Below the pieces are notes generated by a model. The model did no database searches. It saw only the letters and a program-made list of their open reading frames with translations, and had not been told where the DNA came from. DNA of 41,648 bases from Saprospiraceae bacterium (GTDB taxonomy: Bacteria; Bacteroidota; Bacteroidia; Chitinophagales; Saprospiraceae), in NCBI GenBank assembly GCA_020846655.1, contig JADLDL010000013.1, positions 1 through 41,648 of the forward strand, in the 5' to 3' direction. Numbering within the stretch: the stretch's first letter is position 1; each line of letters opens with the position of its first letter. Made by a program: the position numbers and the translations under genes. Below, piece after piece: positions 1 through 41,648 of the stretch.

Positions 1-179
1 AACGGGACGTTTCCACCGACGCGCCATTCGGCCATCATTTTGTTGACAAACTCTTCGGTGGCAACAGATTCCGGAAAGGTGTAGAGCAGTACTTTGTTGG
101 TGTCGGCTTGCAATTCCAAAGCGATCAGTACCTTCTCGTTTTCAGCATTGGTGCCCCATACTACGATCTTGTTCTTCAT
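1..179 (-). CDS. Conserved hypothetical protein, N-terminal part only
   Basis: The frame opens with ATG at 177-179 and runs off the left edge, giving the first 59 residues. It begins MKNKIVVWGTNAENEKVLIA and continues with a short alternating beta/alpha pattern ending near EWRVGGNVP. There is no signal peptide or membrane segment, so the product is probably cytoplasmic. I do not recognise a named domain; it resembles small-domain openings of uncharacterised Bacteroidota proteins. It follows asd on the same strand after 47 bases, so the two may share a transcript. No function is claimed. Confidence 0.7.
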   Translation of the reverse strand, partial: MKNKIVVWGTNAENEKVLIALELQADTNKVLLYTFPESVATEEFVNKMMAEWRVGGNVP

Positions 180-226
180 TTCTGACTACAGTTAACAGTA
201 CACAAATTGGCGATGAGCGCGCAAAA

Positions 227-1258
227 TTATAGTGAAACTACGGCTTTTTTTGCTTTTGACTGCCTTTGTTTCAAAATTCCTTTCTCCAGCAGGTACTCGG
301 CGATCTGAACGGCGTTGGTAGCGGCGCCTTTGCGAAGGTTGTCCGAAACGACCCAAAGGTTGAGGCTGCGGGGCTGGCTTTCGTCGCGGCGGAGCCGGCC
401 GACGAATACTTCGTCGCGGTCGTGCGCATCCAGTGGCATGGGGTATTTGAGGTTGGCGGGGTCGTCGACGAGGACGACGCCGGGCGCGGCGGCCAGCAGG
501 GCGCGCACTTCGGCCAGGTCAAATTCCTGTTCGAATTCCAGGTTGATCGACTCGGAGTGCCCGCCGATGACCGGCACGCGCACAGTGGTGGCGGTGACCT
601 GAATGGTGTCGTCGCCCATGATTTTTTTGGTTTCGTGGACCATTTTCATTTCCTCTTTCGTGTAGCCGTTGTCGAGGAATACATCGATATGGGGCAACAG
701 GTTGAGGTCGATCGGATAGGGGTAGGCCTTGTCGCCGGCCTTGCCTTTGCGCTCGTTCATGAGTTGGTTCACGGCTTTTACGCCGGTGCCGGTCACAGAC
801 TGGTAGGTGCTGACCACCACGCGGCGGATGCGGTAGCGGTCGTGCAGGGGTTTGAGGGCCACCACCATTTGAATGGTAGAGCAGTTGGGGTTGGCAATGA
901 TTTTATCGGCTGGGGTAAGTACGTTGGCGTTGACCTCGGGGACCACCAGTTTTTTGTCCGGTTCCATGCGCCAGGCGCTGGAATTATCGATGACCGTGGT
1001 GCCCACTTCCGCAAATTTCGGGGCCCATTCTTTGGACACGGAGCCGCCGGCGCTGAAAATGGCCACATCGGGCTTCTGGGCCACGGCATCGGCCATACTG
1101 ATGATTTTATAGCGTTTTCCGTTGAATTTCACGGTTTTGCCCACCGAGCGTTCGGAAGCGACAGGCAGCAGGTGGCTGACTGGAAATTGGCGCTCTTGCA
1201 GCACCTGAAGCATTTTTGTTCCCACCAGACCGGTGGCGCCGACAACGGCTACTTTCAT
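227..1258 (-). CDS. asd: Aspartate-semialdehyde dehydrogenase
   Basis: Converts L-aspartyl-4-phosphate to L-aspartate-4-semialdehyde with NADPH, the branch step toward lysine/diaminopimelate, threonine and methionine; cytoplasmic. The 343-residue protein starts with the nucleotide-binding motif VAVVGATGLVG. The active-site Cys is C126 in NPNCSTIQ, and the substrate-binding RVPVIGGHSE stretch is present. Length fits the family. A start at 1294 is possible in frame, but a TATCTTTG box at 1292-1299 would then lie inside the gene, so ATG 1256-1258 is chosen. It is divergent from psd. Confidence 0.95.
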   Translation of the reverse strand: MKVAVVGATGLVGTKMLQVLQERQFPVSHLLPVASERSVGKTVKFNGKRYKIISMADAVAQKPDVAIFSAGGSVSKEWAPKFAEVGTTVIDNSSAWRMEPDKKLVVPEVNANVLTPADKIIANPNCSTIQMVVALKPLHDRYRIRRVVVSTYQSVTGTGVKAVNQLMNERKGKAGDKAYPYPIDLNLLPHIDVFLDNGYTKEEMKMVHETKKIMGDDTIQVTATTVRVPVIGGHSESINLEFEQEFDLAEVRALLAAAPGVVLVDDPANLKYPMPLDAHDRDEVFVGRLRRDESQPRSLNLWVVSDNLRKGAATNAVQIAEYLLEKGILKQRQSKAKKAVVSL

Positions 1259-1291
1259 GGCATGTAAGGATTGAGTGAACCAATAAGGCCG

Positions 1292-1299
1292 CAAAGATA
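1292..1299 (-). promoter_or_regulatory. Bacteroidota -7 box for asd
   Basis: On the minus strand this reads TATCTTTG, an exact match to TAnnTTTG. Nineteen bases upstream is TTC instead of TTG, so the -33 element is weak. The box is 33 bases before the chosen asd ATG. Confidence 0.5.
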
Positions 1300-1372
1300 C
1301 GGTGGAAAATCACGACGCGAATGAAAAGAAATACGTTGAAAAGTCGACCTTTGCGCGCTAAATGTGTTGCTT

Positions 1373-2029
1373 ATGTTTTTTCGCCTTCATAAAGAAGGAT
1401 TGGCCATTTCTGCTGCTGTTGGCCTCTTTCTGCTGGTCCTGAACGTGGCGCTCTGGTTTGTCGGGACCCTGTTTTTTTGGCCGGTCCTGGTCCTTTCCCT
1501 GGCGTTTTATGCCCTGATTTTACAATTTTTCCGCAACCCGGTCCGTACCATCGAACGCGCCGACAACCAGGTGGTGTACGCCCCTGCCGACGGCCGCGTA
1601 TGTGTGATCGAAGAAGTGTTTGAAAGTGAATTTTTTGAGGAAAAACGGCTCCAGGTCTCCATTTTTATGTCGCCGCTCAACGTGCACGTCAACCGCAACC
1701 CGGTCGGCGGCCTGGTGCGTTACTTCCGCTACCACCGGGGCAAATACCTGGTGGCCTGGCACCCGAAAAGCAGCACCGAAAATGAACGCACCACAGTGGT
1801 GTACGACACGGGTTTTCACCAGATCCTTATGCGCCAAATTGCCGGCGCCCTCGCCAAACGGATCAAATGGTACCTCCGCGACGGCGAGCAGGTGGAGCAA
1901 GGCGCCGATATGGGTTTTATCAAATTCGGCTCCCGCGTCGACCTGTACCTGCCGGTGCAGGCCAAGGTGGAAGTCACCATGAACCAACAAGTAAAAGGCA
2001 ATCTTACCGTCATCGCGCGGCTGGACTGA
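1373..2029 (+). CDS. psd: Phosphatidylserine decarboxylase
   Basis: Decarboxylates phosphatidylserine to phosphatidylethanolamine at the inner membrane. The 218-residue protein has two hydrophobic segments near residues 12-50, then FRNPVR, the family signature FMSPLNVHVNRNP, and GFIKFGSRVD. In the last motif the Gly-Ser pair (S187) is the expected self-cleavage site that yields the pyruvoyl cofactor and the beta and alpha chains. Short length and a GS rather than LGST site match the PSD-A type common in Bacteroidota. A GTG at 1364 is an alternative start; ATG 1373 is preferred. lysS follows 87 bases downstream. Confidence 0.93.
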   Translation: MFFRLHKEGLAISAAVGLFLLVLNVALWFVGTLFFWPVLVLSLAFYALILQFFRNPVRTIERADNQVVYAPADGRVCVIEEVFESEFFEEKRLQVSIFMSPLNVHVNRNPVGGLVRYFRYHRGKYLVAWHPKSSTENERTTVVYDTGFHQILMRQIAGALAKRIKWYLRDGEQVEQGADMGFIKFGSRVDLYLPVQAKVEVTMNQQVKGNLTVIARLD

Positions 2030-2050
2030 ACCATTTCCCCAAAATACAAC

Positions 2051-2058
2051 TACTTTTG
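2051..2058 (+). promoter_or_regulatory. -7 box upstream of lysS
   Basis: TACTTTTG matches TAnnTTTG exactly and lies 58 bases before the lysS ATG. No clear TTG is seen 17-21 bases upstream, so the -33 part is unsupported. Confidence 0.4.
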
Positions 2059-2116
2059 CCCGTACTTTTCGCGCGTTTCGTGCGACAGACTCCCTTACGC
2101 ATTTGTTTTACCCACC

Positions 2117-3646
2117 ATGACAGAACAAGAAATTCTGCGCCGCGAAGCGCTCCATAAACTGCGCGAACTGGGCATCGACCCCTACCCTGCCGAGATGTTC
2201 GAGGTGACAGCTCACGCCACCGACATTCTCGCCAACTACCAGGAAGAGGTGTTGGAAGACGGCAGCAAAAACCGCCTCAACTTTCAGCAGGTGGCCCTCG
2301 CCGGCCGCATCATGGCCGCCCGCGAAGCCGGCAAAGCCATGTTTATGAACCTCCAGGACAGCAGCGGCCGCATCCAACTCTACCTGCGCCGCGAAGAAAT
2401 CTGCCCGGGCGAAGACGCCACCCTCTGGGATATGGTGATCAAAAAACTGCTCGACCTGGGCGATTACGTCGGCGTGCGCGGCTATGCGTTCAAAACCAAA
2501 ACCGGCGAAGTGTCGGTGCACGTCCAGGAATTTCGCTTCCTGGCCAAAAGCCTGCGCCCCCTGCCGACCGTGAAACGCGACGCCGAAGGCCACGTGTTCG
2601 ACGCGTTTACCGACCCCGAACAGCGCTACCGCATGCGCTACGTCGACCTGACGGTGAACCCCGAGTTGCGCGATATTTTTATCAAACGCAGCAAAATGAT
2701 CAAAACCATCCGGGCCTACCTGGATGAACTGGGTCTGCTTGAGGTCGAGACGCCCATCCTGCAACCCATCCACGGCGGCGCCGCCGCCCGCCCCTTCAAG
2801 TCGCACCACAATACGCTGGACATGCCGCTGTACCTGCGCATCGCCAACGAACTGTACCTCAAACGCCTCATCGTGGGCGGCTTTGAAGGCGTGTATGAAC
2901 TGGGTAAAATGTTCCGCAACGAAGGCATGGACCGGACCCACAACCCGGAATTTTCCATGCTCGAATTCTATGTAGCCTACAAAGATTACTTCTGGCTGAT
3001 GGACGTGACCGAGCAAATGTTCGAGCGCATCGCCCGCGCTATCAGCGCCGACGGCGGCACCCGCGTGCCAGCCGGCGAACACGAACTGGAATTTGCCGGC
3101 CCCTACACCCGCCTGACCATGTTCGACGCCATCCACCAGTACACCGGCCTCAATGTAGAGACGGCTACGGAAGAGCAACTCCGCACGTATTGCAAAATAC
3201 AGGGCATCGACATCGATCCCACGATGGGCAAAGCCAAACTGATCGACGAAATTTTTGGCGAAAAAGTGGAGCCCAACCTGATCCAGCCCACCTTTTTGAT
3301 CGACTACCCCATCGAAATGTCGCCGCTCACCAAAAAACACCGCAGCAAACCCGGTCTGGTGGAGCGCTTCGAACTGTTTGTGAACGGCAAGGAAGTGGGC
3401 AACGCCTACTCCGAGCTCAACGACCCCATCGACCAGCGCGAACGGTTCGAAGACCAACTCGGGCTGGCCGAACGCGGCGACGAGGAAGCCATGGCTATGG
3501 ACGAGGATTTCCTCCGCGCCCTCGAATACGGCATGCCGCCCACCGCCGGTATCGGCTTTGGGATCGACCGCCTCACCATGTTGTTTACCGGCCAGCGCAG
3601 CATCCAGGAAGTACTGTTTTTCCCGCAAATGCGCCCGGAAGTGTAG
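2117..3646 (+). CDS. lysS: Lysine--tRNA ligase, class II
   Basis: Charges tRNA-Lys with lysine using ATP; cytoplasmic homodimer. The 509-residue protein has an N-terminal OB-fold anticodon-binding region (about 55-165) and a class II catalytic core. Motif 2 begins near R267 (FRNEGMDRTHNPEFSMLE) and motif 3 is GIGFGIDRL near 477-486; the sequence ends FFPQMRPEV, as usual for the family. The final TG of the Val codon and the TAG stop (3644-3646) are also the first bases of a palindromic repeat, so the gene end and repeat start coincide. A -7 box lies 58 bases upstream of the start. Confidence 0.97.
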   Translation: MTEQEILRREALHKLRELGIDPYPAEMFEVTAHATDILANYQEEVLEDGSKNRLNFQQVALAGRIMAAREAGKAMFMNLQDSSGRIQLYLRREEICPGEDATLWDMVIKKLLDLGDYVGVRGYAFKTKTGEVSVHVQEFRFLAKSLRPLPTVKRDAEGHVFDAFTDPEQRYRMRYVDLTVNPELRDIFIKRSKMIKTIRAYLDELGLLEVETPILQPIHGGAAARPFKSHHNTLDMPLYLRIANELYLKRLIVGGFEGVYELGKMFRNEGMDRTHNPEFSMLEFYVAYKDYFWLMDVTEQMFERIARAISADGGTRVPAGEHELEFAGPYTRLTMFDAIHQYTGLNVETATEEQLRTYCKIQGIDIDPTMGKAKLIDEIFGEKVEPNLIQPTFLIDYPIEMSPLTKKHRSKPGLVERFELFVNGKEVGNAYSELNDPIDQRERFEDQLGLAERGDEEAMAMDEDFLRALEYGMPPTAGIGFGIDRLTMLFTGQRSIQEVLFFPQMRPEV

Positions 3647-3767
3647 GGCGAATTTTCAATTCGCCTGTCGTGCGGCGCGTACGCCATGTAGTAAAATCGA
3701 ATTAAAAATTCGCTTGTTGTCTTGTAGCGTACGCCGTAGATTGAGCGAATTAAAAATTCGCTCTACA
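3642..3767. repeat. Palindromic inverted-repeat element, copy 1 (degenerate)
   Basis: Starts TGTAGGGCG at the lysS stop, then the hairpin GGCGAATTTTCAATTCGCC, a core with GCGGCGCGTACGCC, then CGAATTAAAAATTCG, then a second core CGTACGCCGTAG and the arm AGCGAATTAAAAATTCGCT ending CTACA at 3767. It fills the whole space between the lysS stop and a point 2 bases before the next ATG, so it is both the lysS 3' region and the leader of the following gene. The flanking base pair of the hairpin differs between arms (G-C against A-T) while pairing is kept. Confidence 0.85.
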
Positions 3768-3769
3768 TT

Positions 3770-4528
3770 ATGAAAACTATTTGCAACGCCTGTCTCTTGT
3801 TCCTGGCCCTGGCCTGCGCCGGCTGTTTCGACTTTACCGAAGAAATCTGGCTCAACAAAAACCGCTCCGGCCGCTACGAAATGACGATCGAAATGGGCTC
3901 CGGCCCCTTCGCGTCCATGCTCCGCATGGCCCAGGAAAAAACCAACGATTCCCTCCGCGCGCTGGGCCAGCCCCCGCGTTCGCAGGACACGATCATCGTG
4001 CTGGCCAATTTGCCGGACTCGGTGAAACGCCTGTTTCCATACCCCGACGCACTCAACAATACCCGGCTCGATTTCAAAGTCGACAAGGCGCTGCGTTTCA
4101 AATTTCAATTCGATTTCAAAAAAATCGAGGACATCGCGCAGTTCTGGGAAACGCTGCAAGCCTTTGACCGGCTGCAAAAAGACAGCACCCTGAAAGGCCT
4201 GGACGCCCCGGCCATCGGCAACCTCTCTGGTATGCTCAGCGGCGTGCCGGATTTGAAATTTGACGGAAAACTATTGCAGCGAAGTACCCGGGTGGATACG
4301 ACCAGCCAGGAAATCGGCCAGTTGTTTTTTGAAAACCAGGACGATGGGCTGGCTAAAATGATGTTCCGAAACAAAACCTACCGGATCATTTATCATTTGC
4401 CGAAAAAACCCAAATCCGTCAGCGGCGCCGGGTTTAGTACCGACGGCAAAACCGTCAGCGGGCGGTTTCCGCTGCTGGATGTCATGCGCGACAACCAAAA
4501 ACTATCTTGCGAGATTCGGGTCAAATAA
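3770..4528 (+). CDS. Predicted lipoprotein of unknown function
   Basis: A 252-residue exported protein. A hydrophobic leader (residues 1-19) ends LALACAGCFDFTEE, so lipidation at Cys19 after CAG, or Cys16, is likely though neither is a textbook lipobox. The rest is soluble, with alternating charged and hydrophobic segments and a basic mid-region around LRFKFQFDFKK. The FDFTEEIWLNKNRSG opening resembles uncharacterised Bacteroidota lipoproteins; I do not know a function. Its upstream region is made entirely of repeat copy 1, and copy 2 begins 5 bases after its own TAA stop. Antisense frames here are shadows. Confidence 0.8.
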   Translation: MKTICNACLLFLALACAGCFDFTEEIWLNKNRSGRYEMTIEMGSGPFASMLRMAQEKTNDSLRALGQPPRSQDTIIVLANLPDSVKRLFPYPDALNNTRLDFKVDKALRFKFQFDFKKIEDIAQFWETLQAFDRLQKDSTLKGLDAPAIGNLSGMLSGVPDLKFDGKLLQRSTRVDTTSQEIGQLFFENQDDGLAKMMFRNKTYRIIYHLPKKPKSVSGAGFSTDGKTVSGRFPLLDVMRDNQKLSCEIRVK

Positions 4529-4532
4529 CTCC

Positions 4533-4606
4533 TGTAGGGCGAATTTTCAATTCGCCTATCGTGCGGCGCGTACACCGTAGCGAAAGCGAATTGAAAATTC
4601 GCTGCA
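4533..4606. repeat. Palindromic inverted-repeat element, copy 2 (single unit)
   Basis: A nearly complete 74-bp unit: left arm TGTAGGGCGAATTTTC with hairpin GGCGAATTTTCAATTCGCC, core CGTGCGGCGCGTACACCG, right arm AGCGAATTGAAAATTCGCT ending TGCA. It fits exactly between two convergent gene ends: the lipoprotein stop (4526-4528) and the stop of the small peptide gene (4611-4613). Confidence 0.88.
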
Positions 4607-4610
4607 CGGA

Positions 4611-4775
4611 TCAGCGGTGGGGCTGCCCCAATTCGACCATCACCCGGTCTATGGCCCGTTGGCAATCTGCCTGACAGTCCTGAAACAATTCGGTGCCGCA
4701 GTGGCAGACCACTCCCGCACCAAGGCAAAGCAAAAGGAGGCAAACAACCGTACCCAAAATTCTAACTGTTTTCAT
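4611..4775 (-). CDS. Small exported cysteine-rich peptide, 54 residues
   Basis: ATG 4773-4775 opens a 54-residue frame: basic MKTVR start, a hydrophobic stretch to about residue 22 (signal peptide or membrane anchor), then VCHCGTELFQDCQADCQR and a short acidic/basic helix ending GQPHR. There are six Cys (12, 17, 24, 26, 34, 38); C24, C26, C34 and C38 would lie outside the membrane and could form disulfides or bind metal. No family is recognised. A CAACTTTG box, one mismatch from TAnnTTTG, lies 20 bases upstream. The gene is bracketed by repeat copies 2 and 3. A longer in-frame reading goes up into the repeat and is not credible. Confidence 0.55.
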   Translation of the reverse strand: MKTVRILGTVVCLLLLCLGAGVVCHCGTELFQDCQADCQRAIDRVMVELGQPHR

Positions 4776-4855
4776 CGTGTTGGATTTTTTTAGGGCAAAG
4801 TTGGGGCTGCCGGCCCTCGAAGGGCTATCAAAAATGTCGCAAAGGCTTGCACAAT

Positions 4856-5054
4856 CGTAGGGCGAATTTTCAATTCGCCTATCGTGCGGCGCGTACACCG
4901 TAGCATAGGCGAATTGAAAATTCGCCCTACAACACACGGTGGGCAACATGTAACGTACACCGTAGCATAGGCGAATTGAAAATTCGCCCTACACGCGCAG
5001 GGGGCAACACGTACCGTACACCGTAGCATAGGCGAATTTTCAATTCGCCCTACA
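4856..5054. repeat. Palindromic repeat element, copy 3: one full unit plus two tandem half-units
   Basis: 4856-4931 is a full inverted unit: 27-base arms pair perfectly except for the first base and flank a core with GCGCGTACACCGTAGC. It is followed by two direct repeats of 62 and 61 bases (4932-4993, 4994-5054), each with a variable GGGCAACA(C/T)GTA lead, the CGTACACCGTAGCATA core and a hairpin arm. The CGTACACCG cores start at 4892, 4954 and 5015. In the last arm (5031-5049) the loop reads TTC instead of GAA, so that small hairpin is flipped. The last CTACA contains the reverse-strand TAG stop of the hybrid kinase. Confidence 0.88.
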
Positions 5055-7926
5055 GGAGTTCGCTGGGCGAGATGCCGAATGCGTCTTTGAAGGCTTTGGC
5101 AAAATAGGCGGGGCTGCTGAACCCCACGTCGTAGCACACCTCCGATACATTGCCGGTTCGGGCTTCCAGCATATCCTTGGCGCGTTTCAGCCGGAACATC
5201 CGGATAAACTCCACGGGCGCCTGGTCGGTGAGGGCCGTGAGTTTGCGGTGCAACTGGCTCCGGCTCAGGCCGATCCGGTGGGCCAGGTCTTCGACGTTCA
5301 ATTGCTCGTCGGCGAGGCGTTCTTCGAGAATGTCGGTCAGGCGCTGAAGGAAGCGATCGTCGGCGCTGGAGAGGGCGATCGCTTTGGGTTGCAGCCAGAC
5401 GTCGCGCCGAAACTGTTCGCGCAGGCGGCGGCGGCCGTCAACGAGGTTTTGGGCGCGGGTGCGCAGTTCGCGGGCATCGAAGGGCTTGGTCAGGTAGTCG
5501 TCGGCGCCAGTTTCGAGCCCACTGAGGCGGCTGTCCTGGTCGGCTTTGGCGGTGAGCAGGATGACCGGGATATGGCTGGTGCGTTCGTCGGTTTTCAAGA
5601 GCCGGCAGAGTTCGTTGCCGTCCATTTCAGGCATCATAACGTCCGACACCACCAGGTCGGGGATGTGCTCGGTGGCCAATTGAAAGCCTTCCCGGCCGTT
5701 TGGCGCCAGCAAAATGCGGTAGGCGCCGGCCAATTGATCGCGGATAAATTCCTGCACATCGCGGTGGTCTTCGACGATGAGGCACAGCGGTTGTTCGGCG
5801 GATTCGGGCGGAGCAGCGGCCGCGGATGCGGTGGGCTCGGCCGGCACCGGTTGCCGGGGCGGAGCCGCTACCGGAACGGGCTGCGTTGTTTTTTCTGCCG
5901 GGCCAAACTGCGCCTCGCCAACCGGCAAGTGCAGGATAAATCGGGCGCCTTGCCCGGGCCTGCTCTCGACCGCAATTTCGCCCCGGTGCAGGGCCACCAG
6001 TTCTTTCACCAGGGCCAAGCCGATGCCGGTGCCCTTGTCGGAGGCGCCTTCTACCTGGTAAAACCGTTCGAAGATTTTATCGGCGTCGTCCGGGGCAATG
6101 CCCGGACCGGTGTCGGCGACCGAACACAGCAGGGTTTGCTGTTCCACGCGGGCAGAAAAATGAATCGTTCCGCCGGTAGGGGTGTGTTTGAAGGCATTGG
6201 AAAGGAGATTGGAGATTATTTTTTCCAACTTATCGCGGTCAAACCAGGCCTCCAGCGGGGATTCGGGCGCTTCCACCTGAAAATCGATCCCATTGGCTTC
6301 CGCCAGGCTGTCGAAGGTATGGGCCAGGACGCGGAGTGCCCGGCCGAGGTCGTCGCGGCCGACGGCAAGTTGCATACGGCCGCTTTCCAGTTTGGAGAGG
6401 TCGAGCAATTGGTTGACCAATTCGAGCAGCCGGTTGGCGTTGCGACGCAGCAGTTGGGCCTCGGCGAGGGGTACGGCGAGTTGGCCATCCGGGTGCGGGT
6501 TGGAGAGCCATTGGCTGACCGGGCCGGAAATGAGGGTGAGGGGGGTGCGAAATTCGTGGCTGATGTTGGTAAAAAAAGCGGTTTTAATGCGGTCGAGTTC
6601 GCGCAGTTTTTCGGCTTCGGCTTGTTGGAGCGACAGGGCGTGCAGGGCTTCTTTTTGCCGCAGGCGCTGGCGTTGGCGGACATATTGGAAAAAACCCAGC
6701 AACACCAACACGAGAGCGAGGGCCGAGAAGAGGAGCAGGCGTTGGCGGTTGTTTTGTTGTTCGATCTGGAGTTGTTGTTGAGCGATTTCGGCTTTTTGCT
6801 TTTGGGTTTGGTATTGGGCTTCTATTTCCGTCACCTTCCGGATGTTGTCTTGTTTAAAAATAGAATCGGCGATGCCGACATATTTTTTATACCAGGTGTA
6901 GGCTTCGCCGGGTTGGTGCAGGCCCTCGTAGATGCTGGCGAAGACTTTGTAGTAGAGTTCGCGGGCATGGTCCAACTGGTTTTGTTCGACCAGGGCATAG
7001 CCTTCCTTTGCCGTCGCGAGGGCTTGTTGGTAGTTGCCGGAAGCGGCATAGGCTTCGCTGAGGTTGACTATTGGGAACACGGCATTGGTGACGTTGTCCA
7101 GTTGCAGAAAGTATTGTTTGGCTTTTTGCAGCCAGGGAATGGCGGCTGCCGGCTGGCCGAGTTCAGTGTAGGTGTCGCCCAGGTTGTTGCAGAGCATGCC
7201 GGCTTGCGACCATTTGCTGTATTTCTCGGCCAATGCGAGCCCGACCTGAGTGTATTCCAGGGTACGCGGCAGGTCGTTTTTGCGCCCGTACACGCTGGCC
7301 AGGTTCATGTAGCACTGGATGAGGCGTTTTTCATGGCCCAGTTCCTTGCGGATGTTCAGGGCTTTTTCGAAGTATTCGATGGCTTTGTCTTGCAGGCCGT
7401 CGTCGCTGAAGAGGTCGCCGATGTTGTTGTAGTTGTAGGAAGCGTCGAGGCGGTTGCCCAGTTGTTCGTCGATTTGGGCGGAGCGCAGGTAGCAGGTGAT
7501 GGCCGAATCGCTTTTGCCGAGGGATGCCCAGGCATTGCCCATGTTGCCGATGGCGGTGGATTGTTCTTTGGGCTCCTTCAATTGGGTAAAAATGTGGTAT
7601 TCCTGGCGGAAAAATTCCAGTGCGGCCTCCGCTTTGTTCAGGTCGAGGTGCGCGTTGCCGCGCAGGTGAAATGCCATCGCCCGGCCTTTTTCGTAGGCGG
7701 CTTGGCGGGCCATTGCTGCGAGGGAATCGGCATAAAGCAGGCCAACCTGAGGGTTGCCCAGGCTGTTTTCGTTGGCAATTTCATAAAAAATATCGATCCG
7801 TTTGTGCGGGTTGATCTCTTTCTGAAAGGCCTGCCGGAGGCTGTCGAGCGCGTGGGGGTCTTGGGCAAGGGCTGTGCGGGAGAGCAGCGGCAACAGCAGG
7901 AACAGGCTAATGCATTTGGCGCGCAT
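5050..7926 (-). CDS. Hybrid two-component regulator: TPR sensor, histidine kinase, receiver, AraC output
   Basis: A 958-residue one-protein phosphorelay. Order: signal peptide (1-21), TPR repeats (about 40-370) expected in the periplasm, coiled coil, membrane helix near 395-415, dimerisation domain with phospho-acceptor H457 in SHEFRTPLTL, ATPase domain with LLSNAFKHTP, DTGPGIAP and GTGIGLAL, a Pro/Ala linker, receiver with acceptor D762 in SDVMMPEMDG and the KPF lysine, then an AraC-type helix-turn-helix (about 860-958). All catalytic motifs are intact. Bacteroidota hybrids of this design usually control a nearby transport or degradation operon, but none is adjacent here, so the target is unknown. 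The TAG stop lies in repeat copy 3. Confidence 0.93.
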   Translation of the reverse strand: MRAKCISLFLLLPLLSRTALAQDPHALDSLRQAFQKEINPHKRIDIFYEIANENSLGNPQVGLLYADSLAAMARQAAYEKGRAMAFHLRGNAHLDLNKAEAALEFFRQEYHIFTQLKEPKEQSTAIGNMGNAWASLGKSDSAITCYLRSAQIDEQLGNRLDASYNYNNIGDLFSDDGLQDKAIEYFEKALNIRKELGHEKRLIQCYMNLASVYGRKNDLPRTLEYTQVGLALAEKYSKWSQAGMLCNNLGDTYTELGQPAAAIPWLQKAKQYFLQLDNVTNAVFPIVNLSEAYAASGNYQQALATAKEGYALVEQNQLDHARELYYKVFASIYEGLHQPGEAYTWYKKYVGIADSIFKQDNIRKVTEIEAQYQTQKQKAEIAQQQLQIEQQNNRQRLLLFSALALVLVLLGFFQYVRQRQRLRQKEALHALSLQQAEAEKLRELDRIKTAFFTNISHEFRTPLTLISGPVSQWLSNPHPDGQLAVPLAEAQLLRRNANRLLELVNQLLDLSKLESGRMQLAVGRDDLGRALRVLAHTFDSLAEANGIDFQVEAPESPLEAWFDRDKLEKIISNLLSNAFKHTPTGGTIHFSARVEQQTLLCSVADTGPGIAPDDADKIFERFYQVEGASDKGTGIGLALVKELVALHRGEIAVESRPGQGARFILHLPVGEAQFGPAEKTTQPVPVAAPPRQPVPAEPTASAAAAPPESAEQPLCLIVEDHRDVQEFIRDQLAGAYRILLAPNGREGFQLATEHIPDLVVSDVMMPEMDGNELCRLLKTDERTSHIPVILLTAKADQDSRLSGLETGADDYLTKPFDARELRTRAQNLVDGRRRLREQFRRDVWLQPKAIALSSADDRFLQRLTDILEERLADEQLNVEDLAHRIGLSRSQLHRKLTALTDQAPVEFIRMFRLKRAKDMLEARTGNVSEVCYDVGFSSPAYFAKAFKDAFGISPSELL

Positions 7927-8013
7927 AGCGTTTTCATTTTGTGTTCCGAAAGATACTTGTAAAAGTCAATTTACTGGCGTCTGGACTTCAGTTTGCTGTT
8001 TTCCAAATGAAAA

Positions 8014-8049
8014 AGCCCCGCTTGCAAACCGCAGGCGGGGCTTTTTTTT
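8014..8049 (-). terminator. Rho-independent terminator downstream of the oxoamine synthase gene
   Basis: AGCCCCGCTTGC pairs with GCAGGCGGGGCT (12 pairs, one G-T) around a 5-base loop. Five A lie on the left and eight T on the right, so it can act on both strands. On the minus strand it follows the gene ending at 8083 and isolates it from the hybrid kinase gene. Confidence 0.85.
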
Positions 8050-8082
8050 CAAAAAATTATTTCCACAACAAGTTTATCCCTC

Positions 8083-9324
8083 CTACAAGGGTTGCGGCAC
8101 GTAGTTGCGGTATGCGCCGGCGGCCATTTTTTCGCGTACGGCGGAGAAGGCATCGAGGGTGAGGCGGATATCTTCTTCGGTATGCACGGCCGTCGGGATC
8201 AGGCGCAGGATGATCATGCCTTTGGGGATGACCGGATACACGACGATGGAGCAGAAAATGCCGTAGTTGTCGCGCATGTCTTTGACCAGGGCCATGGCTT
8301 CTTCCACTTCGCCGTGCATGTACACGGGGGTGACGCAGGTGTTGGTGTCGCCGATATCGAAGCCGCGTTCGCGGAGGCCGGACTGGAGCAGGTTGACGTT
8401 GTCCCAGAGTTTTTTCCGGAGTTCGGGTTTGGTCCGGAGCAATTCGAACCGTTTGAGGGCGCCTTCGACCAGGGGCATGGGCAGCGATTTGGCGAAGATT
8501 TGGGAGCGCATGTTGTAGCGCAGGTAGCGGATGATATCTTCCTGGCCGGCGATAAAGGCGCCGATGAGGGCCATACTTTTGGCGAAGGTGCTGAAGTACA
8601 GGTCGACATCGTTGGTGACGCCTTGTTCTTCGGCGGTACCGGCGCCGGTTTCGCCGAGCATCCCGAAACCGTGGGCGTCGTCGATCAGCAGGCGGAACTG
8701 GTATTTTTCCTTGAGGGCTGCGATTTCGCGGAGTTTGCCCTGGTCGCCGCGCATCCCGAACACGCCTTCGGTAATGACGAGGATACCGCCACCGGATTCC
8801 TGGGTGAGTTTGGTGGCTCGCTCGAGGTTTTTATCGAGGCTGGCGATATCGTTGTGGTTGAAGGCGAAGCGTTTGCCCATGTGCATGCGCACGGCATCGA
8901 CGATGCAGGCGTGGCTTTCGGCGTCGTACACCACCACATCGTGGCGGGTGAGCAGGGCATCGATCACGGAAAGAATACCCTGGTAGCCGTAGTTGAGCAG
9001 GTATCCGGCTTCTTTGCCGACATAGTGGGCCAGTTCGGCTTCCAGTTTGTTGTGTTGGTTGGTTTCGCCGCTCATCATGCGCGCGCCCATCGGATAGGCC
9101 AGGCCCCAACGGGCAGCGCTTTCGGCATCGGCTTGCCGCACTTCGGGGTGATTGGCCAGCCCCAGGTAGTTATTGATGCTCCAGCAAACCACTTCTTTGC
9201 CATTGAAGAGCATTCGGTTGCCCAGTTCGCCTTCCAATCGGGGAAACATGTAATAGCCATCCGCCACTTCGGCGTATTTGCCCAGCGGACCGGCTTGTTT
9301 CAGAATGCGATCGAATAAGTCCAT
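8083..9324 (-). CDS. Alpha-oxoamine synthase family PLP enzyme (acyl-CoA/ACP:amino acid acyltransferase)
   Basis: A 413-residue fold-type I PLP enzyme of the serine palmitoyltransferase/AONS/KBL group, which condenses an acyl thioester with an amino acid and releases CO2. Visible are SINNYLGL, the Gly-rich YGYQG, the cofactor-binding DDAHGFGMLGE, and the Schiff-base lysine K249 in FSTFAKSMALIG. Length and motifs are complete. Substrate cannot be read directly: serine (sphingolipid), cysteate (capnine sulfonolipid) or glycine/alanine are possible. It is last in a minus-strand group with a cupin oxygenase and a cysteine-synthase-like enzyme, which favours a sulfur amino acid. A terminator follows. 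Confidence 0.85.
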   Translation of the reverse strand: MDLFDRILKQAGPLGKYAEVADGYYMFPRLEGELGNRMLFNGKEVVCWSINNYLGLANHPEVRQADAESAARWGLAYPMGARMMSGETNQHNKLEAELAHYVGKEAGYLLNYGYQGILSVIDALLTRHDVVVYDAESHACIVDAVRMHMGKRFAFNHNDIASLDKNLERATKLTQESGGGILVITEGVFGMRGDQGKLREIAALKEKYQFRLLIDDAHGFGMLGETGAGTAEEQGVTNDVDLYFSTFAKSMALIGAFIAGQEDIIRYLRYNMRSQIFAKSLPMPLVEGALKRFELLRTKPELRKKLWDNVNLLQSGLRERGFDIGDTNTCVTPVYMHGEVEEAMALVKDMRDNYGIFCSIVVYPVIPKGMIILRLIPTAVHTEEDIRLTLDAFSAVREKMAAGAYRNYVPQPL

Positions 9325-9364
9325 TCTTTTCTATTGTGTTTTATACGATGATGTATGAGATTCG

Positions 9365-9413
9365 GTGTTTGGGCGGATGCCTGGCAAGAAAAGGTCCGGG
9401 CATTTCCAAACAC
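9365..9413. other. Imperfect hairpin between the oxygenase and oxoamine synthase genes
   Basis: GTGTTTGG (9365-9372) pairs with CCAAACAC (9406-9413), with inner ATGCC/GGCAT pairing. No T run follows on either strand, so it is not a standard terminator. It may be an mRNA processing or stability element in the 110-base gap. Confidence 0.35.
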
Positions 9414-9434
9414 TGGTGTTCGTCGGCGGGGGGC

Positions 9435-10289
9435 TTACACTACATGCATGGCTTCAGCAGCCTTTTTATTGGCCTGATTTTCTTTCCATTCTTTCCAGCG
9501 TGGGCCCATGACACTGTTCATGCCCTTGTCGATAACAAAGTGCCGGGCAATATTCCAGAGGCCTTTGGCTTGGGTGAGGGCGCTGTCGCGGGTGCGGAGG
9601 CTGATGGAATACCCGCCGTCCAGGTACACGATATAATGCCACCACAAGGCCGGGATAAACAGCGTTTCGCCGTGGTAGAGAATGGTTTCATAGCCGGAGG
9701 CTTTGCGGAGCGCGGGGTAGCGCTCGTAGTCGGGTTGCAGGGGATTGACGTGACTCTGGACGGTGTAGGGGTGTTGGTAGAGCAGGTGATTTTGGGATTG
9801 GTCGAACAGGACGATGTGTTTGCGGGTCCAAAAATGGGTATGGAACACGTTGGAACAATCGATATCGTAGTGCAGGTTGGTGACGGCGCCGGCGCCGCCA
9901 AAAAACATGAATGGATACTTATCGATCCAGCCGTCGCAGATCGTGGGGTTGCTTACATCGTGGATCAGGTCGTGGGCATGGTCGAAGATATTCCACAAGA
10001 AGATTCGGTATTCGGTGGGGCCTTGTTGGATCAGGTCGAGGTACTGCCCGAAACTCATGGTCAGGTGGCTCTTCATGTAGGTGGGGCCGGGTTTGTGGTA
10101 GTCGGCGCCCACTACGGGTACTTGGATATGACCGTATTGTTGTTTCAGGAAATCAAAGGTCCATTTTTGAGTAGCGGGCCAGTCATTGGCCAGGTCGGTA
10201 AAGACTACCGGGCGTTTGGGCTTGAGGTACTGTTCAATAAATTCTTCACGAGTGAGGCCGGTGCGGCGCTCAATGGGTAAGAGTTTCAT
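9435..10289 (-). CDS. Cupin_8/JmjC-like Fe(II) 2-oxoglutarate oxygenase
   Basis: A 284-residue soluble protein of the cupin_8 (JmjC-like) family. The iron triad is visible: H140 and D142 in LHYDIDCSNVFH and distal H218 in ALWWHYI. The opening KRPVVFTDLANDWPA is typical of the family, whose members hydroxylate proteins or small molecules. The upstream in-frame TTG at 10295 is ignored in favour of ATG 10289. It begins 37 bases after the stop of the cysteine-synthase-like gene and lies 110 bases before the oxoamine synthase, so all three are probably co-transcribed. The substrate is unknown; lipid-chain or amino-acid hydroxylation would fit the neighbours. Confidence 0.82.
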   Translation of the reverse strand: MKLLPIERRTGLTREEFIEQYLKPKRPVVFTDLANDWPATQKWTFDFLKQQYGHIQVPVVGADYHKPGPTYMKSHLTMSFGQYLDLIQQGPTEYRIFLWNIFDHAHDLIHDVSNPTICDGWIDKYPFMFFGGAGAVTNLHYDIDCSNVFHTHFWTRKHIVLFDQSQNHLLYQHPYTVQSHVNPLQPDYERYPALRKASGYETILYHGETLFIPALWWHYIVYLDGGYSISLRTRDSALTQAKGLWNIARHFVIDKGMNSVMGPRWKEWKENQANKKAAEAMHVV

Positions 10290-10326
10290 AGTCAAATCCG
10301 TTGCTGGGTTCCTGGGTTGTAAAAAA

Positions 10327-11337
10327 TCAGGGTTGCAGGGCGGCCAGCGCCGGTTTTTCTTCCTGCAAAAATCCTTGGGTACGCATCCATTCGTCGTTAA
10401 ACACTTTGGTCACGTATTTACAACCATGATCGGCAAAGATAAGCACCACGACGTCGTCGGCGGTAAGTTCATCTTTGATTTGGTGCAGACATTGAAGTAC
10501 GGCGCCGCTGGAATAGCCGGCCAGAATGCCTTCCTGGCGGGCCAGAGACCGGGCGGTGAGGGCGCTGTCCTGGTCGGTCACTTTTACAAACCGGTCGATC
10601 AGTTCAAAATCTACGTTGGCCGGGATGATGTTTTTCCCGGTGCCTTCGATGCGGTAGGAATAGATTTCGTTTTCGTCGTAGACGCCGGTTTCGTGGTATT
10701 TTTTCAACACAGAACCGAAGGCATCCACGGCAATGACTTTGAGGTCCGGGTTTTGTTCGCGCAGGTAGCGGGCTGAGCCGCAGAGCGTGCCGCCGGTACT
10801 GGCGCTGCCGATGATGCAGGTGACTTTGCCTTGGGTTTGCTCCCAGATTTCGGGGCCGGTACTGAGGTAATGGGCTTCGCCGTTGTCGGGGTTAAAATTT
10901 TGATTGACGTAAAACGCGTTGGGGATGTCTTTTGCCAATTGCTCGGCGCGCCGGTAGTAGGAACGCGGGTCGTCGGGTTTGACATCCTGCGGACACAGGA
11001 TCACCTCGGCGCCCATGGCGCGCAGGTTGTTCAGTTTGTCTTCGGAAATTTTGCTCGTGACCGTCAGCACGCAGCGGTAGCCTTTGATGGCAGCCACCAT
11101 GGCGAGGCTGTACCCGGTGTTGCCGCTGGTCGCGTCCACCACCGTACCGCCGGGCTTGAGTTGGCCCAGGCGTTCGGCCCGTTCGATCATGTGCAGGGCA
11201 ATGCGGTCTTTTGCACTCAGACCGGGGTTAAAGGCTTCCAGTTTGGCATATACAGTAGCCGGAATATCGGATACAGCGTTGTGCAATTGCACCAGAGGGG
11301 TTTTGCCGATCGTTTCGAGAATATTGTTATAAACCAT
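10327..11337 (-). CDS. Cysteine synthase / cystathionine beta-synthase family PLP enzyme
   Basis: A 336-residue fold-type II PLP enzyme performing beta-replacement on serine derivatives. K43 in NPGLSAKDRIA is the Schiff-base lysine, SGNTG (71-75) binds the substrate carboxylate, and GSASTGGT holds the PLP phosphate. The architecture resembles the catalytic domain of cystathionine beta-synthase but has no CBS-pair tail. Products could be cysteine, cystathionine or, with sulfite, cysteate. It is the first gene of the minus-strand trio. A consensus promoter lies at 11530-11560 and the roughly 190-base leader holds a long hairpin with a U8 tract, suggesting transcription attenuation or a separate small RNA. 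Confidence 0.88.
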   Translation of the reverse strand: MVYNNILETIGKTPLVQLHNAVSDIPATVYAKLEAFNPGLSAKDRIALHMIERAERLGQLKPGGTVVDATSGNTGYSLAMVAAIKGYRCVLTVTSKISEDKLNNLRAMGAEVILCPQDVKPDDPRSYYRRAEQLAKDIPNAFYVNQNFNPDNGEAHYLSTGPEIWEQTQGKVTCIIGSASTGGTLCGSARYLREQNPDLKVIAVDAFGSVLKKYHETGVYDENEIYSYRIEGTGKNIIPANVDFELIDRFVKVTDQDSALTARSLARQEGILAGYSSGAVLQCLHQIKDELTADDVVVLIFADHGCKYVTKVFNDEWMRTQGFLQEEKPALAALQP

Positions 11338-11384
11338 GAGCCAAAGACATTTTTAACGTGCGAAATATTGGTAGTCAGACCAGT

Positions 11385-11510
11385 TTAGCAAGCAGCCGCC
11401 GTTGCATCCGGGATAAAAAAAATGTGCAAACGCGCGGCCTGGGAAGCGCCACAGACCGGGAAACAAGTACACGGTCTGTGGCACAGCCTCAGGTTCACAC
11501 ATTTGCACAC
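11385..11510 (-). CDS. Possible Cys-rich leader peptide (41 residues, GTG start)
   Basis: Inside the predicted transcript, GTG 11508-11510 opens a frame with Cys at positions 2, 4, 10, 14, 16, 20 and 41, ending TAA at 11385-11387. Six Cys in the first 20 codons upstream of a cysteine-synthase-like gene is suggestive. Against it: no visible ribosome binding site (normal in this phylum), and the frame runs through the hairpin and its U tract rather than stopping before them, unlike classic attenuators. The Cys codons may just reflect the TGTG-rich stem. Confidence 0.25.
   Translation of the reverse strand: MCKCVNLRLCHRPCTCFPVCGASQAARLHIFFIPDATAAAC
11415..11509 (-). ncRNA. Long leader hairpin with U8 tract (attenuator or small RNA)
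   Basis: On the minus strand a rod-like hairpin spans 11509-11423. Outer stem: TGTGCAAATGTGTG with CGCGCGTTTGCACA (14 pairs, three G-U). Middle: CCTG with CAGG. Inner: GCCACAGACC (minus sense, 11482-11473 side) with GGTCTGTGGC, 10 perfect pairs around a 15-base loop. Eight T follow at once (11422-11415). It begins about 15 bases after the predicted transcription start and ends about 77 bases before the cysteine-synthase-like ATG. No Rfam family is recognised by eye. Confidence 0.6.
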
Positions 11511-11529
11511 AAAAGAATAAATTCTGGGG

Positions 11530-11560
11530 CAAAGGTAGGCAAATCCTTCAGACTGCCCAA
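11530..11560 (-). promoter_or_regulatory. Promoter of the cysteine-synthase-like operon
   Basis: On the minus strand TTG (11558-11560), 20 bases, then TACCTTTG (11530-11537): a full match to the Bacteroidota TTG/TAnnTTTG consensus. Predicted start of transcription is near 11524. Confidence 0.6.
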
Positions 11561-11640
11561 TGGATTTTCCAGCATTTTGCGGACAAAACCCCGGGTCCGC
11601 GCCGGAAAGGATTTCACAAAAACTTTTTATCATTTCTTTT

Positions 11641-11669
11641 TTGTAATATAAAAATAATTTTCACCTTTG
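11641..11669 (+). promoter_or_regulatory. Candidate promoter for an orphan short transcript
   Basis: TTG (11641-11643), 18 bases, then CACCTTTG (11662-11669), one mismatch from TAnnTTTG, in an AT-rich stretch that stands out from its surroundings. Confidence 0.4.
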
Positions 11670-11744
11670 AGACAGGCACGGAATATTAATCCGGGCTTGC
11701 GCGAGACACGCATATTTTTCTTCTAATCTAAACCGTTTCCAGCC

Positions 11745-11837
11745 ATGCTAATTCTGTACATTACTGTCCTTGCTTTGTTTTTTGTTCGCACACTGCCTAA
11801 AATGGCATCCTTGTGGACTACAGTGTCCAGGCACTGA
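11745..11837 (+). CDS. Possible 30-residue hydrophobic peptide
   Basis: ATG to TGA frame with a hydrophobic N-terminal helix (MLILYITVLALFFV) followed by a basic/polar tail ending TTVSRH. It is the only ATG frame of note between the candidate promoter and terminator. It resembles single-helix membrane peptides in composition only; chance occurrence cannot be excluded. Confidence 0.25.
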   Translation: MLILYITVLALFFVRTLPKMASLWTTVSRH

Positions 11838-11887
11838 ATTCCCTCCCCGCAGCCAAAGAAACATCCGGTATTTTACCATTTTGCCAT

Positions 11888-11927
11888 ATATGAGTCACTC
11901 CGTTTTGCTGGGTGACTCATATTTTTT
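11888..11927 (+). terminator. Rho-independent terminator
   Basis: ATATGAGTCAC (11888-11898) pairs perfectly with GTGACTCATAT (11912-11922) around a 13-base loop, followed by a run of T to 11927. It lies well before the exbB promoter and on the same strand, so it closes a separate upstream transcript. Confidence 0.75.
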
Positions 11928-12104
11928 ATGTCCTTGCCCCGGCGCTGCTCCACCATGGAAATGCGTTTTTAAAACGAAACTTTTAATCAGCGCCAGCACC
12001 CTGGTGTCTAACATAATTTATGTAAAAGACTCGTAATCAAGGGCTATTCTTGGCAACTTATCGGACAAAGGCCTCGAATGGGCTTAAAATGTTAAGGAAA
12101 TCCC

Positions 12105-12134
12105 TTGGGTCGAATACAAAATGCGCTACTTTTG
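12105..12134 (+). promoter_or_regulatory. Promoter of the exbB-exbD-tonB-like operon
   Basis: TTG (12105-12107), 19 bases, TACTTTTG (12127-12134): full consensus. It overlaps an in-frame ATG at 12121, which therefore cannot be the translation start, and lies 58 bases before the chosen ATG at 12193. Confidence 0.65.
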
Positions 12135-12192
12135 GCGTTCGCTACATCTCAAAAGAAAACAATCGGTTTCACCAACTAACAGCACCGTTTAT

Positions 12193-12897
12193 ATGACGCT
12201 TACCGCCTTCCTGAGCTCTTTCTTTTTCCTCCAAATGGTATCTGGCGCGGAAACGCCCGCCACACAATCCAAGAGCCTGTTTGATATTATCCTGGGCAGC
12301 AGTACATCCGGCCTGGTGGTAATTATAGTCCTGCTGCTTTTGTCGATCATCGCCGTATACATTATCATCGAACGGTACCTGACCCTGACGCGCGCCGGCC
12401 AGGTCGACCACAACTTCATGAACAGCATCCGCGCCAGCGTCGAAAGTGGCAACCTGCAAGCCGCCAAAGCCCTGTGCCAAAGCGTAGATGCCCCCATGGC
12501 ACGTATGGTAGAAAAAGGCCTGGACCGCATCGGCAAACCGCTGGACGATATCAACAAGGCCATTGAAAACGTAGGCAACCTGGAACTGCTCAAATTGGAA
12601 AAAAACCTCTCCACCCTCGCCTCCATTTCGGGTATCGCCCCAATGATCGGGCTGCTGGGCACCGTTATCGGTCTGATTATTTCGTTCCAGGACATGGCTT
12701 CAGCAACCAATATCACCCCGCAAGTGTTGTCCAATGGTATCTACCACGCCCTGACGGCCACCGCCTTTGGCCTCTTCGTGTCCATTATTGCTATGGCCGG
12801 TTTCAACCTGCTGGTGACCAATCTGGACAAGGTAATTTTCAAAATGGAGGCTACCGCCGTTCAATTCATGGACCTGCTGCAAGAACCCAGCCGCTAA
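12193..12897 (+). CDS. exbB: MotA/TolQ/ExbB proton channel family protein
   Basis: Inner-membrane proton channel subunit that energises an outer-membrane system with ExbD/TolR and TonB/TolA. The 234-residue protein has an N-terminal hydrophobic leader to about residue 19 (ending VSGAETP), a membrane helix SGLVVIIVLLLLSIIAVYII near 38-60, a cytoplasmic charged loop, and two more helices, LASISGIAPMIGLLGTVIGL and ATAFGLFVSIIAMAG. The last pair carries the family's GLLGTVIG and TA motifs. The start is set by a consensus promoter that covers the earlier ATG at 12121. exbD follows directly on the same strand. Confidence 0.9.
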   Translation: MTLTAFLSSFFFLQMVSGAETPATQSKSLFDIILGSSTSGLVVIIVLLLLSIIAVYIIIERYLTLTRAGQVDHNFMNSIRASVESGNLQAAKALCQSVDAPMARMVEKGLDRIGKPLDDINKAIENVGNLELLKLEKNLSTLASISGIAPMIGLLGTVIGLIISFQDMASATNITPQVLSNGIYHALTATAFGLFVSIIAMAGFNLLVTNLDKVIFKMEATAVQFMDLLQEPSR

Positions 12898-12981
12898 ATG
12901 TCCGGCCTGAATCCACAGGACCAACCTTGGTTTCAGGCGCCCAGATCCTCTCTTCTACATCCACCTAAGCACACCACCAAC

Positions 12982-13389
12982 ATGGGTCTTAAACGAAGAA
13001 TACGAGTCGAACCGGAGTTTAGCCTGGCAGCCATGATCGATGTGATCTTCCTGCTGCTGATGTTTTTTATGTTGACCTCCAAGTTCGTCACCCCCAACGC
13101 ACTCAACCTCTCCCTGCCCTCCAGCAGTGCCACCACGATGGCCTCGCCGTCGCTGGCCGTTTCCATCGATAAAAACGGCATCTACTACCTGGATGCCAAA
13201 AGAACCGCCGAAGCCAACCTGGAAAATGCCCTGAAATCCCGCATTTCAGCCATGGGCAAAGAGCCGAAAGGAACTACCATCACCGTGGTGGCCGAAAAAG
13301 GAACCGCCATCGAAAACGTGGTATTTATCCTGGATATCGCCAATCGACTACAAGTAAAAACGATCCTGGCTACCGATCCTAAACAATAG
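12982..13389 (+). CDS. exbD: ExbD/TolR family biopolymer transport protein
   Basis: Proton-motive-force coupling partner of ExbB. The 135-residue protein has a basic cytoplasmic start (MGLKRRIRVEPEF), one membrane helix with the functionally essential Asp, D20 in AAMIDVIFLLLMFFMLTS, and a periplasmic domain ending in the family's VVFILDIANRLQVKTILAT. ATG 12982 gives the normal N-terminus; an ATG at 12898, touching the exbB stop, would add 28 unusual residues. The TAG stop shares one base with a GTG of the next gene, so translation may be coupled. Confidence 0.88.
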   Translation: MGLKRRIRVEPEFSLAAMIDVIFLLLMFFMLTSKFVTPNALNLSLPSSSATTMASPSLAVSIDKNGIYYLDAKRTAEANLENALKSRISAMGKEPKGTTITVVAEKGTAIENVVFILDIANRLQVKTILATDPKQ

Positions 13390-13400
13390 TGAAGCACGTT

Positions 13401-14378
13401 ATGAAAGCCGTTATTCATCAGGAAGAAGACCGTACCAAAGCAATTTTGACCACCCTGCTGTTCCACGCCGGGCTCCTGGCCATTTTGTTTTTTTACCGTT
13501 TTCATGCTTCCGAACCCATCACCGAGGCCCCGGCGATCGTCCTCGACTGGGGCGGCGGGGGCGATAATGCCGCTGCCGGACTGCCGGACGAGGGCCAGGG
13601 CAACGACCCCGCTCCGCAAGGCCAGCAAATGGACGACCCCAGCAGCACCGAACCCGCCGACGAGCCCGCTTCCAGCGCCACACCCTCCACTCCCCCACCC
13701 TCTAAAACGCCGCCCGCCAGCGACAACAATAAAGTAGAAGTACCCAAAAATACCCCCACCTCCAACGACGCCGAAGCAGCATCCGTGCGCAAAGCGCAAG
13801 ACGAGGCCAAAAAGAAACAACAAGCCGAACAGGACCGCATCCGCAAACAGGAAGCCGACCGCCTGGCCGAACAGGATCGCCAGCGCAAAGCCGCCGAAGA
13901 CGCCGCCAAACAGGCACAGGCCGAACGCGATAAAAAGAAAGGAGCCTTTGGCAGTACCTTCGGCAAACCCGGCGCCAACGGCCCCGGTCAGGGCAATACC
14001 GACAAACCCGGCAACCAGGGCGTACCCAACGGCAACGGCAACAACCCCTCCGGCAAAAGCCCCGGCTCTGGTGGCGGTGAAGGCGGCGGCGACGGCACCG
14101 GCATCGGTGAATCCATCGGCGGCGGCCTCCTGGGGCGTAAAATTCAGGGCCGGCCCAGTATGGTGGACAATACCCAGAAAACCGGCAAAGTGACCGTCCG
14201 GGTCACCGTAAATGCAGACGGAAAAGTAACAAACGCTACCTGGACCCAAGCCGGCTCCACCACTACCGACAGCGAACTGCGCAACAAAGCCGAAGCCTGG
14301 GCCCGGCAATACCGCTTCGCTCCATCCTCAGCCGCCGAACAAACCGGCACCATTACCTTCGATTTTACGGTGAAATAG
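13401..14378 (+). CDS. TolA-like/TonB-like energy transducer
   Basis: A 325-residue periplasm-spanning protein: short cytoplasmic start, one membrane helix (about 18-34), a Pro/Ser/Thr-rich stretch, then a long Lys/Glu/Gln/Ala coiled segment (RKAQDEAKKKQQAEQDRIRK and onward) like TolA domain II, a Gly/Asn-rich linker, and a C-terminal TonB/TolA-type domain with TGKVTVRVTVNADGKVTNA. It would transmit ExbB/ExbD energy to the outer membrane. The TolA-like middle, with TolQ/TolR-like partners, leaves open whether this is a Tol-type or Ton-type system; no tolB or pal is nearby. GTG 13389 is an alternative start. Confidence 0.82.
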   Translation: MKAVIHQEEDRTKAILTTLLFHAGLLAILFFYRFHASEPITEAPAIVLDWGGGGDNAAAGLPDEGQGNDPAPQGQQMDDPSSTEPADEPASSATPSTPPPSKTPPASDNNKVEVPKNTPTSNDAEAASVRKAQDEAKKKQQAEQDRIRKQEADRLAEQDRQRKAAEDAAKQAQAERDKKKGAFGSTFGKPGANGPGQGNTDKPGNQGVPNGNGNNPSGKSPGSGGGEGGGDGTGIGESIGGGLLGRKIQGRPSMVDNTQKTGKVTVRVTVNADGKVTNATWTQAGSTTTDSELRNKAEAWARQYRFAPSSAAEQTGTITFDFTVK

Positions 14379-14400
14379 GTTTTCTACCGGTTGAAAAACA

Positions 14401-14437
14401 AAAGGGCTGCATTTCGCACGAAATGCAGCCCTTTTTT
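14401..14437. terminator. Bidirectional rho-independent terminator
   Basis: AAAGGGCTGCATTTC (14401-14415) pairs perfectly with GAAATGCAGCCCTTT (14420-14434) around GCAC, with T to 14437 on the plus strand and a T-rich stretch on the minus strand. It separates the convergent tonB-like gene and the membrane TPR gene. Confidence 0.9.
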
Positions 14438-14452
14438 ATGCGTATTGCCCGA

Positions 14453-16480
14453 TTATTTCGCCATCAAGTTGTCGTCGTACACATCTTTTCGCAGGCCAAA
14501 TTGCTGTGCCCGGGCATAATCTGCTTGCGCAGCGGCTTTGTTGCCCAGCAGGGCCTGCGCGCGCGCGCGCTCCATGTAGGCAATGCCGAGATTGGGGTCC
14601 AGTTCGAGGGCCCGGTTCAGGTCGGTCAGGGCCTCCTGCGGTTTGTCGAGGCTCCGGCGCAGCATACCCCGTTCGTACCAGATGTTGGCGTTGTACGGAT
14701 CAAAAGCGAGGTACTTCGTATAGTCGCCGATCGCGTTTTCAAACTGTTTCAGGTTGAAATACACCAGGGAGCGGTTCAGAAAGCCGTTTTTGTTCAACGG
14801 GTCTACGGTAACGCCCTCGTTCAGGTCTTTCAGTGCCTGGTCGAAGCGCCCCATCGAGGCGTGGGCAGCGCCACGGTTGATCAGCATTTCTGCCCTCGAC
14901 TTGGGTTTGGCGTTCGGCTTGCTCAAGCCCGTATTGAAATCCTCGATGGCTTTCTGGGTGAATTCAGGGACTTTGCCCGGAAACTTGCCGCCCATCGCCA
15001 TGTCAAAATAGGTTTTGCCACGGCTGTTGTGTAGTTCCGGGTTTTTCGGCTCAATGGTGATCGCCTTGGTGTAATCCGCAAGGGCCAGGTCGAATTTGCC
15101 CTGGCTGCGCAAAAACTGTCCCCGGTTCCAGTAGGGCAAGGAGTTTTTGTCTTCCTCGTATTTCATGACGTGGGTCCAGAGGGTGCCGCCGTCTTTCCAG
15201 ATACCGATCTGTTTGACCGTCCAAACGGCAAAAACCACGAACACAAAGCCGGCAAGCATATTTAAGTTGCTGCGCAATTTGGGGTTGCCGGCCGAATAGT
15301 GGTCATAGGCCCAGGCGGCCAGGGCAAAAAAGCCAAAATAGGGCACATAGGTAAAGCGATCGGCCAAAAAACCCTGGCCAGCGCCAAACACCTGGAGCAG
15401 AAACATCACGTTGAAAAAGAAAAACAAGGCCGCAAAGACCCAAGGGCGCCGGTCTTTTTTCCAGAGCATGACGATGCCCCCCCAAATAGCCAAAAACAAA
15501 ATCGGCGACAGGTACACCACCAGCGGCAAGGGCCGCGGGTACGGGTACAGCGGCGACATGGGGTGCGGCAGGACCAGTTTGTAGAGGTAGGTGCAAAACG
15601 AATAGGCACCGATACAAAGGCGGTCCAGGAAATTAAAATTCGTGACCTCGTCGTTGGTGGAGCCCTCCATTTTGAGGGTGTACAGGTTGATCAAACCAAA
15701 GGCCGCCGACAAGATCCAGAACGGTATTTTTTCCCAAATCAATTTAAAATTGAGCGGCCGGCGAAACCAGTAATCCAGCACCAGCATAGACAAGGGCAAA
15801 GTAACGGCCTGTACTTTAGAGAACAACGACAGCAAGGCCAGCACCAGCATGATCAGGTAAATCCGTGTGCGTTTGCCGCTGTCTTCGGTCTTGATCCAGC
15901 GCACATAGTACATCAGGGCGGCAAAGAAAAAGACCGCAAACAACACGTCTTTGCGTTCGGTGGCCCAGGCCACCGATTCTACCCGCATGGGGTGAATCCC
16001 AAACAGCAAGCCCCCGATAAACGCGCCCCCCACGCCGATACCCATGTGGAGCAAGAGCCGCATGACAAAAAACACGGTCAGGACGTGCAGCAGCAGGTTG
16101 TCGAAGTGAATGAGGGTAGTGTTGAACCCGCCGGCGAGCTCTTTTTCCATCGCAAACGTGAGGATCGGCAGGGGGTTGTAGTTGCCGATGACGTTGCCTT
16201 TTTCGAGGTCGAATATATTTTTCAGGCTCTGGCCATCCACCCGTTGCAGGTTGGGGTTCTCGGTGATGTTGGGATCATCGTCCCAGTTGACCAATCCATT
16301 GCCGAGGGTCGGCAGGTAGCAAGCCGCCGAAATGGCCATGGCGATCAGGGCCCAGCGGAGCCAGCCCGTGGCTTCCCAACCATTGCCGGTGCTGGCGGGT
16401 TTGGGGGCCGTTTTGGCAGTTTTGGGCGAAGCAGCGGGCTGTGTCGTTTTGCGGTAAGCAGGTTGATTTCTTTTCGACAT
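14453..16480 (-). CDS. Multi-pass membrane protein with C-terminal TPR repeats (Tmtc/GT-C-like)
   Basis: A 675-residue protein. A basic Pro/Ala-rich N-terminus is followed by about ten membrane helices (roughly 45-430) and then by several TPR repeats (about 465-660, e.g. LPYWNRGQFLRSQGKFDLALADYTKAI). The luminal acidic motif VNWDDDPNITENP and the conserved HPMRVESVAWATERKDVLF are those of a widespread bacterial family related to Tmtc-type GT-C glycosyltransferases; actual transferase activity is unproven. The start is ATG 16478-16480; an earlier in-frame start at 16558 lies above the promoter box at 16537-16544. Confidence 0.8.
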   Translation of the reverse strand: MSKRNQPAYRKTTQPAASPKTAKTAPKPASTGNGWEATGWLRWALIAMAISAACYLPTLGNGLVNWDDDPNITENPNLQRVDGQSLKNIFDLEKGNVIGNYNPLPILTFAMEKELAGGFNTTLIHFDNLLLHVLTVFFVMRLLLHMGIGVGGAFIGGLLFGIHPMRVESVAWATERKDVLFAVFFFAALMYYVRWIKTEDSGKRTRIYLIMLVLALLSLFSKVQAVTLPLSMLVLDYWFRRPLNFKLIWEKIPFWILSAAFGLINLYTLKMEGSTNDEVTNFNFLDRLCIGAYSFCTYLYKLVLPHPMSPLYPYPRPLPLVVYLSPILFLAIWGGIVMLWKKDRRPWVFAALFFFFNVMFLLQVFGAGQGFLADRFTYVPYFGFFALAAWAYDHYSAGNPKLRSNLNMLAGFVFVVFAVWTVKQIGIWKDGGTLWTHVMKYEEDKNSLPYWNRGQFLRSQGKFDLALADYTKAITIEPKNPELHNSRGKTYFDMAMGGKFPGKVPEFTQKAIEDFNTGLSKPNAKPKSRAEMLINRGAAHASMGRFDQALKDLNEGVTVDPLNKNGFLNRSLVYFNLKQFENAIGDYTKYLAFDPYNANIWYERGMLRRSLDKPQEALTDLNRALELDPNLGIAYMERARAQALLGNKAAAQADYARAQQFGLRKDVYDDNLMAK

Positions 16481-16536
16481 GTTCAACAGGATTGTCCGGA
16501 GAGCAGGATGACGAACGATGGGTTGGTTTGAAGCGG

Positions 16537-16569
16537 CAAAAATAGCATTTTTAATCACCTCAGCGACAA
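16537..16569 (-). promoter_or_regulatory. Promoter of the membrane TPR gene
   Basis: On the minus strand TTG (16567-16569), 22 bases, TATTTTTG (16537-16544). The -33 part lies in the last codons of hemD. The -7 box is 56 bases before the chosen ATG. Confidence 0.5.
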
Positions 16570-17223
16570 TACTGCATCGGCCATTGCCAACTCTGAAGCC
16601 GCCCCCGCAATTTTTACCTCTGAAAACCCCAGCGCAACGAGGGCCTCGCCGGTGGTCTGCCCAATGGCGACCAGTTTTTGCCCGGGCAGCAGGCGATGCC
16701 GGGCAAAATAGGCCCTGGCGTTCAGAGGGCTGGTAAACACCAGCACCGTCTGCTCCAGCAAGGGCGGATCGGGCAGGGCTGTATTTTCATAAACAGGCAG
16801 GTGCAGCGCCCGAATGCTGTTGCCCAAGGCCTGGGAAATGCTTTTTTGCGAATGCAGGGCTGCCGGAAACAACACGGTTTGGCCGGCGGCCACCACTGCA
16901 AAGGCGCGGGCGGTGGCCGCCGGATCGCCGCTGCCGCTAAAATCGACCCGACCGGTGTAGCGCCGGATTTCGGCGGCGGTTGCCGGCCCAAGGGCCGCAA
17001 TTTTTCCGGAAACCCCGGCCTGCGCCGGGGTTTGTTCAAAAAAAAACTGCACCGCATGCCGGCTGGCAAAAAACAACCAGTCGGCCGGTGGGATTTTGGC
17101 GATGGGCAACGGCCGAAGCAAGACCAGGGAAAAACCCGTCACCACGTAGCCGACGGCGCGGAGGCGCCCGGCAAAGTCGGAGGACGCGCTCAAATCGCGG
17201 GAAATAAAGACGGATTGGGTCAT
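16555..17223 (-). CDS. hemD: Uroporphyrinogen-III synthase
   Basis: Cyclises hydroxymethylbilane to uroporphyrinogen III in heme/tetrapyrrole synthesis; cytoplasmic. The 222-residue protein shows the two-domain HemD pattern: SVFISRDLS start, DWLFFASRHAVQFFFE, the hinge region IAALGPATAAEIR, then VLVFTSPLNARAYF and LVAIGQTTGEALVALGF. HemD is poorly conserved, so the assignment rests on this motif spacing and length. ATG 17221-17223 is chosen; 17271 would add 16 unlikely residues. No other heme gene is adjacent. Confidence 0.82.
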   Translation of the reverse strand: MTQSVFISRDLSASSDFAGRLRAVGYVVTGFSLVLLRPLPIAKIPPADWLFFASRHAVQFFFEQTPAQAGVSGKIAALGPATAAEIRRYTGRVDFSGSGDPAATARAFAVVAAGQTVLFPAALHSQKSISQALGNSIRALHLPVYENTALPDPPLLEQTVLVFTSPLNARAYFARHRLLPGQKLVAIGQTTGEALVALGFSEVKIAGAASELAMADAVLSLR

Positions 17224-17344
17224 GCTGGATAGGATAAGGCGGCGGCTGCAAAAATCCGTTGTTTTGGGCACTCGGTGGCATTTGTTTTAGCCCGGGGTCG
17301 GGCGCCGGTAATATGGCAGCCACAGGAGTTGCCGCAATGAGATT

Positions 17345-17373
17345 TTGCAGGGGAAACATTTTTCCTATCTTTC
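17345..17373 (+). promoter_or_regulatory. Promoter of the NSS transporter gene
   Basis: TTG (17345-17347), 18 bases, TATCTTTC (17366-17373), one mismatch from consensus; 59 bases before the ATG at 17433. The rest of the hemD/NSS gap shows nothing else notable. Confidence 0.45.
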
Positions 17374-17432
17374 CCGCTGGAAAACATTCGATTCAATGCA
17401 AAACCATTTCAAAAAGAAAAATCTTCCTTGTC

Positions 17433-19028
17433 ATGAGTAAAGAATCCTGGGGTTCGCGCGTCGGCTTAGTGCTGGCGATGGCGGGCAACGCCGTCGGTTT
17501 GGGTAATTTTCTGCGCTTTCCGGCGCAGGCGATCAACAACGGCGGCGGCGCGTTTATCATTCCGTACCTGGTCTGTTTCCTGTTGATGGGGCTGCCGCTG
17601 TTGTTTGTAGAATGGAGCATGGGGCGTTTCGGCGGCCAATACGGCGACCACTCTACGCCGTTCATCCTCAACAGCATGGCGCCCAAAAAACAGCGCTTGT
17701 GGAAATACGTCGGCGTGTTCGGCATTTTCACCAACCTCGCGGTAGCCGCCTATTATTGCTACCTCGAAAGTTGGACGCTCTCCTACGTTTGGCACTCCAT
17801 CAGCGGCTCCTTTCACGGCCAAACGCAAGCCCAGGTCGCTTCTTTCTTTGACCAATACGTAGCGCTGGGTTCCAGCGAACCCATCATTTTTTGGGTTTTT
17901 TGTTTGCTGCTCAATACCTGGATTTTGTCGCGCGGCCTGAGTGGCGGCGTCGAAATCGCTTCCAAAGTGGGCATGCCCTTGCTGATCTTTTTCGGTATTT
18001 TCCTGGCCGTGCGGGGCGTTACCCTGACAGCCGGAGAAGCCGGCGCCGTCAACGACGGTACGGCGGGCCTCAATTTCCTGTGGACGCCACAATTCGAATC
18101 GATCTGGAATTTTAGAGTCTGGCTGGCAGCGGCGGGGCAAATTTTCTTCACCCTTTCCGTAGGCATGGGTAGTATTCAGTGCTACGCCTCGTACCTGCGC
18201 TCCCGCGACGACGTGGCCCTCAACGCCATGAGCGCCGGCTGGATGAACGAATTTGTGGAAGTTTGCCTCGGCGGCGCCATCCTGATTCCGATCGCAGTGG
18301 GCTACCTCGGCATCGATCAGGTCAGGGAAATGGTGGCTGGCGGCAGCGGTTTTGGCCTTGGCTTCCAGACGCTTCCGTATCTGTTCCAGCAGTGGGGCAC
18401 GGTGCTGGCCGCTTTGGCCGGTATGGCCTGGTTTGGTTTGTTGTTTTTTGCCGGCGTCACCTCTTCGCTGGCGATGGGCACGCCCTGCATGGGTTTCCTG
18501 CGCGACGAATTCGGCTGGAGCCGCGAGCGCTCGGCCTGGGCCTTTGGCCTCACGGTGTTGGTGCTCGGCGCCCCCACGGTGTTGTTTTACCAGTACGGTG
18601 TTTTCGGCGAATACGACTACTGGGCGGGCACCGTCTCCCTGGTAGTATTTGCCATGCTGGAAATCATCCTGTTTGCCTGGGTTTTTGGCATGGGCAAAGG
18701 TTGGGCGGAGATTACGCGCGGCGCCGATATCAAAGTGCCCGGTGTGTTCAAATTTATCATAAAATACGTAACGCCCGTCATCCTGGTGGCGGTGTTCCTG
18801 GGTAGTTTGGTCAGCGAAGGCGGCATCATCGACACCGTGCTGAACAAGCAAACCCATGCCGCCCTTGATGCCGCACGTGGCCTCAATGATGCCGTGCAGA
18901 TCAGCGCGCTCGAAACCAGACTCCTGTACATCAATGGTTCCCGGATGCTGCTGGTGGCTGTGTTTGCCACTGTCGCCTACATGGTGTACCGCGCCCAAAC
19001 CCTTCGGGAAAAAGCCGGCCGCGCCTAA
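17433..19028 (+). CDS. Neurotransmitter:sodium symporter (NSS/SNF) family transporter
   Basis: A 531-residue inner-membrane sodium-coupled amino-acid transporter, with about 12 membrane helices. The first helix carries the sodium-site signature AGNAVGLGNFLRFP, followed by GGGAFIIPYL and LLFVEWSMGRFGG, all diagnostic. The substrate is not readable, but the family moves amino acids such as methionine, alanine, leucine or tyrosine. Start ATG 17433 puts SKESWGSR directly before helix 1. A 47-residue protein 32 bases downstream is probably its small subunit, as in MetPS-type transporters. Confidence 0.93.
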   Translation: MSKESWGSRVGLVLAMAGNAVGLGNFLRFPAQAINNGGGAFIIPYLVCFLLMGLPLLFVEWSMGRFGGQYGDHSTPFILNSMAPKKQRLWKYVGVFGIFTNLAVAAYYCYLESWTLSYVWHSISGSFHGQTQAQVASFFDQYVALGSSEPIIFWVFCLLLNTWILSRGLSGGVEIASKVGMPLLIFFGIFLAVRGVTLTAGEAGAVNDGTAGLNFLWTPQFESIWNFRVWLAAAGQIFFTLSVGMGSIQCYASYLRSRDDVALNAMSAGWMNEFVEVCLGGAILIPIAVGYLGIDQVREMVAGGSGFGLGFQTLPYLFQQWGTVLAALAGMAWFGLLFFAGVTSSLAMGTPCMGFLRDEFGWSRERSAWAFGLTVLVLGAPTVLFYQYGVFGEYDYWAGTVSLVVFAMLEIILFAWVFGMGKGWAEITRGADIKVPGVFKFIIKYVTPVILVAVFLGSLVSEGGIIDTVLNKQTHAALDAARGLNDAVQISALETRLLYINGSRMLLVAVFATVAYMVYRAQTLREKAGRA

Positions 19029-19060
19029 ACCTATTTGCTCACGTTAAAAACACCAGTTGT

Positions 19061-19204
19061 ATGAATACGTCAGCGCTCTTTTTAATGGTCGGTGCCAACC
19101 TCCTCATCGCAGGGGTGACGGGATACTTTTTCTGGCGCATTTTGACCTCGGGTCCGCCGGATGCGGCAGACGAACAGGACGCCAACTTCCCGCGCGGCGG
19201 CTAG
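19061..19204 (+). CDS. NSS transporter small subunit (MetS-like), 47 residues
   Basis: ATG 19061 to TAG 19204. One membrane helix (LFLMVGANLLIAGVTGYFFW, about 6-25) is followed by a short polar tail RILTSGPPDAADEQ ending NFPRGG. Size, single helix and position right after an NSS transporter gene match the MetS-type small subunit known to be needed for methionine uptake by MetP. The terminator at 19230-19278 closes the two-gene operon. Confidence 0.75.
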   Translation: MNTSALFLMVGANLLIAGVTGYFFWRILTSGPPDAADEQDANFPRGG

Positions 19205-19229
19205 TATTTGCCCCGCCTGGATTGTTCCG

Positions 19230-19278
19230 GAGGCTGTTTCTTTTGCCAGCAAGCAACTGAAACAGCCTCTTTTTTTTT
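19230..19278 (+). terminator. Rho-independent terminator after the NSS operon
   Basis: GAGGCTGTTTC (19230-19240) pairs perfectly with GAAACAGCCTC (19259-19269) and is followed by nine T. Confidence 0.88.
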
Positions 19279-19488
19279 AACATTTCGACCGAAAAATGCA
19301 AAATTTGTCGGCTTGGCATCATTTTGGCCTACCCAATTGTCAGAATTTTACCACTCGTTTTACCCAAAACAGCAAGCGCCACAGCGGTAAAACAACAGTA
19401 TCGTTTCCGAGCACCAGGTATTCTCCGCCAGAGGCTTTCTTCACCTGGTTTTAATCCACATGCCAAACAACAATTCAACCGATTGCGC

Positions 19489-21417
19489 ATGCTGCGACCT
19501 ATACCTTTCCTGTTCCTTTTTCTGTCCTTGGCTCCCGGCGCCCTGGCGCAAAGCATCAGCTGGATCACCGATTGCGCCAACAAGACCTTCTGCCTCAATC
19601 CCGGCAGTTGTAGCGAAGGCGATGTGCTGATCGTTGAAAAAGCCGTGACGACCTGCGCCTCCAGTTCCATCGTGAATTATTCCTACAAGGTGGACCTCCA
19701 CAACAACGGCTCGATCGACATCCAGTCCAGCGACGACACCCTCAAAGGCACCATGCCCGCAGGCACCCACCGCGTCACCTGGCGCGCCAGCGACAACTGC
19801 GGCAACCTCAATACCAACTGCGGCTACCTGGTGACCGTCAAAGACTGCGCGCCGCCCAACCTGCTCTGTATCAATGGCCTGACCCAAAACCTGGAACTCC
19901 CGGAATGCTCGGCCACTTTCGATGCGGAGAGTTTTATCATCAGCGTCAGCGACAATTGTACGCCGAAGAACGATATCGTCGTCGGCATCCGCGAAACCGG
20001 CACCGGTATGGGCTTCCCGACCGACACCAACATCACCTTCTCCGGCTGCGAGCAAGGGCTGCACGTGCTGCAAATTTGGGTCAAAGACGCCAACAACCTC
20101 GTCAACATCTGCAACAGTTATGTGTTGGTGCAGGACAACACGGGCATTTGCGAGTGCAACATCGACGCCGATATCACCCTGCATGGCTGCGCCCAAACCG
20201 TGGCTGGCGCCAAACTCAGCAACTATACGGTGCGCGCCGATCTGTCCGGGCCGAGCCCCGTGGGTGATATTTTTCTTCAAAAAACGTATCCGGATTCGTG
20301 TTTCGACGCCGTGTTTGCGGCCCTGCCCTTCAACGGCAGTTACTCCGGTGTGCTGCGGGCCCGGCGCTACGGCGACCCGCTGGAAGGCGTATCGACCTTC
20401 GACCTGGTGTTGATCAACAAACATATTTTGGCGCAGCAGCCGCTGCAAAATTTCTACCAGGTGTTTGCCGCCGATGTCAACCAGAGCCAGACGATCAGCA
20501 CTTCGGACATTGTGGAGGTCCGCAAACTCATCCTGGGCCTGTACGATACGTTGCCCAACACGCCGTCGTGGCGCCTGATCCGGCCGATTGCCGACCCGGC
20601 TAATCTGGTGAATTACGCCGCCGTGCGCGACACGTACCAGTTTTCGATCCCCAATTTGTCGGGCGATATGACCCTGAACGGGTTCAACTTCGTGGGCGTC
20701 AAGATGGGCGACGCCAACTCGAACGCCGCGCTGCTCGGCCCGGCCGACGACCGCAGCGGAGCGCCCCTGGGCTTGCGGCTGGACGGCGAACGGCGCCTCG
20801 ACGCCGGCGAATCCGCCTGGATACCGGTTTGGCCCGAAGAAAACCTGCCCCTGGAGGGCTGGCAACTGGCGCTTCAGTTTGACGAAACCCAATTGGACAT
20901 CCAAGATATTCGAGGCATACCCGCCAATTGCGTCGCCTTGTACCCCGGCGAACTCCGGCTTTCGTGGATAGGCGAGCCGGCGGCCGGGTTTGGGCCTGAG
21001 GCGCCCTTGTTTTGGCTGTTGCTGCGGGCCCAGGAGGCCGTTCGCTTGTCGGACGCAGGCTTGCGGCTCTCGCCGGTGCTGTCGGCCGAGGCCTATCCGG
21101 CCGGCACGGCGGCCTTGCGGCGGCCGATGGTGTTGAATGGTGGCGCGGCGCCGGAGGCGCAAGCCGTTTTCTTTCCGCCACAGCCCAACCCGACGAGTGG
21201 CGCGGCGGTTTTCCCGCTGCGTTTGCCGGCGGAGGCGGAGGTGGAACTGGAATTGTTAGACGGCCAGGGCCGGCGCGCCTACCGTTCGGTGCAATTGCTG
21301 GAAGCCGGGTACTGGCAGGTGGATTTGCCGGCGGAGGCCCTGCCTGGCGCCGGCCTGTGGTGGTACCGAATCCGGGCCGGTGCGGCGGAGCAGAGCGGGC
21401 GCTTGCTGCGGTGGTAA
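19489..21417 (+). CDS. Secreted dockerin-containing protein with T9SS sorting domain
   Basis: A 642-residue exported protein. Signal peptide 1-21 (ending GALAQ), then a Cys-rich HYR/Ig-like region (about 22-225) with repeated SDNC motifs, a type I dockerin (about 325-405) with DVNQSQTISTSDIVEVRKL and a second half SGDMTLNGFNFVGVKMGD, a cohesin-like beta domain (about 420-555: LDAGESAWIPVW, GWQLALQFDETQLDI), and a C-terminal sorting domain from about 565 (QPNPTSGAAVFPL to the end). It is likely carried to the surface by T9SS. Carrying dockerin and a cohesin-like fold in one chain is common in Saprospiraceae. The starts at 19324 and 19489 are in frame; the later one gives a clean signal peptide. 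The last third is richer in GC than the rest. Confidence 0.85.
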   Translation: MLRPIPFLFLFLSLAPGALAQSISWITDCANKTFCLNPGSCSEGDVLIVEKAVTTCASSSIVNYSYKVDLHNNGSIDIQSSDDTLKGTMPAGTHRVTWRASDNCGNLNTNCGYLVTVKDCAPPNLLCINGLTQNLELPECSATFDAESFIISVSDNCTPKNDIVVGIRETGTGMGFPTDTNITFSGCEQGLHVLQIWVKDANNLVNICNSYVLVQDNTGICECNIDADITLHGCAQTVAGAKLSNYTVRADLSGPSPVGDIFLQKTYPDSCFDAVFAALPFNGSYSGVLRARRYGDPLEGVSTFDLVLINKHILAQQPLQNFYQVFAADVNQSQTISTSDIVEVRKLILGLYDTLPNTPSWRLIRPIADPANLVNYAAVRDTYQFSIPNLSGDMTLNGFNFVGVKMGDANSNAALLGPADDRSGAPLGLRLDGERRLDAGESAWIPVWPEENLPLEGWQLALQFDETQLDIQDIRGIPANCVALYPGELRLSWIGEPAAGFGPEAPLFWLLLRAQEAVRLSDAGLRLSPVLSAEAYPAGTAALRRPMVLNGGAAPEAQAVFFPPQPNPTSGAAVFPLRLPAEAEVELELLDGQGRRAYRSVQLLEAGYWQVDLPAEALPGAGLWWYRIRAGAAEQSGRLLRW

Positions 21418-21440
21418 AGCCCCGGCATTCGCCGAAACAC

Positions 21441-21486
21441 AAAAACCAACAGGGCCAAGCGGAGAACTACCGCTTGGCCCTGTTGG
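21441..21486 (-). terminator. Terminator of the rpmB-rpmG-DUF4295 operon
   Basis: A 17-bp perfect stem (21446-21462 with 21470-21486), 7-base loop, five T on the minus side (A at 21441-21445). There is no T run on the plus side, so it acts mainly for the minus-strand operon. Confidence 0.8.
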
Positions 21487-21505
21487 GGTGCACCGCAGGG
21501 GATGC

Positions 21506-21685
21506 TTATTTCACGTCGGCAAAGAAATCTTTCACTTTGTCTTTGTGAACGATCATTTGCTTGTAGGTGTATTTGCCGGTAGTGGGATCTTTCACGGCTT
21601 TCACCACTTTCACGTGGTCTTTGCCGGAGCCTGCGTTGGCGGCACGCTGGGCTACCCGTGCGTTTTTAGATACTTTTTTAGCCAT
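21506..21685 (-). CDS. DUF4295 family small basic protein (probable ribosome-associated protein)
   Basis: A 59-residue, highly basic protein, MAKKVSKNARVAQRAANAGS to KVKDFFADVK. It is restricted to Bacteroidota and nearly always encoded after rpmB and rpmG, as here. From memory, a protein of this kind was described as an extra large-subunit protein (bL38) in a Bacteroidota ribosome structure; I could not check this. In most relatives ftsY follows, but here a terminator and a convergent secreted-protein gene come next. Confidence 0.88.
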   Translation of the reverse strand: MAKKVSKNARVAQRAANAGSGKDHVKVVKAVKDPTTGKYTYKQMIVHKDKVKDFFADVK

Positions 21686-21786
21686 GACTCCTCAGAAGTT
21701 TGAGTGATTGTTGAGCGATATCCAAGTCCCGGAAGCGTCCGGGAAAAGATGAAAAAGGAGGTGGTATGCTGCGGGAGCACGCCAAT

Positions 21787-21975
21787 TTACTTGATCTCGC
21801 GGTGTGCCGTGTACTTGCGCAGGATCGGGTTGTATTTTTTCAATTCCAGACGTTCCGGCGTATTCTTGCGGTTTTTCTCGGTCACATAGCGCGACGTACC
21901 GGGCATACCGCTGTTTTTGTGCTCGGTGCACTCAAGAATAATCTGCAGCCGGTTGCCTTTGCTTTTCTTTGCCAT
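21787..21975 (-). CDS. rpmG: 50S ribosomal protein L33
   Basis: A 62-residue large-subunit protein with the family sequence [40 protein letters not shown] and the tail HREIK. Only one Cys is present, so it is the zinc-free form. It lies between rpmB (34 bases upstream) and DUF4295 (101 bases downstream) on the same strand. Confidence 0.97.
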
Positions 21976-22009
21976 TTTGTAAAAATTCGATATTTAAGTG
22001 GGGAGCTGT

Positions 22010-22267
22010 TTAGCAAGCCGGTTCCGAATGGTACACGATTTCGCCTTTTTTCTCCAATTTTTTGATGTACGCGTACAGACCCAACTTGCTGATCGTGCGC
22101 AGGGCCGAAGTACTTACTTTCAAGGTAACCCATTCGCCCGTTTCCGGCATAAAGAACCGCTTGGTCTGAAGGTTCGGGTAAAACCGGCGCTTCGTCTTGC
22201 GGTTGGAGTGGGATACGTGGTTGCCCGTGATCGGCTTTTTACCCGTCAAATCACAAACTTTCGACAT
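22010..22267 (-). CDS. rpmB: 50S ribosomal protein L28
   Basis: An 85-residue large-subunit protein: MSKVCDLTGKKPITGNHVSH, then NRKTKRRFYPNLQTKRFF and VSTSALRTISKLGLYAYIKK, all canonical L28. First gene of the rpmB-rpmG-DUF4295 operon; tRNA-Arg lies upstream on the same strand. Confidence 0.97.
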   Translation of the reverse strand: MSKVCDLTGKKPITGNHVSHSNRKTKRRFYPNLQTKRFFMPETGEWVTLKVSTSALRTISKLGLYAYIKKLEKKGEIVYHSEPAC

Positions 22268-22297
22268 AACTTCTTATTACTTAGGTGGTTTTGCATA

Positions 22298-22369
22298 TAA
22301 GTGCCTGAGTGCGAATCGCCGTGGAATGCTTTTGTATTGCCACTGAACAACCCCATACTCAGGCACTTA
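22298..22369. repeat. 13-bp inverted repeat between tRNA-Arg and rpmB
   Basis: TAAGTGCCTGAGT (22298-22310) and ACTCAGGCACTTA (22357-22369) are exact inverse complements, 46 bases apart. The arms begin 30 bases before rpmB and end 7 bases from the tRNA 3' end. Minus-strand RNA could form a stem with a large loop between tRNA and mRNA; no proper U run follows. Confidence 0.7.
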
Positions 22370-22376
22370 ATTTTTC

Positions 22377-22452
22377 TGGTGACTCCGAGAGGACTCGAAC
22401 CTCTAACCTTCTGATCCGTAGTCAGATGCTCTATCCATTAAGCTACGGAGCC
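22377..22452 (-). tRNA. tRNA-Arg (anticodon ACG)
   Basis: On the minus strand the cloverleaf is complete: acceptor GGCTCCG with CGGAGTC (one G-T pair), D arm AGCTTAATGGATAGAGC, anticodon stem TCTGA/TCAGA with loop CTACGGA (anticodon ACG, read as ICG for CGU/CGC/CGA), T arm AGAGGTTCGAGTCCTCT, discriminator A and an encoded CCA. Confidence 0.97.
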
Positions 22453-22474
22453 AAACCCTTTTGATTTCGGGCTG

Positions 22475-22506
22475 CAAAGATAAGAGCTCGCCGGGAGAAT
22501 TTCCAA
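22475..22506 (-). promoter_or_regulatory. Promoter of tRNA-Arg
   Basis: On the minus strand TTG (22504-22506), 21 bases, TATCTTTG (22475-22482): full consensus, with a predicted start about 16 bases before the mature tRNA. Confidence 0.6.
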
Positions 22507-22514
22507 ACTCGAAT

Positions 22515-24143
22515 TTAATTTTTCACAAATTTCTCCGAACGTACGGCATCATTCCGGCTCAACGAAACCACATACACCCCAAGTGGCAGGTTACTGGCGT
22601 CAAATTTCCACTCATTTTTGACAAACGGATCGGGCATCCAGGTATCGTCGGCGATCAGTTGACCCAGCATATTGAAGACCCGGATGCGATACGGGTTGTA
22701 GGTCGGCGTCTGAAAATTCACGGTCAGGAAATCGAATACCGGGTTGGGTTTGATCTGCAAAATTTGCAGCGGGCCGGTCACGGCGCCGTCGCATAGGGTT
22801 TGCACGGCATTCACAGAGGCTTGCACGTCGAGCCGCCCGCCCGTAACGGTAATGCCCGCGAGAGTTTCGTTGGGCGCTACATTTTCGAGTATAGTGGCCC
22901 GCACCCGGCGGGCGCAGAGTTCCGGCTGGGAAAGGGCATCGGCGGTGAAACTCGCGCAATTGAGGCTGTACAAAAAGGCCACTGCGCCCGTCACATGGGG
23001 CGTAGCCGCTGAGGTGCCGTCGAAATAGCCGTATTTCGGGGTTTGACTGTCGCTCAGGGTCGTGTAGGTATTGTGCCCCGGCGCGCCCAGGTCAATATAG
23101 GTGTTGCCAAAGCCGGCCGAGGAGCGTTTGTTGTCAAACTTATCCACATTGGTCACCGTGATCAGGTATTCGCTTTCGCAGGTGGTGGGCATATCGCCCA
23201 CTTCATCCACATCGACATCCACATTGGCGGTGGCGCCCACGCTGACGACGCCCACGGCGCCGAGGGAATCGTAGGCGGCACACCAGAGTTGGTGGTCGGC
23301 AGCCCATTCCTTGTCGAAGCCGAACGAAGCGTTTGTCGCCGTGATAAAAGCGCCTTTTGCACCGTTGCTCGTGTTGTAGAGGCGCCGCATCTTGGCCACA
23401 TAGTTATAGGCGGCGATGATTTCGTCTTCGTATTCCACATTGGCCAGGCAAAGCAACTTCACGTTCCAGTTGATGCCGGTGACGCCCTGGTTGTTGTTGC
23501 CCCGGGCGCCGATGATGCCCGAGACGCCGGTGCCGTGGAAACTCGGGATGCCCGGATCGTCGTCGCCGGTGCGGGGGTTCCAGCCCCGGTAGTCGTCGAC
23601 ATAGCCGTTGCCGTCGTCGTCAATGCCATTGCCGGGCGTTTCTCCCCGGTTGTAGTAAATATTGGGCGCCAGGTCGGGGTGGCTGAGCAGGGTGCCTTTT
23701 TCCAAAACAGCCACCACAATAGTATCGCCGGCGAGGGTGACGCCCCCCGTGGTGACGTCCCAGGCCGAGGGCATCCCGATCAGGGTCATGTTGTCTTGCT
23801 GACCCCAGAAATCATCGTTGGGGGTTTGGCGTTCGGAAGTGATATGGTTCCACTGTGCGGCATTGACGCCAGGGAGGGCTCGGGCAGCCGCCAACAGGGC
23901 TGGCATGTCGGCACGGGCTTCGTCGAAGCCCAGCAGGTACACCCGCCATTCGGGGGCGGGCAGGCTTTTGAGGGCAACCGGGGTACCGGCTGCGCGGCTC
24001 AGTTGCGTCAGCACCGTTTGGATGCCCGCGTCGGCATGGAGTTGGAGGAGCATTTCGCCGCTGCGGCGCACGGCTTGTTGGGCCGAAAGGGTTGCCGTCA
24101 GGCAGAAACTGAGCAGGAAGAGGAGGTAGGATTTCTTTGTCAT
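22515..24143 (-). CDS. S8 (subtilisin-like) peptidase with T9SS sorting domain; catalytic Asp replaced by Glu
   Basis: A 542-residue exported protein: signal peptide to about residue 22, an N-terminal propeptide-like region, a subtilase domain (about 110-455) and a T9SS sorting domain (about 465-542; IKPNPVFDFLTVNF to RSEKFVKN). His203 in SFHGTGVSG and Ser378 in DGTSAATPHVTG are present and Asn307 could supply the oxyanion hole. The usual VDTG Asp position reads VAVLEKGTLLSHPDL, putting Glu148 where Asp is expected. It may be a divergent active enzyme or a degraded one. A calcium-like GIDDDGNGYVDDYRGW loop follows. ATG 24143 is preferred over a TTG at 24152. Confidence 0.87.
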   Translation of the reverse strand: MTKKSYLLFLLSFCLTATLSAQQAVRRSGEMLLQLHADAGIQTVLTQLSRAAGTPVALKSLPAPEWRVYLLGFDEARADMPALLAAARALPGVNAAQWNHITSERQTPNDDFWGQQDNMTLIGMPSAWDVTTGGVTLAGDTIVVAVLEKGTLLSHPDLAPNIYYNRGETPGNGIDDDGNGYVDDYRGWNPRTGDDDPGIPSFHGTGVSGIIGARGNNNQGVTGINWNVKLLCLANVEYEDEIIAAYNYVAKMRRLYNTSNGAKGAFITATNASFGFDKEWAADHQLWCAAYDSLGAVGVVSVGATANVDVDVDEVGDMPTTCESEYLITVTNVDKFDNKRSSAGFGNTYIDLGAPGHNTYTTLSDSQTPKYGYFDGTSAATPHVTGAVAFLYSLNCASFTADALSQPELCARRVRATILENVAPNETLAGITVTGGRLDVQASVNAVQTLCDGAVTGPLQILQIKPNPVFDFLTVNFQTPTYNPYRIRVFNMLGQLIADDTWMPDPFVKNEWKFDASNLPLGVYVVSLSRNDAVRSEKFVKN

Positions 24144-24232
24144 ATGGTGCAATTTATTTAGGTCGAATCGGTAATACGGAGATAAGACAACAAATTAACG
24201 GCAAAAGGCAAGTTGATGCGGGCATTTTTTTG

Positions 24233-25039
24233 CTACTGGCCTGCCAATTCCAGGCTTTTCCGCAGTTTTTGGAAATAGGCCGGCGATTGTAGCAGGCGGC
24301 TGCCGTACCAGGAAAACAATTCGCCATCTACCACCAGCATCTGCGCCCCGGGGCAGGCTTCCCGAAAGGGGCCGAAGTGTTTTTCGGCAAAGGGAAAAGG
24401 CTCCGACGACAACAGGATGCAATCGGGCTGTGCCGCCGCCAAGGTCTCCAGGTCAATCTCCGGATACCGGCGCCGGTCGGCAAACACATTGTCGAACCCC
24501 GCTTCCGATAGCATCGTGTCGATAAACGTATCGGCGGCCGCCACCAGGTATGGCTTGCGCCAGATAAAATAGGCGGCTTTGCGGCGGGACTGCCCTGCGG
24601 GCAGGCGCTGCGCAGCAAAGGCCCGTTCGATCTGATGGGCCCATTGGGCGCCTTCCTGCGCTTTTCCGGTGAGCCGGCCCACCGAGCGGATCATGTCCAG
24701 GGCATCGTTGAGTGAAAAAATATCGCTGATCCAGACCGGGTAATGCCGGGCCAGTTCGAGGATCTGGGCTTGTTCGTTTTCTTCTTTGTTGGCTAAAATA
24801 AGGTCAGGGCGCAGCGCGGCTATTTTGTGCAGGTCTACGGTTTTGGTGCCGCCGATCCGTTTTTTGTGTTGAAACCACTCCGGCGGGTGCACACAAAACT
24901 TGGTGATGCCGCAGACCTCGTCGCGCAGGCCCAAATCGAACAACAACTCGGTTTGGGAGGGCACGAGCGACACGATCCGCCGGGGCGGGTCTTGTGGCAG
25001 GGAAAAGGTACGGCCGGTTTGGTCGGTGAACAGTTGCAT
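24233..25039 (-). CDS. Cobalamin/siderophore-type helical-backbone substrate-binding protein (BtuF-like)
   Basis: A 268-residue protein of the BtuF/FecB fold: RRIVSLVPSQTELLFDLG start, the CGITKFCVHPPEW segment, KTVDLHKIAALRPDLILANKEEN, a long connecting helix, and DNVFADRRRYPEIDLETLAAAQPDCILLSSEPFP. No signal peptide or lipobox is seen, so it is either cytoplasmic or exported in an unusual way; the leaderless form is common in Bacteroidota. Its start lies 10 bases past the rlmB stop, so the two are probably one transcript. The ligand is unknown and no ABC transporter genes are nearby. Confidence 0.78.
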   Translation of the reverse strand: MQLFTDQTGRTFSLPQDPPRRIVSLVPSQTELLFDLGLRDEVCGITKFCVHPPEWFQHKKRIGGTKTVDLHKIAALRPDLILANKEENEQAQILELARHYPVWISDIFSLNDALDMIRSVGRLTGKAQEGAQWAHQIERAFAAQRLPAGQSRRKAAYFIWRKPYLVAAADTFIDTMLSEAGFDNVFADRRRYPEIDLETLAAAQPDCILLSSEPFPFAEKHFGPFREACPGAQMLVVDGELFSWYGSRLLQSPAYFQKLRKSLELAGQ

Positions 25040-25049
25040 CCGGTACTGG

Positions 25050-25787
25050 TTAAAGACCGGCTCGTTGGCGAAGGGTTTCGTACAAACAGATGCCGGCGGC
25101 TACACTGACGTTGTAGGAGTCGAAATCGGTTGCCTGGGGGATTTTTACCCGGTGGTCGGCCATTTTCAACAACTTGGGGTGCAGACCATCGCCTTCCGAG
25201 CCCATGAGGATAGCGGTGGGCACGGTAAAATCGACCTCAAACAAGGGTACCGATTGCTGGGTGAGGGCTGTGGCCACCACCTGTACGCCGGCTTCCTGGA
25301 GCCATTCAACCGTAGAAAACACGCTGCGCACCCGGCAAAGCCGGATCCGGGCCAGCGCACCGGCAGAGGCTTTCATGGCTTCTTCGTTGGCTGGCGCAGC
25401 GCCCGATTGCGGCACGATGACGGCATGGGCGCCGGCACATTCCGCCGAACGGCAAATGGCCCCGAAATTGCGGACATCGGTGATGCCATCGAGCAGCAGG
25501 AACAAGGGTATTTGGCCTTGCTCAAACACGAAGGGCAGGATGTCTTCGAGGGCCTGGTATTCGACCAGGGCCAACCAGGCGGCGACTCCCTGGTGGTTGC
25601 CGCGCACCAGTTTGTTCAGTTTTTCTTTGGGAACGACCTGCAGGGGAATACCGTGCGCCTTGGTCAGGTGGCGGATTTCTTTTTCCAACTCGCCGCGCAG
25701 GCCTTGCTGGAAAAATACTTTTTCTACCGGCTGGCCGGCTTCGATGGCTTCTACCACCGGGTGGTGGCCGTAAATCAGGTTGGACAT
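25050..25787 (-). CDS. rlmB: 23S rRNA (guanosine-2'-O)-methyltransferase, RlmB/TrmH family
   Basis: Methylates the 2'-O of a guanosine in 23S rRNA using SAM. The 245-residue protein opens with the short substrate-binding domain (NLIYGHHPVVEAIEAG) and then has the SPOUT knot: LLDGITDVRNFGAICRSAEC, AILMGSEGDGL, and DSYNVSVAAGICLYE with the family's N and S residues. ATG 25785-25787 gives the normal start; 25859 would add 24 unlikely residues. Divergent from the membrane-protein gene at 25946. Confidence 0.92.
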   Translation of the reverse strand: MSNLIYGHHPVVEAIEAGQPVEKVFFQQGLRGELEKEIRHLTKAHGIPLQVVPKEKLNKLVRGNHQGVAAWLALVEYQALEDILPFVFEQGQIPLFLLLDGITDVRNFGAICRSAECAGAHAVIVPQSGAAPANEEAMKASAGALARIRLCRVRSVFSTVEWLQEAGVQVVATALTQQSVPLFEVDFTVPTAILMGSEGDGLHPKLLKMADHRVKIPQATDFDSYNVSVAAGICLYETLRQRAGL

Positions 25788-25895
25788 AGTGTAAAAAGTG
25801 GGGCAAGATACGGCGTTTCGGGGGAGACGCCGGGGCTTTTTTGGAACGCCAGCGGGCATGGCAGGTTCTGGCTGAACAAAAATCCGGCTCGGGGC

Positions 25896-25925
25896 TTGTA
25901 TTCCTGGCAGATCGCCTTAACTTTG
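25896..25925 (+). promoter_or_regulatory. Promoter of the membrane protein/regulator/DUF1361 operon
   Basis: TTG (25896-25898), 19 bases, TAACTTTG (25918-25925): full consensus, 20 bases before the ATG at 25946. It rules out a start at 25841. Confidence 0.65.
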
Positions 25926-25945
25926 CCCCACAAAGTTCTTTTAGC

Positions 25946-26593
25946 ATGAATGACACCAAACAACATCTGGAACACCTTGCCGAAATGCGCGCGCTGATGG
26001 AGCGCAGCAGCCGGTTTTTGAGCCTCAGCGGTTTATCAGGCGTCTGGGCCGGTCTTTGCGCCCTGGCGGGAGCCGCTGCGGTGTATAGTTTTCTGGGTAT
26101 AACGCCTTTCTCCGGCCGGGACGGGTATTATTTTCAGAAAGCGATCCATACCACTCAATGGGGCATGGACTACAAAAGCGCATTCGTGCTGATCGCTCTC
26201 TTGGTGTTAGCAACGGCGCTTGTGGGGGGTATTTTTTGTACCACCCGCAAGGCCCGCCGCCAGGGGCACCGCATCTGGGATGCTACTTCGCGGCGGCTGC
26301 TTTGGGCCCTGGCCATTCCGCTGGCTACAGGCGGTTGTTTTTGCCTGGCGCTGTTGTACTGGGATTTGCCCGGCCTGGTGCCGCCGGCCACCCTGGTTTT
26401 TTACGGCCTGGCCCTGATCAATGGCAGCAAATTTACCTTGCGTGACGTGGAATTTCTGGGATTATCCGAGATTGCGCTCGGATTATCGGGGATGTTTTAC
26501 CTCGGCACCGGACTGGAACTCTGGGCTTTCGGGTTCGGCGTACTGCATATTTTGTACGGCGCCTGGATGTATTGGAAATATGAGGGCCAGTAA
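25946..26593 (+). CDS. Multi-pass membrane protein of unknown function
   Basis: A 215-residue inner-membrane protein. A charged, helical N-terminus (MNDTKQHLEHLAEMRALMER) is followed by about six membrane helices, with a basic cytoplasmic loop TTRKARRQGHRIWD. The ERSSRFLSLSGLSGVWAG stretch is typical of uncharacterised Bacteroidota proteins encoded next to a small winged-helix regulator, as here (15 bases downstream). The pairing suggests the regulator controls it or is controlled with it; no function is known. Confidence 0.82.
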   Translation: MNDTKQHLEHLAEMRALMERSSRFLSLSGLSGVWAGLCALAGAAAVYSFLGITPFSGRDGYYFQKAIHTTQWGMDYKSAFVLIALLVLATALVGGIFCTTRKARRQGHRIWDATSRRLLWALAIPLATGGCFCLALLYWDLPGLVPPATLVFYGLALINGSKFTLRDVEFLGLSEIALGLSGMFYLGTGLELWAFGFGVLHILYGAWMYWKYEGQ

Positions 26594-26608
26594 TCAACCG
26601 TTTGGCAG

Positions 26609-26923
26609 ATGAAAGATTTTATTACTCAACTCAATCCTGCATTTGATCACCGGAACCGCCTGGGCATCATGTCCATTCTGGTGGTCAACGATTGGGTGGA
26701 GTACAATACCCTGAAAGAACTGCTCAACCTCACCGACGGCAACCTCGCCAGCCACCTGAAAGCGCTGGAAAGCAGCGAATATATCAGGGTGCACAAGCAA
26801 TTTGTCGGCCGGAAACCACAAACCACCTACGGCGTAACGGACAAGGGCAAAGAAGCGTTCAAGGCGCACCTCGATACCCTGGAAGCCATTCTGACCATTG
26901 CCCGCGAGGGCGAAGACAGCTAA
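26609..26923 (+). CDS. Winged-helix transcriptional regulator
   Basis: A 104-residue DNA-binding protein of the small winged-helix (HTH_34/ArsR-like) type. The recognition region is TDGNLASHLKALESSEYIRV and the wing is VGRKPQTTYGVTDKGKEAF. There is no sensor domain, so control may depend on dimerisation or partner proteins. It sits between the membrane-protein gene and the DUF1361 gene on one strand, with gaps of 15 and 36 bases. Confidence 0.88.
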   Translation: MKDFITQLNPAFDHRNRLGIMSILVVNDWVEYNTLKELLNLTDGNLASHLKALESSEYIRVHKQFVGRKPQTTYGVTDKGKEAFKAHLDTLEAILTIAREGEDS

Positions 26924-26959
26924 CGTCCTTCTTTTTCCAACAACTATCCTGCTCCACCT

Positions 26960-27676
26960 ATGATCCGCGCGCACTTTCGCGACCGCCGTCAGTTCAACCT
27001 TTTTGGACTGCTGGTCATGGCTACCGCCCTCAACGCCTTGCTGCTGCTGGGCCGGGCTGCATTGGTCAACTATAAAACCCACCCGGCCCATTCGTTGGCC
27101 TGGCCCGAAATCCAGGGCCTGTTCGGTCTGGCATTCGGCTTTCTGGGCTGGAATTTATTCCTCGCCTGGGTTCCGTACCTGGCTGCGTTGCGTTTTGAGC
27201 GCAGCGGGAGCCGGCTGCGCTGGGCTTGGTTTCTGCTTTGGTTGTTGTTTTTGCCCAATGCGCCCTATATCGTCACCGATTTCATCCACTTGCACCACCG
27301 GCCACCGGTGCCGGTTTGGTACGACATGGTGATGCTCTTTTCATTTGCCAGCACCGGCCTGATGCTGGGCCTGTTGTCGCTCTACGAAATTCGCCTGGCC
27401 TTGGGCCGGCAGTGGAGCCGGCTATTCACCGAGAGCATCATGTGTGCCGCCATTGGTCTGGCCGGATTTGGCGTATGGCTGGGTCGTTTTCAGCGCTGGA
27501 ACTCCTGGGATGTATTTTCCAACCCGGCCGGCCTGTTGCGCGACTTGCTGCACACCGTGACGCAACGGCACGAACTGATCGACGCGCTGGGCGTGAGCGG
27601 ACTCATCGGCGCCATGTTGCTGATGGGCTATGCGATGTTGTCAGTAATGTTGTCGGGCGGGCGAAGCAATTGCTGA
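26960..27676 (+). CDS. DUF1361 family membrane protein
   Basis: A 238-residue inner-membrane protein with about six to seven helices. The family-defining motifs are present: GWNLFLAWVPYL, LLFLPNAPYIVTDFIHL and GRFQRWNSWDV. Function is unknown. Its TGA stop (27674-27676) directly touches the TAA of the convergent pcm gene, with no base between them. Confidence 0.88.
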   Translation: MIRAHFRDRRQFNLFGLLVMATALNALLLLGRAALVNYKTHPAHSLAWPEIQGLFGLAFGFLGWNLFLAWVPYLAALRFERSGSRLRWAWFLLWLLFLPNAPYIVTDFIHLHHRPPVPVWYDMVMLFSFASTGLMLGLLSLYEIRLALGRQWSRLFTESIMCAAIGLAGFGVWLGRFQRWNSWDVFSNPAGLLRDLLHTVTQRHELIDALGVSGLIGAMLLMGYAMLSVMLSGGRSNC

Positions 27677-28381
27677 TTACTTTCCGGACTTGTTCAGCCC
27701 CCCTAAAAAGGGCACAAACCGGAACGCATCCAGCATTTCTTCCTGATATGTCGCAGCAGAAGTCCGGACGATCCGGTACATGTATTGCACCTCCTCTCCT
27801 ACCGGAATGGCCAGAATACCTCCTACAGCCAGTTGATTTTTTAAATCTTCGGGCACCACAGGGGCGCCGGCGGTCACGATGATTTTATCGTAGGGGGCGT
27901 ATTCCGGCAGGCCTTTGGTGCCGTCGCGAAAAAAACACCGCACGCTGGAAAAGCCGATGTCCGACAGCAGTGCGCGGGCCTGTTCATAGAGGGCCTCCTG
28001 GCGTTCGACCGTAAAAACACGGGCGCCCAGCGCGGCCAGGATGGCCGCCTGATACCCTGATCCGGTACCGATTTCCAGTACCCGGTCGCCCCGGCGGACC
28101 TTGAGCAAGGCCGTCATGTAGGCAACCGTGTAGGGCTGCGAGATGGTTTGTTCGTTGCCGATCGGAAAAGGTTTGTCTTCGTAGGCGTGTTCCTCAAATG
28201 CCTTGTCCAGGAAAAAATGGCGGGGCACGGCGTTTATGGCGGCCAAAACGGCTTCATCCTCGATGCCCCTGTGGCGCAGCGCGTCTACCAGGCGCTTGCG
28301 CAAGCCCTTATGGCGGTAAGTATCAGTCACAATGTTCTGCGTTTGACGGCTTCTGCTGGAGACACTCAGGAGGGAAGCCAT
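27677..28381 (-). CDS. pcm: Protein-L-isoaspartate O-methyltransferase
   Basis: Repairs isoaspartyl residues in aged proteins using SAM. The 234-residue protein carries FPIGNEQTISQPYTVAYMTALL, the SAM-binding VLEIGTGSGYQAAIL, VERQEALYEQA and the C-terminal IVTAGAPVVPEDLKNQL. ATG 28379-28381 is chosen because a TACTTTTG promoter box (28400-28407) lies 18 bases upstream and would fall inside the longer reading that starts at 28438. Confidence 0.93.
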   Translation of the reverse strand: MASLLSVSSRSRQTQNIVTDTYRHKGLRKRLVDALRHRGIEDEAVLAAINAVPRHFFLDKAFEEHAYEDKPFPIGNEQTISQPYTVAYMTALLKVRRGDRVLEIGTGSGYQAAILAALGARVFTVERQEALYEQARALLSDIGFSSVRCFFRDGTKGLPEYAPYDKIIVTAGAPVVPEDLKNQLAVGGILAIPVGEEVQYMYRIVRTSAATYQEEMLDAFRFVPFLGGLNKSGK

Positions 28382-28399
28382 ATTTTTTTTGAAAGCACG

Positions 28400-28407
28400 C
28401 AAAAGTA
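28400..28407 (-). promoter_or_regulatory. -7 box of pcm
   Basis: On the minus strand TACTTTTG, an exact TAnnTTTG, 18 bases before the ATG. No TTG is seen at the right distance upstream. An opposing TATTTTTG at 28422-28429 could serve the phosphohexomutase gene. Confidence 0.4.
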
Positions 28408-28557
28408 CGCCACCGTTCCGATATTTTTGCCCGAGCACTGTGGGGCGCTGCGCTGCAAGGCGAAAGGTAAAAGGTAACCCGCAAAAGAGGGGCCTGCGTT
28501 TCCACCAGATCTTTTTAACACCCTTGGCCGGGCTGATTTAAACTCAACATTGAACGA

Positions 28558-29958
28558 ATGGCAACACCAATCAAATTCGGAACCGATGGCTGGCGTGCCA
28601 TCATTGCAGACGATTACACGGTAGACAACGTCATGCGCGTGGCAGAAGCCACGGCCCTCTACATGAAAAAACACAAGATGAAAAGCGCCGTTATCGGGTA
28701 CGATTGCCGGTTTGGCGGCCTGCTTTTCACTGAAACCACTGCCCGCGTACTGGGCGCCTATGGTATCAAATGCCACGTGAGCACCAGTTTCGTTTCGACG
28801 CCTATGGTGTCGCTGGGGGTGGTGAAAACCAAGAGCCAGATTGGCGTCGTGATTACGGCCAGCCACAACCCGCCTTCCTACAACGGCTTTAAACTCAAAG
28901 CGCATTACGGCGGTCCCATGGTGCCATCGGGTATTGCCGAAGTGGAAGCCCTTATTCCGGATGTGTGTTCGCTGAACACCTTGCCCACCGTCCGCGAACT
29001 GGTGGCCAAAAAACTGATCGTCGATGCCGATCTGGAAACCATGTACCTGCGCCACGTCCGGAAAAATTTCGACATGAAGGCCATCAAACAAAATGCCGGC
29101 CGCATTGCCTACGATGCCATGTACGGCGCCGGGCAGAGTGCCGTGCGCAAATTGCTGCCCCGCTCGGTCTTTTTGCACTGCGACCTGAATCCCGGCATGC
29201 ACGGCCAGGCCCCGGAACCCATCCACCGCAACCTGCAATTGCTGAGCGATACGATCAAAAAGAATCCCAAAATCACGGGCGGCCTGGCCAACGACGGCGA
29301 TGCCGACCGCATCGGGATGTACGACGAAGACGGCAATTTTGTAGACAGCCACCACCTCCTGCTGATCCTGTTGCTGTACCTCTACAAGTACAAAAACATG
29401 CGCGGCAAAGTGGTTTTCACCTTCTCCGTGACGGATAAATTGAAAAAAATGGCCGAAAAATTTGGCCTGCCGTACGAAATCACCAAAGTCGGCTTCAAGT
29501 ATATCGCCGAAATCATGACCCAGGAGGATGTCCTCGTGGGCGGCGAAGAGTCCGGCGGCCTGGCTGTAAAAGGCCATATCCCGGAGCGCGACGGCATTTG
29601 GATGGGCTTGCTGGTGTTTGAATTTATGGCTAAAACCGGCAAAACGGTCAAAGGCTTGGTGCAAGAAGTGTACGACGAAGTTGGCGCTTTTGCCTTTGAA
29701 CGCGACGACCTGCACATCACCGAGGCGCAAAAACAAGCCGTGATCGCCGCCTGCCAGGCCCGCAGTTACAAGGCTTTCGGCGACTACAAGATCCAGGGCA
29801 TGGAAGACCTCGACGGTTGGAAATTCCTGCTGGGCAATGAAAAATGGGTCATGATCCGCGCCTCCGGCACCGAGCCGGTGCTGCGGGTGTATGCCCAAAG
29901 CGGCAGCCTGGCGGAATGCCGCCAGATGCTGGATGCCACCCGTGCTGCTATTTTGTAA
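28558..29958 (+). CDS. Phosphoglucomutase/phosphomannomutase family enzyme
   Basis: A 466-residue alpha-D-phosphohexomutase that moves phosphate between C1 and C6 of glucose, mannose or glucosamine. FGTDGWRAI opens the protein. S102 in ITASHNPPSYNG is the phospho-serine, NDGDADRIGMYDEDG binds magnesium, GGEESGG recognises the sugar, and RASGTEPVLRVYAQ binds phosphate. All four sites are intact; exact sugar specificity is not evident. The last codon is TTG and the TAA stop (29956-29958) belongs to the left end of repeat copy 4. Confidence 0.93.
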   Translation: MATPIKFGTDGWRAIIADDYTVDNVMRVAEATALYMKKHKMKSAVIGYDCRFGGLLFTETTARVLGAYGIKCHVSTSFVSTPMVSLGVVKTKSQIGVVITASHNPPSYNGFKLKAHYGGPMVPSGIAEVEALIPDVCSLNTLPTVRELVAKKLIVDADLETMYLRHVRKNFDMKAIKQNAGRIAYDAMYGAGQSAVRKLLPRSVFLHCDLNPGMHGQAPEPIHRNLQLLSDTIKKNPKITGGLANDGDADRIGMYDEDGNFVDSHHLLLILLLYLYKYKNMRGKVVFTFSVTDKLKKMAEKFGLPYEITKVGFKYIAEIMTQEDVLVGGEESGGLAVKGHIPERDGIWMGLLVFEFMAKTGKTVKGLVQEVYDEVGAFAFERDDLHITEAQKQAVIAACQARSYKAFGDYKIQGMEDLDGWKFLLGNEKWVMIRASGTEPVLRVYAQSGSLAECRQMLDATRAAIL

Positions 29959-30043
29959 CGCGAATTTTTAATTCGCGTATGCTACATCGGGTGTGTCGAT
30001 TCATGCCCGACGTAGCGTACGCGAATTGAAAATTCGCGTTACA
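29954..30043. repeat. Palindromic inverted-repeat element, copy 4 (TGTAA type), between convergent stops
   Basis: A 90-bp element with arms TGTAACGCGAATTTTTAA and its inverse TTGAAAATTCGCGTTACA, inner ATCGGG/CCCGAC pairing and a loop near TGTGTCGATTCATG. About 35 of 38 arm positions pair. The left TGTAA gives the stop of the phosphohexomutase gene, and the right TTACA gives, on the other strand, the stop of the DUF3857 gene. The whole gap between the genes is this element. Confidence 0.92.
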
Positions 30044-31985
30044 ATTGTTTAAAGACAGCCTGTTCGCTGTCCCACTTTTTCATTTTTTTATAAAAAACAA
30101 CCAAGTCCGGATAATGCTCCGGCGCCACGGTGCCGGCCCTCAGCACCAGGTGGCGGCTATACTGCAACACGCCGTTCTGAAAAGAAACCGAGCGCTGGTA
30201 GCGGCCAAAAACGGTCTGCGATTCCACGTCGGCAGGCAACGACTCGGGCAACCAACCCGCCGGCACCGTCACGGTCAGTTTGGCCACGTAGGTGTGCCCA
30301 AAGCGCCGAAACACCGGCGACACCCGGGCTGAATCGGCAGGATACAGCGTCGACCAGGGTTGAAAAAAGTTGGGCTGAAAATACAGGCGCTGGGCGGTTC
30401 TGGTACACCAAAGGGCACTGCTCGCTTCCATGCTGGCCTGCCCCACTGGAAGTCCCGTAAGCATACTGTCCAATTGAAGGGTAAAGGTCTGGATTTGGCC
30501 GCCTTTCAGGTTGAAATAGCGTTCCACCCATTTCCGCTGGTCCTGCTGATCCGTTTCCCGGGCCGCCCGTTCGAAACCTTCATCTTCAATGGCCAGGCCC
30601 TTGAAGCCCGCGTACCACTGAATCCGGGACGCCTCTTTGCCCGCCGGAACCTGGATCTGTACGGAATCCGTTCGAACATTATCTGCCTCGGCCGGCGCCG
30701 GCAACTGCACGAAGTGACCGTGCTCCTGATCGATCATCAAGGCCCGTCGGCCGCCAGTAAACGTGCCCAGGTACCCAAATGGACAGGTCTGCGAGGTGCA
30801 TTCCAGGAAAATCGTATCGCGGGTATAGGTCGGAACGGTGAGGATGACATGGTTAAACGATTGGGAGGCAAAAGCAGGGTCCAGTTCTACCGGATCGTTG
30901 CCCGCATACACAAGGGTGTAGTAGGCCTCAATCCCAACCGCCCGAAGCAAACTGCAGGTATACCAGGAAAGCGCCTTGCAATCGCCGTATTTCTTGAGGT
31001 GTACAAAATTTGGATCAAAGGGCTTCCAGCCGCCAATCCCGAGTTGGACGCTGATGTAGCGGGTGTTGTTTTGCACATATCGGTACACCGTCCTGATTTT
31101 ATCCAACTCGGACTGCCCTTGTGTGCGCCGTCGGATATCGGACACGACATCGGCGGCCAGAGGCGGCAAGGAGGATAACATTTGATGCGTCCAACGGGCA
31201 AATCCATCCCAGGAGCGAAAAGAGCCTGAAAATCCGCTGATCTCAAAATCCTGTGCATGGAGCCGAACAAAGGGGGCCTGGTGCAAAATGGATAGATTCA
31301 GTGGTTCATCGGCGATGGCTTTCAGGTGTTGAAATGTCCAGGTATAATGTTGTGTGCCGTTTTTGCCTTTGGCAATTACCGGTTCCGGGCTGCGCTCCGG
31401 TTTGTACAACAAAGAATTCCCCTCCGGCACTTGCACGGTGCAGCGGGAGCGCTCTACAGCCGTGTAAAAATTTGGTTGCGGGTAGTAATCCGGGCAAAAA
31501 AACGCGCTTTTAGCGCGGTATGTATATTCCAGTTCAAACGTGAAAGGCAGGGAATGGCCCCGGAGGTCGAGCAGTAAATACCGGAGGTCGTCGGCCAGGG
31601 TGAGCGCATCGAGGTATGATAAATCCTGAAACCCTTTTTTGTCATAGGATTTCTCCAACGCCCCGGCAGCGTTGTACACCTGGCAGCGGAGATCGCGGAG
31701 CGTATTGAACTGATCGTACGGCAAAAGGATACGGGCCACCTCCTCGGCGCTTTTATCCAAAATGGTAATGACCTGGCGGTGGCGGGTTTCCAGCGCGGAA
31801 GCGGAGGAAATTTCGAGATCAAGCGCATGGTCGCGCACAACGACCATGGCGCCAACACGCAATTCGGCCGGTATCAAATCTGCGGCGAAGGGGAGTGACA
31901 GTTGGCCAAAAAGGGATGCGCTACTACCCAGCAGGCAGCAGCAAAGGGCACAAGCCCGCCAGGCAAGGGATGTTGGAGAGGGCAT
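30039..31985 (-). CDS. DUF3857 / transglutaminase-like exported protein (catalytic Cys and His kept)
   Basis: A 648-residue exported protein: signal peptide to about residue 28, N-terminal DUF3857 beta domain (about 45-255), and a transglutaminase-like core with C336 in KKYGDCKALSW and H379 in SFNHVILTV; the third position reads LECTSQTCPFGYLG, with Glu where Asp is usual, as often in this family. The rest is beta-rich. Function in Bacteroidota is unknown, perhaps protein cross-linking or proteolysis in the periplasm. It is paired with a paralogue upstream (84 bases apart). Both end in KQL. Start ATG 31985 gives the signal peptide. Confidence 0.85.
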   Translation of the reverse strand: MPSPTSLAWRACALCCCLLGSSASLFGQLSLPFAADLIPAELRVGAMVVVRDHALDLEISSASALETRHRQVITILDKSAEEVARILLPYDQFNTLRDLRCQVYNAAGALEKSYDKKGFQDLSYLDALTLADDLRYLLLDLRGHSLPFTFELEYTYRAKSAFFCPDYYPQPNFYTAVERSRCTVQVPEGNSLLYKPERSPEPVIAKGKNGTQHYTWTFQHLKAIADEPLNLSILHQAPFVRLHAQDFEISGFSGSFRSWDGFARWTHQMLSSLPPLAADVVSDIRRRTQGQSELDKIRTVYRYVQNNTRYISVQLGIGGWKPFDPNFVHLKKYGDCKALSWYTCSLLRAVGIEAYYTLVYAGNDPVELDPAFASQSFNHVILTVPTYTRDTIFLECTSQTCPFGYLGTFTGGRRALMIDQEHGHFVQLPAPAEADNVRTDSVQIQVPAGKEASRIQWYAGFKGLAIEDEGFERAARETDQQDQRKWVERYFNLKGGQIQTFTLQLDSMLTGLPVGQASMEASSALWCTRTAQRLYFQPNFFQPWSTLYPADSARVSPVFRRFGHTYVAKLTVTVPAGWLPESLPADVESQTVFGRYQRSVSFQNGVLQYSRHLVLRAGTVAPEHYPDLVVFYKKMKKWDSEQAVFKQL

Positions 31986-32069
31986 ACGGACAGAAGTAAA
32001 AAGGTGCAATCCTGATACGCGGGTGAGGCTGAGGTTTGTTGCTCAGTTAGGTTTGTCGAATTCGAGCAA

Positions 32070-34073
32070 TCAGAGTTGCTTCAGCACGAGCATTTCCTGG
32101 TTTTTTTGAACGATCAAGTCAAAGAACTTGCGCAGATCGGCATATTCTTCCGATATGAAAAAGACCCGTTTCATTTGAAGTTTTGATACCACCACAATTT
32201 CATTGCCTTCGGCGGCACAGCGGTAATGAAACGACAGGTCTTTTTTGTCGCCAAAAACAACGATCTGGTCGGCAGGTTTTTCTGCCAGGGTATAGCCCTC
32301 GGGCACCGTCAGGGTTAGCACGTAGTTGAACCCGGCAGCAAAGGTAAAATCCAGCGGCCACTGCCGGGATTCGGCCTGTAAGAGGTTTTCGGTAAAAATG
32401 CCGCCGATCACGGGTTTGAGGTACAACAGTGGTCCGGCTTCTTTCTCCTGGCTGATCTGTACCTCTACCGCCGTCGAAAACGGATCGGCTACGCGGGTAA
32501 ACTTCGGTTCGGCGGGGTTCCATTCGTTCAGGTCCGAAAGCAGTTCTGCGACGTGGGCTTTTTCGCCCTCCCGGCTTACCGTTTGTTGGGCCACCACTGC
32601 CGCATAACCGGTATTTTTAAACACCGCGCTGCCTGTCCATTGTTCATTTTCATACCTTAGTTTGACCAAGGTGTTGCGCCCTCCCTGTGCGCCATCCTGC
32701 AGGGGCAAAAAGCCCGACCGGTCCTTGCTGACCCGCCAGCCCTGGCCGTTCAGGCACTTCAGGGGTAGGAAGCCCAGAGGTAAATCCAGGGTTACTGCGT
32801 CGAGCAGCAAGGATTTGTCCGCGATATCGACCGCTACCAGGACATAGTTGAATTTACGCAGGTTGGGATATACCGGGTGTGGCCGGCCATAGTCCCGGGT
32901 GCCCAGGATGACGGGGTCGGCCTGGAGTCCGGCCGCCCGAAGCAACGCAACGGCCAGCAGGTTGATTTCCGCCACAGACCCCTTGCCGGATTGATACACT
33001 TTTGCGGTGGATTGCCGCGCAAAAAGACCATGGCGCTCATCCCATTTTATGTGCTCCTTCAGGTGGGCCAGGATAGCCTCCGCCTTGGCCCTGGGCTCGG
33101 TGATGCTGCCGGCAATTTGGCCTGCCAAATCCTTTTCAAAACGACCCGGATCGGCGTATTTCCCAAAATCTTCATCCTCCAGCAGGGTATTGTTAAACCG
33201 GGAGTACGAAGACATGACCTCCTGCGCGGCCGTGCCCGGGATCTCCATCCGAAGCAATTGAAACTCCATGTGCGCGGCATAATCCTTCTCTGCCCCCATA
33301 AACGGCTCCGCCCGAAAGGAAGCCGTATTTTTCATGACCCAGCGGTTCTGGTTGCAATTCTCCGTGAAACTTACCCGTTCCGTCCGGCCATCCGGGCTAT
33401 CAATGTATCCCTGGTAATCCCGCCGGACGATTACCGGCTCGGCAGATTCCAGTTCCTGCATACCGTGAAAAACGCGTTGGTAAATCAAAAACTGGGGCAT
33501 AATCATCCGGTATTCGCTGTACAAACTGGGGATATTTTCCTGGAAATACCAGCCTTCCAGGTTGGCGATGTCGCGGCTGACAAACGAATACTGGTATTCG
33601 ATGACACAGCCCTCGCGGGCCCCCGGGATGGCAAATTTCAATTCCTTGACCCCAAACCCTACTTCTGTGGTGTGAATATCCTTCGACGACAGTTCGATGG
33701 TCTGGGCCACCCCGTTTGCCAGATAGTGGCACATCGCTTTTACCTCGCGTATCTTTTCATAGTCGCCCGATTTGCCGGCATAGTAATACACCTGCACATT
33801 GGCCTGTTCCAAGCCGGATTTGGTCAAAATTTTGATGCGCTTGTGGCGTTTCAGTTCGTAGGCAAAGCCTTTGGAGCCCTCGATGGCAAATTCCGATTCT
33901 CCGTAGTCGCACAAGACCATAGCGGCGGCCCCGGGCTCGAAGGCGCAATCGGTGCGTTGCAGATCCGTGAGTTCTACTTTGCCGTACTTGATGGGAGGTT
34001 TTTGAGCTTGAACAGCAAGGGCTGCTATCCAAAACAGGATACACAGGGGCACAACGGCCTTGGAGCAATACAT
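32070..34073 (-). CDS. DUF3857 / transglutaminase-like protein lacking the catalytic Cys and His
   Basis: A 667-residue exported paralogue of the next gene downstream. Signal peptide to about residue 23 (ending AVQAQ), DUF3857 domain with FAYELKRHKRIKILTKSG, then a transglutaminase-like core in which the Cys position is V367 (GKGSVAEINLL) and the His position is Tyr (KFNYVLVAV), when aligned on the shared LLRA motif. It is therefore probably not an active transglutaminase. It may bind the same target or partner the active paralogue. Length and the KQL ending are kept, so it is not a decaying pseudogene. Confidence 0.85.
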   Translation of the reverse strand: MYCSKAVVPLCILFWIAALAVQAQKPPIKYGKVELTDLQRTDCAFEPGAAAMVLCDYGESEFAIEGSKGFAYELKRHKRIKILTKSGLEQANVQVYYYAGKSGDYEKIREVKAMCHYLANGVAQTIELSSKDIHTTEVGFGVKELKFAIPGAREGCVIEYQYSFVSRDIANLEGWYFQENIPSLYSEYRMIMPQFLIYQRVFHGMQELESAEPVIVRRDYQGYIDSPDGRTERVSFTENCNQNRWVMKNTASFRAEPFMGAEKDYAAHMEFQLLRMEIPGTAAQEVMSSYSRFNNTLLEDEDFGKYADPGRFEKDLAGQIAGSITEPRAKAEAILAHLKEHIKWDERHGLFARQSTAKVYQSGKGSVAEINLLAVALLRAAGLQADPVILGTRDYGRPHPVYPNLRKFNYVLVAVDIADKSLLLDAVTLDLPLGFLPLKCLNGQGWRVSKDRSGFLPLQDGAQGGRNTLVKLRYENEQWTGSAVFKNTGYAAVVAQQTVSREGEKAHVAELLSDLNEWNPAEPKFTRVADPFSTAVEVQISQEKEAGPLLYLKPVIGGIFTENLLQAESRQWPLDFTFAAGFNYVLTLTVPEGYTLAEKPADQIVVFGDKKDLSFHYRCAAEGNEIVVVSKLQMKRVFFISEEYADLRKFFDLIVQKNQEMLVLKQL

Positions 34074-34172
34074 GAGGCTGAATTTGGGTAAACGTTGAGA
34101 TTTTACGCTCTAATTTAGCGCCTCAGCCGCCAAACTTCCAACCAGCCTTTGCAATTTAACAAGTCGGGTAAG

Positions 34173-34262
34173 TGAATTTGCATTAGTCAATTCGCGTACG
34201 CAGTGTCGGGTGTGTCGATTCACACCCGACGTAGTGTACGCGAATTGAAAATTCGCGTTACA
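34173..34262. repeat. Palindromic inverted-repeat element, copy 5 (TGTAA type, left arm damaged)
   Basis: The right arm is intact: TACGCGAATTGAAAATTCGC then GTTACA. The core GTCGGGTGTG/CACACCCGAC pairs perfectly around TCGATT. The left arm has lost its terminal part and carries a GCATTAG insertion. The reverse-strand TAA at 34258-34260, the odhB stop, is part of the right terminus. The damaged left end faces the 5' side of the DUF3857 gene, where no stop is needed. Confidence 0.85.
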
Positions 34263-35496
34263 GATTCAGCAGCAGCGAGACCGGATCTTCGATCAGGTTT
34301 TTCACTTTCACCAGAAACGTAACCGAAGTAGCCCCGTCGATGATCCGGTGGTCGTAACTGAGTGCCAGGTACATCATCGGGCGGATTTTGACTTCTCCGT
34401 CGACGGCAATCGGCCGTTCTTTGATGGCATGCATGCCGAGGATGGCGCTTTGCGGCTCGTTGATGATGGGCGTGCTCATCAGGCTGCCGAAAATGCCGCC
34501 GTTGGTGATGGTGAAGGTGCCTCCCGACATTTCTTCCAGCGACAATTTGCCATCGCGGGCTTTGCCCGACAAATCTTTGAGCGCGGCTTCGATCTCGTGA
34601 AACCCGAGGCTTTCCACGTTGCGGATGGGCGGCACCACCAGTCCATTGGGGGTACTGATGGCGATACTGATGTCGGCATAGTCGTGGTACACCACGTCGT
34701 CGCCGTCGATAAAGGCATTCACTTCGGGCATTTCCAGCAGCACCTTGGCGCAAGCCTTGGCGAAGATGGACATGAAGCCGAGTTTGATGCCGTATTTTTT
34801 CACGAAGGCTTCCTGGTATTTTTCGCGCAGGGCCATTACGGCGCTCATGTCCACCTCATTGAAGGTGGTGAGCATGGCTGTGTTGTTTTTTGCGCTGACG
34901 AGGCGTTTGGCGATGGTGCGGCGCATCCGGCTCAGGCGTTCGCGGCGGTCTTCGCGGGAGAAATCAGCGCGGGGGGCCGGGGCGGGGGCAGCCGGAGCGG
35001 GTTTGGGCGCCGGGGCCGGTGTGGCAGGAGGCGCTTCCGGGGTTTTTGCTTTCTGGTCGACGGCCTTGAGGGCATCTTCCTTGGTGATGCGGCCGTCTTT
35101 GCCGCTGCCATTGACGTCGCTGGGCGACACGCCGCCTTCTTCCAGGATTTTTCCGGCGGCTGGCGAGGGGTGTCCGCTGGCATAGCCACCGGCGGTGGCG
35201 GGCGCCGGGGCGGCTGGGGCAGCGGCGCTGGGGCTGTTGCCGGTGGCACTGGCTGCTGCTGCAGTATCGATTTTGGCAAACAAGGCGCCTACTTCCAGGT
35301 CCTGGCCTTCTTCGGCGACCCAGATGAGGGTGCCGGCCGAATCGGAGGAGAGTTCCTGGTTGGCTTTTTCAGTTTCGATTTCACAAAGCGGGTCGTCCAT
35401 GGCAACTACCGAACCGTTGGGTTTGAGCCATTTGGAAAACGTTACGCTGGAGATGGATTCTCCCAGGTTTGGGATTTTTAATTCAACAACCGCCAT
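34258..35496 (-). CDS. odhB: Dihydrolipoyllysine-residue succinyltransferase (E2 of 2-oxoglutarate dehydrogenase)
   Basis: Core E2 of the 2-oxoglutarate dehydrogenase complex (TCA cycle), transferring succinyl from lipoate to CoA. The 412-residue protein has a lipoyl domain with K44 in [10 protein letters not shown], an Ala/Pro linker, an E1/E3-binding domain (about 104-150: [20 protein letters not shown]), a second Pro/Ala linker, and a catalytic domain with active-site H383 and D387 in [12 protein letters not shown]. The GLVVPPIRN segment fits the succinyl type. Partner genes are not adjacent. Stop and repeat copy 5 coincide. Confidence 0.93.
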
Positions 35497-35553
35497 AGCA
35501 AGGAATATAAGTCAATGTTTAAGTATGGAGTGGGTCTGTACGACAGGGCGCCG

Positions 35554-35561
35554 CAAAAGTA
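35554..35561 (-). promoter_or_regulatory. -7 box of odhB
   Basis: On the minus strand TACTTTTG, exact consensus, 57 bases before the odhB ATG. The nearest TTG is 23 bases upstream, longer than usual. Confidence 0.45.
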
Positions 35562-35608
35562 GCTGTTTCTACAGAAATAACCGGCAAGAGGAATGCCGCT
35601 TGGCGGTA

Positions 35609-36061
35609 TTAGTCGTCGCGCAATTTGTCGAGCAATTCGTTCAGGAGCCGGGCTTCTGCGTCTTCCAGGGGGCCACGGTGGGGGCTGTTGGACACCCAGG
35701 CTTGTTCAATTTGTTCGAGCAGGCGCAGCCCTTCGGGCGTCAGGGCCACGGGGCGTTCGCGGCGGTCGTGCGTCGACTGCCGGCGTTGCAGCAGGCCTTT
35801 GGCTTCGAGCCGGTCGATGATCCGGGTGGTATTGGAGTTCGGTTCCAGCATCCGGCAGGTAATTTCTTTGGCCAGGATGCCGCAATCTTGCTGCCCCCGA
35901 ACGATTCGCAAGACGTTGAACTGCTCATGGGTGATACCGAAGGGTTTCAGGCTGGCTGAAATACGCGTCCGCAACCAGGTGGCGGAGAAAATGACGTTGA
36001 TATGGGCCTTCTGGAGTTCACTTTGAAATTTGGATGTTTTGATTTCCTCTTCCAAACGCAT
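35609..36061 (-). CDS. MarR family transcriptional regulator
   Basis: A 150-residue winged-helix repressor-type protein. Helix 1 INVIFSATWLRTRISASLKP, recognition region ILAKEITCRMLEPNSNTTRI, and the wing with the hallmark DRRERPVALTPEGLRLLEQI. These usually bind phenolics, oxidants or antibiotics and control adjacent genes. Here the neighbours are odhB and an SdiA-regulated-like gene on the same strand, so no target is obvious. ATG 36059-36061 is chosen over 36124. Confidence 0.9.
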   Translation of the reverse strand: MRLEEEIKTSKFQSELQKAHINVIFSATWLRTRISASLKPFGITHEQFNVLRIVRGQQDCGILAKEITCRMLEPNSNTTRIIDRLEAKGLLQRRQSTHDRRERPVALTPEGLRLLEQIEQAWVSNSPHRGPLEDAEARLLNELLDKLRDD

Positions 36062-36131
36062 AAATCGGGTCTTAGGCAACGAGTAAAAGCCATGCAGGCA
36101 TGGTGTGGTGGTACAAGGAGGCAATATCTGC

Positions 36132-36998
36132 TTAGTTTTTCAGGTAATCAAAACGGAACAACAAGCCCTCTCCTTTTTTGCCTTCGCTGCTCAGGTACAA
36201 ATTGCCGGCCGGATCAAACGAAATGCCTTCCGGCTGGGGCAATATCTTTTTATCAAGCCGGGCAGCATACAAGATTTTACCGGTGGCATAATCCAACACA
36301 ACGAGGCGTTTCAGGGAGGACGAAATAACGTAAAGATCGCCTGTCAGGGGATGCATGGCAATACCCGAAGGGCTGAAAAAATGGGCTTTGTCTTCGGGGC
36401 CGGCGGCCACCCGGGCATTGACGTCCAGTGGGTCGATGGTAAAAACAGGCTGGGCGCTCAATTGTTTGGACTTCAAATCAAAGGCATAAATTTTTCGCAG
36501 GTACGCGCTGTCCGGATTGCCTTTGCAAGCGACGAGCAGGGCGTTTGTACGGATATCGTAGCCAAGGCCTTCCACATCGTCTTCTTTATCCAGTGCCGTT
36601 TCGTATTCCTTTATTTTAGGTCGCCCCTGGTTTTCCCAGCGATCAACTTCATAAATATCGCCATTGCTTTTTACGGCATACAAACAGCGGCCTACCTTTT
36701 CCACGCCTTCAAAATCGCCTTTGTCGCGAAACAACACGCGCTGCAAAATGGCTCCGCCACCATTGCCATCGACAAAGAAGATTTCGCCCTTTTCATCGGC
36801 AATGGTACAAAACACACCGGGCACATCGGTGGCGCTCAGGCCGGAAATCTCCTTGAGTTCTTCACTGACCAGGTTGATGATCACCGAGGGGCTGTTCAGT
36901 TGGTACGGAATACTGTCCCGGACAGGCGGCGGTGTAGAAATGGGTGGGGCGGCGATAGAGAGCGCCGCTGAAACGACAATAGAGAGCGGTAAAACCAT
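36132..36998 (-). CDS. SdiA-regulated-like beta-propeller protein, exported
   Basis: A 288-residue protein with an N-terminal hydrophobic leader (MVLPLSIVVSAALSIAAPP) and a beta-propeller body: LKEISGLSATDVPGVFCTIADEKGEIFFVD, EGLGYDIRTNALLVACKG, SPSGIAMHPLTGDLYVISS and PEGISFDPAGNLYLSSEG. The repeat pattern matches the SdiA-regulated family, whose role is unclear (surface or periplasmic binding). A start at 37061 would extend into the hairpin at 37030-37097 and is rejected. Confidence 0.75.
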   Translation of the reverse strand: MVLPLSIVVSAALSIAAPPISTPPPVRDSIPYQLNSPSVIINLVSEELKEISGLSATDVPGVFCTIADEKGEIFFVDGNGGGAILQRVLFRDKGDFEGVEKVGRCLYAVKSNGDIYEVDRWENQGRPKIKEYETALDKEDDVEGLGYDIRTNALLVACKGNPDSAYLRKIYAFDLKSKQLSAQPVFTIDPLDVNARVAAGPEDKAHFFSPSGIAMHPLTGDLYVISSSLKRLVVLDYATGKILYAARLDKKILPQPEGISFDPAGNLYLSSEGKKGEGLLFRFDYLKN

Positions 36999-37021
36999 AG
37001 AAGAGGATATATTGGATAGGC

Positions 37022-37097
37022 AAAAAAGAGGGTGTTCAAAAACAGCAGCCACACCCGCCATTGAACTGCCAGGTGTGGCATCTATTTTTGAACACCC
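37022..37097 (-). terminator. Nested hairpin terminator after the HAD phosphatase gene
   Basis: GGGTGTTCAAAAA (37030-37042) pairs perfectly with TTTTTGAACACCC (37085-37097), with an inner perfect stem GCCACACC/GGTGTGGC (37048-37055, 37072-37079). On the minus strand T6 (37027-37022) follows after two bases. It is long for a terminator and could also form a DNA cruciform. Confidence 0.65.
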
Positions 37098-37155
37098 CCA
37101 AAAAAACGACGCTTTAGTGGAGAAATTACCTTTTTCTCCTAAAAAGACGCAAACT

Positions 37156-37599
37156 TTACTCTTCGGAGAACACTTCTATTTCGTGTGTTTTCACCACTAA
37201 GTCCGTGAATTTACCTTTAAAACGCGTAGCCCGTACGATGTGGTTGTCGATCCAATGGTAATTGCCACCGCGGGGTTTACCAAAGATTATACCGTGGTAT
37301 TTGAATCCGTGTTTGGTCAGCCAGGCTTCCGTCACTTCGCGGTGCGCTTCCGTACGGCTGGTAAAAAAGTAGATAACATGCCCTTCGTCAAACCACTTAT
37401 TCAACATCGACAAGGCGTCCGGATAAGGCAAAACGGTCACCATTCGCTCAGGCTCCTCGTTTGGAACATCGTCGCAAATCGTGCCGTCGATATCGATCAA
37501 AAAATTACGGATGTTTTCGGGGAGCACCGGGCTGATGCGTTCACCCTTTTCATTAAAAATTTCCCGAAGGCCCGTTTCGGCCTGCACCTGAATATCCAT
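37156..37599 (-). CDS. HAD superfamily phosphatase
   Basis: A 147-residue small HAD hydrolase without a large cap. Motif I is FLIDIDGTICDD (nucleophile D36, general acid D38), motif II is the Ser/Thr of YFFTSRTEAHREVTEAWL, and the late motif is GNYHWIDNH with the KPRGG lysine before it. The substrate is unknown; similar Bacteroidota proteins are sometimes named phosphoheptose isomerase without support. ATG 37597-37599 is chosen; the longer frame to 37734 crosses a TACCTTTG promoter box. Confidence 0.82.
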   Translation of the reverse strand: MDIQVQAETGLREIFNEKGERISPVLPENIRNFLIDIDGTICDDVPNEEPERMVTVLPYPDALSMLNKWFDEGHVIYFFTSRTEAHREVTEAWLTKHGFKYHGIIFGKPRGGNYHWIDNHIVRATRFKGKFTDLVVKTHEIEVFSEE

Positions 37600-37617
37600 G
37601 ATGGTGTGAATTTTACG

Positions 37618-37625
37618 CAAAGGTA
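37618..37625 (-). promoter_or_regulatory. -7 box of the HAD phosphatase gene
   Basis: On the minus strand TACCTTTG, exact consensus, 18 bases before the ATG; no clear -33 TTG. It lies in the 320-base gap to the divergent Sua5 gene. Confidence 0.45.
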
Positions 37626-37803
37626 AGGACCTATTGCCCTTCTTTTGCCTTTTGACGTCATTTTTGTCGGGCCCGTCACTTTTACTCGCTCCACAGCGGC
37701 CATTTTCAGGACAATTCCTGCCACTCAGGGACAAAATACGCCAATTGGGGCCGTGTAGGGCAAATCTGGTAGATTAAGCCATTTCAAAAATGAAAATTGG
37801 CCC

Positions 37804-37831
37804 TTGACAAACGGAAAAAGAACTTGTTTTG
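37804..37831 (+). promoter_or_regulatory. Candidate promoter of the Sua5-type gene
   Basis: TTG (37804-37806), 17 bases, TTGTTTTG (37824-37831), one mismatch from TAnnTTTG; 88 bases before the ATG at 37920. The remaining gap holds nothing else I can identify. Confidence 0.35.
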
Positions 37832-37919
37832 CATGAAAATCAGGTAGACTCAAAACTTATGCCACAGCGCGCGGCACCCGGCGCCGCTCCTGCAAAAGGC
37901 TGATGTTCCTGCATTTGCC

Positions 37920-38897
37920 ATGAACGATTTTGACACGCAAACCGGTACGGATCTCGCTGTTGCCGCGCATTGGCTCGAAGCCGGCGCCTGCGTCGCCATA
38001 CCCACCGAAACGGTATATGGCCTGGCCGCCAACGCGCTCGACCCGGGCGCTGTGGTCCGGATTTTTACGGTCAAAAACCGGCCGGCTTTCGATCCGCTCA
38101 TCGTCCATGTGCCCGGCATAGAGGCCGTCGAACGCTACGCCACCGATTTCCCGGCGCACCTGCGCGCGTTGGCTGAGCGTTTTTGGCCGGGCCCGCTGAC
38201 GCTGCTCTTGCCCCGGCGCGCTGTCATTCCGGACCTGGTGACTTCCGGGCTCCCGCGGGTAGCCCTCCGGGCGCCAGCCCACCCGGTGGCTCGGCAATTG
38301 CTCAGCCGACTGGCCTTCCCGCTGGCCGCGCCTAGCGCCAATCCCTTTGGGTACATCAGCCCGACTACCGCCCGGCATGTATTCGACCAGTTGCAGGGCA
38401 AAATTCCGTACATCCTCGATGGCGGCCCCTGCGCCATAGGTGTGGAAAGCACGATCGTGGGCTTCGAAGCCGGCCAAACCACCGTGTATCGCCTGGGCGG
38501 CCTGGCCGTGGAGGCACTGGAAGCCGTGGTGGGCCCGGTATCCATCCAACTCAACCAAAGCAGCAACCCCGCTGCGCCGGGCATGCTGAAAACACACTAT
38601 GCCCCGCGAAAAACATTGATACTGGGCGACATACGCGCCAACCTGGCGCGTATCGGTGGGAAAAAAGCCGGAATTTTGAGTTTTACCCCCATGCCTGGCC
38701 TGCCGCCGGAATGGCCGCAGGTGGCCTTGTCCGCCACTGGCAACCTGGCAGAAGCGGCGCAACACCTCTTTGCAGCGTTACGCCACCTGGATCAACTGGA
38801 CATCGACCTGATCCTGGCCGAAACCTGCCCCGAAGAAGGCCTGGGACGCGCCATCAACGACCGCCTGCGCCGTGCGGCAGCCCCTGACGATGAGTAG
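37920..38897 (+). CDS. L-threonylcarbamoyladenylate synthase (Sua5/YwlC type)
   Basis: Makes threonylcarbamoyl-AMP from threonine, bicarbonate and ATP for the t6A modification of ANN-decoding tRNAs; cytoplasmic. The 325-residue protein has the YrdC fold (about 10-205): IPTETVYGLAANAL, FTVKNRPAFDPLIVHV, FWPGPLTLLLPR, PLAAPSANPFGYISPT and CAIGVESTIVGF. It continues through the linker with PGMLKTHYAPR into the C-terminal Sua5 domain, so it is the long Sua5 form rather than short TsaC. Confidence 0.93.
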   Translation: MNDFDTQTGTDLAVAAHWLEAGACVAIPTETVYGLAANALDPGAVVRIFTVKNRPAFDPLIVHVPGIEAVERYATDFPAHLRALAERFWPGPLTLLLPRRAVIPDLVTSGLPRVALRAPAHPVARQLLSRLAFPLAAPSANPFGYISPTTARHVFDQLQGKIPYILDGGPCAIGVESTIVGFEAGQTTVYRLGGLAVEALEAVVGPVSIQLNQSSNPAAPGMLKTHYAPRKTLILGDIRANLARIGGKKAGILSFTPMPGLPPEWPQVALSATGNLAEAAQHLFAALRHLDQLDIDLILAETCPEEGLGRAINDRLRRAAAPDDE

Positions 38898-38969
38898 CGG
38901 CGTTCTAGCAGCAAGCATCCAATTTGTCATCAAATTAACCCTTTTGTTTTTCACCTAACTTTTTCAACT

Positions 38970-41648
38970 ATGCAAATACGCCAATCGCTCCGACACCTCC
39001 GTCTGGTCGGGTTGTTCCTGCTCGCCGGCTGCGGCCTTCTCAGCGCCCAAACAGCGCTTCGCCTGCCCGCCGGCGTCCAAAAAATAACCTCCGTGGAGGG
39101 CATTACCGAGTACAGCCTGCCCAATGGTCTGCGCGTGCTACTCTTCCCTGATCCCTCCAAACCCATTATCACCGTCAATATCACCTACAAAGTAGGCTCC
39201 CGCCACGAAAACTACGGCGAAACCGGCATGGCCCACCTGCTCGAACACCTGGTGTTCAAAGGCACCCCCCGGCACTCCAATATCCCGCAGGAACTGACCG
39301 AGCACGGCGCCCGCCCCAACGGCACGACCTGGCTCGACCGTACCAACTACTACGAAACCTTCGATGCCACCGAAGAAAACCTGCGCTGGGCCCTCGACCT
39401 CGAAAGCGACCGGATGATCAATTCCTATATCGCTAAAAAAGACCTCGACAGCGAGTTCTCTGTGGTGCGCAACGAATACGAACGCGGCGAAAACAGCCCC
39501 GGCGCCGTGCTCAACAAGCGCATGGTGGCAGCCGTGTACCAATGGCACAACTACGGCCACAGCACCATCGGCGAAAAATCAGACATCGAACTGGCGCCCA
39601 TCGAACGCCTGCAAGCCTTCTACCACCATTATTACCAGCCCGACAACGCCGTACTGGTCGTAGCCGGCAAAATCGACGAGCAAAAAACCCTGGACCTCGT
39701 CAACGAATATTTCAGCCCCATTCCCAAACCCACCCGCCAACTCATCACCACCTACACCAAAGAGCCAACGCAGGACGGCGAACGCCGGGTCGAACTGCGC
39801 CGCACCGGCGATGTCCAGTTGTTTTCCTGCATGTTCCGCACCCCCTCCGGCGCCCACTCCGACTACGCGGCGCTGTCCGTGCTGGCCAACCTGCTCACCG
39901 ACGAACCCACCGGACGCCTGTACAAAGCCCTCGTAGAAGGCAAAAAAGCAGTATCGGTCTTTGGCGGCGCATCGGGCTATGCCGAAGGCGGCACTACCGG
40001 TTTCACCACCGACCTGCGCCAGGAGCAATCACTCGAAGACGCCAAGACAGCCATGCTCAGCGTACTCGACGGCCTGAAAGACAACCCGGCCACGGCCGAT
40101 GAAGTGGAAAAAGCCAAAAACCGCATCCTCAAAAACTGGGAACTCGGCTTCAAACAATCCGATCGGATCGGCCTGAGCCTGAGCAACTACATCGGTACCG
40201 GCGACTGGCGTTTGGCCTTCCTGTACCGCGATATGGTGGAAAAAGTAAGCGCCGACGATGTGTCGCGCGTGGCCCTGCGCTACTTCAAACCCGCCAACCG
40301 CACCATCGGCTTTTTTATTCCGGAAAAAAATCCGGACCGCGCCGAAATTCCGGACGCGCCCAACCTCGACGAACTGCTCAAGGACTACAAAGGCAAGGCT
40401 GCTATTGCACAGGGCGAAGACTTCGACCCCTCGCCGGCTAACATCGAAAAACGCACCACGCGCGGCAAATTGGCCAACGGCATGGAATACGCGCTTTTGT
40501 CGAAAGAAAACCGGGGCGACGGCGTCAATGCCACCTTCACGCTGCGCTTTGGCACCCTGGAAAGCCTGAAAGGCAAGTCGGTCATCGGCGATTTCGCCGC
40601 CAGCCTGCTCAACAAAGGTACCACAGCACACACGCATGCCGAACTCAACGAAGCCCAGGACAAGATCAAATCGCGGGTACAGATCTTTGGCGGCGCCACC
40701 TCGGTCAATGTGAGCATCGAAAGCGACCGCGCCCACCTGGCCGACGCCATCCGCCTGGCCGGCGAAATGCTGCGCCAGCCGACTTTCCCGGCCGATGAAT
40801 TTGAAAAATACAAACAGGAATATCTGGCCGCGCTGGAAGAACAAAAAACCGATCCCAATGCGCTGGCCAACAATGTGTTCAGCCGGGTCAGCGACCCCGA
40901 ATACCCGAAAGACGACCCGCGCTACACCATGACGTTCGAAGAAGAAGCCGCCGCCGTGAAGGCCGTGACCCTCGAACAGGTGAAGGAATTTTACAAAAAA
41001 TTCTACGGCGCCAGCAACGCTACTGGCGCCGTGGTTGGCGACTTTGAACAGGCGGCCATCGAAAAAACGCTGCGCGAAACCCTGGGCGACTGGAAAAGTC
41101 CCGCAAAATACGAGCGCATCGCCGACGACTACCGGCCGGTGCCCGTGCGCAACGAACAAATCCTGACGCCCGACAAATCGAACGCTGTGTACCTGGCCGG
41201 CTTCGGCTTCCCCATGCGCAACGACGACCCCGAGTACCCGGCCCTTGCGCTGGGCGGCCAAATCCTGGGCGGCGGCTTCCTCAACTCGCGCCTGGCTACC
41301 CGGATTCGCCAAAAAGACGGCTTGAGCTACACCGTGCGCGGCAGTTTTGCCGCCAGCCCGCTGGATAAAAATGCCAGTTTCAACGGTTTCATGATCTACA
41401 ACCCGGAAAACCTGGCCAAACTGGAAGTGGCCTTCCGCGAAGAGATCGAACGCGCCGCCAAAGACGGCTTTACCGCCGAAGAACTGGAAAGCGCCAAATC
41501 GGGCTGGTTGAAATCACGCAAAGTGAACCGCTCCTCGGACGCCGGCCTGGCCGGCACACTGAGTTCCTACCTGTTCATGGACCGCGACCTGAACTGGGAC
41601 GCGCAGTTTGAGAAAAATGTAGAGAACCTGAGCCTCGAACAGCTCAAC
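38970..41648 (+). CDS. M16 (insulinase-like) zinc metallopeptidase, C-terminus beyond the window
   Basis: An open frame of 893 codons without a stop to the window edge. Hydrophobic leader with LFLLAGC at 15-21 (possible lipidation at C21; cleavage after SAQ is the alternative), so it is exported. The first M16 domain has the inverted zinc motif HLLEHLVFKG and the distal Glu in NEYERGEN. The second half repeats the fold (KLANGMEYALLSKENRGD onward), but its motif position reads FAASLLNKG, the usual inactive partner. GGGFLNSRLATRIRQKDGLSY is the typical substrate-groove motif. Expected full length is about 930 residues, so little is missing. Confidence 0.92.
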   Translation, partial: MQIRQSLRHLRLVGLFLLAGCGLLSAQTALRLPAGVQKITSVEGITEYSLPNGLRVLLFPDPSKPIITVNITYKVGSRHENYGETGMAHLLEHLVFKGTPRHSNIPQELTEHGARPNGTTWLDRTNYYETFDATEENLRWALDLESDRMINSYIAKKDLDSEFSVVRNEYERGENSPGAVLNKRMVAAVYQWHNYGHSTIGEKSDIELAPIERLQAFYHHYYQPDNAVLVVAGKIDEQKTLDLVNEYFSPIPKPTRQLITTYTKEPTQDGERRVELRRTGDVQLFSCMFRTPSGAHSDYAALSVLANLLTDEPTGRLYKALVEGKKAVSVFGGASGYAEGGTTGFTTDLRQEQSLEDAKTAMLSVLDGLKDNPATADEVEKAKNRILKNWELGFKQSDRIGLSLSNYIGTGDWRLAFLYRDMVEKVSADDVSRVALRYFKPANRTIGFFIPEKNPDRAEIPDAPNLDELLKDYKGKAAIAQGEDFDPSPANIEKRTTRGKLANGMEYALLSKENRGDGVNATFTLRFGTLESLKGKSVIGDFAASLLNKGTTAHTHAELNEAQDKIKSRVQIFGGATSVNVSIESDRAHLADAIRLAGEMLRQPTFPADEFEKYKQEYLAALEEQKTDPNALANNVFSRVSDPEYPKDDPRYTMTFEEEAAAVKAVTLEQVKEFYKKFYGASNATGAVVGDFEQAAIEKTLRETLGDWKSPAKYERIADDYRPVPVRNEQILTPDKSNAVYLAGFGFPMRNDDPEYPALALGGQILGGGFLNSRLATRIRQKDGLSYTVRGSFAASPLDKNASFNGFMIYNPENLAKLEVAFREEIERAAKDGFTAEELESAKSGWLKSRKVNRSSDAGLAGTLSSYLFMDRDLNWDAQFEKNVENLSLEQLN

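Follow-up and report, generated by a model that had tools for sequence, protein, structure and literature searches.

Hairpin pairs at gene ends in the window

The window analysed here is a stretch of 41,648 nucleotides from a contig (JADLDL010000013.1) of a Saprospiraceae bacterium. At positions 29954-30043 it carries a palindromic repeat whose two ends are also the ends of two convergent genes. The left neighbour was named a phosphohexomutase gene in the initial annotation (28558-29958, plus strand), and the right neighbour is copy 1 of a DUF3857 gene (30039-32009, minus strand, start uncertain; Pfam assignment on 30039-31847). The repeat consists of two outward-facing REP hairpins with CGCGAATT stems and GTAA feet, with a palindromic spacer between them, and it folds as a single continuous hairpin (-40.5 kcal/mol, z -11.8, shuffle mean -13.5). 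The left TGTAA foot (29954-29958, plus strand) contains the TAA stop codon of the phosphohexomutase gene (29956-29958), and the TGTAA foot of the opposite unit (30039-30043, minus strand) contains that of DUF3857 copy 1 (30039-30041). Both stops were read directly, confirming that one element closes two convergent genes, one at each terminus.

Further copies lie elsewhere in the window, beside genes whose names are again those first given to them. A REP cluster at 3642-3767, 3' of lysS (2117-3646, plus strand), has units at 3649, 3698, and 3746, the second without a GTAR foot, and its TAG at 3644-3646 is the lysS stop. The REP pair at 4533-4607 follows an open reading frame (3770-4528) with a foot offset of -9, and its right unit at 4587 has no GTAR foot. 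Four hairpins are clustered at 4856-5054, where a TAG (5050-5052, minus strand) ends a hybrid two-component kinase gene (5050-7926, minus strand). At 34187-34262 a REPIN is made up of one intact hairpin (the 34241 unit, with a GTAA foot) and one half-lost arm, and its TAA (34258-34260, minus strand) is the stop of odhB (34258-35496, minus strand). The copies at 3698-3712 and 34187-34197 are degenerate or half-lost, which suggests in-place decay of the family.

Five genes were reported to stop flush with a repeat terminus, each with NTG followed by TAG or TAA, and direct reading gave exactly these positions. The last codon and stop are GTG-TAG in lysS, CTG-TAG in the kinase gene, TTG-TAA in both the phosphohexomutase gene and DUF3857 copy 1, and CTG-TAA in odhB; the five proteins end in V, L, L, L, and L, respectively, hence all in Leu or Val as described.

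The window contains 12 exact CGAATT-NNN-AATTCG cores. Allowing up to two mismatches raised the number to 16, whereas 100 shuffles averaged 2.55 and always stayed below 16. A chance origin of the window cores and of the stop coincidence was rejected by these shuffles together with genome-wide offset counts. The only known RNA family of the Rfam type matched in the window was tRNA, with one gene (RF00005) at 22380-22452 on the minus strand.

A footed hairpin family and its distance to stop codons

The draft genome of the host (G000) comprises 6.44 Mb and is 96.7% complete. It contains 97 exact cores in 49 clusters, all of which were read. In 89 of the 97 cores (72 GTAG and 17 GTAA), a perfect 8-bp stem enclosing a 3-nt loop is immediately preceded by a GTAR foot, the arrangement that characterizes GTAG-REPs, in which GTAG or a variant stands beside a short perfect stem-loop. 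The stem reads XGCGAATT and the foot T-GTAR, the base before the foot being T in 83 of 88 readable copies (94%). Beyond the foot, position -4 is biased toward A/T, and G is scarce at -2. Foot and first stem base are coupled, with GTAG-G in 58 and GTAA-C in 13 of the 89 footed copies. Neighbouring units no more than 200 bp apart are mostly inverted, as in REPINs or BIMEs (29 in +- order, 6 in ++, 6 in --, and none in -+). The copies are dispersed and mostly extragenic, occupied TGTAR sites being intergenic in 57 cases, on stops in 21, and intragenic in 6. The repeat is a GTAG-REP arranged as REPINs, and the family is a new instance of the known REP/REPIN type in a Saprospiraceae-like bacterium. 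The REP-like unit suggested at the outset is supported.

To relate the copies to gene ends, genes were called with a purpose-written codon-score script, and foot-gene pairs were recorded from -30 to +60 of a stop, a gene being counted twice if two feet were near. The 42 pairs show a clear excess on stops: 23 are at offset 0, where the stop is the TAR of the foot, and 10 at -5, where a stop precedes the foot (TAA|TGTAR). The other nine are at -27, -17, -9, -7, +13, +26, +44 (twice), and +55. In the five pairs with positive offsets the gene reads into the repeat in another frame, three of them with a RIFNS tail. REP-encoded protein tails with GRIFNSP or TRIFNSR were seen at L037:9144, L061:2142, and L052:4527. 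Frame 0 was found in 23 of 28 pairs (binomial p 1.5e-7 against one third), a bias that fits both selection and target choice. The coincidence with stop codons apparently has two sources: TAR is part of the conserved GTAR foot, and at gene ends the hairpin lands or persists immediately 3' of that tetranucleotide. In the two main offset classes, 0 or 5 nt separate the stop from the stem.

Among TGTAR sites, 21 of 46 at gene stops, 57 of 277 in intergenic DNA, and 6 of 887 within genes are occupied (stop versus intergenic, p 6e-4), rates that are inflated because the sample (37 regions and the window, together 532 kb of the 6.44 Mb genome) was centred on REPs. Gaps between genes that hold REPs are convergent in 11 cases, same-direction in 25, and divergent in 3, against 52, 205, and 57 for gaps without REPs. 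Around 325 hairpin-free stops, 39 of the 52 TAAT tetranucleotides within -3 to +27 are the stop itself plus T. The TAA|TGTAR class fits a preference for TAAT better than a strict model in which the target alone supplies the foot, and such a model does not explain this class. Two copies in the relative G023 follow TGA, so the stop-preceding class is not confined to TAA. The initial proposal of targeting to NTG-TAR gene ends is supported as far as landing at gene ends is concerned, but it did not list the second precise class, TAA|TGTAR.

Lineage distribution, empty sites, and transposase genes

Besides the host, 3 of 41 same-genus relatives (G023, G040, and G047) carry the footed motif, and it is absent in 38. 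Occupied and empty versions of the same gene end were found, in line with the insertion first suggested: the site beside a PSD1/DUF1553 gene is empty in G023, and the odhB end is free of hairpins in 21 of 21 relatives. At the end of an AhpC/TSA-type gene (L055), REPs are present in both the host and G040, at positions that differ by four codons, and each provides the stop of its gene. Part of the element behind the ThrS gene is common to the host and G023, which indicates that some copies are inherited.

Other hairpin arrangements were observed in the relatives. In G047, two near-identical tandem units with two REPs each lie downstream of a RecQ-like helicase gene (L241:1780-2060). A different GTAG-footed hairpin family, AGACAAGG-CATG-CCTTGTCT, occurs near gene ends in G043 and G046 (L183 and L218), and GGGGCGTCCCGAGG stems in G023 perhaps represent a further REP family. 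GGGG is the second commonest tetranucleotide before long hairpins in the relatives' loci (26 of 810).

A search for Y1 transposases (PF01797), the REP-associated enzymes that the initial annotation proposed to look for, gave matches in 30 of 39 relatives searched and none in the 96.7% complete host draft, where the cognate Y1 gene that marks a RAYT-mobilised element was thus not found. The cognate enzyme may have been lost, may be encoded in the 3% that the draft lacks, or may lie elsewhere. Forty Y1 neighbourhoods were fetched from the relatives, and GTAR hairpins flank the gene on both sides in two of them (L267 and L271), with GTAG on both sides in L271. These Y1 genes between GTAA or GTAG hairpins (L267:739-1450 and L271:696-1455) are candidate REPtrons of the genus. 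A single GTAR hairpin with an 8-bp stem lies near the Y1 gene in L269, L270, L274, and L292. The stem of the host family is not among the hairpins at these six loci. Of four ORFs scanned beside the G047 copies, none was a Y1 gene; one encodes a RecQ-like helicase and three had no match.

Origin of the foot and relation to known systems

We consider it likely that this is a GTAG-type REP/REPIN family whose hairpins insert or persist next to GTAR, on its 3' side, at gene ends, and that at several genes the foot was probably the native stop codon. A competing explanation holds that TGTAR is always carried by the element, which would insert loosely near gene ends and survive only where it gives an immediate in-frame stop, so that the landing site need not carry TGTAR. 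Gene ends in relatives bear on both. Loci were fetched for chosen genes and their ends counted by eye, the ThrS counts being confirmed by a recount. Informative relatives were available for 11 of the 23 offset-0 genes; the AhpC/TSA-type gene was set aside since its sole relative, G040, has its own REP, as were weak matches (27% identity for the kinase; 30% and 34% for two further genes).

Native protein length is kept in 6 of the 11 genes, which argues against a foot that is always element-borne. The last residue differs in two of these six (L043:7841 and L059:12453), and their changed last codons were counted against a target-supplied foot. Four of the 11 genes are shorter than in the nearest relative, and some copies may therefore bring their own stop, as the competing explanation predicts. 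The NapH-like gene is 13 residues shorter than in G005 and falls about 11 short of a common form, its ends varying widely among 24 relatives, two of which end where the host does, one with TTG-TAG. EamA lacks 3 residues compared with the one relative available for it, the kinase falls 1-2 residues short of two relatives, and DUF3857 copy 1 has one residue fewer than in G023. A KQL ending common to both DUF3857 paralogues had been offered as a sign of a native end, but this is weak evidence: copy 2 ends CAA-CTC-TGA, and the G023 match of copy 1 (56% identity) ends VFVRKE* rather than KQL.

Hairpin-free orthologues often have NTG-TAR where the host has a foot. The odhB end residue is the same in 21 of 21 relatives, with NTG-TAR in 14 and an abutting hairpin in none, and that of the phosphohexomutase in 22 of 27 (excluding L065, cut by a contig end), with NTG-TAR in 6. 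The lysS end was counted against a target-supplied foot, its position being found in 8 of 27 relatives, with NTG-TAR there in one. The PSD1 gene ends TTG-TAG in the host and TTG-TGA in G023, at the same residue. SecA of G040 ends AAG-TAG directly followed by an 8-bp hairpin, with an unchanged C-terminus and no T before the GTAR-type foot, an exception to a TGTAR carried by the element.

For ThrS (assigned by Pfam), 27 of 28 relatives share the end residue and 21 of 28 have NTG-TAR. An 8-bp stem abuts the stop in 6 of the 21 NTG-TAR relatives (G050, G009, G007, G006, G010, and G052) versus 0 of the 7 others. The six stems have four different sequences, none being the host stem; two sequences occur in two relatives each, perhaps through one event each. 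In the fetched stretches no stem sequence appeared more than once in a genome, and the stems are candidate REPs. Counting against a target-supplied foot, 0 of 79 ThrS ends in named genomes have an abutting hairpin, with NTG-TAR in 6 of the 79; the closest named ThrS matches come from metagenome assemblies of Saprospiraceae. Across 537 gene ends of relatives, a stem of at least 8 bp directly follows the stop in 7 of 58 NTG-TAR and 4 of 95 other NNG-TAR ends, hence in 11 of 153 NNG-TAR, against 0 of 191 NNH-TAR and 1 of 193 TGA ends (Fisher p 7e-6), six of the seven NTG-TAR matches being ThrS, which was chosen because the host has a REP there. With all 28 ThrS ends subtracted from the table, the figures are 5 of 132 versus 1 of 377 (p 0.005).

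The flanks of host elements were also joined in silico. Without any foot, the phosphohexomutase frame runs far past its end, and ThrS and PSD1 gain 7 and 53 residues; no displaced native stop was read after the element at phosphohexomutase or PSD1, again contrary to an element that always brings its stop. Keeping a foot restores its own gene by construction and only the neighbour's end is informative; with the left foot of the window element kept, DUF3857 copy 1 acquires a short native-like end, VFKQFTK*. The ThrS far flank starts with TAAAC, a possible displaced native TAA that was counted against a target-supplied foot. EamA without a foot ends 4 residues later, close to the G023 form, and this native-like length speaks for an element-borne foot there, which is the best explanation for that gene. 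The DsbA/esterase pair gave a mixed result (DsbA +36 and esterase -1 when joined without a foot).

An exclusively element-borne TGTAR also draws support from the T that precedes the foot in 83 of 88 copies, which fits an element-borne T, from the five pairs in other frames, and from the rarity of intragenic copies. In view of the retained lengths, the native NTG-TAR ends, and SecA, we regard it as a possible but rather doubtful account. Descent from a DDE-type insertion sequence as a MITE with terminal inverted repeats would account for the inverted ends TGTAR...YTACA and is very improbable, since the family includes single units and neighbours that point the same way, and what is conserved is the footed hairpin. 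Least probable of all are vertically inherited transcription terminators that happen to follow stops: the hairpins do lie directly downstream of genes and part of the ThrS element is shared with G023, but a scan of 29000-35500 gave no terminator-like site within 29954-30043, whose stem is followed by no T-run (as an intrinsic or, as first proposed, a portable terminator would be), 38 of 41 relatives have no footed motif, and different stems abut the same ThrS end.

In the GTAG-REP reading that we prefer, the units, paired so that their feet face outward, would be non-autonomous and belong to the elements that RAYT (Y1, HuH) transposases mobilise in single-stranded form. At several genes, the hairpin probably arrived next to a (T)GTAR that already served as the native stop. 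One foot of a REPIN would be target DNA and leave the protein unchanged, and the other would be element DNA, able to re-end or slightly shorten a convergent neighbour; TAA|TGTAR (TAAT) would be a second landing context. A target-supplied foot may be the usual route, and the stem may act on the mRNA. We advance more tentatively, at somewhat less than even confidence, the specific account in which REP hairpins transpose into pre-existing (T)GTAR, native NTG-TAR stops can serve repeatedly as landing sites, as the ThrS stop has for different REP families in different species, and each REPIN has one foot from the target and one from the element. Overall, the interpretation in the initial annotation is partly supported. 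Repeated seating on native stops would explain how REPs crowd at gene ends without damage to proteins, and the family offers occupied and empty sites for testing whether the target supplies the foot.

Stop codons contributed by repeat ends have already been published: the termini of GTAG-REPs frequently provide neighbouring ORFs with a TAG stop (Di Nocera et al. 2013, PMC3733652). In our literature search, within the text available, we found no publication showing REPs landing on native stops by orthologue comparison, and the comparative evidence for a foot that can derive from the target looks new. REP dissemination is called poorly understood in one account (PMC8266576, available part). Predicted REPs have been counted in Bacteroidota species, and in E. 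coli translation is reported to be reduced when a REP lies no more than 15 nt from a stop (both PMC12306157, in the portion available).

The family resembles the GTAG-tagged REPs of PMC3733652, as far as the accessible text describes them, in the GTAG foot beside a short palindrome, the pairs in opposite orientation, the location mostly 3' of genes, and the TAG stops. That text names Proteobacteria, Cyanobacteria, Chloroflexi, and PVC as carriers, not Bacteroidetes, and the present family differs in having GTAA as a regular alternative foot (17/89) and the TAA|TGTAR class. REP_Sm of S. maltophilia, with its group 3 TnpA_REP, likewise has an 8-bp perfect palindrome, a 3-nt loop, and a GTAG motif in the part of PMC8266576 consulted, whereas its stem sequence and phylum are different and no TnpA_REP was found in our host. 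Bacteroidetes Y1 subclasses 2.4 and 2.6 comprise RAYT-type genes that are flanked by secondary structures, among them double-foot REPs (PMC6006769, from the section available). Pseudomonas fluorescens REPINs (Bertels and Rainey 2011, PMC3116915, partial text) are doublets that can fold into one long hairpin, as here; their excision was seen in sequencing reads, whereas movement in our host is deduced from comparison. The same source describes asymmetric excision leaving about 6 bp and suggests that the 5' tail pairs with or recognises the target. Such an asymmetric intermediate would predict one target foot and one element foot per REPIN.
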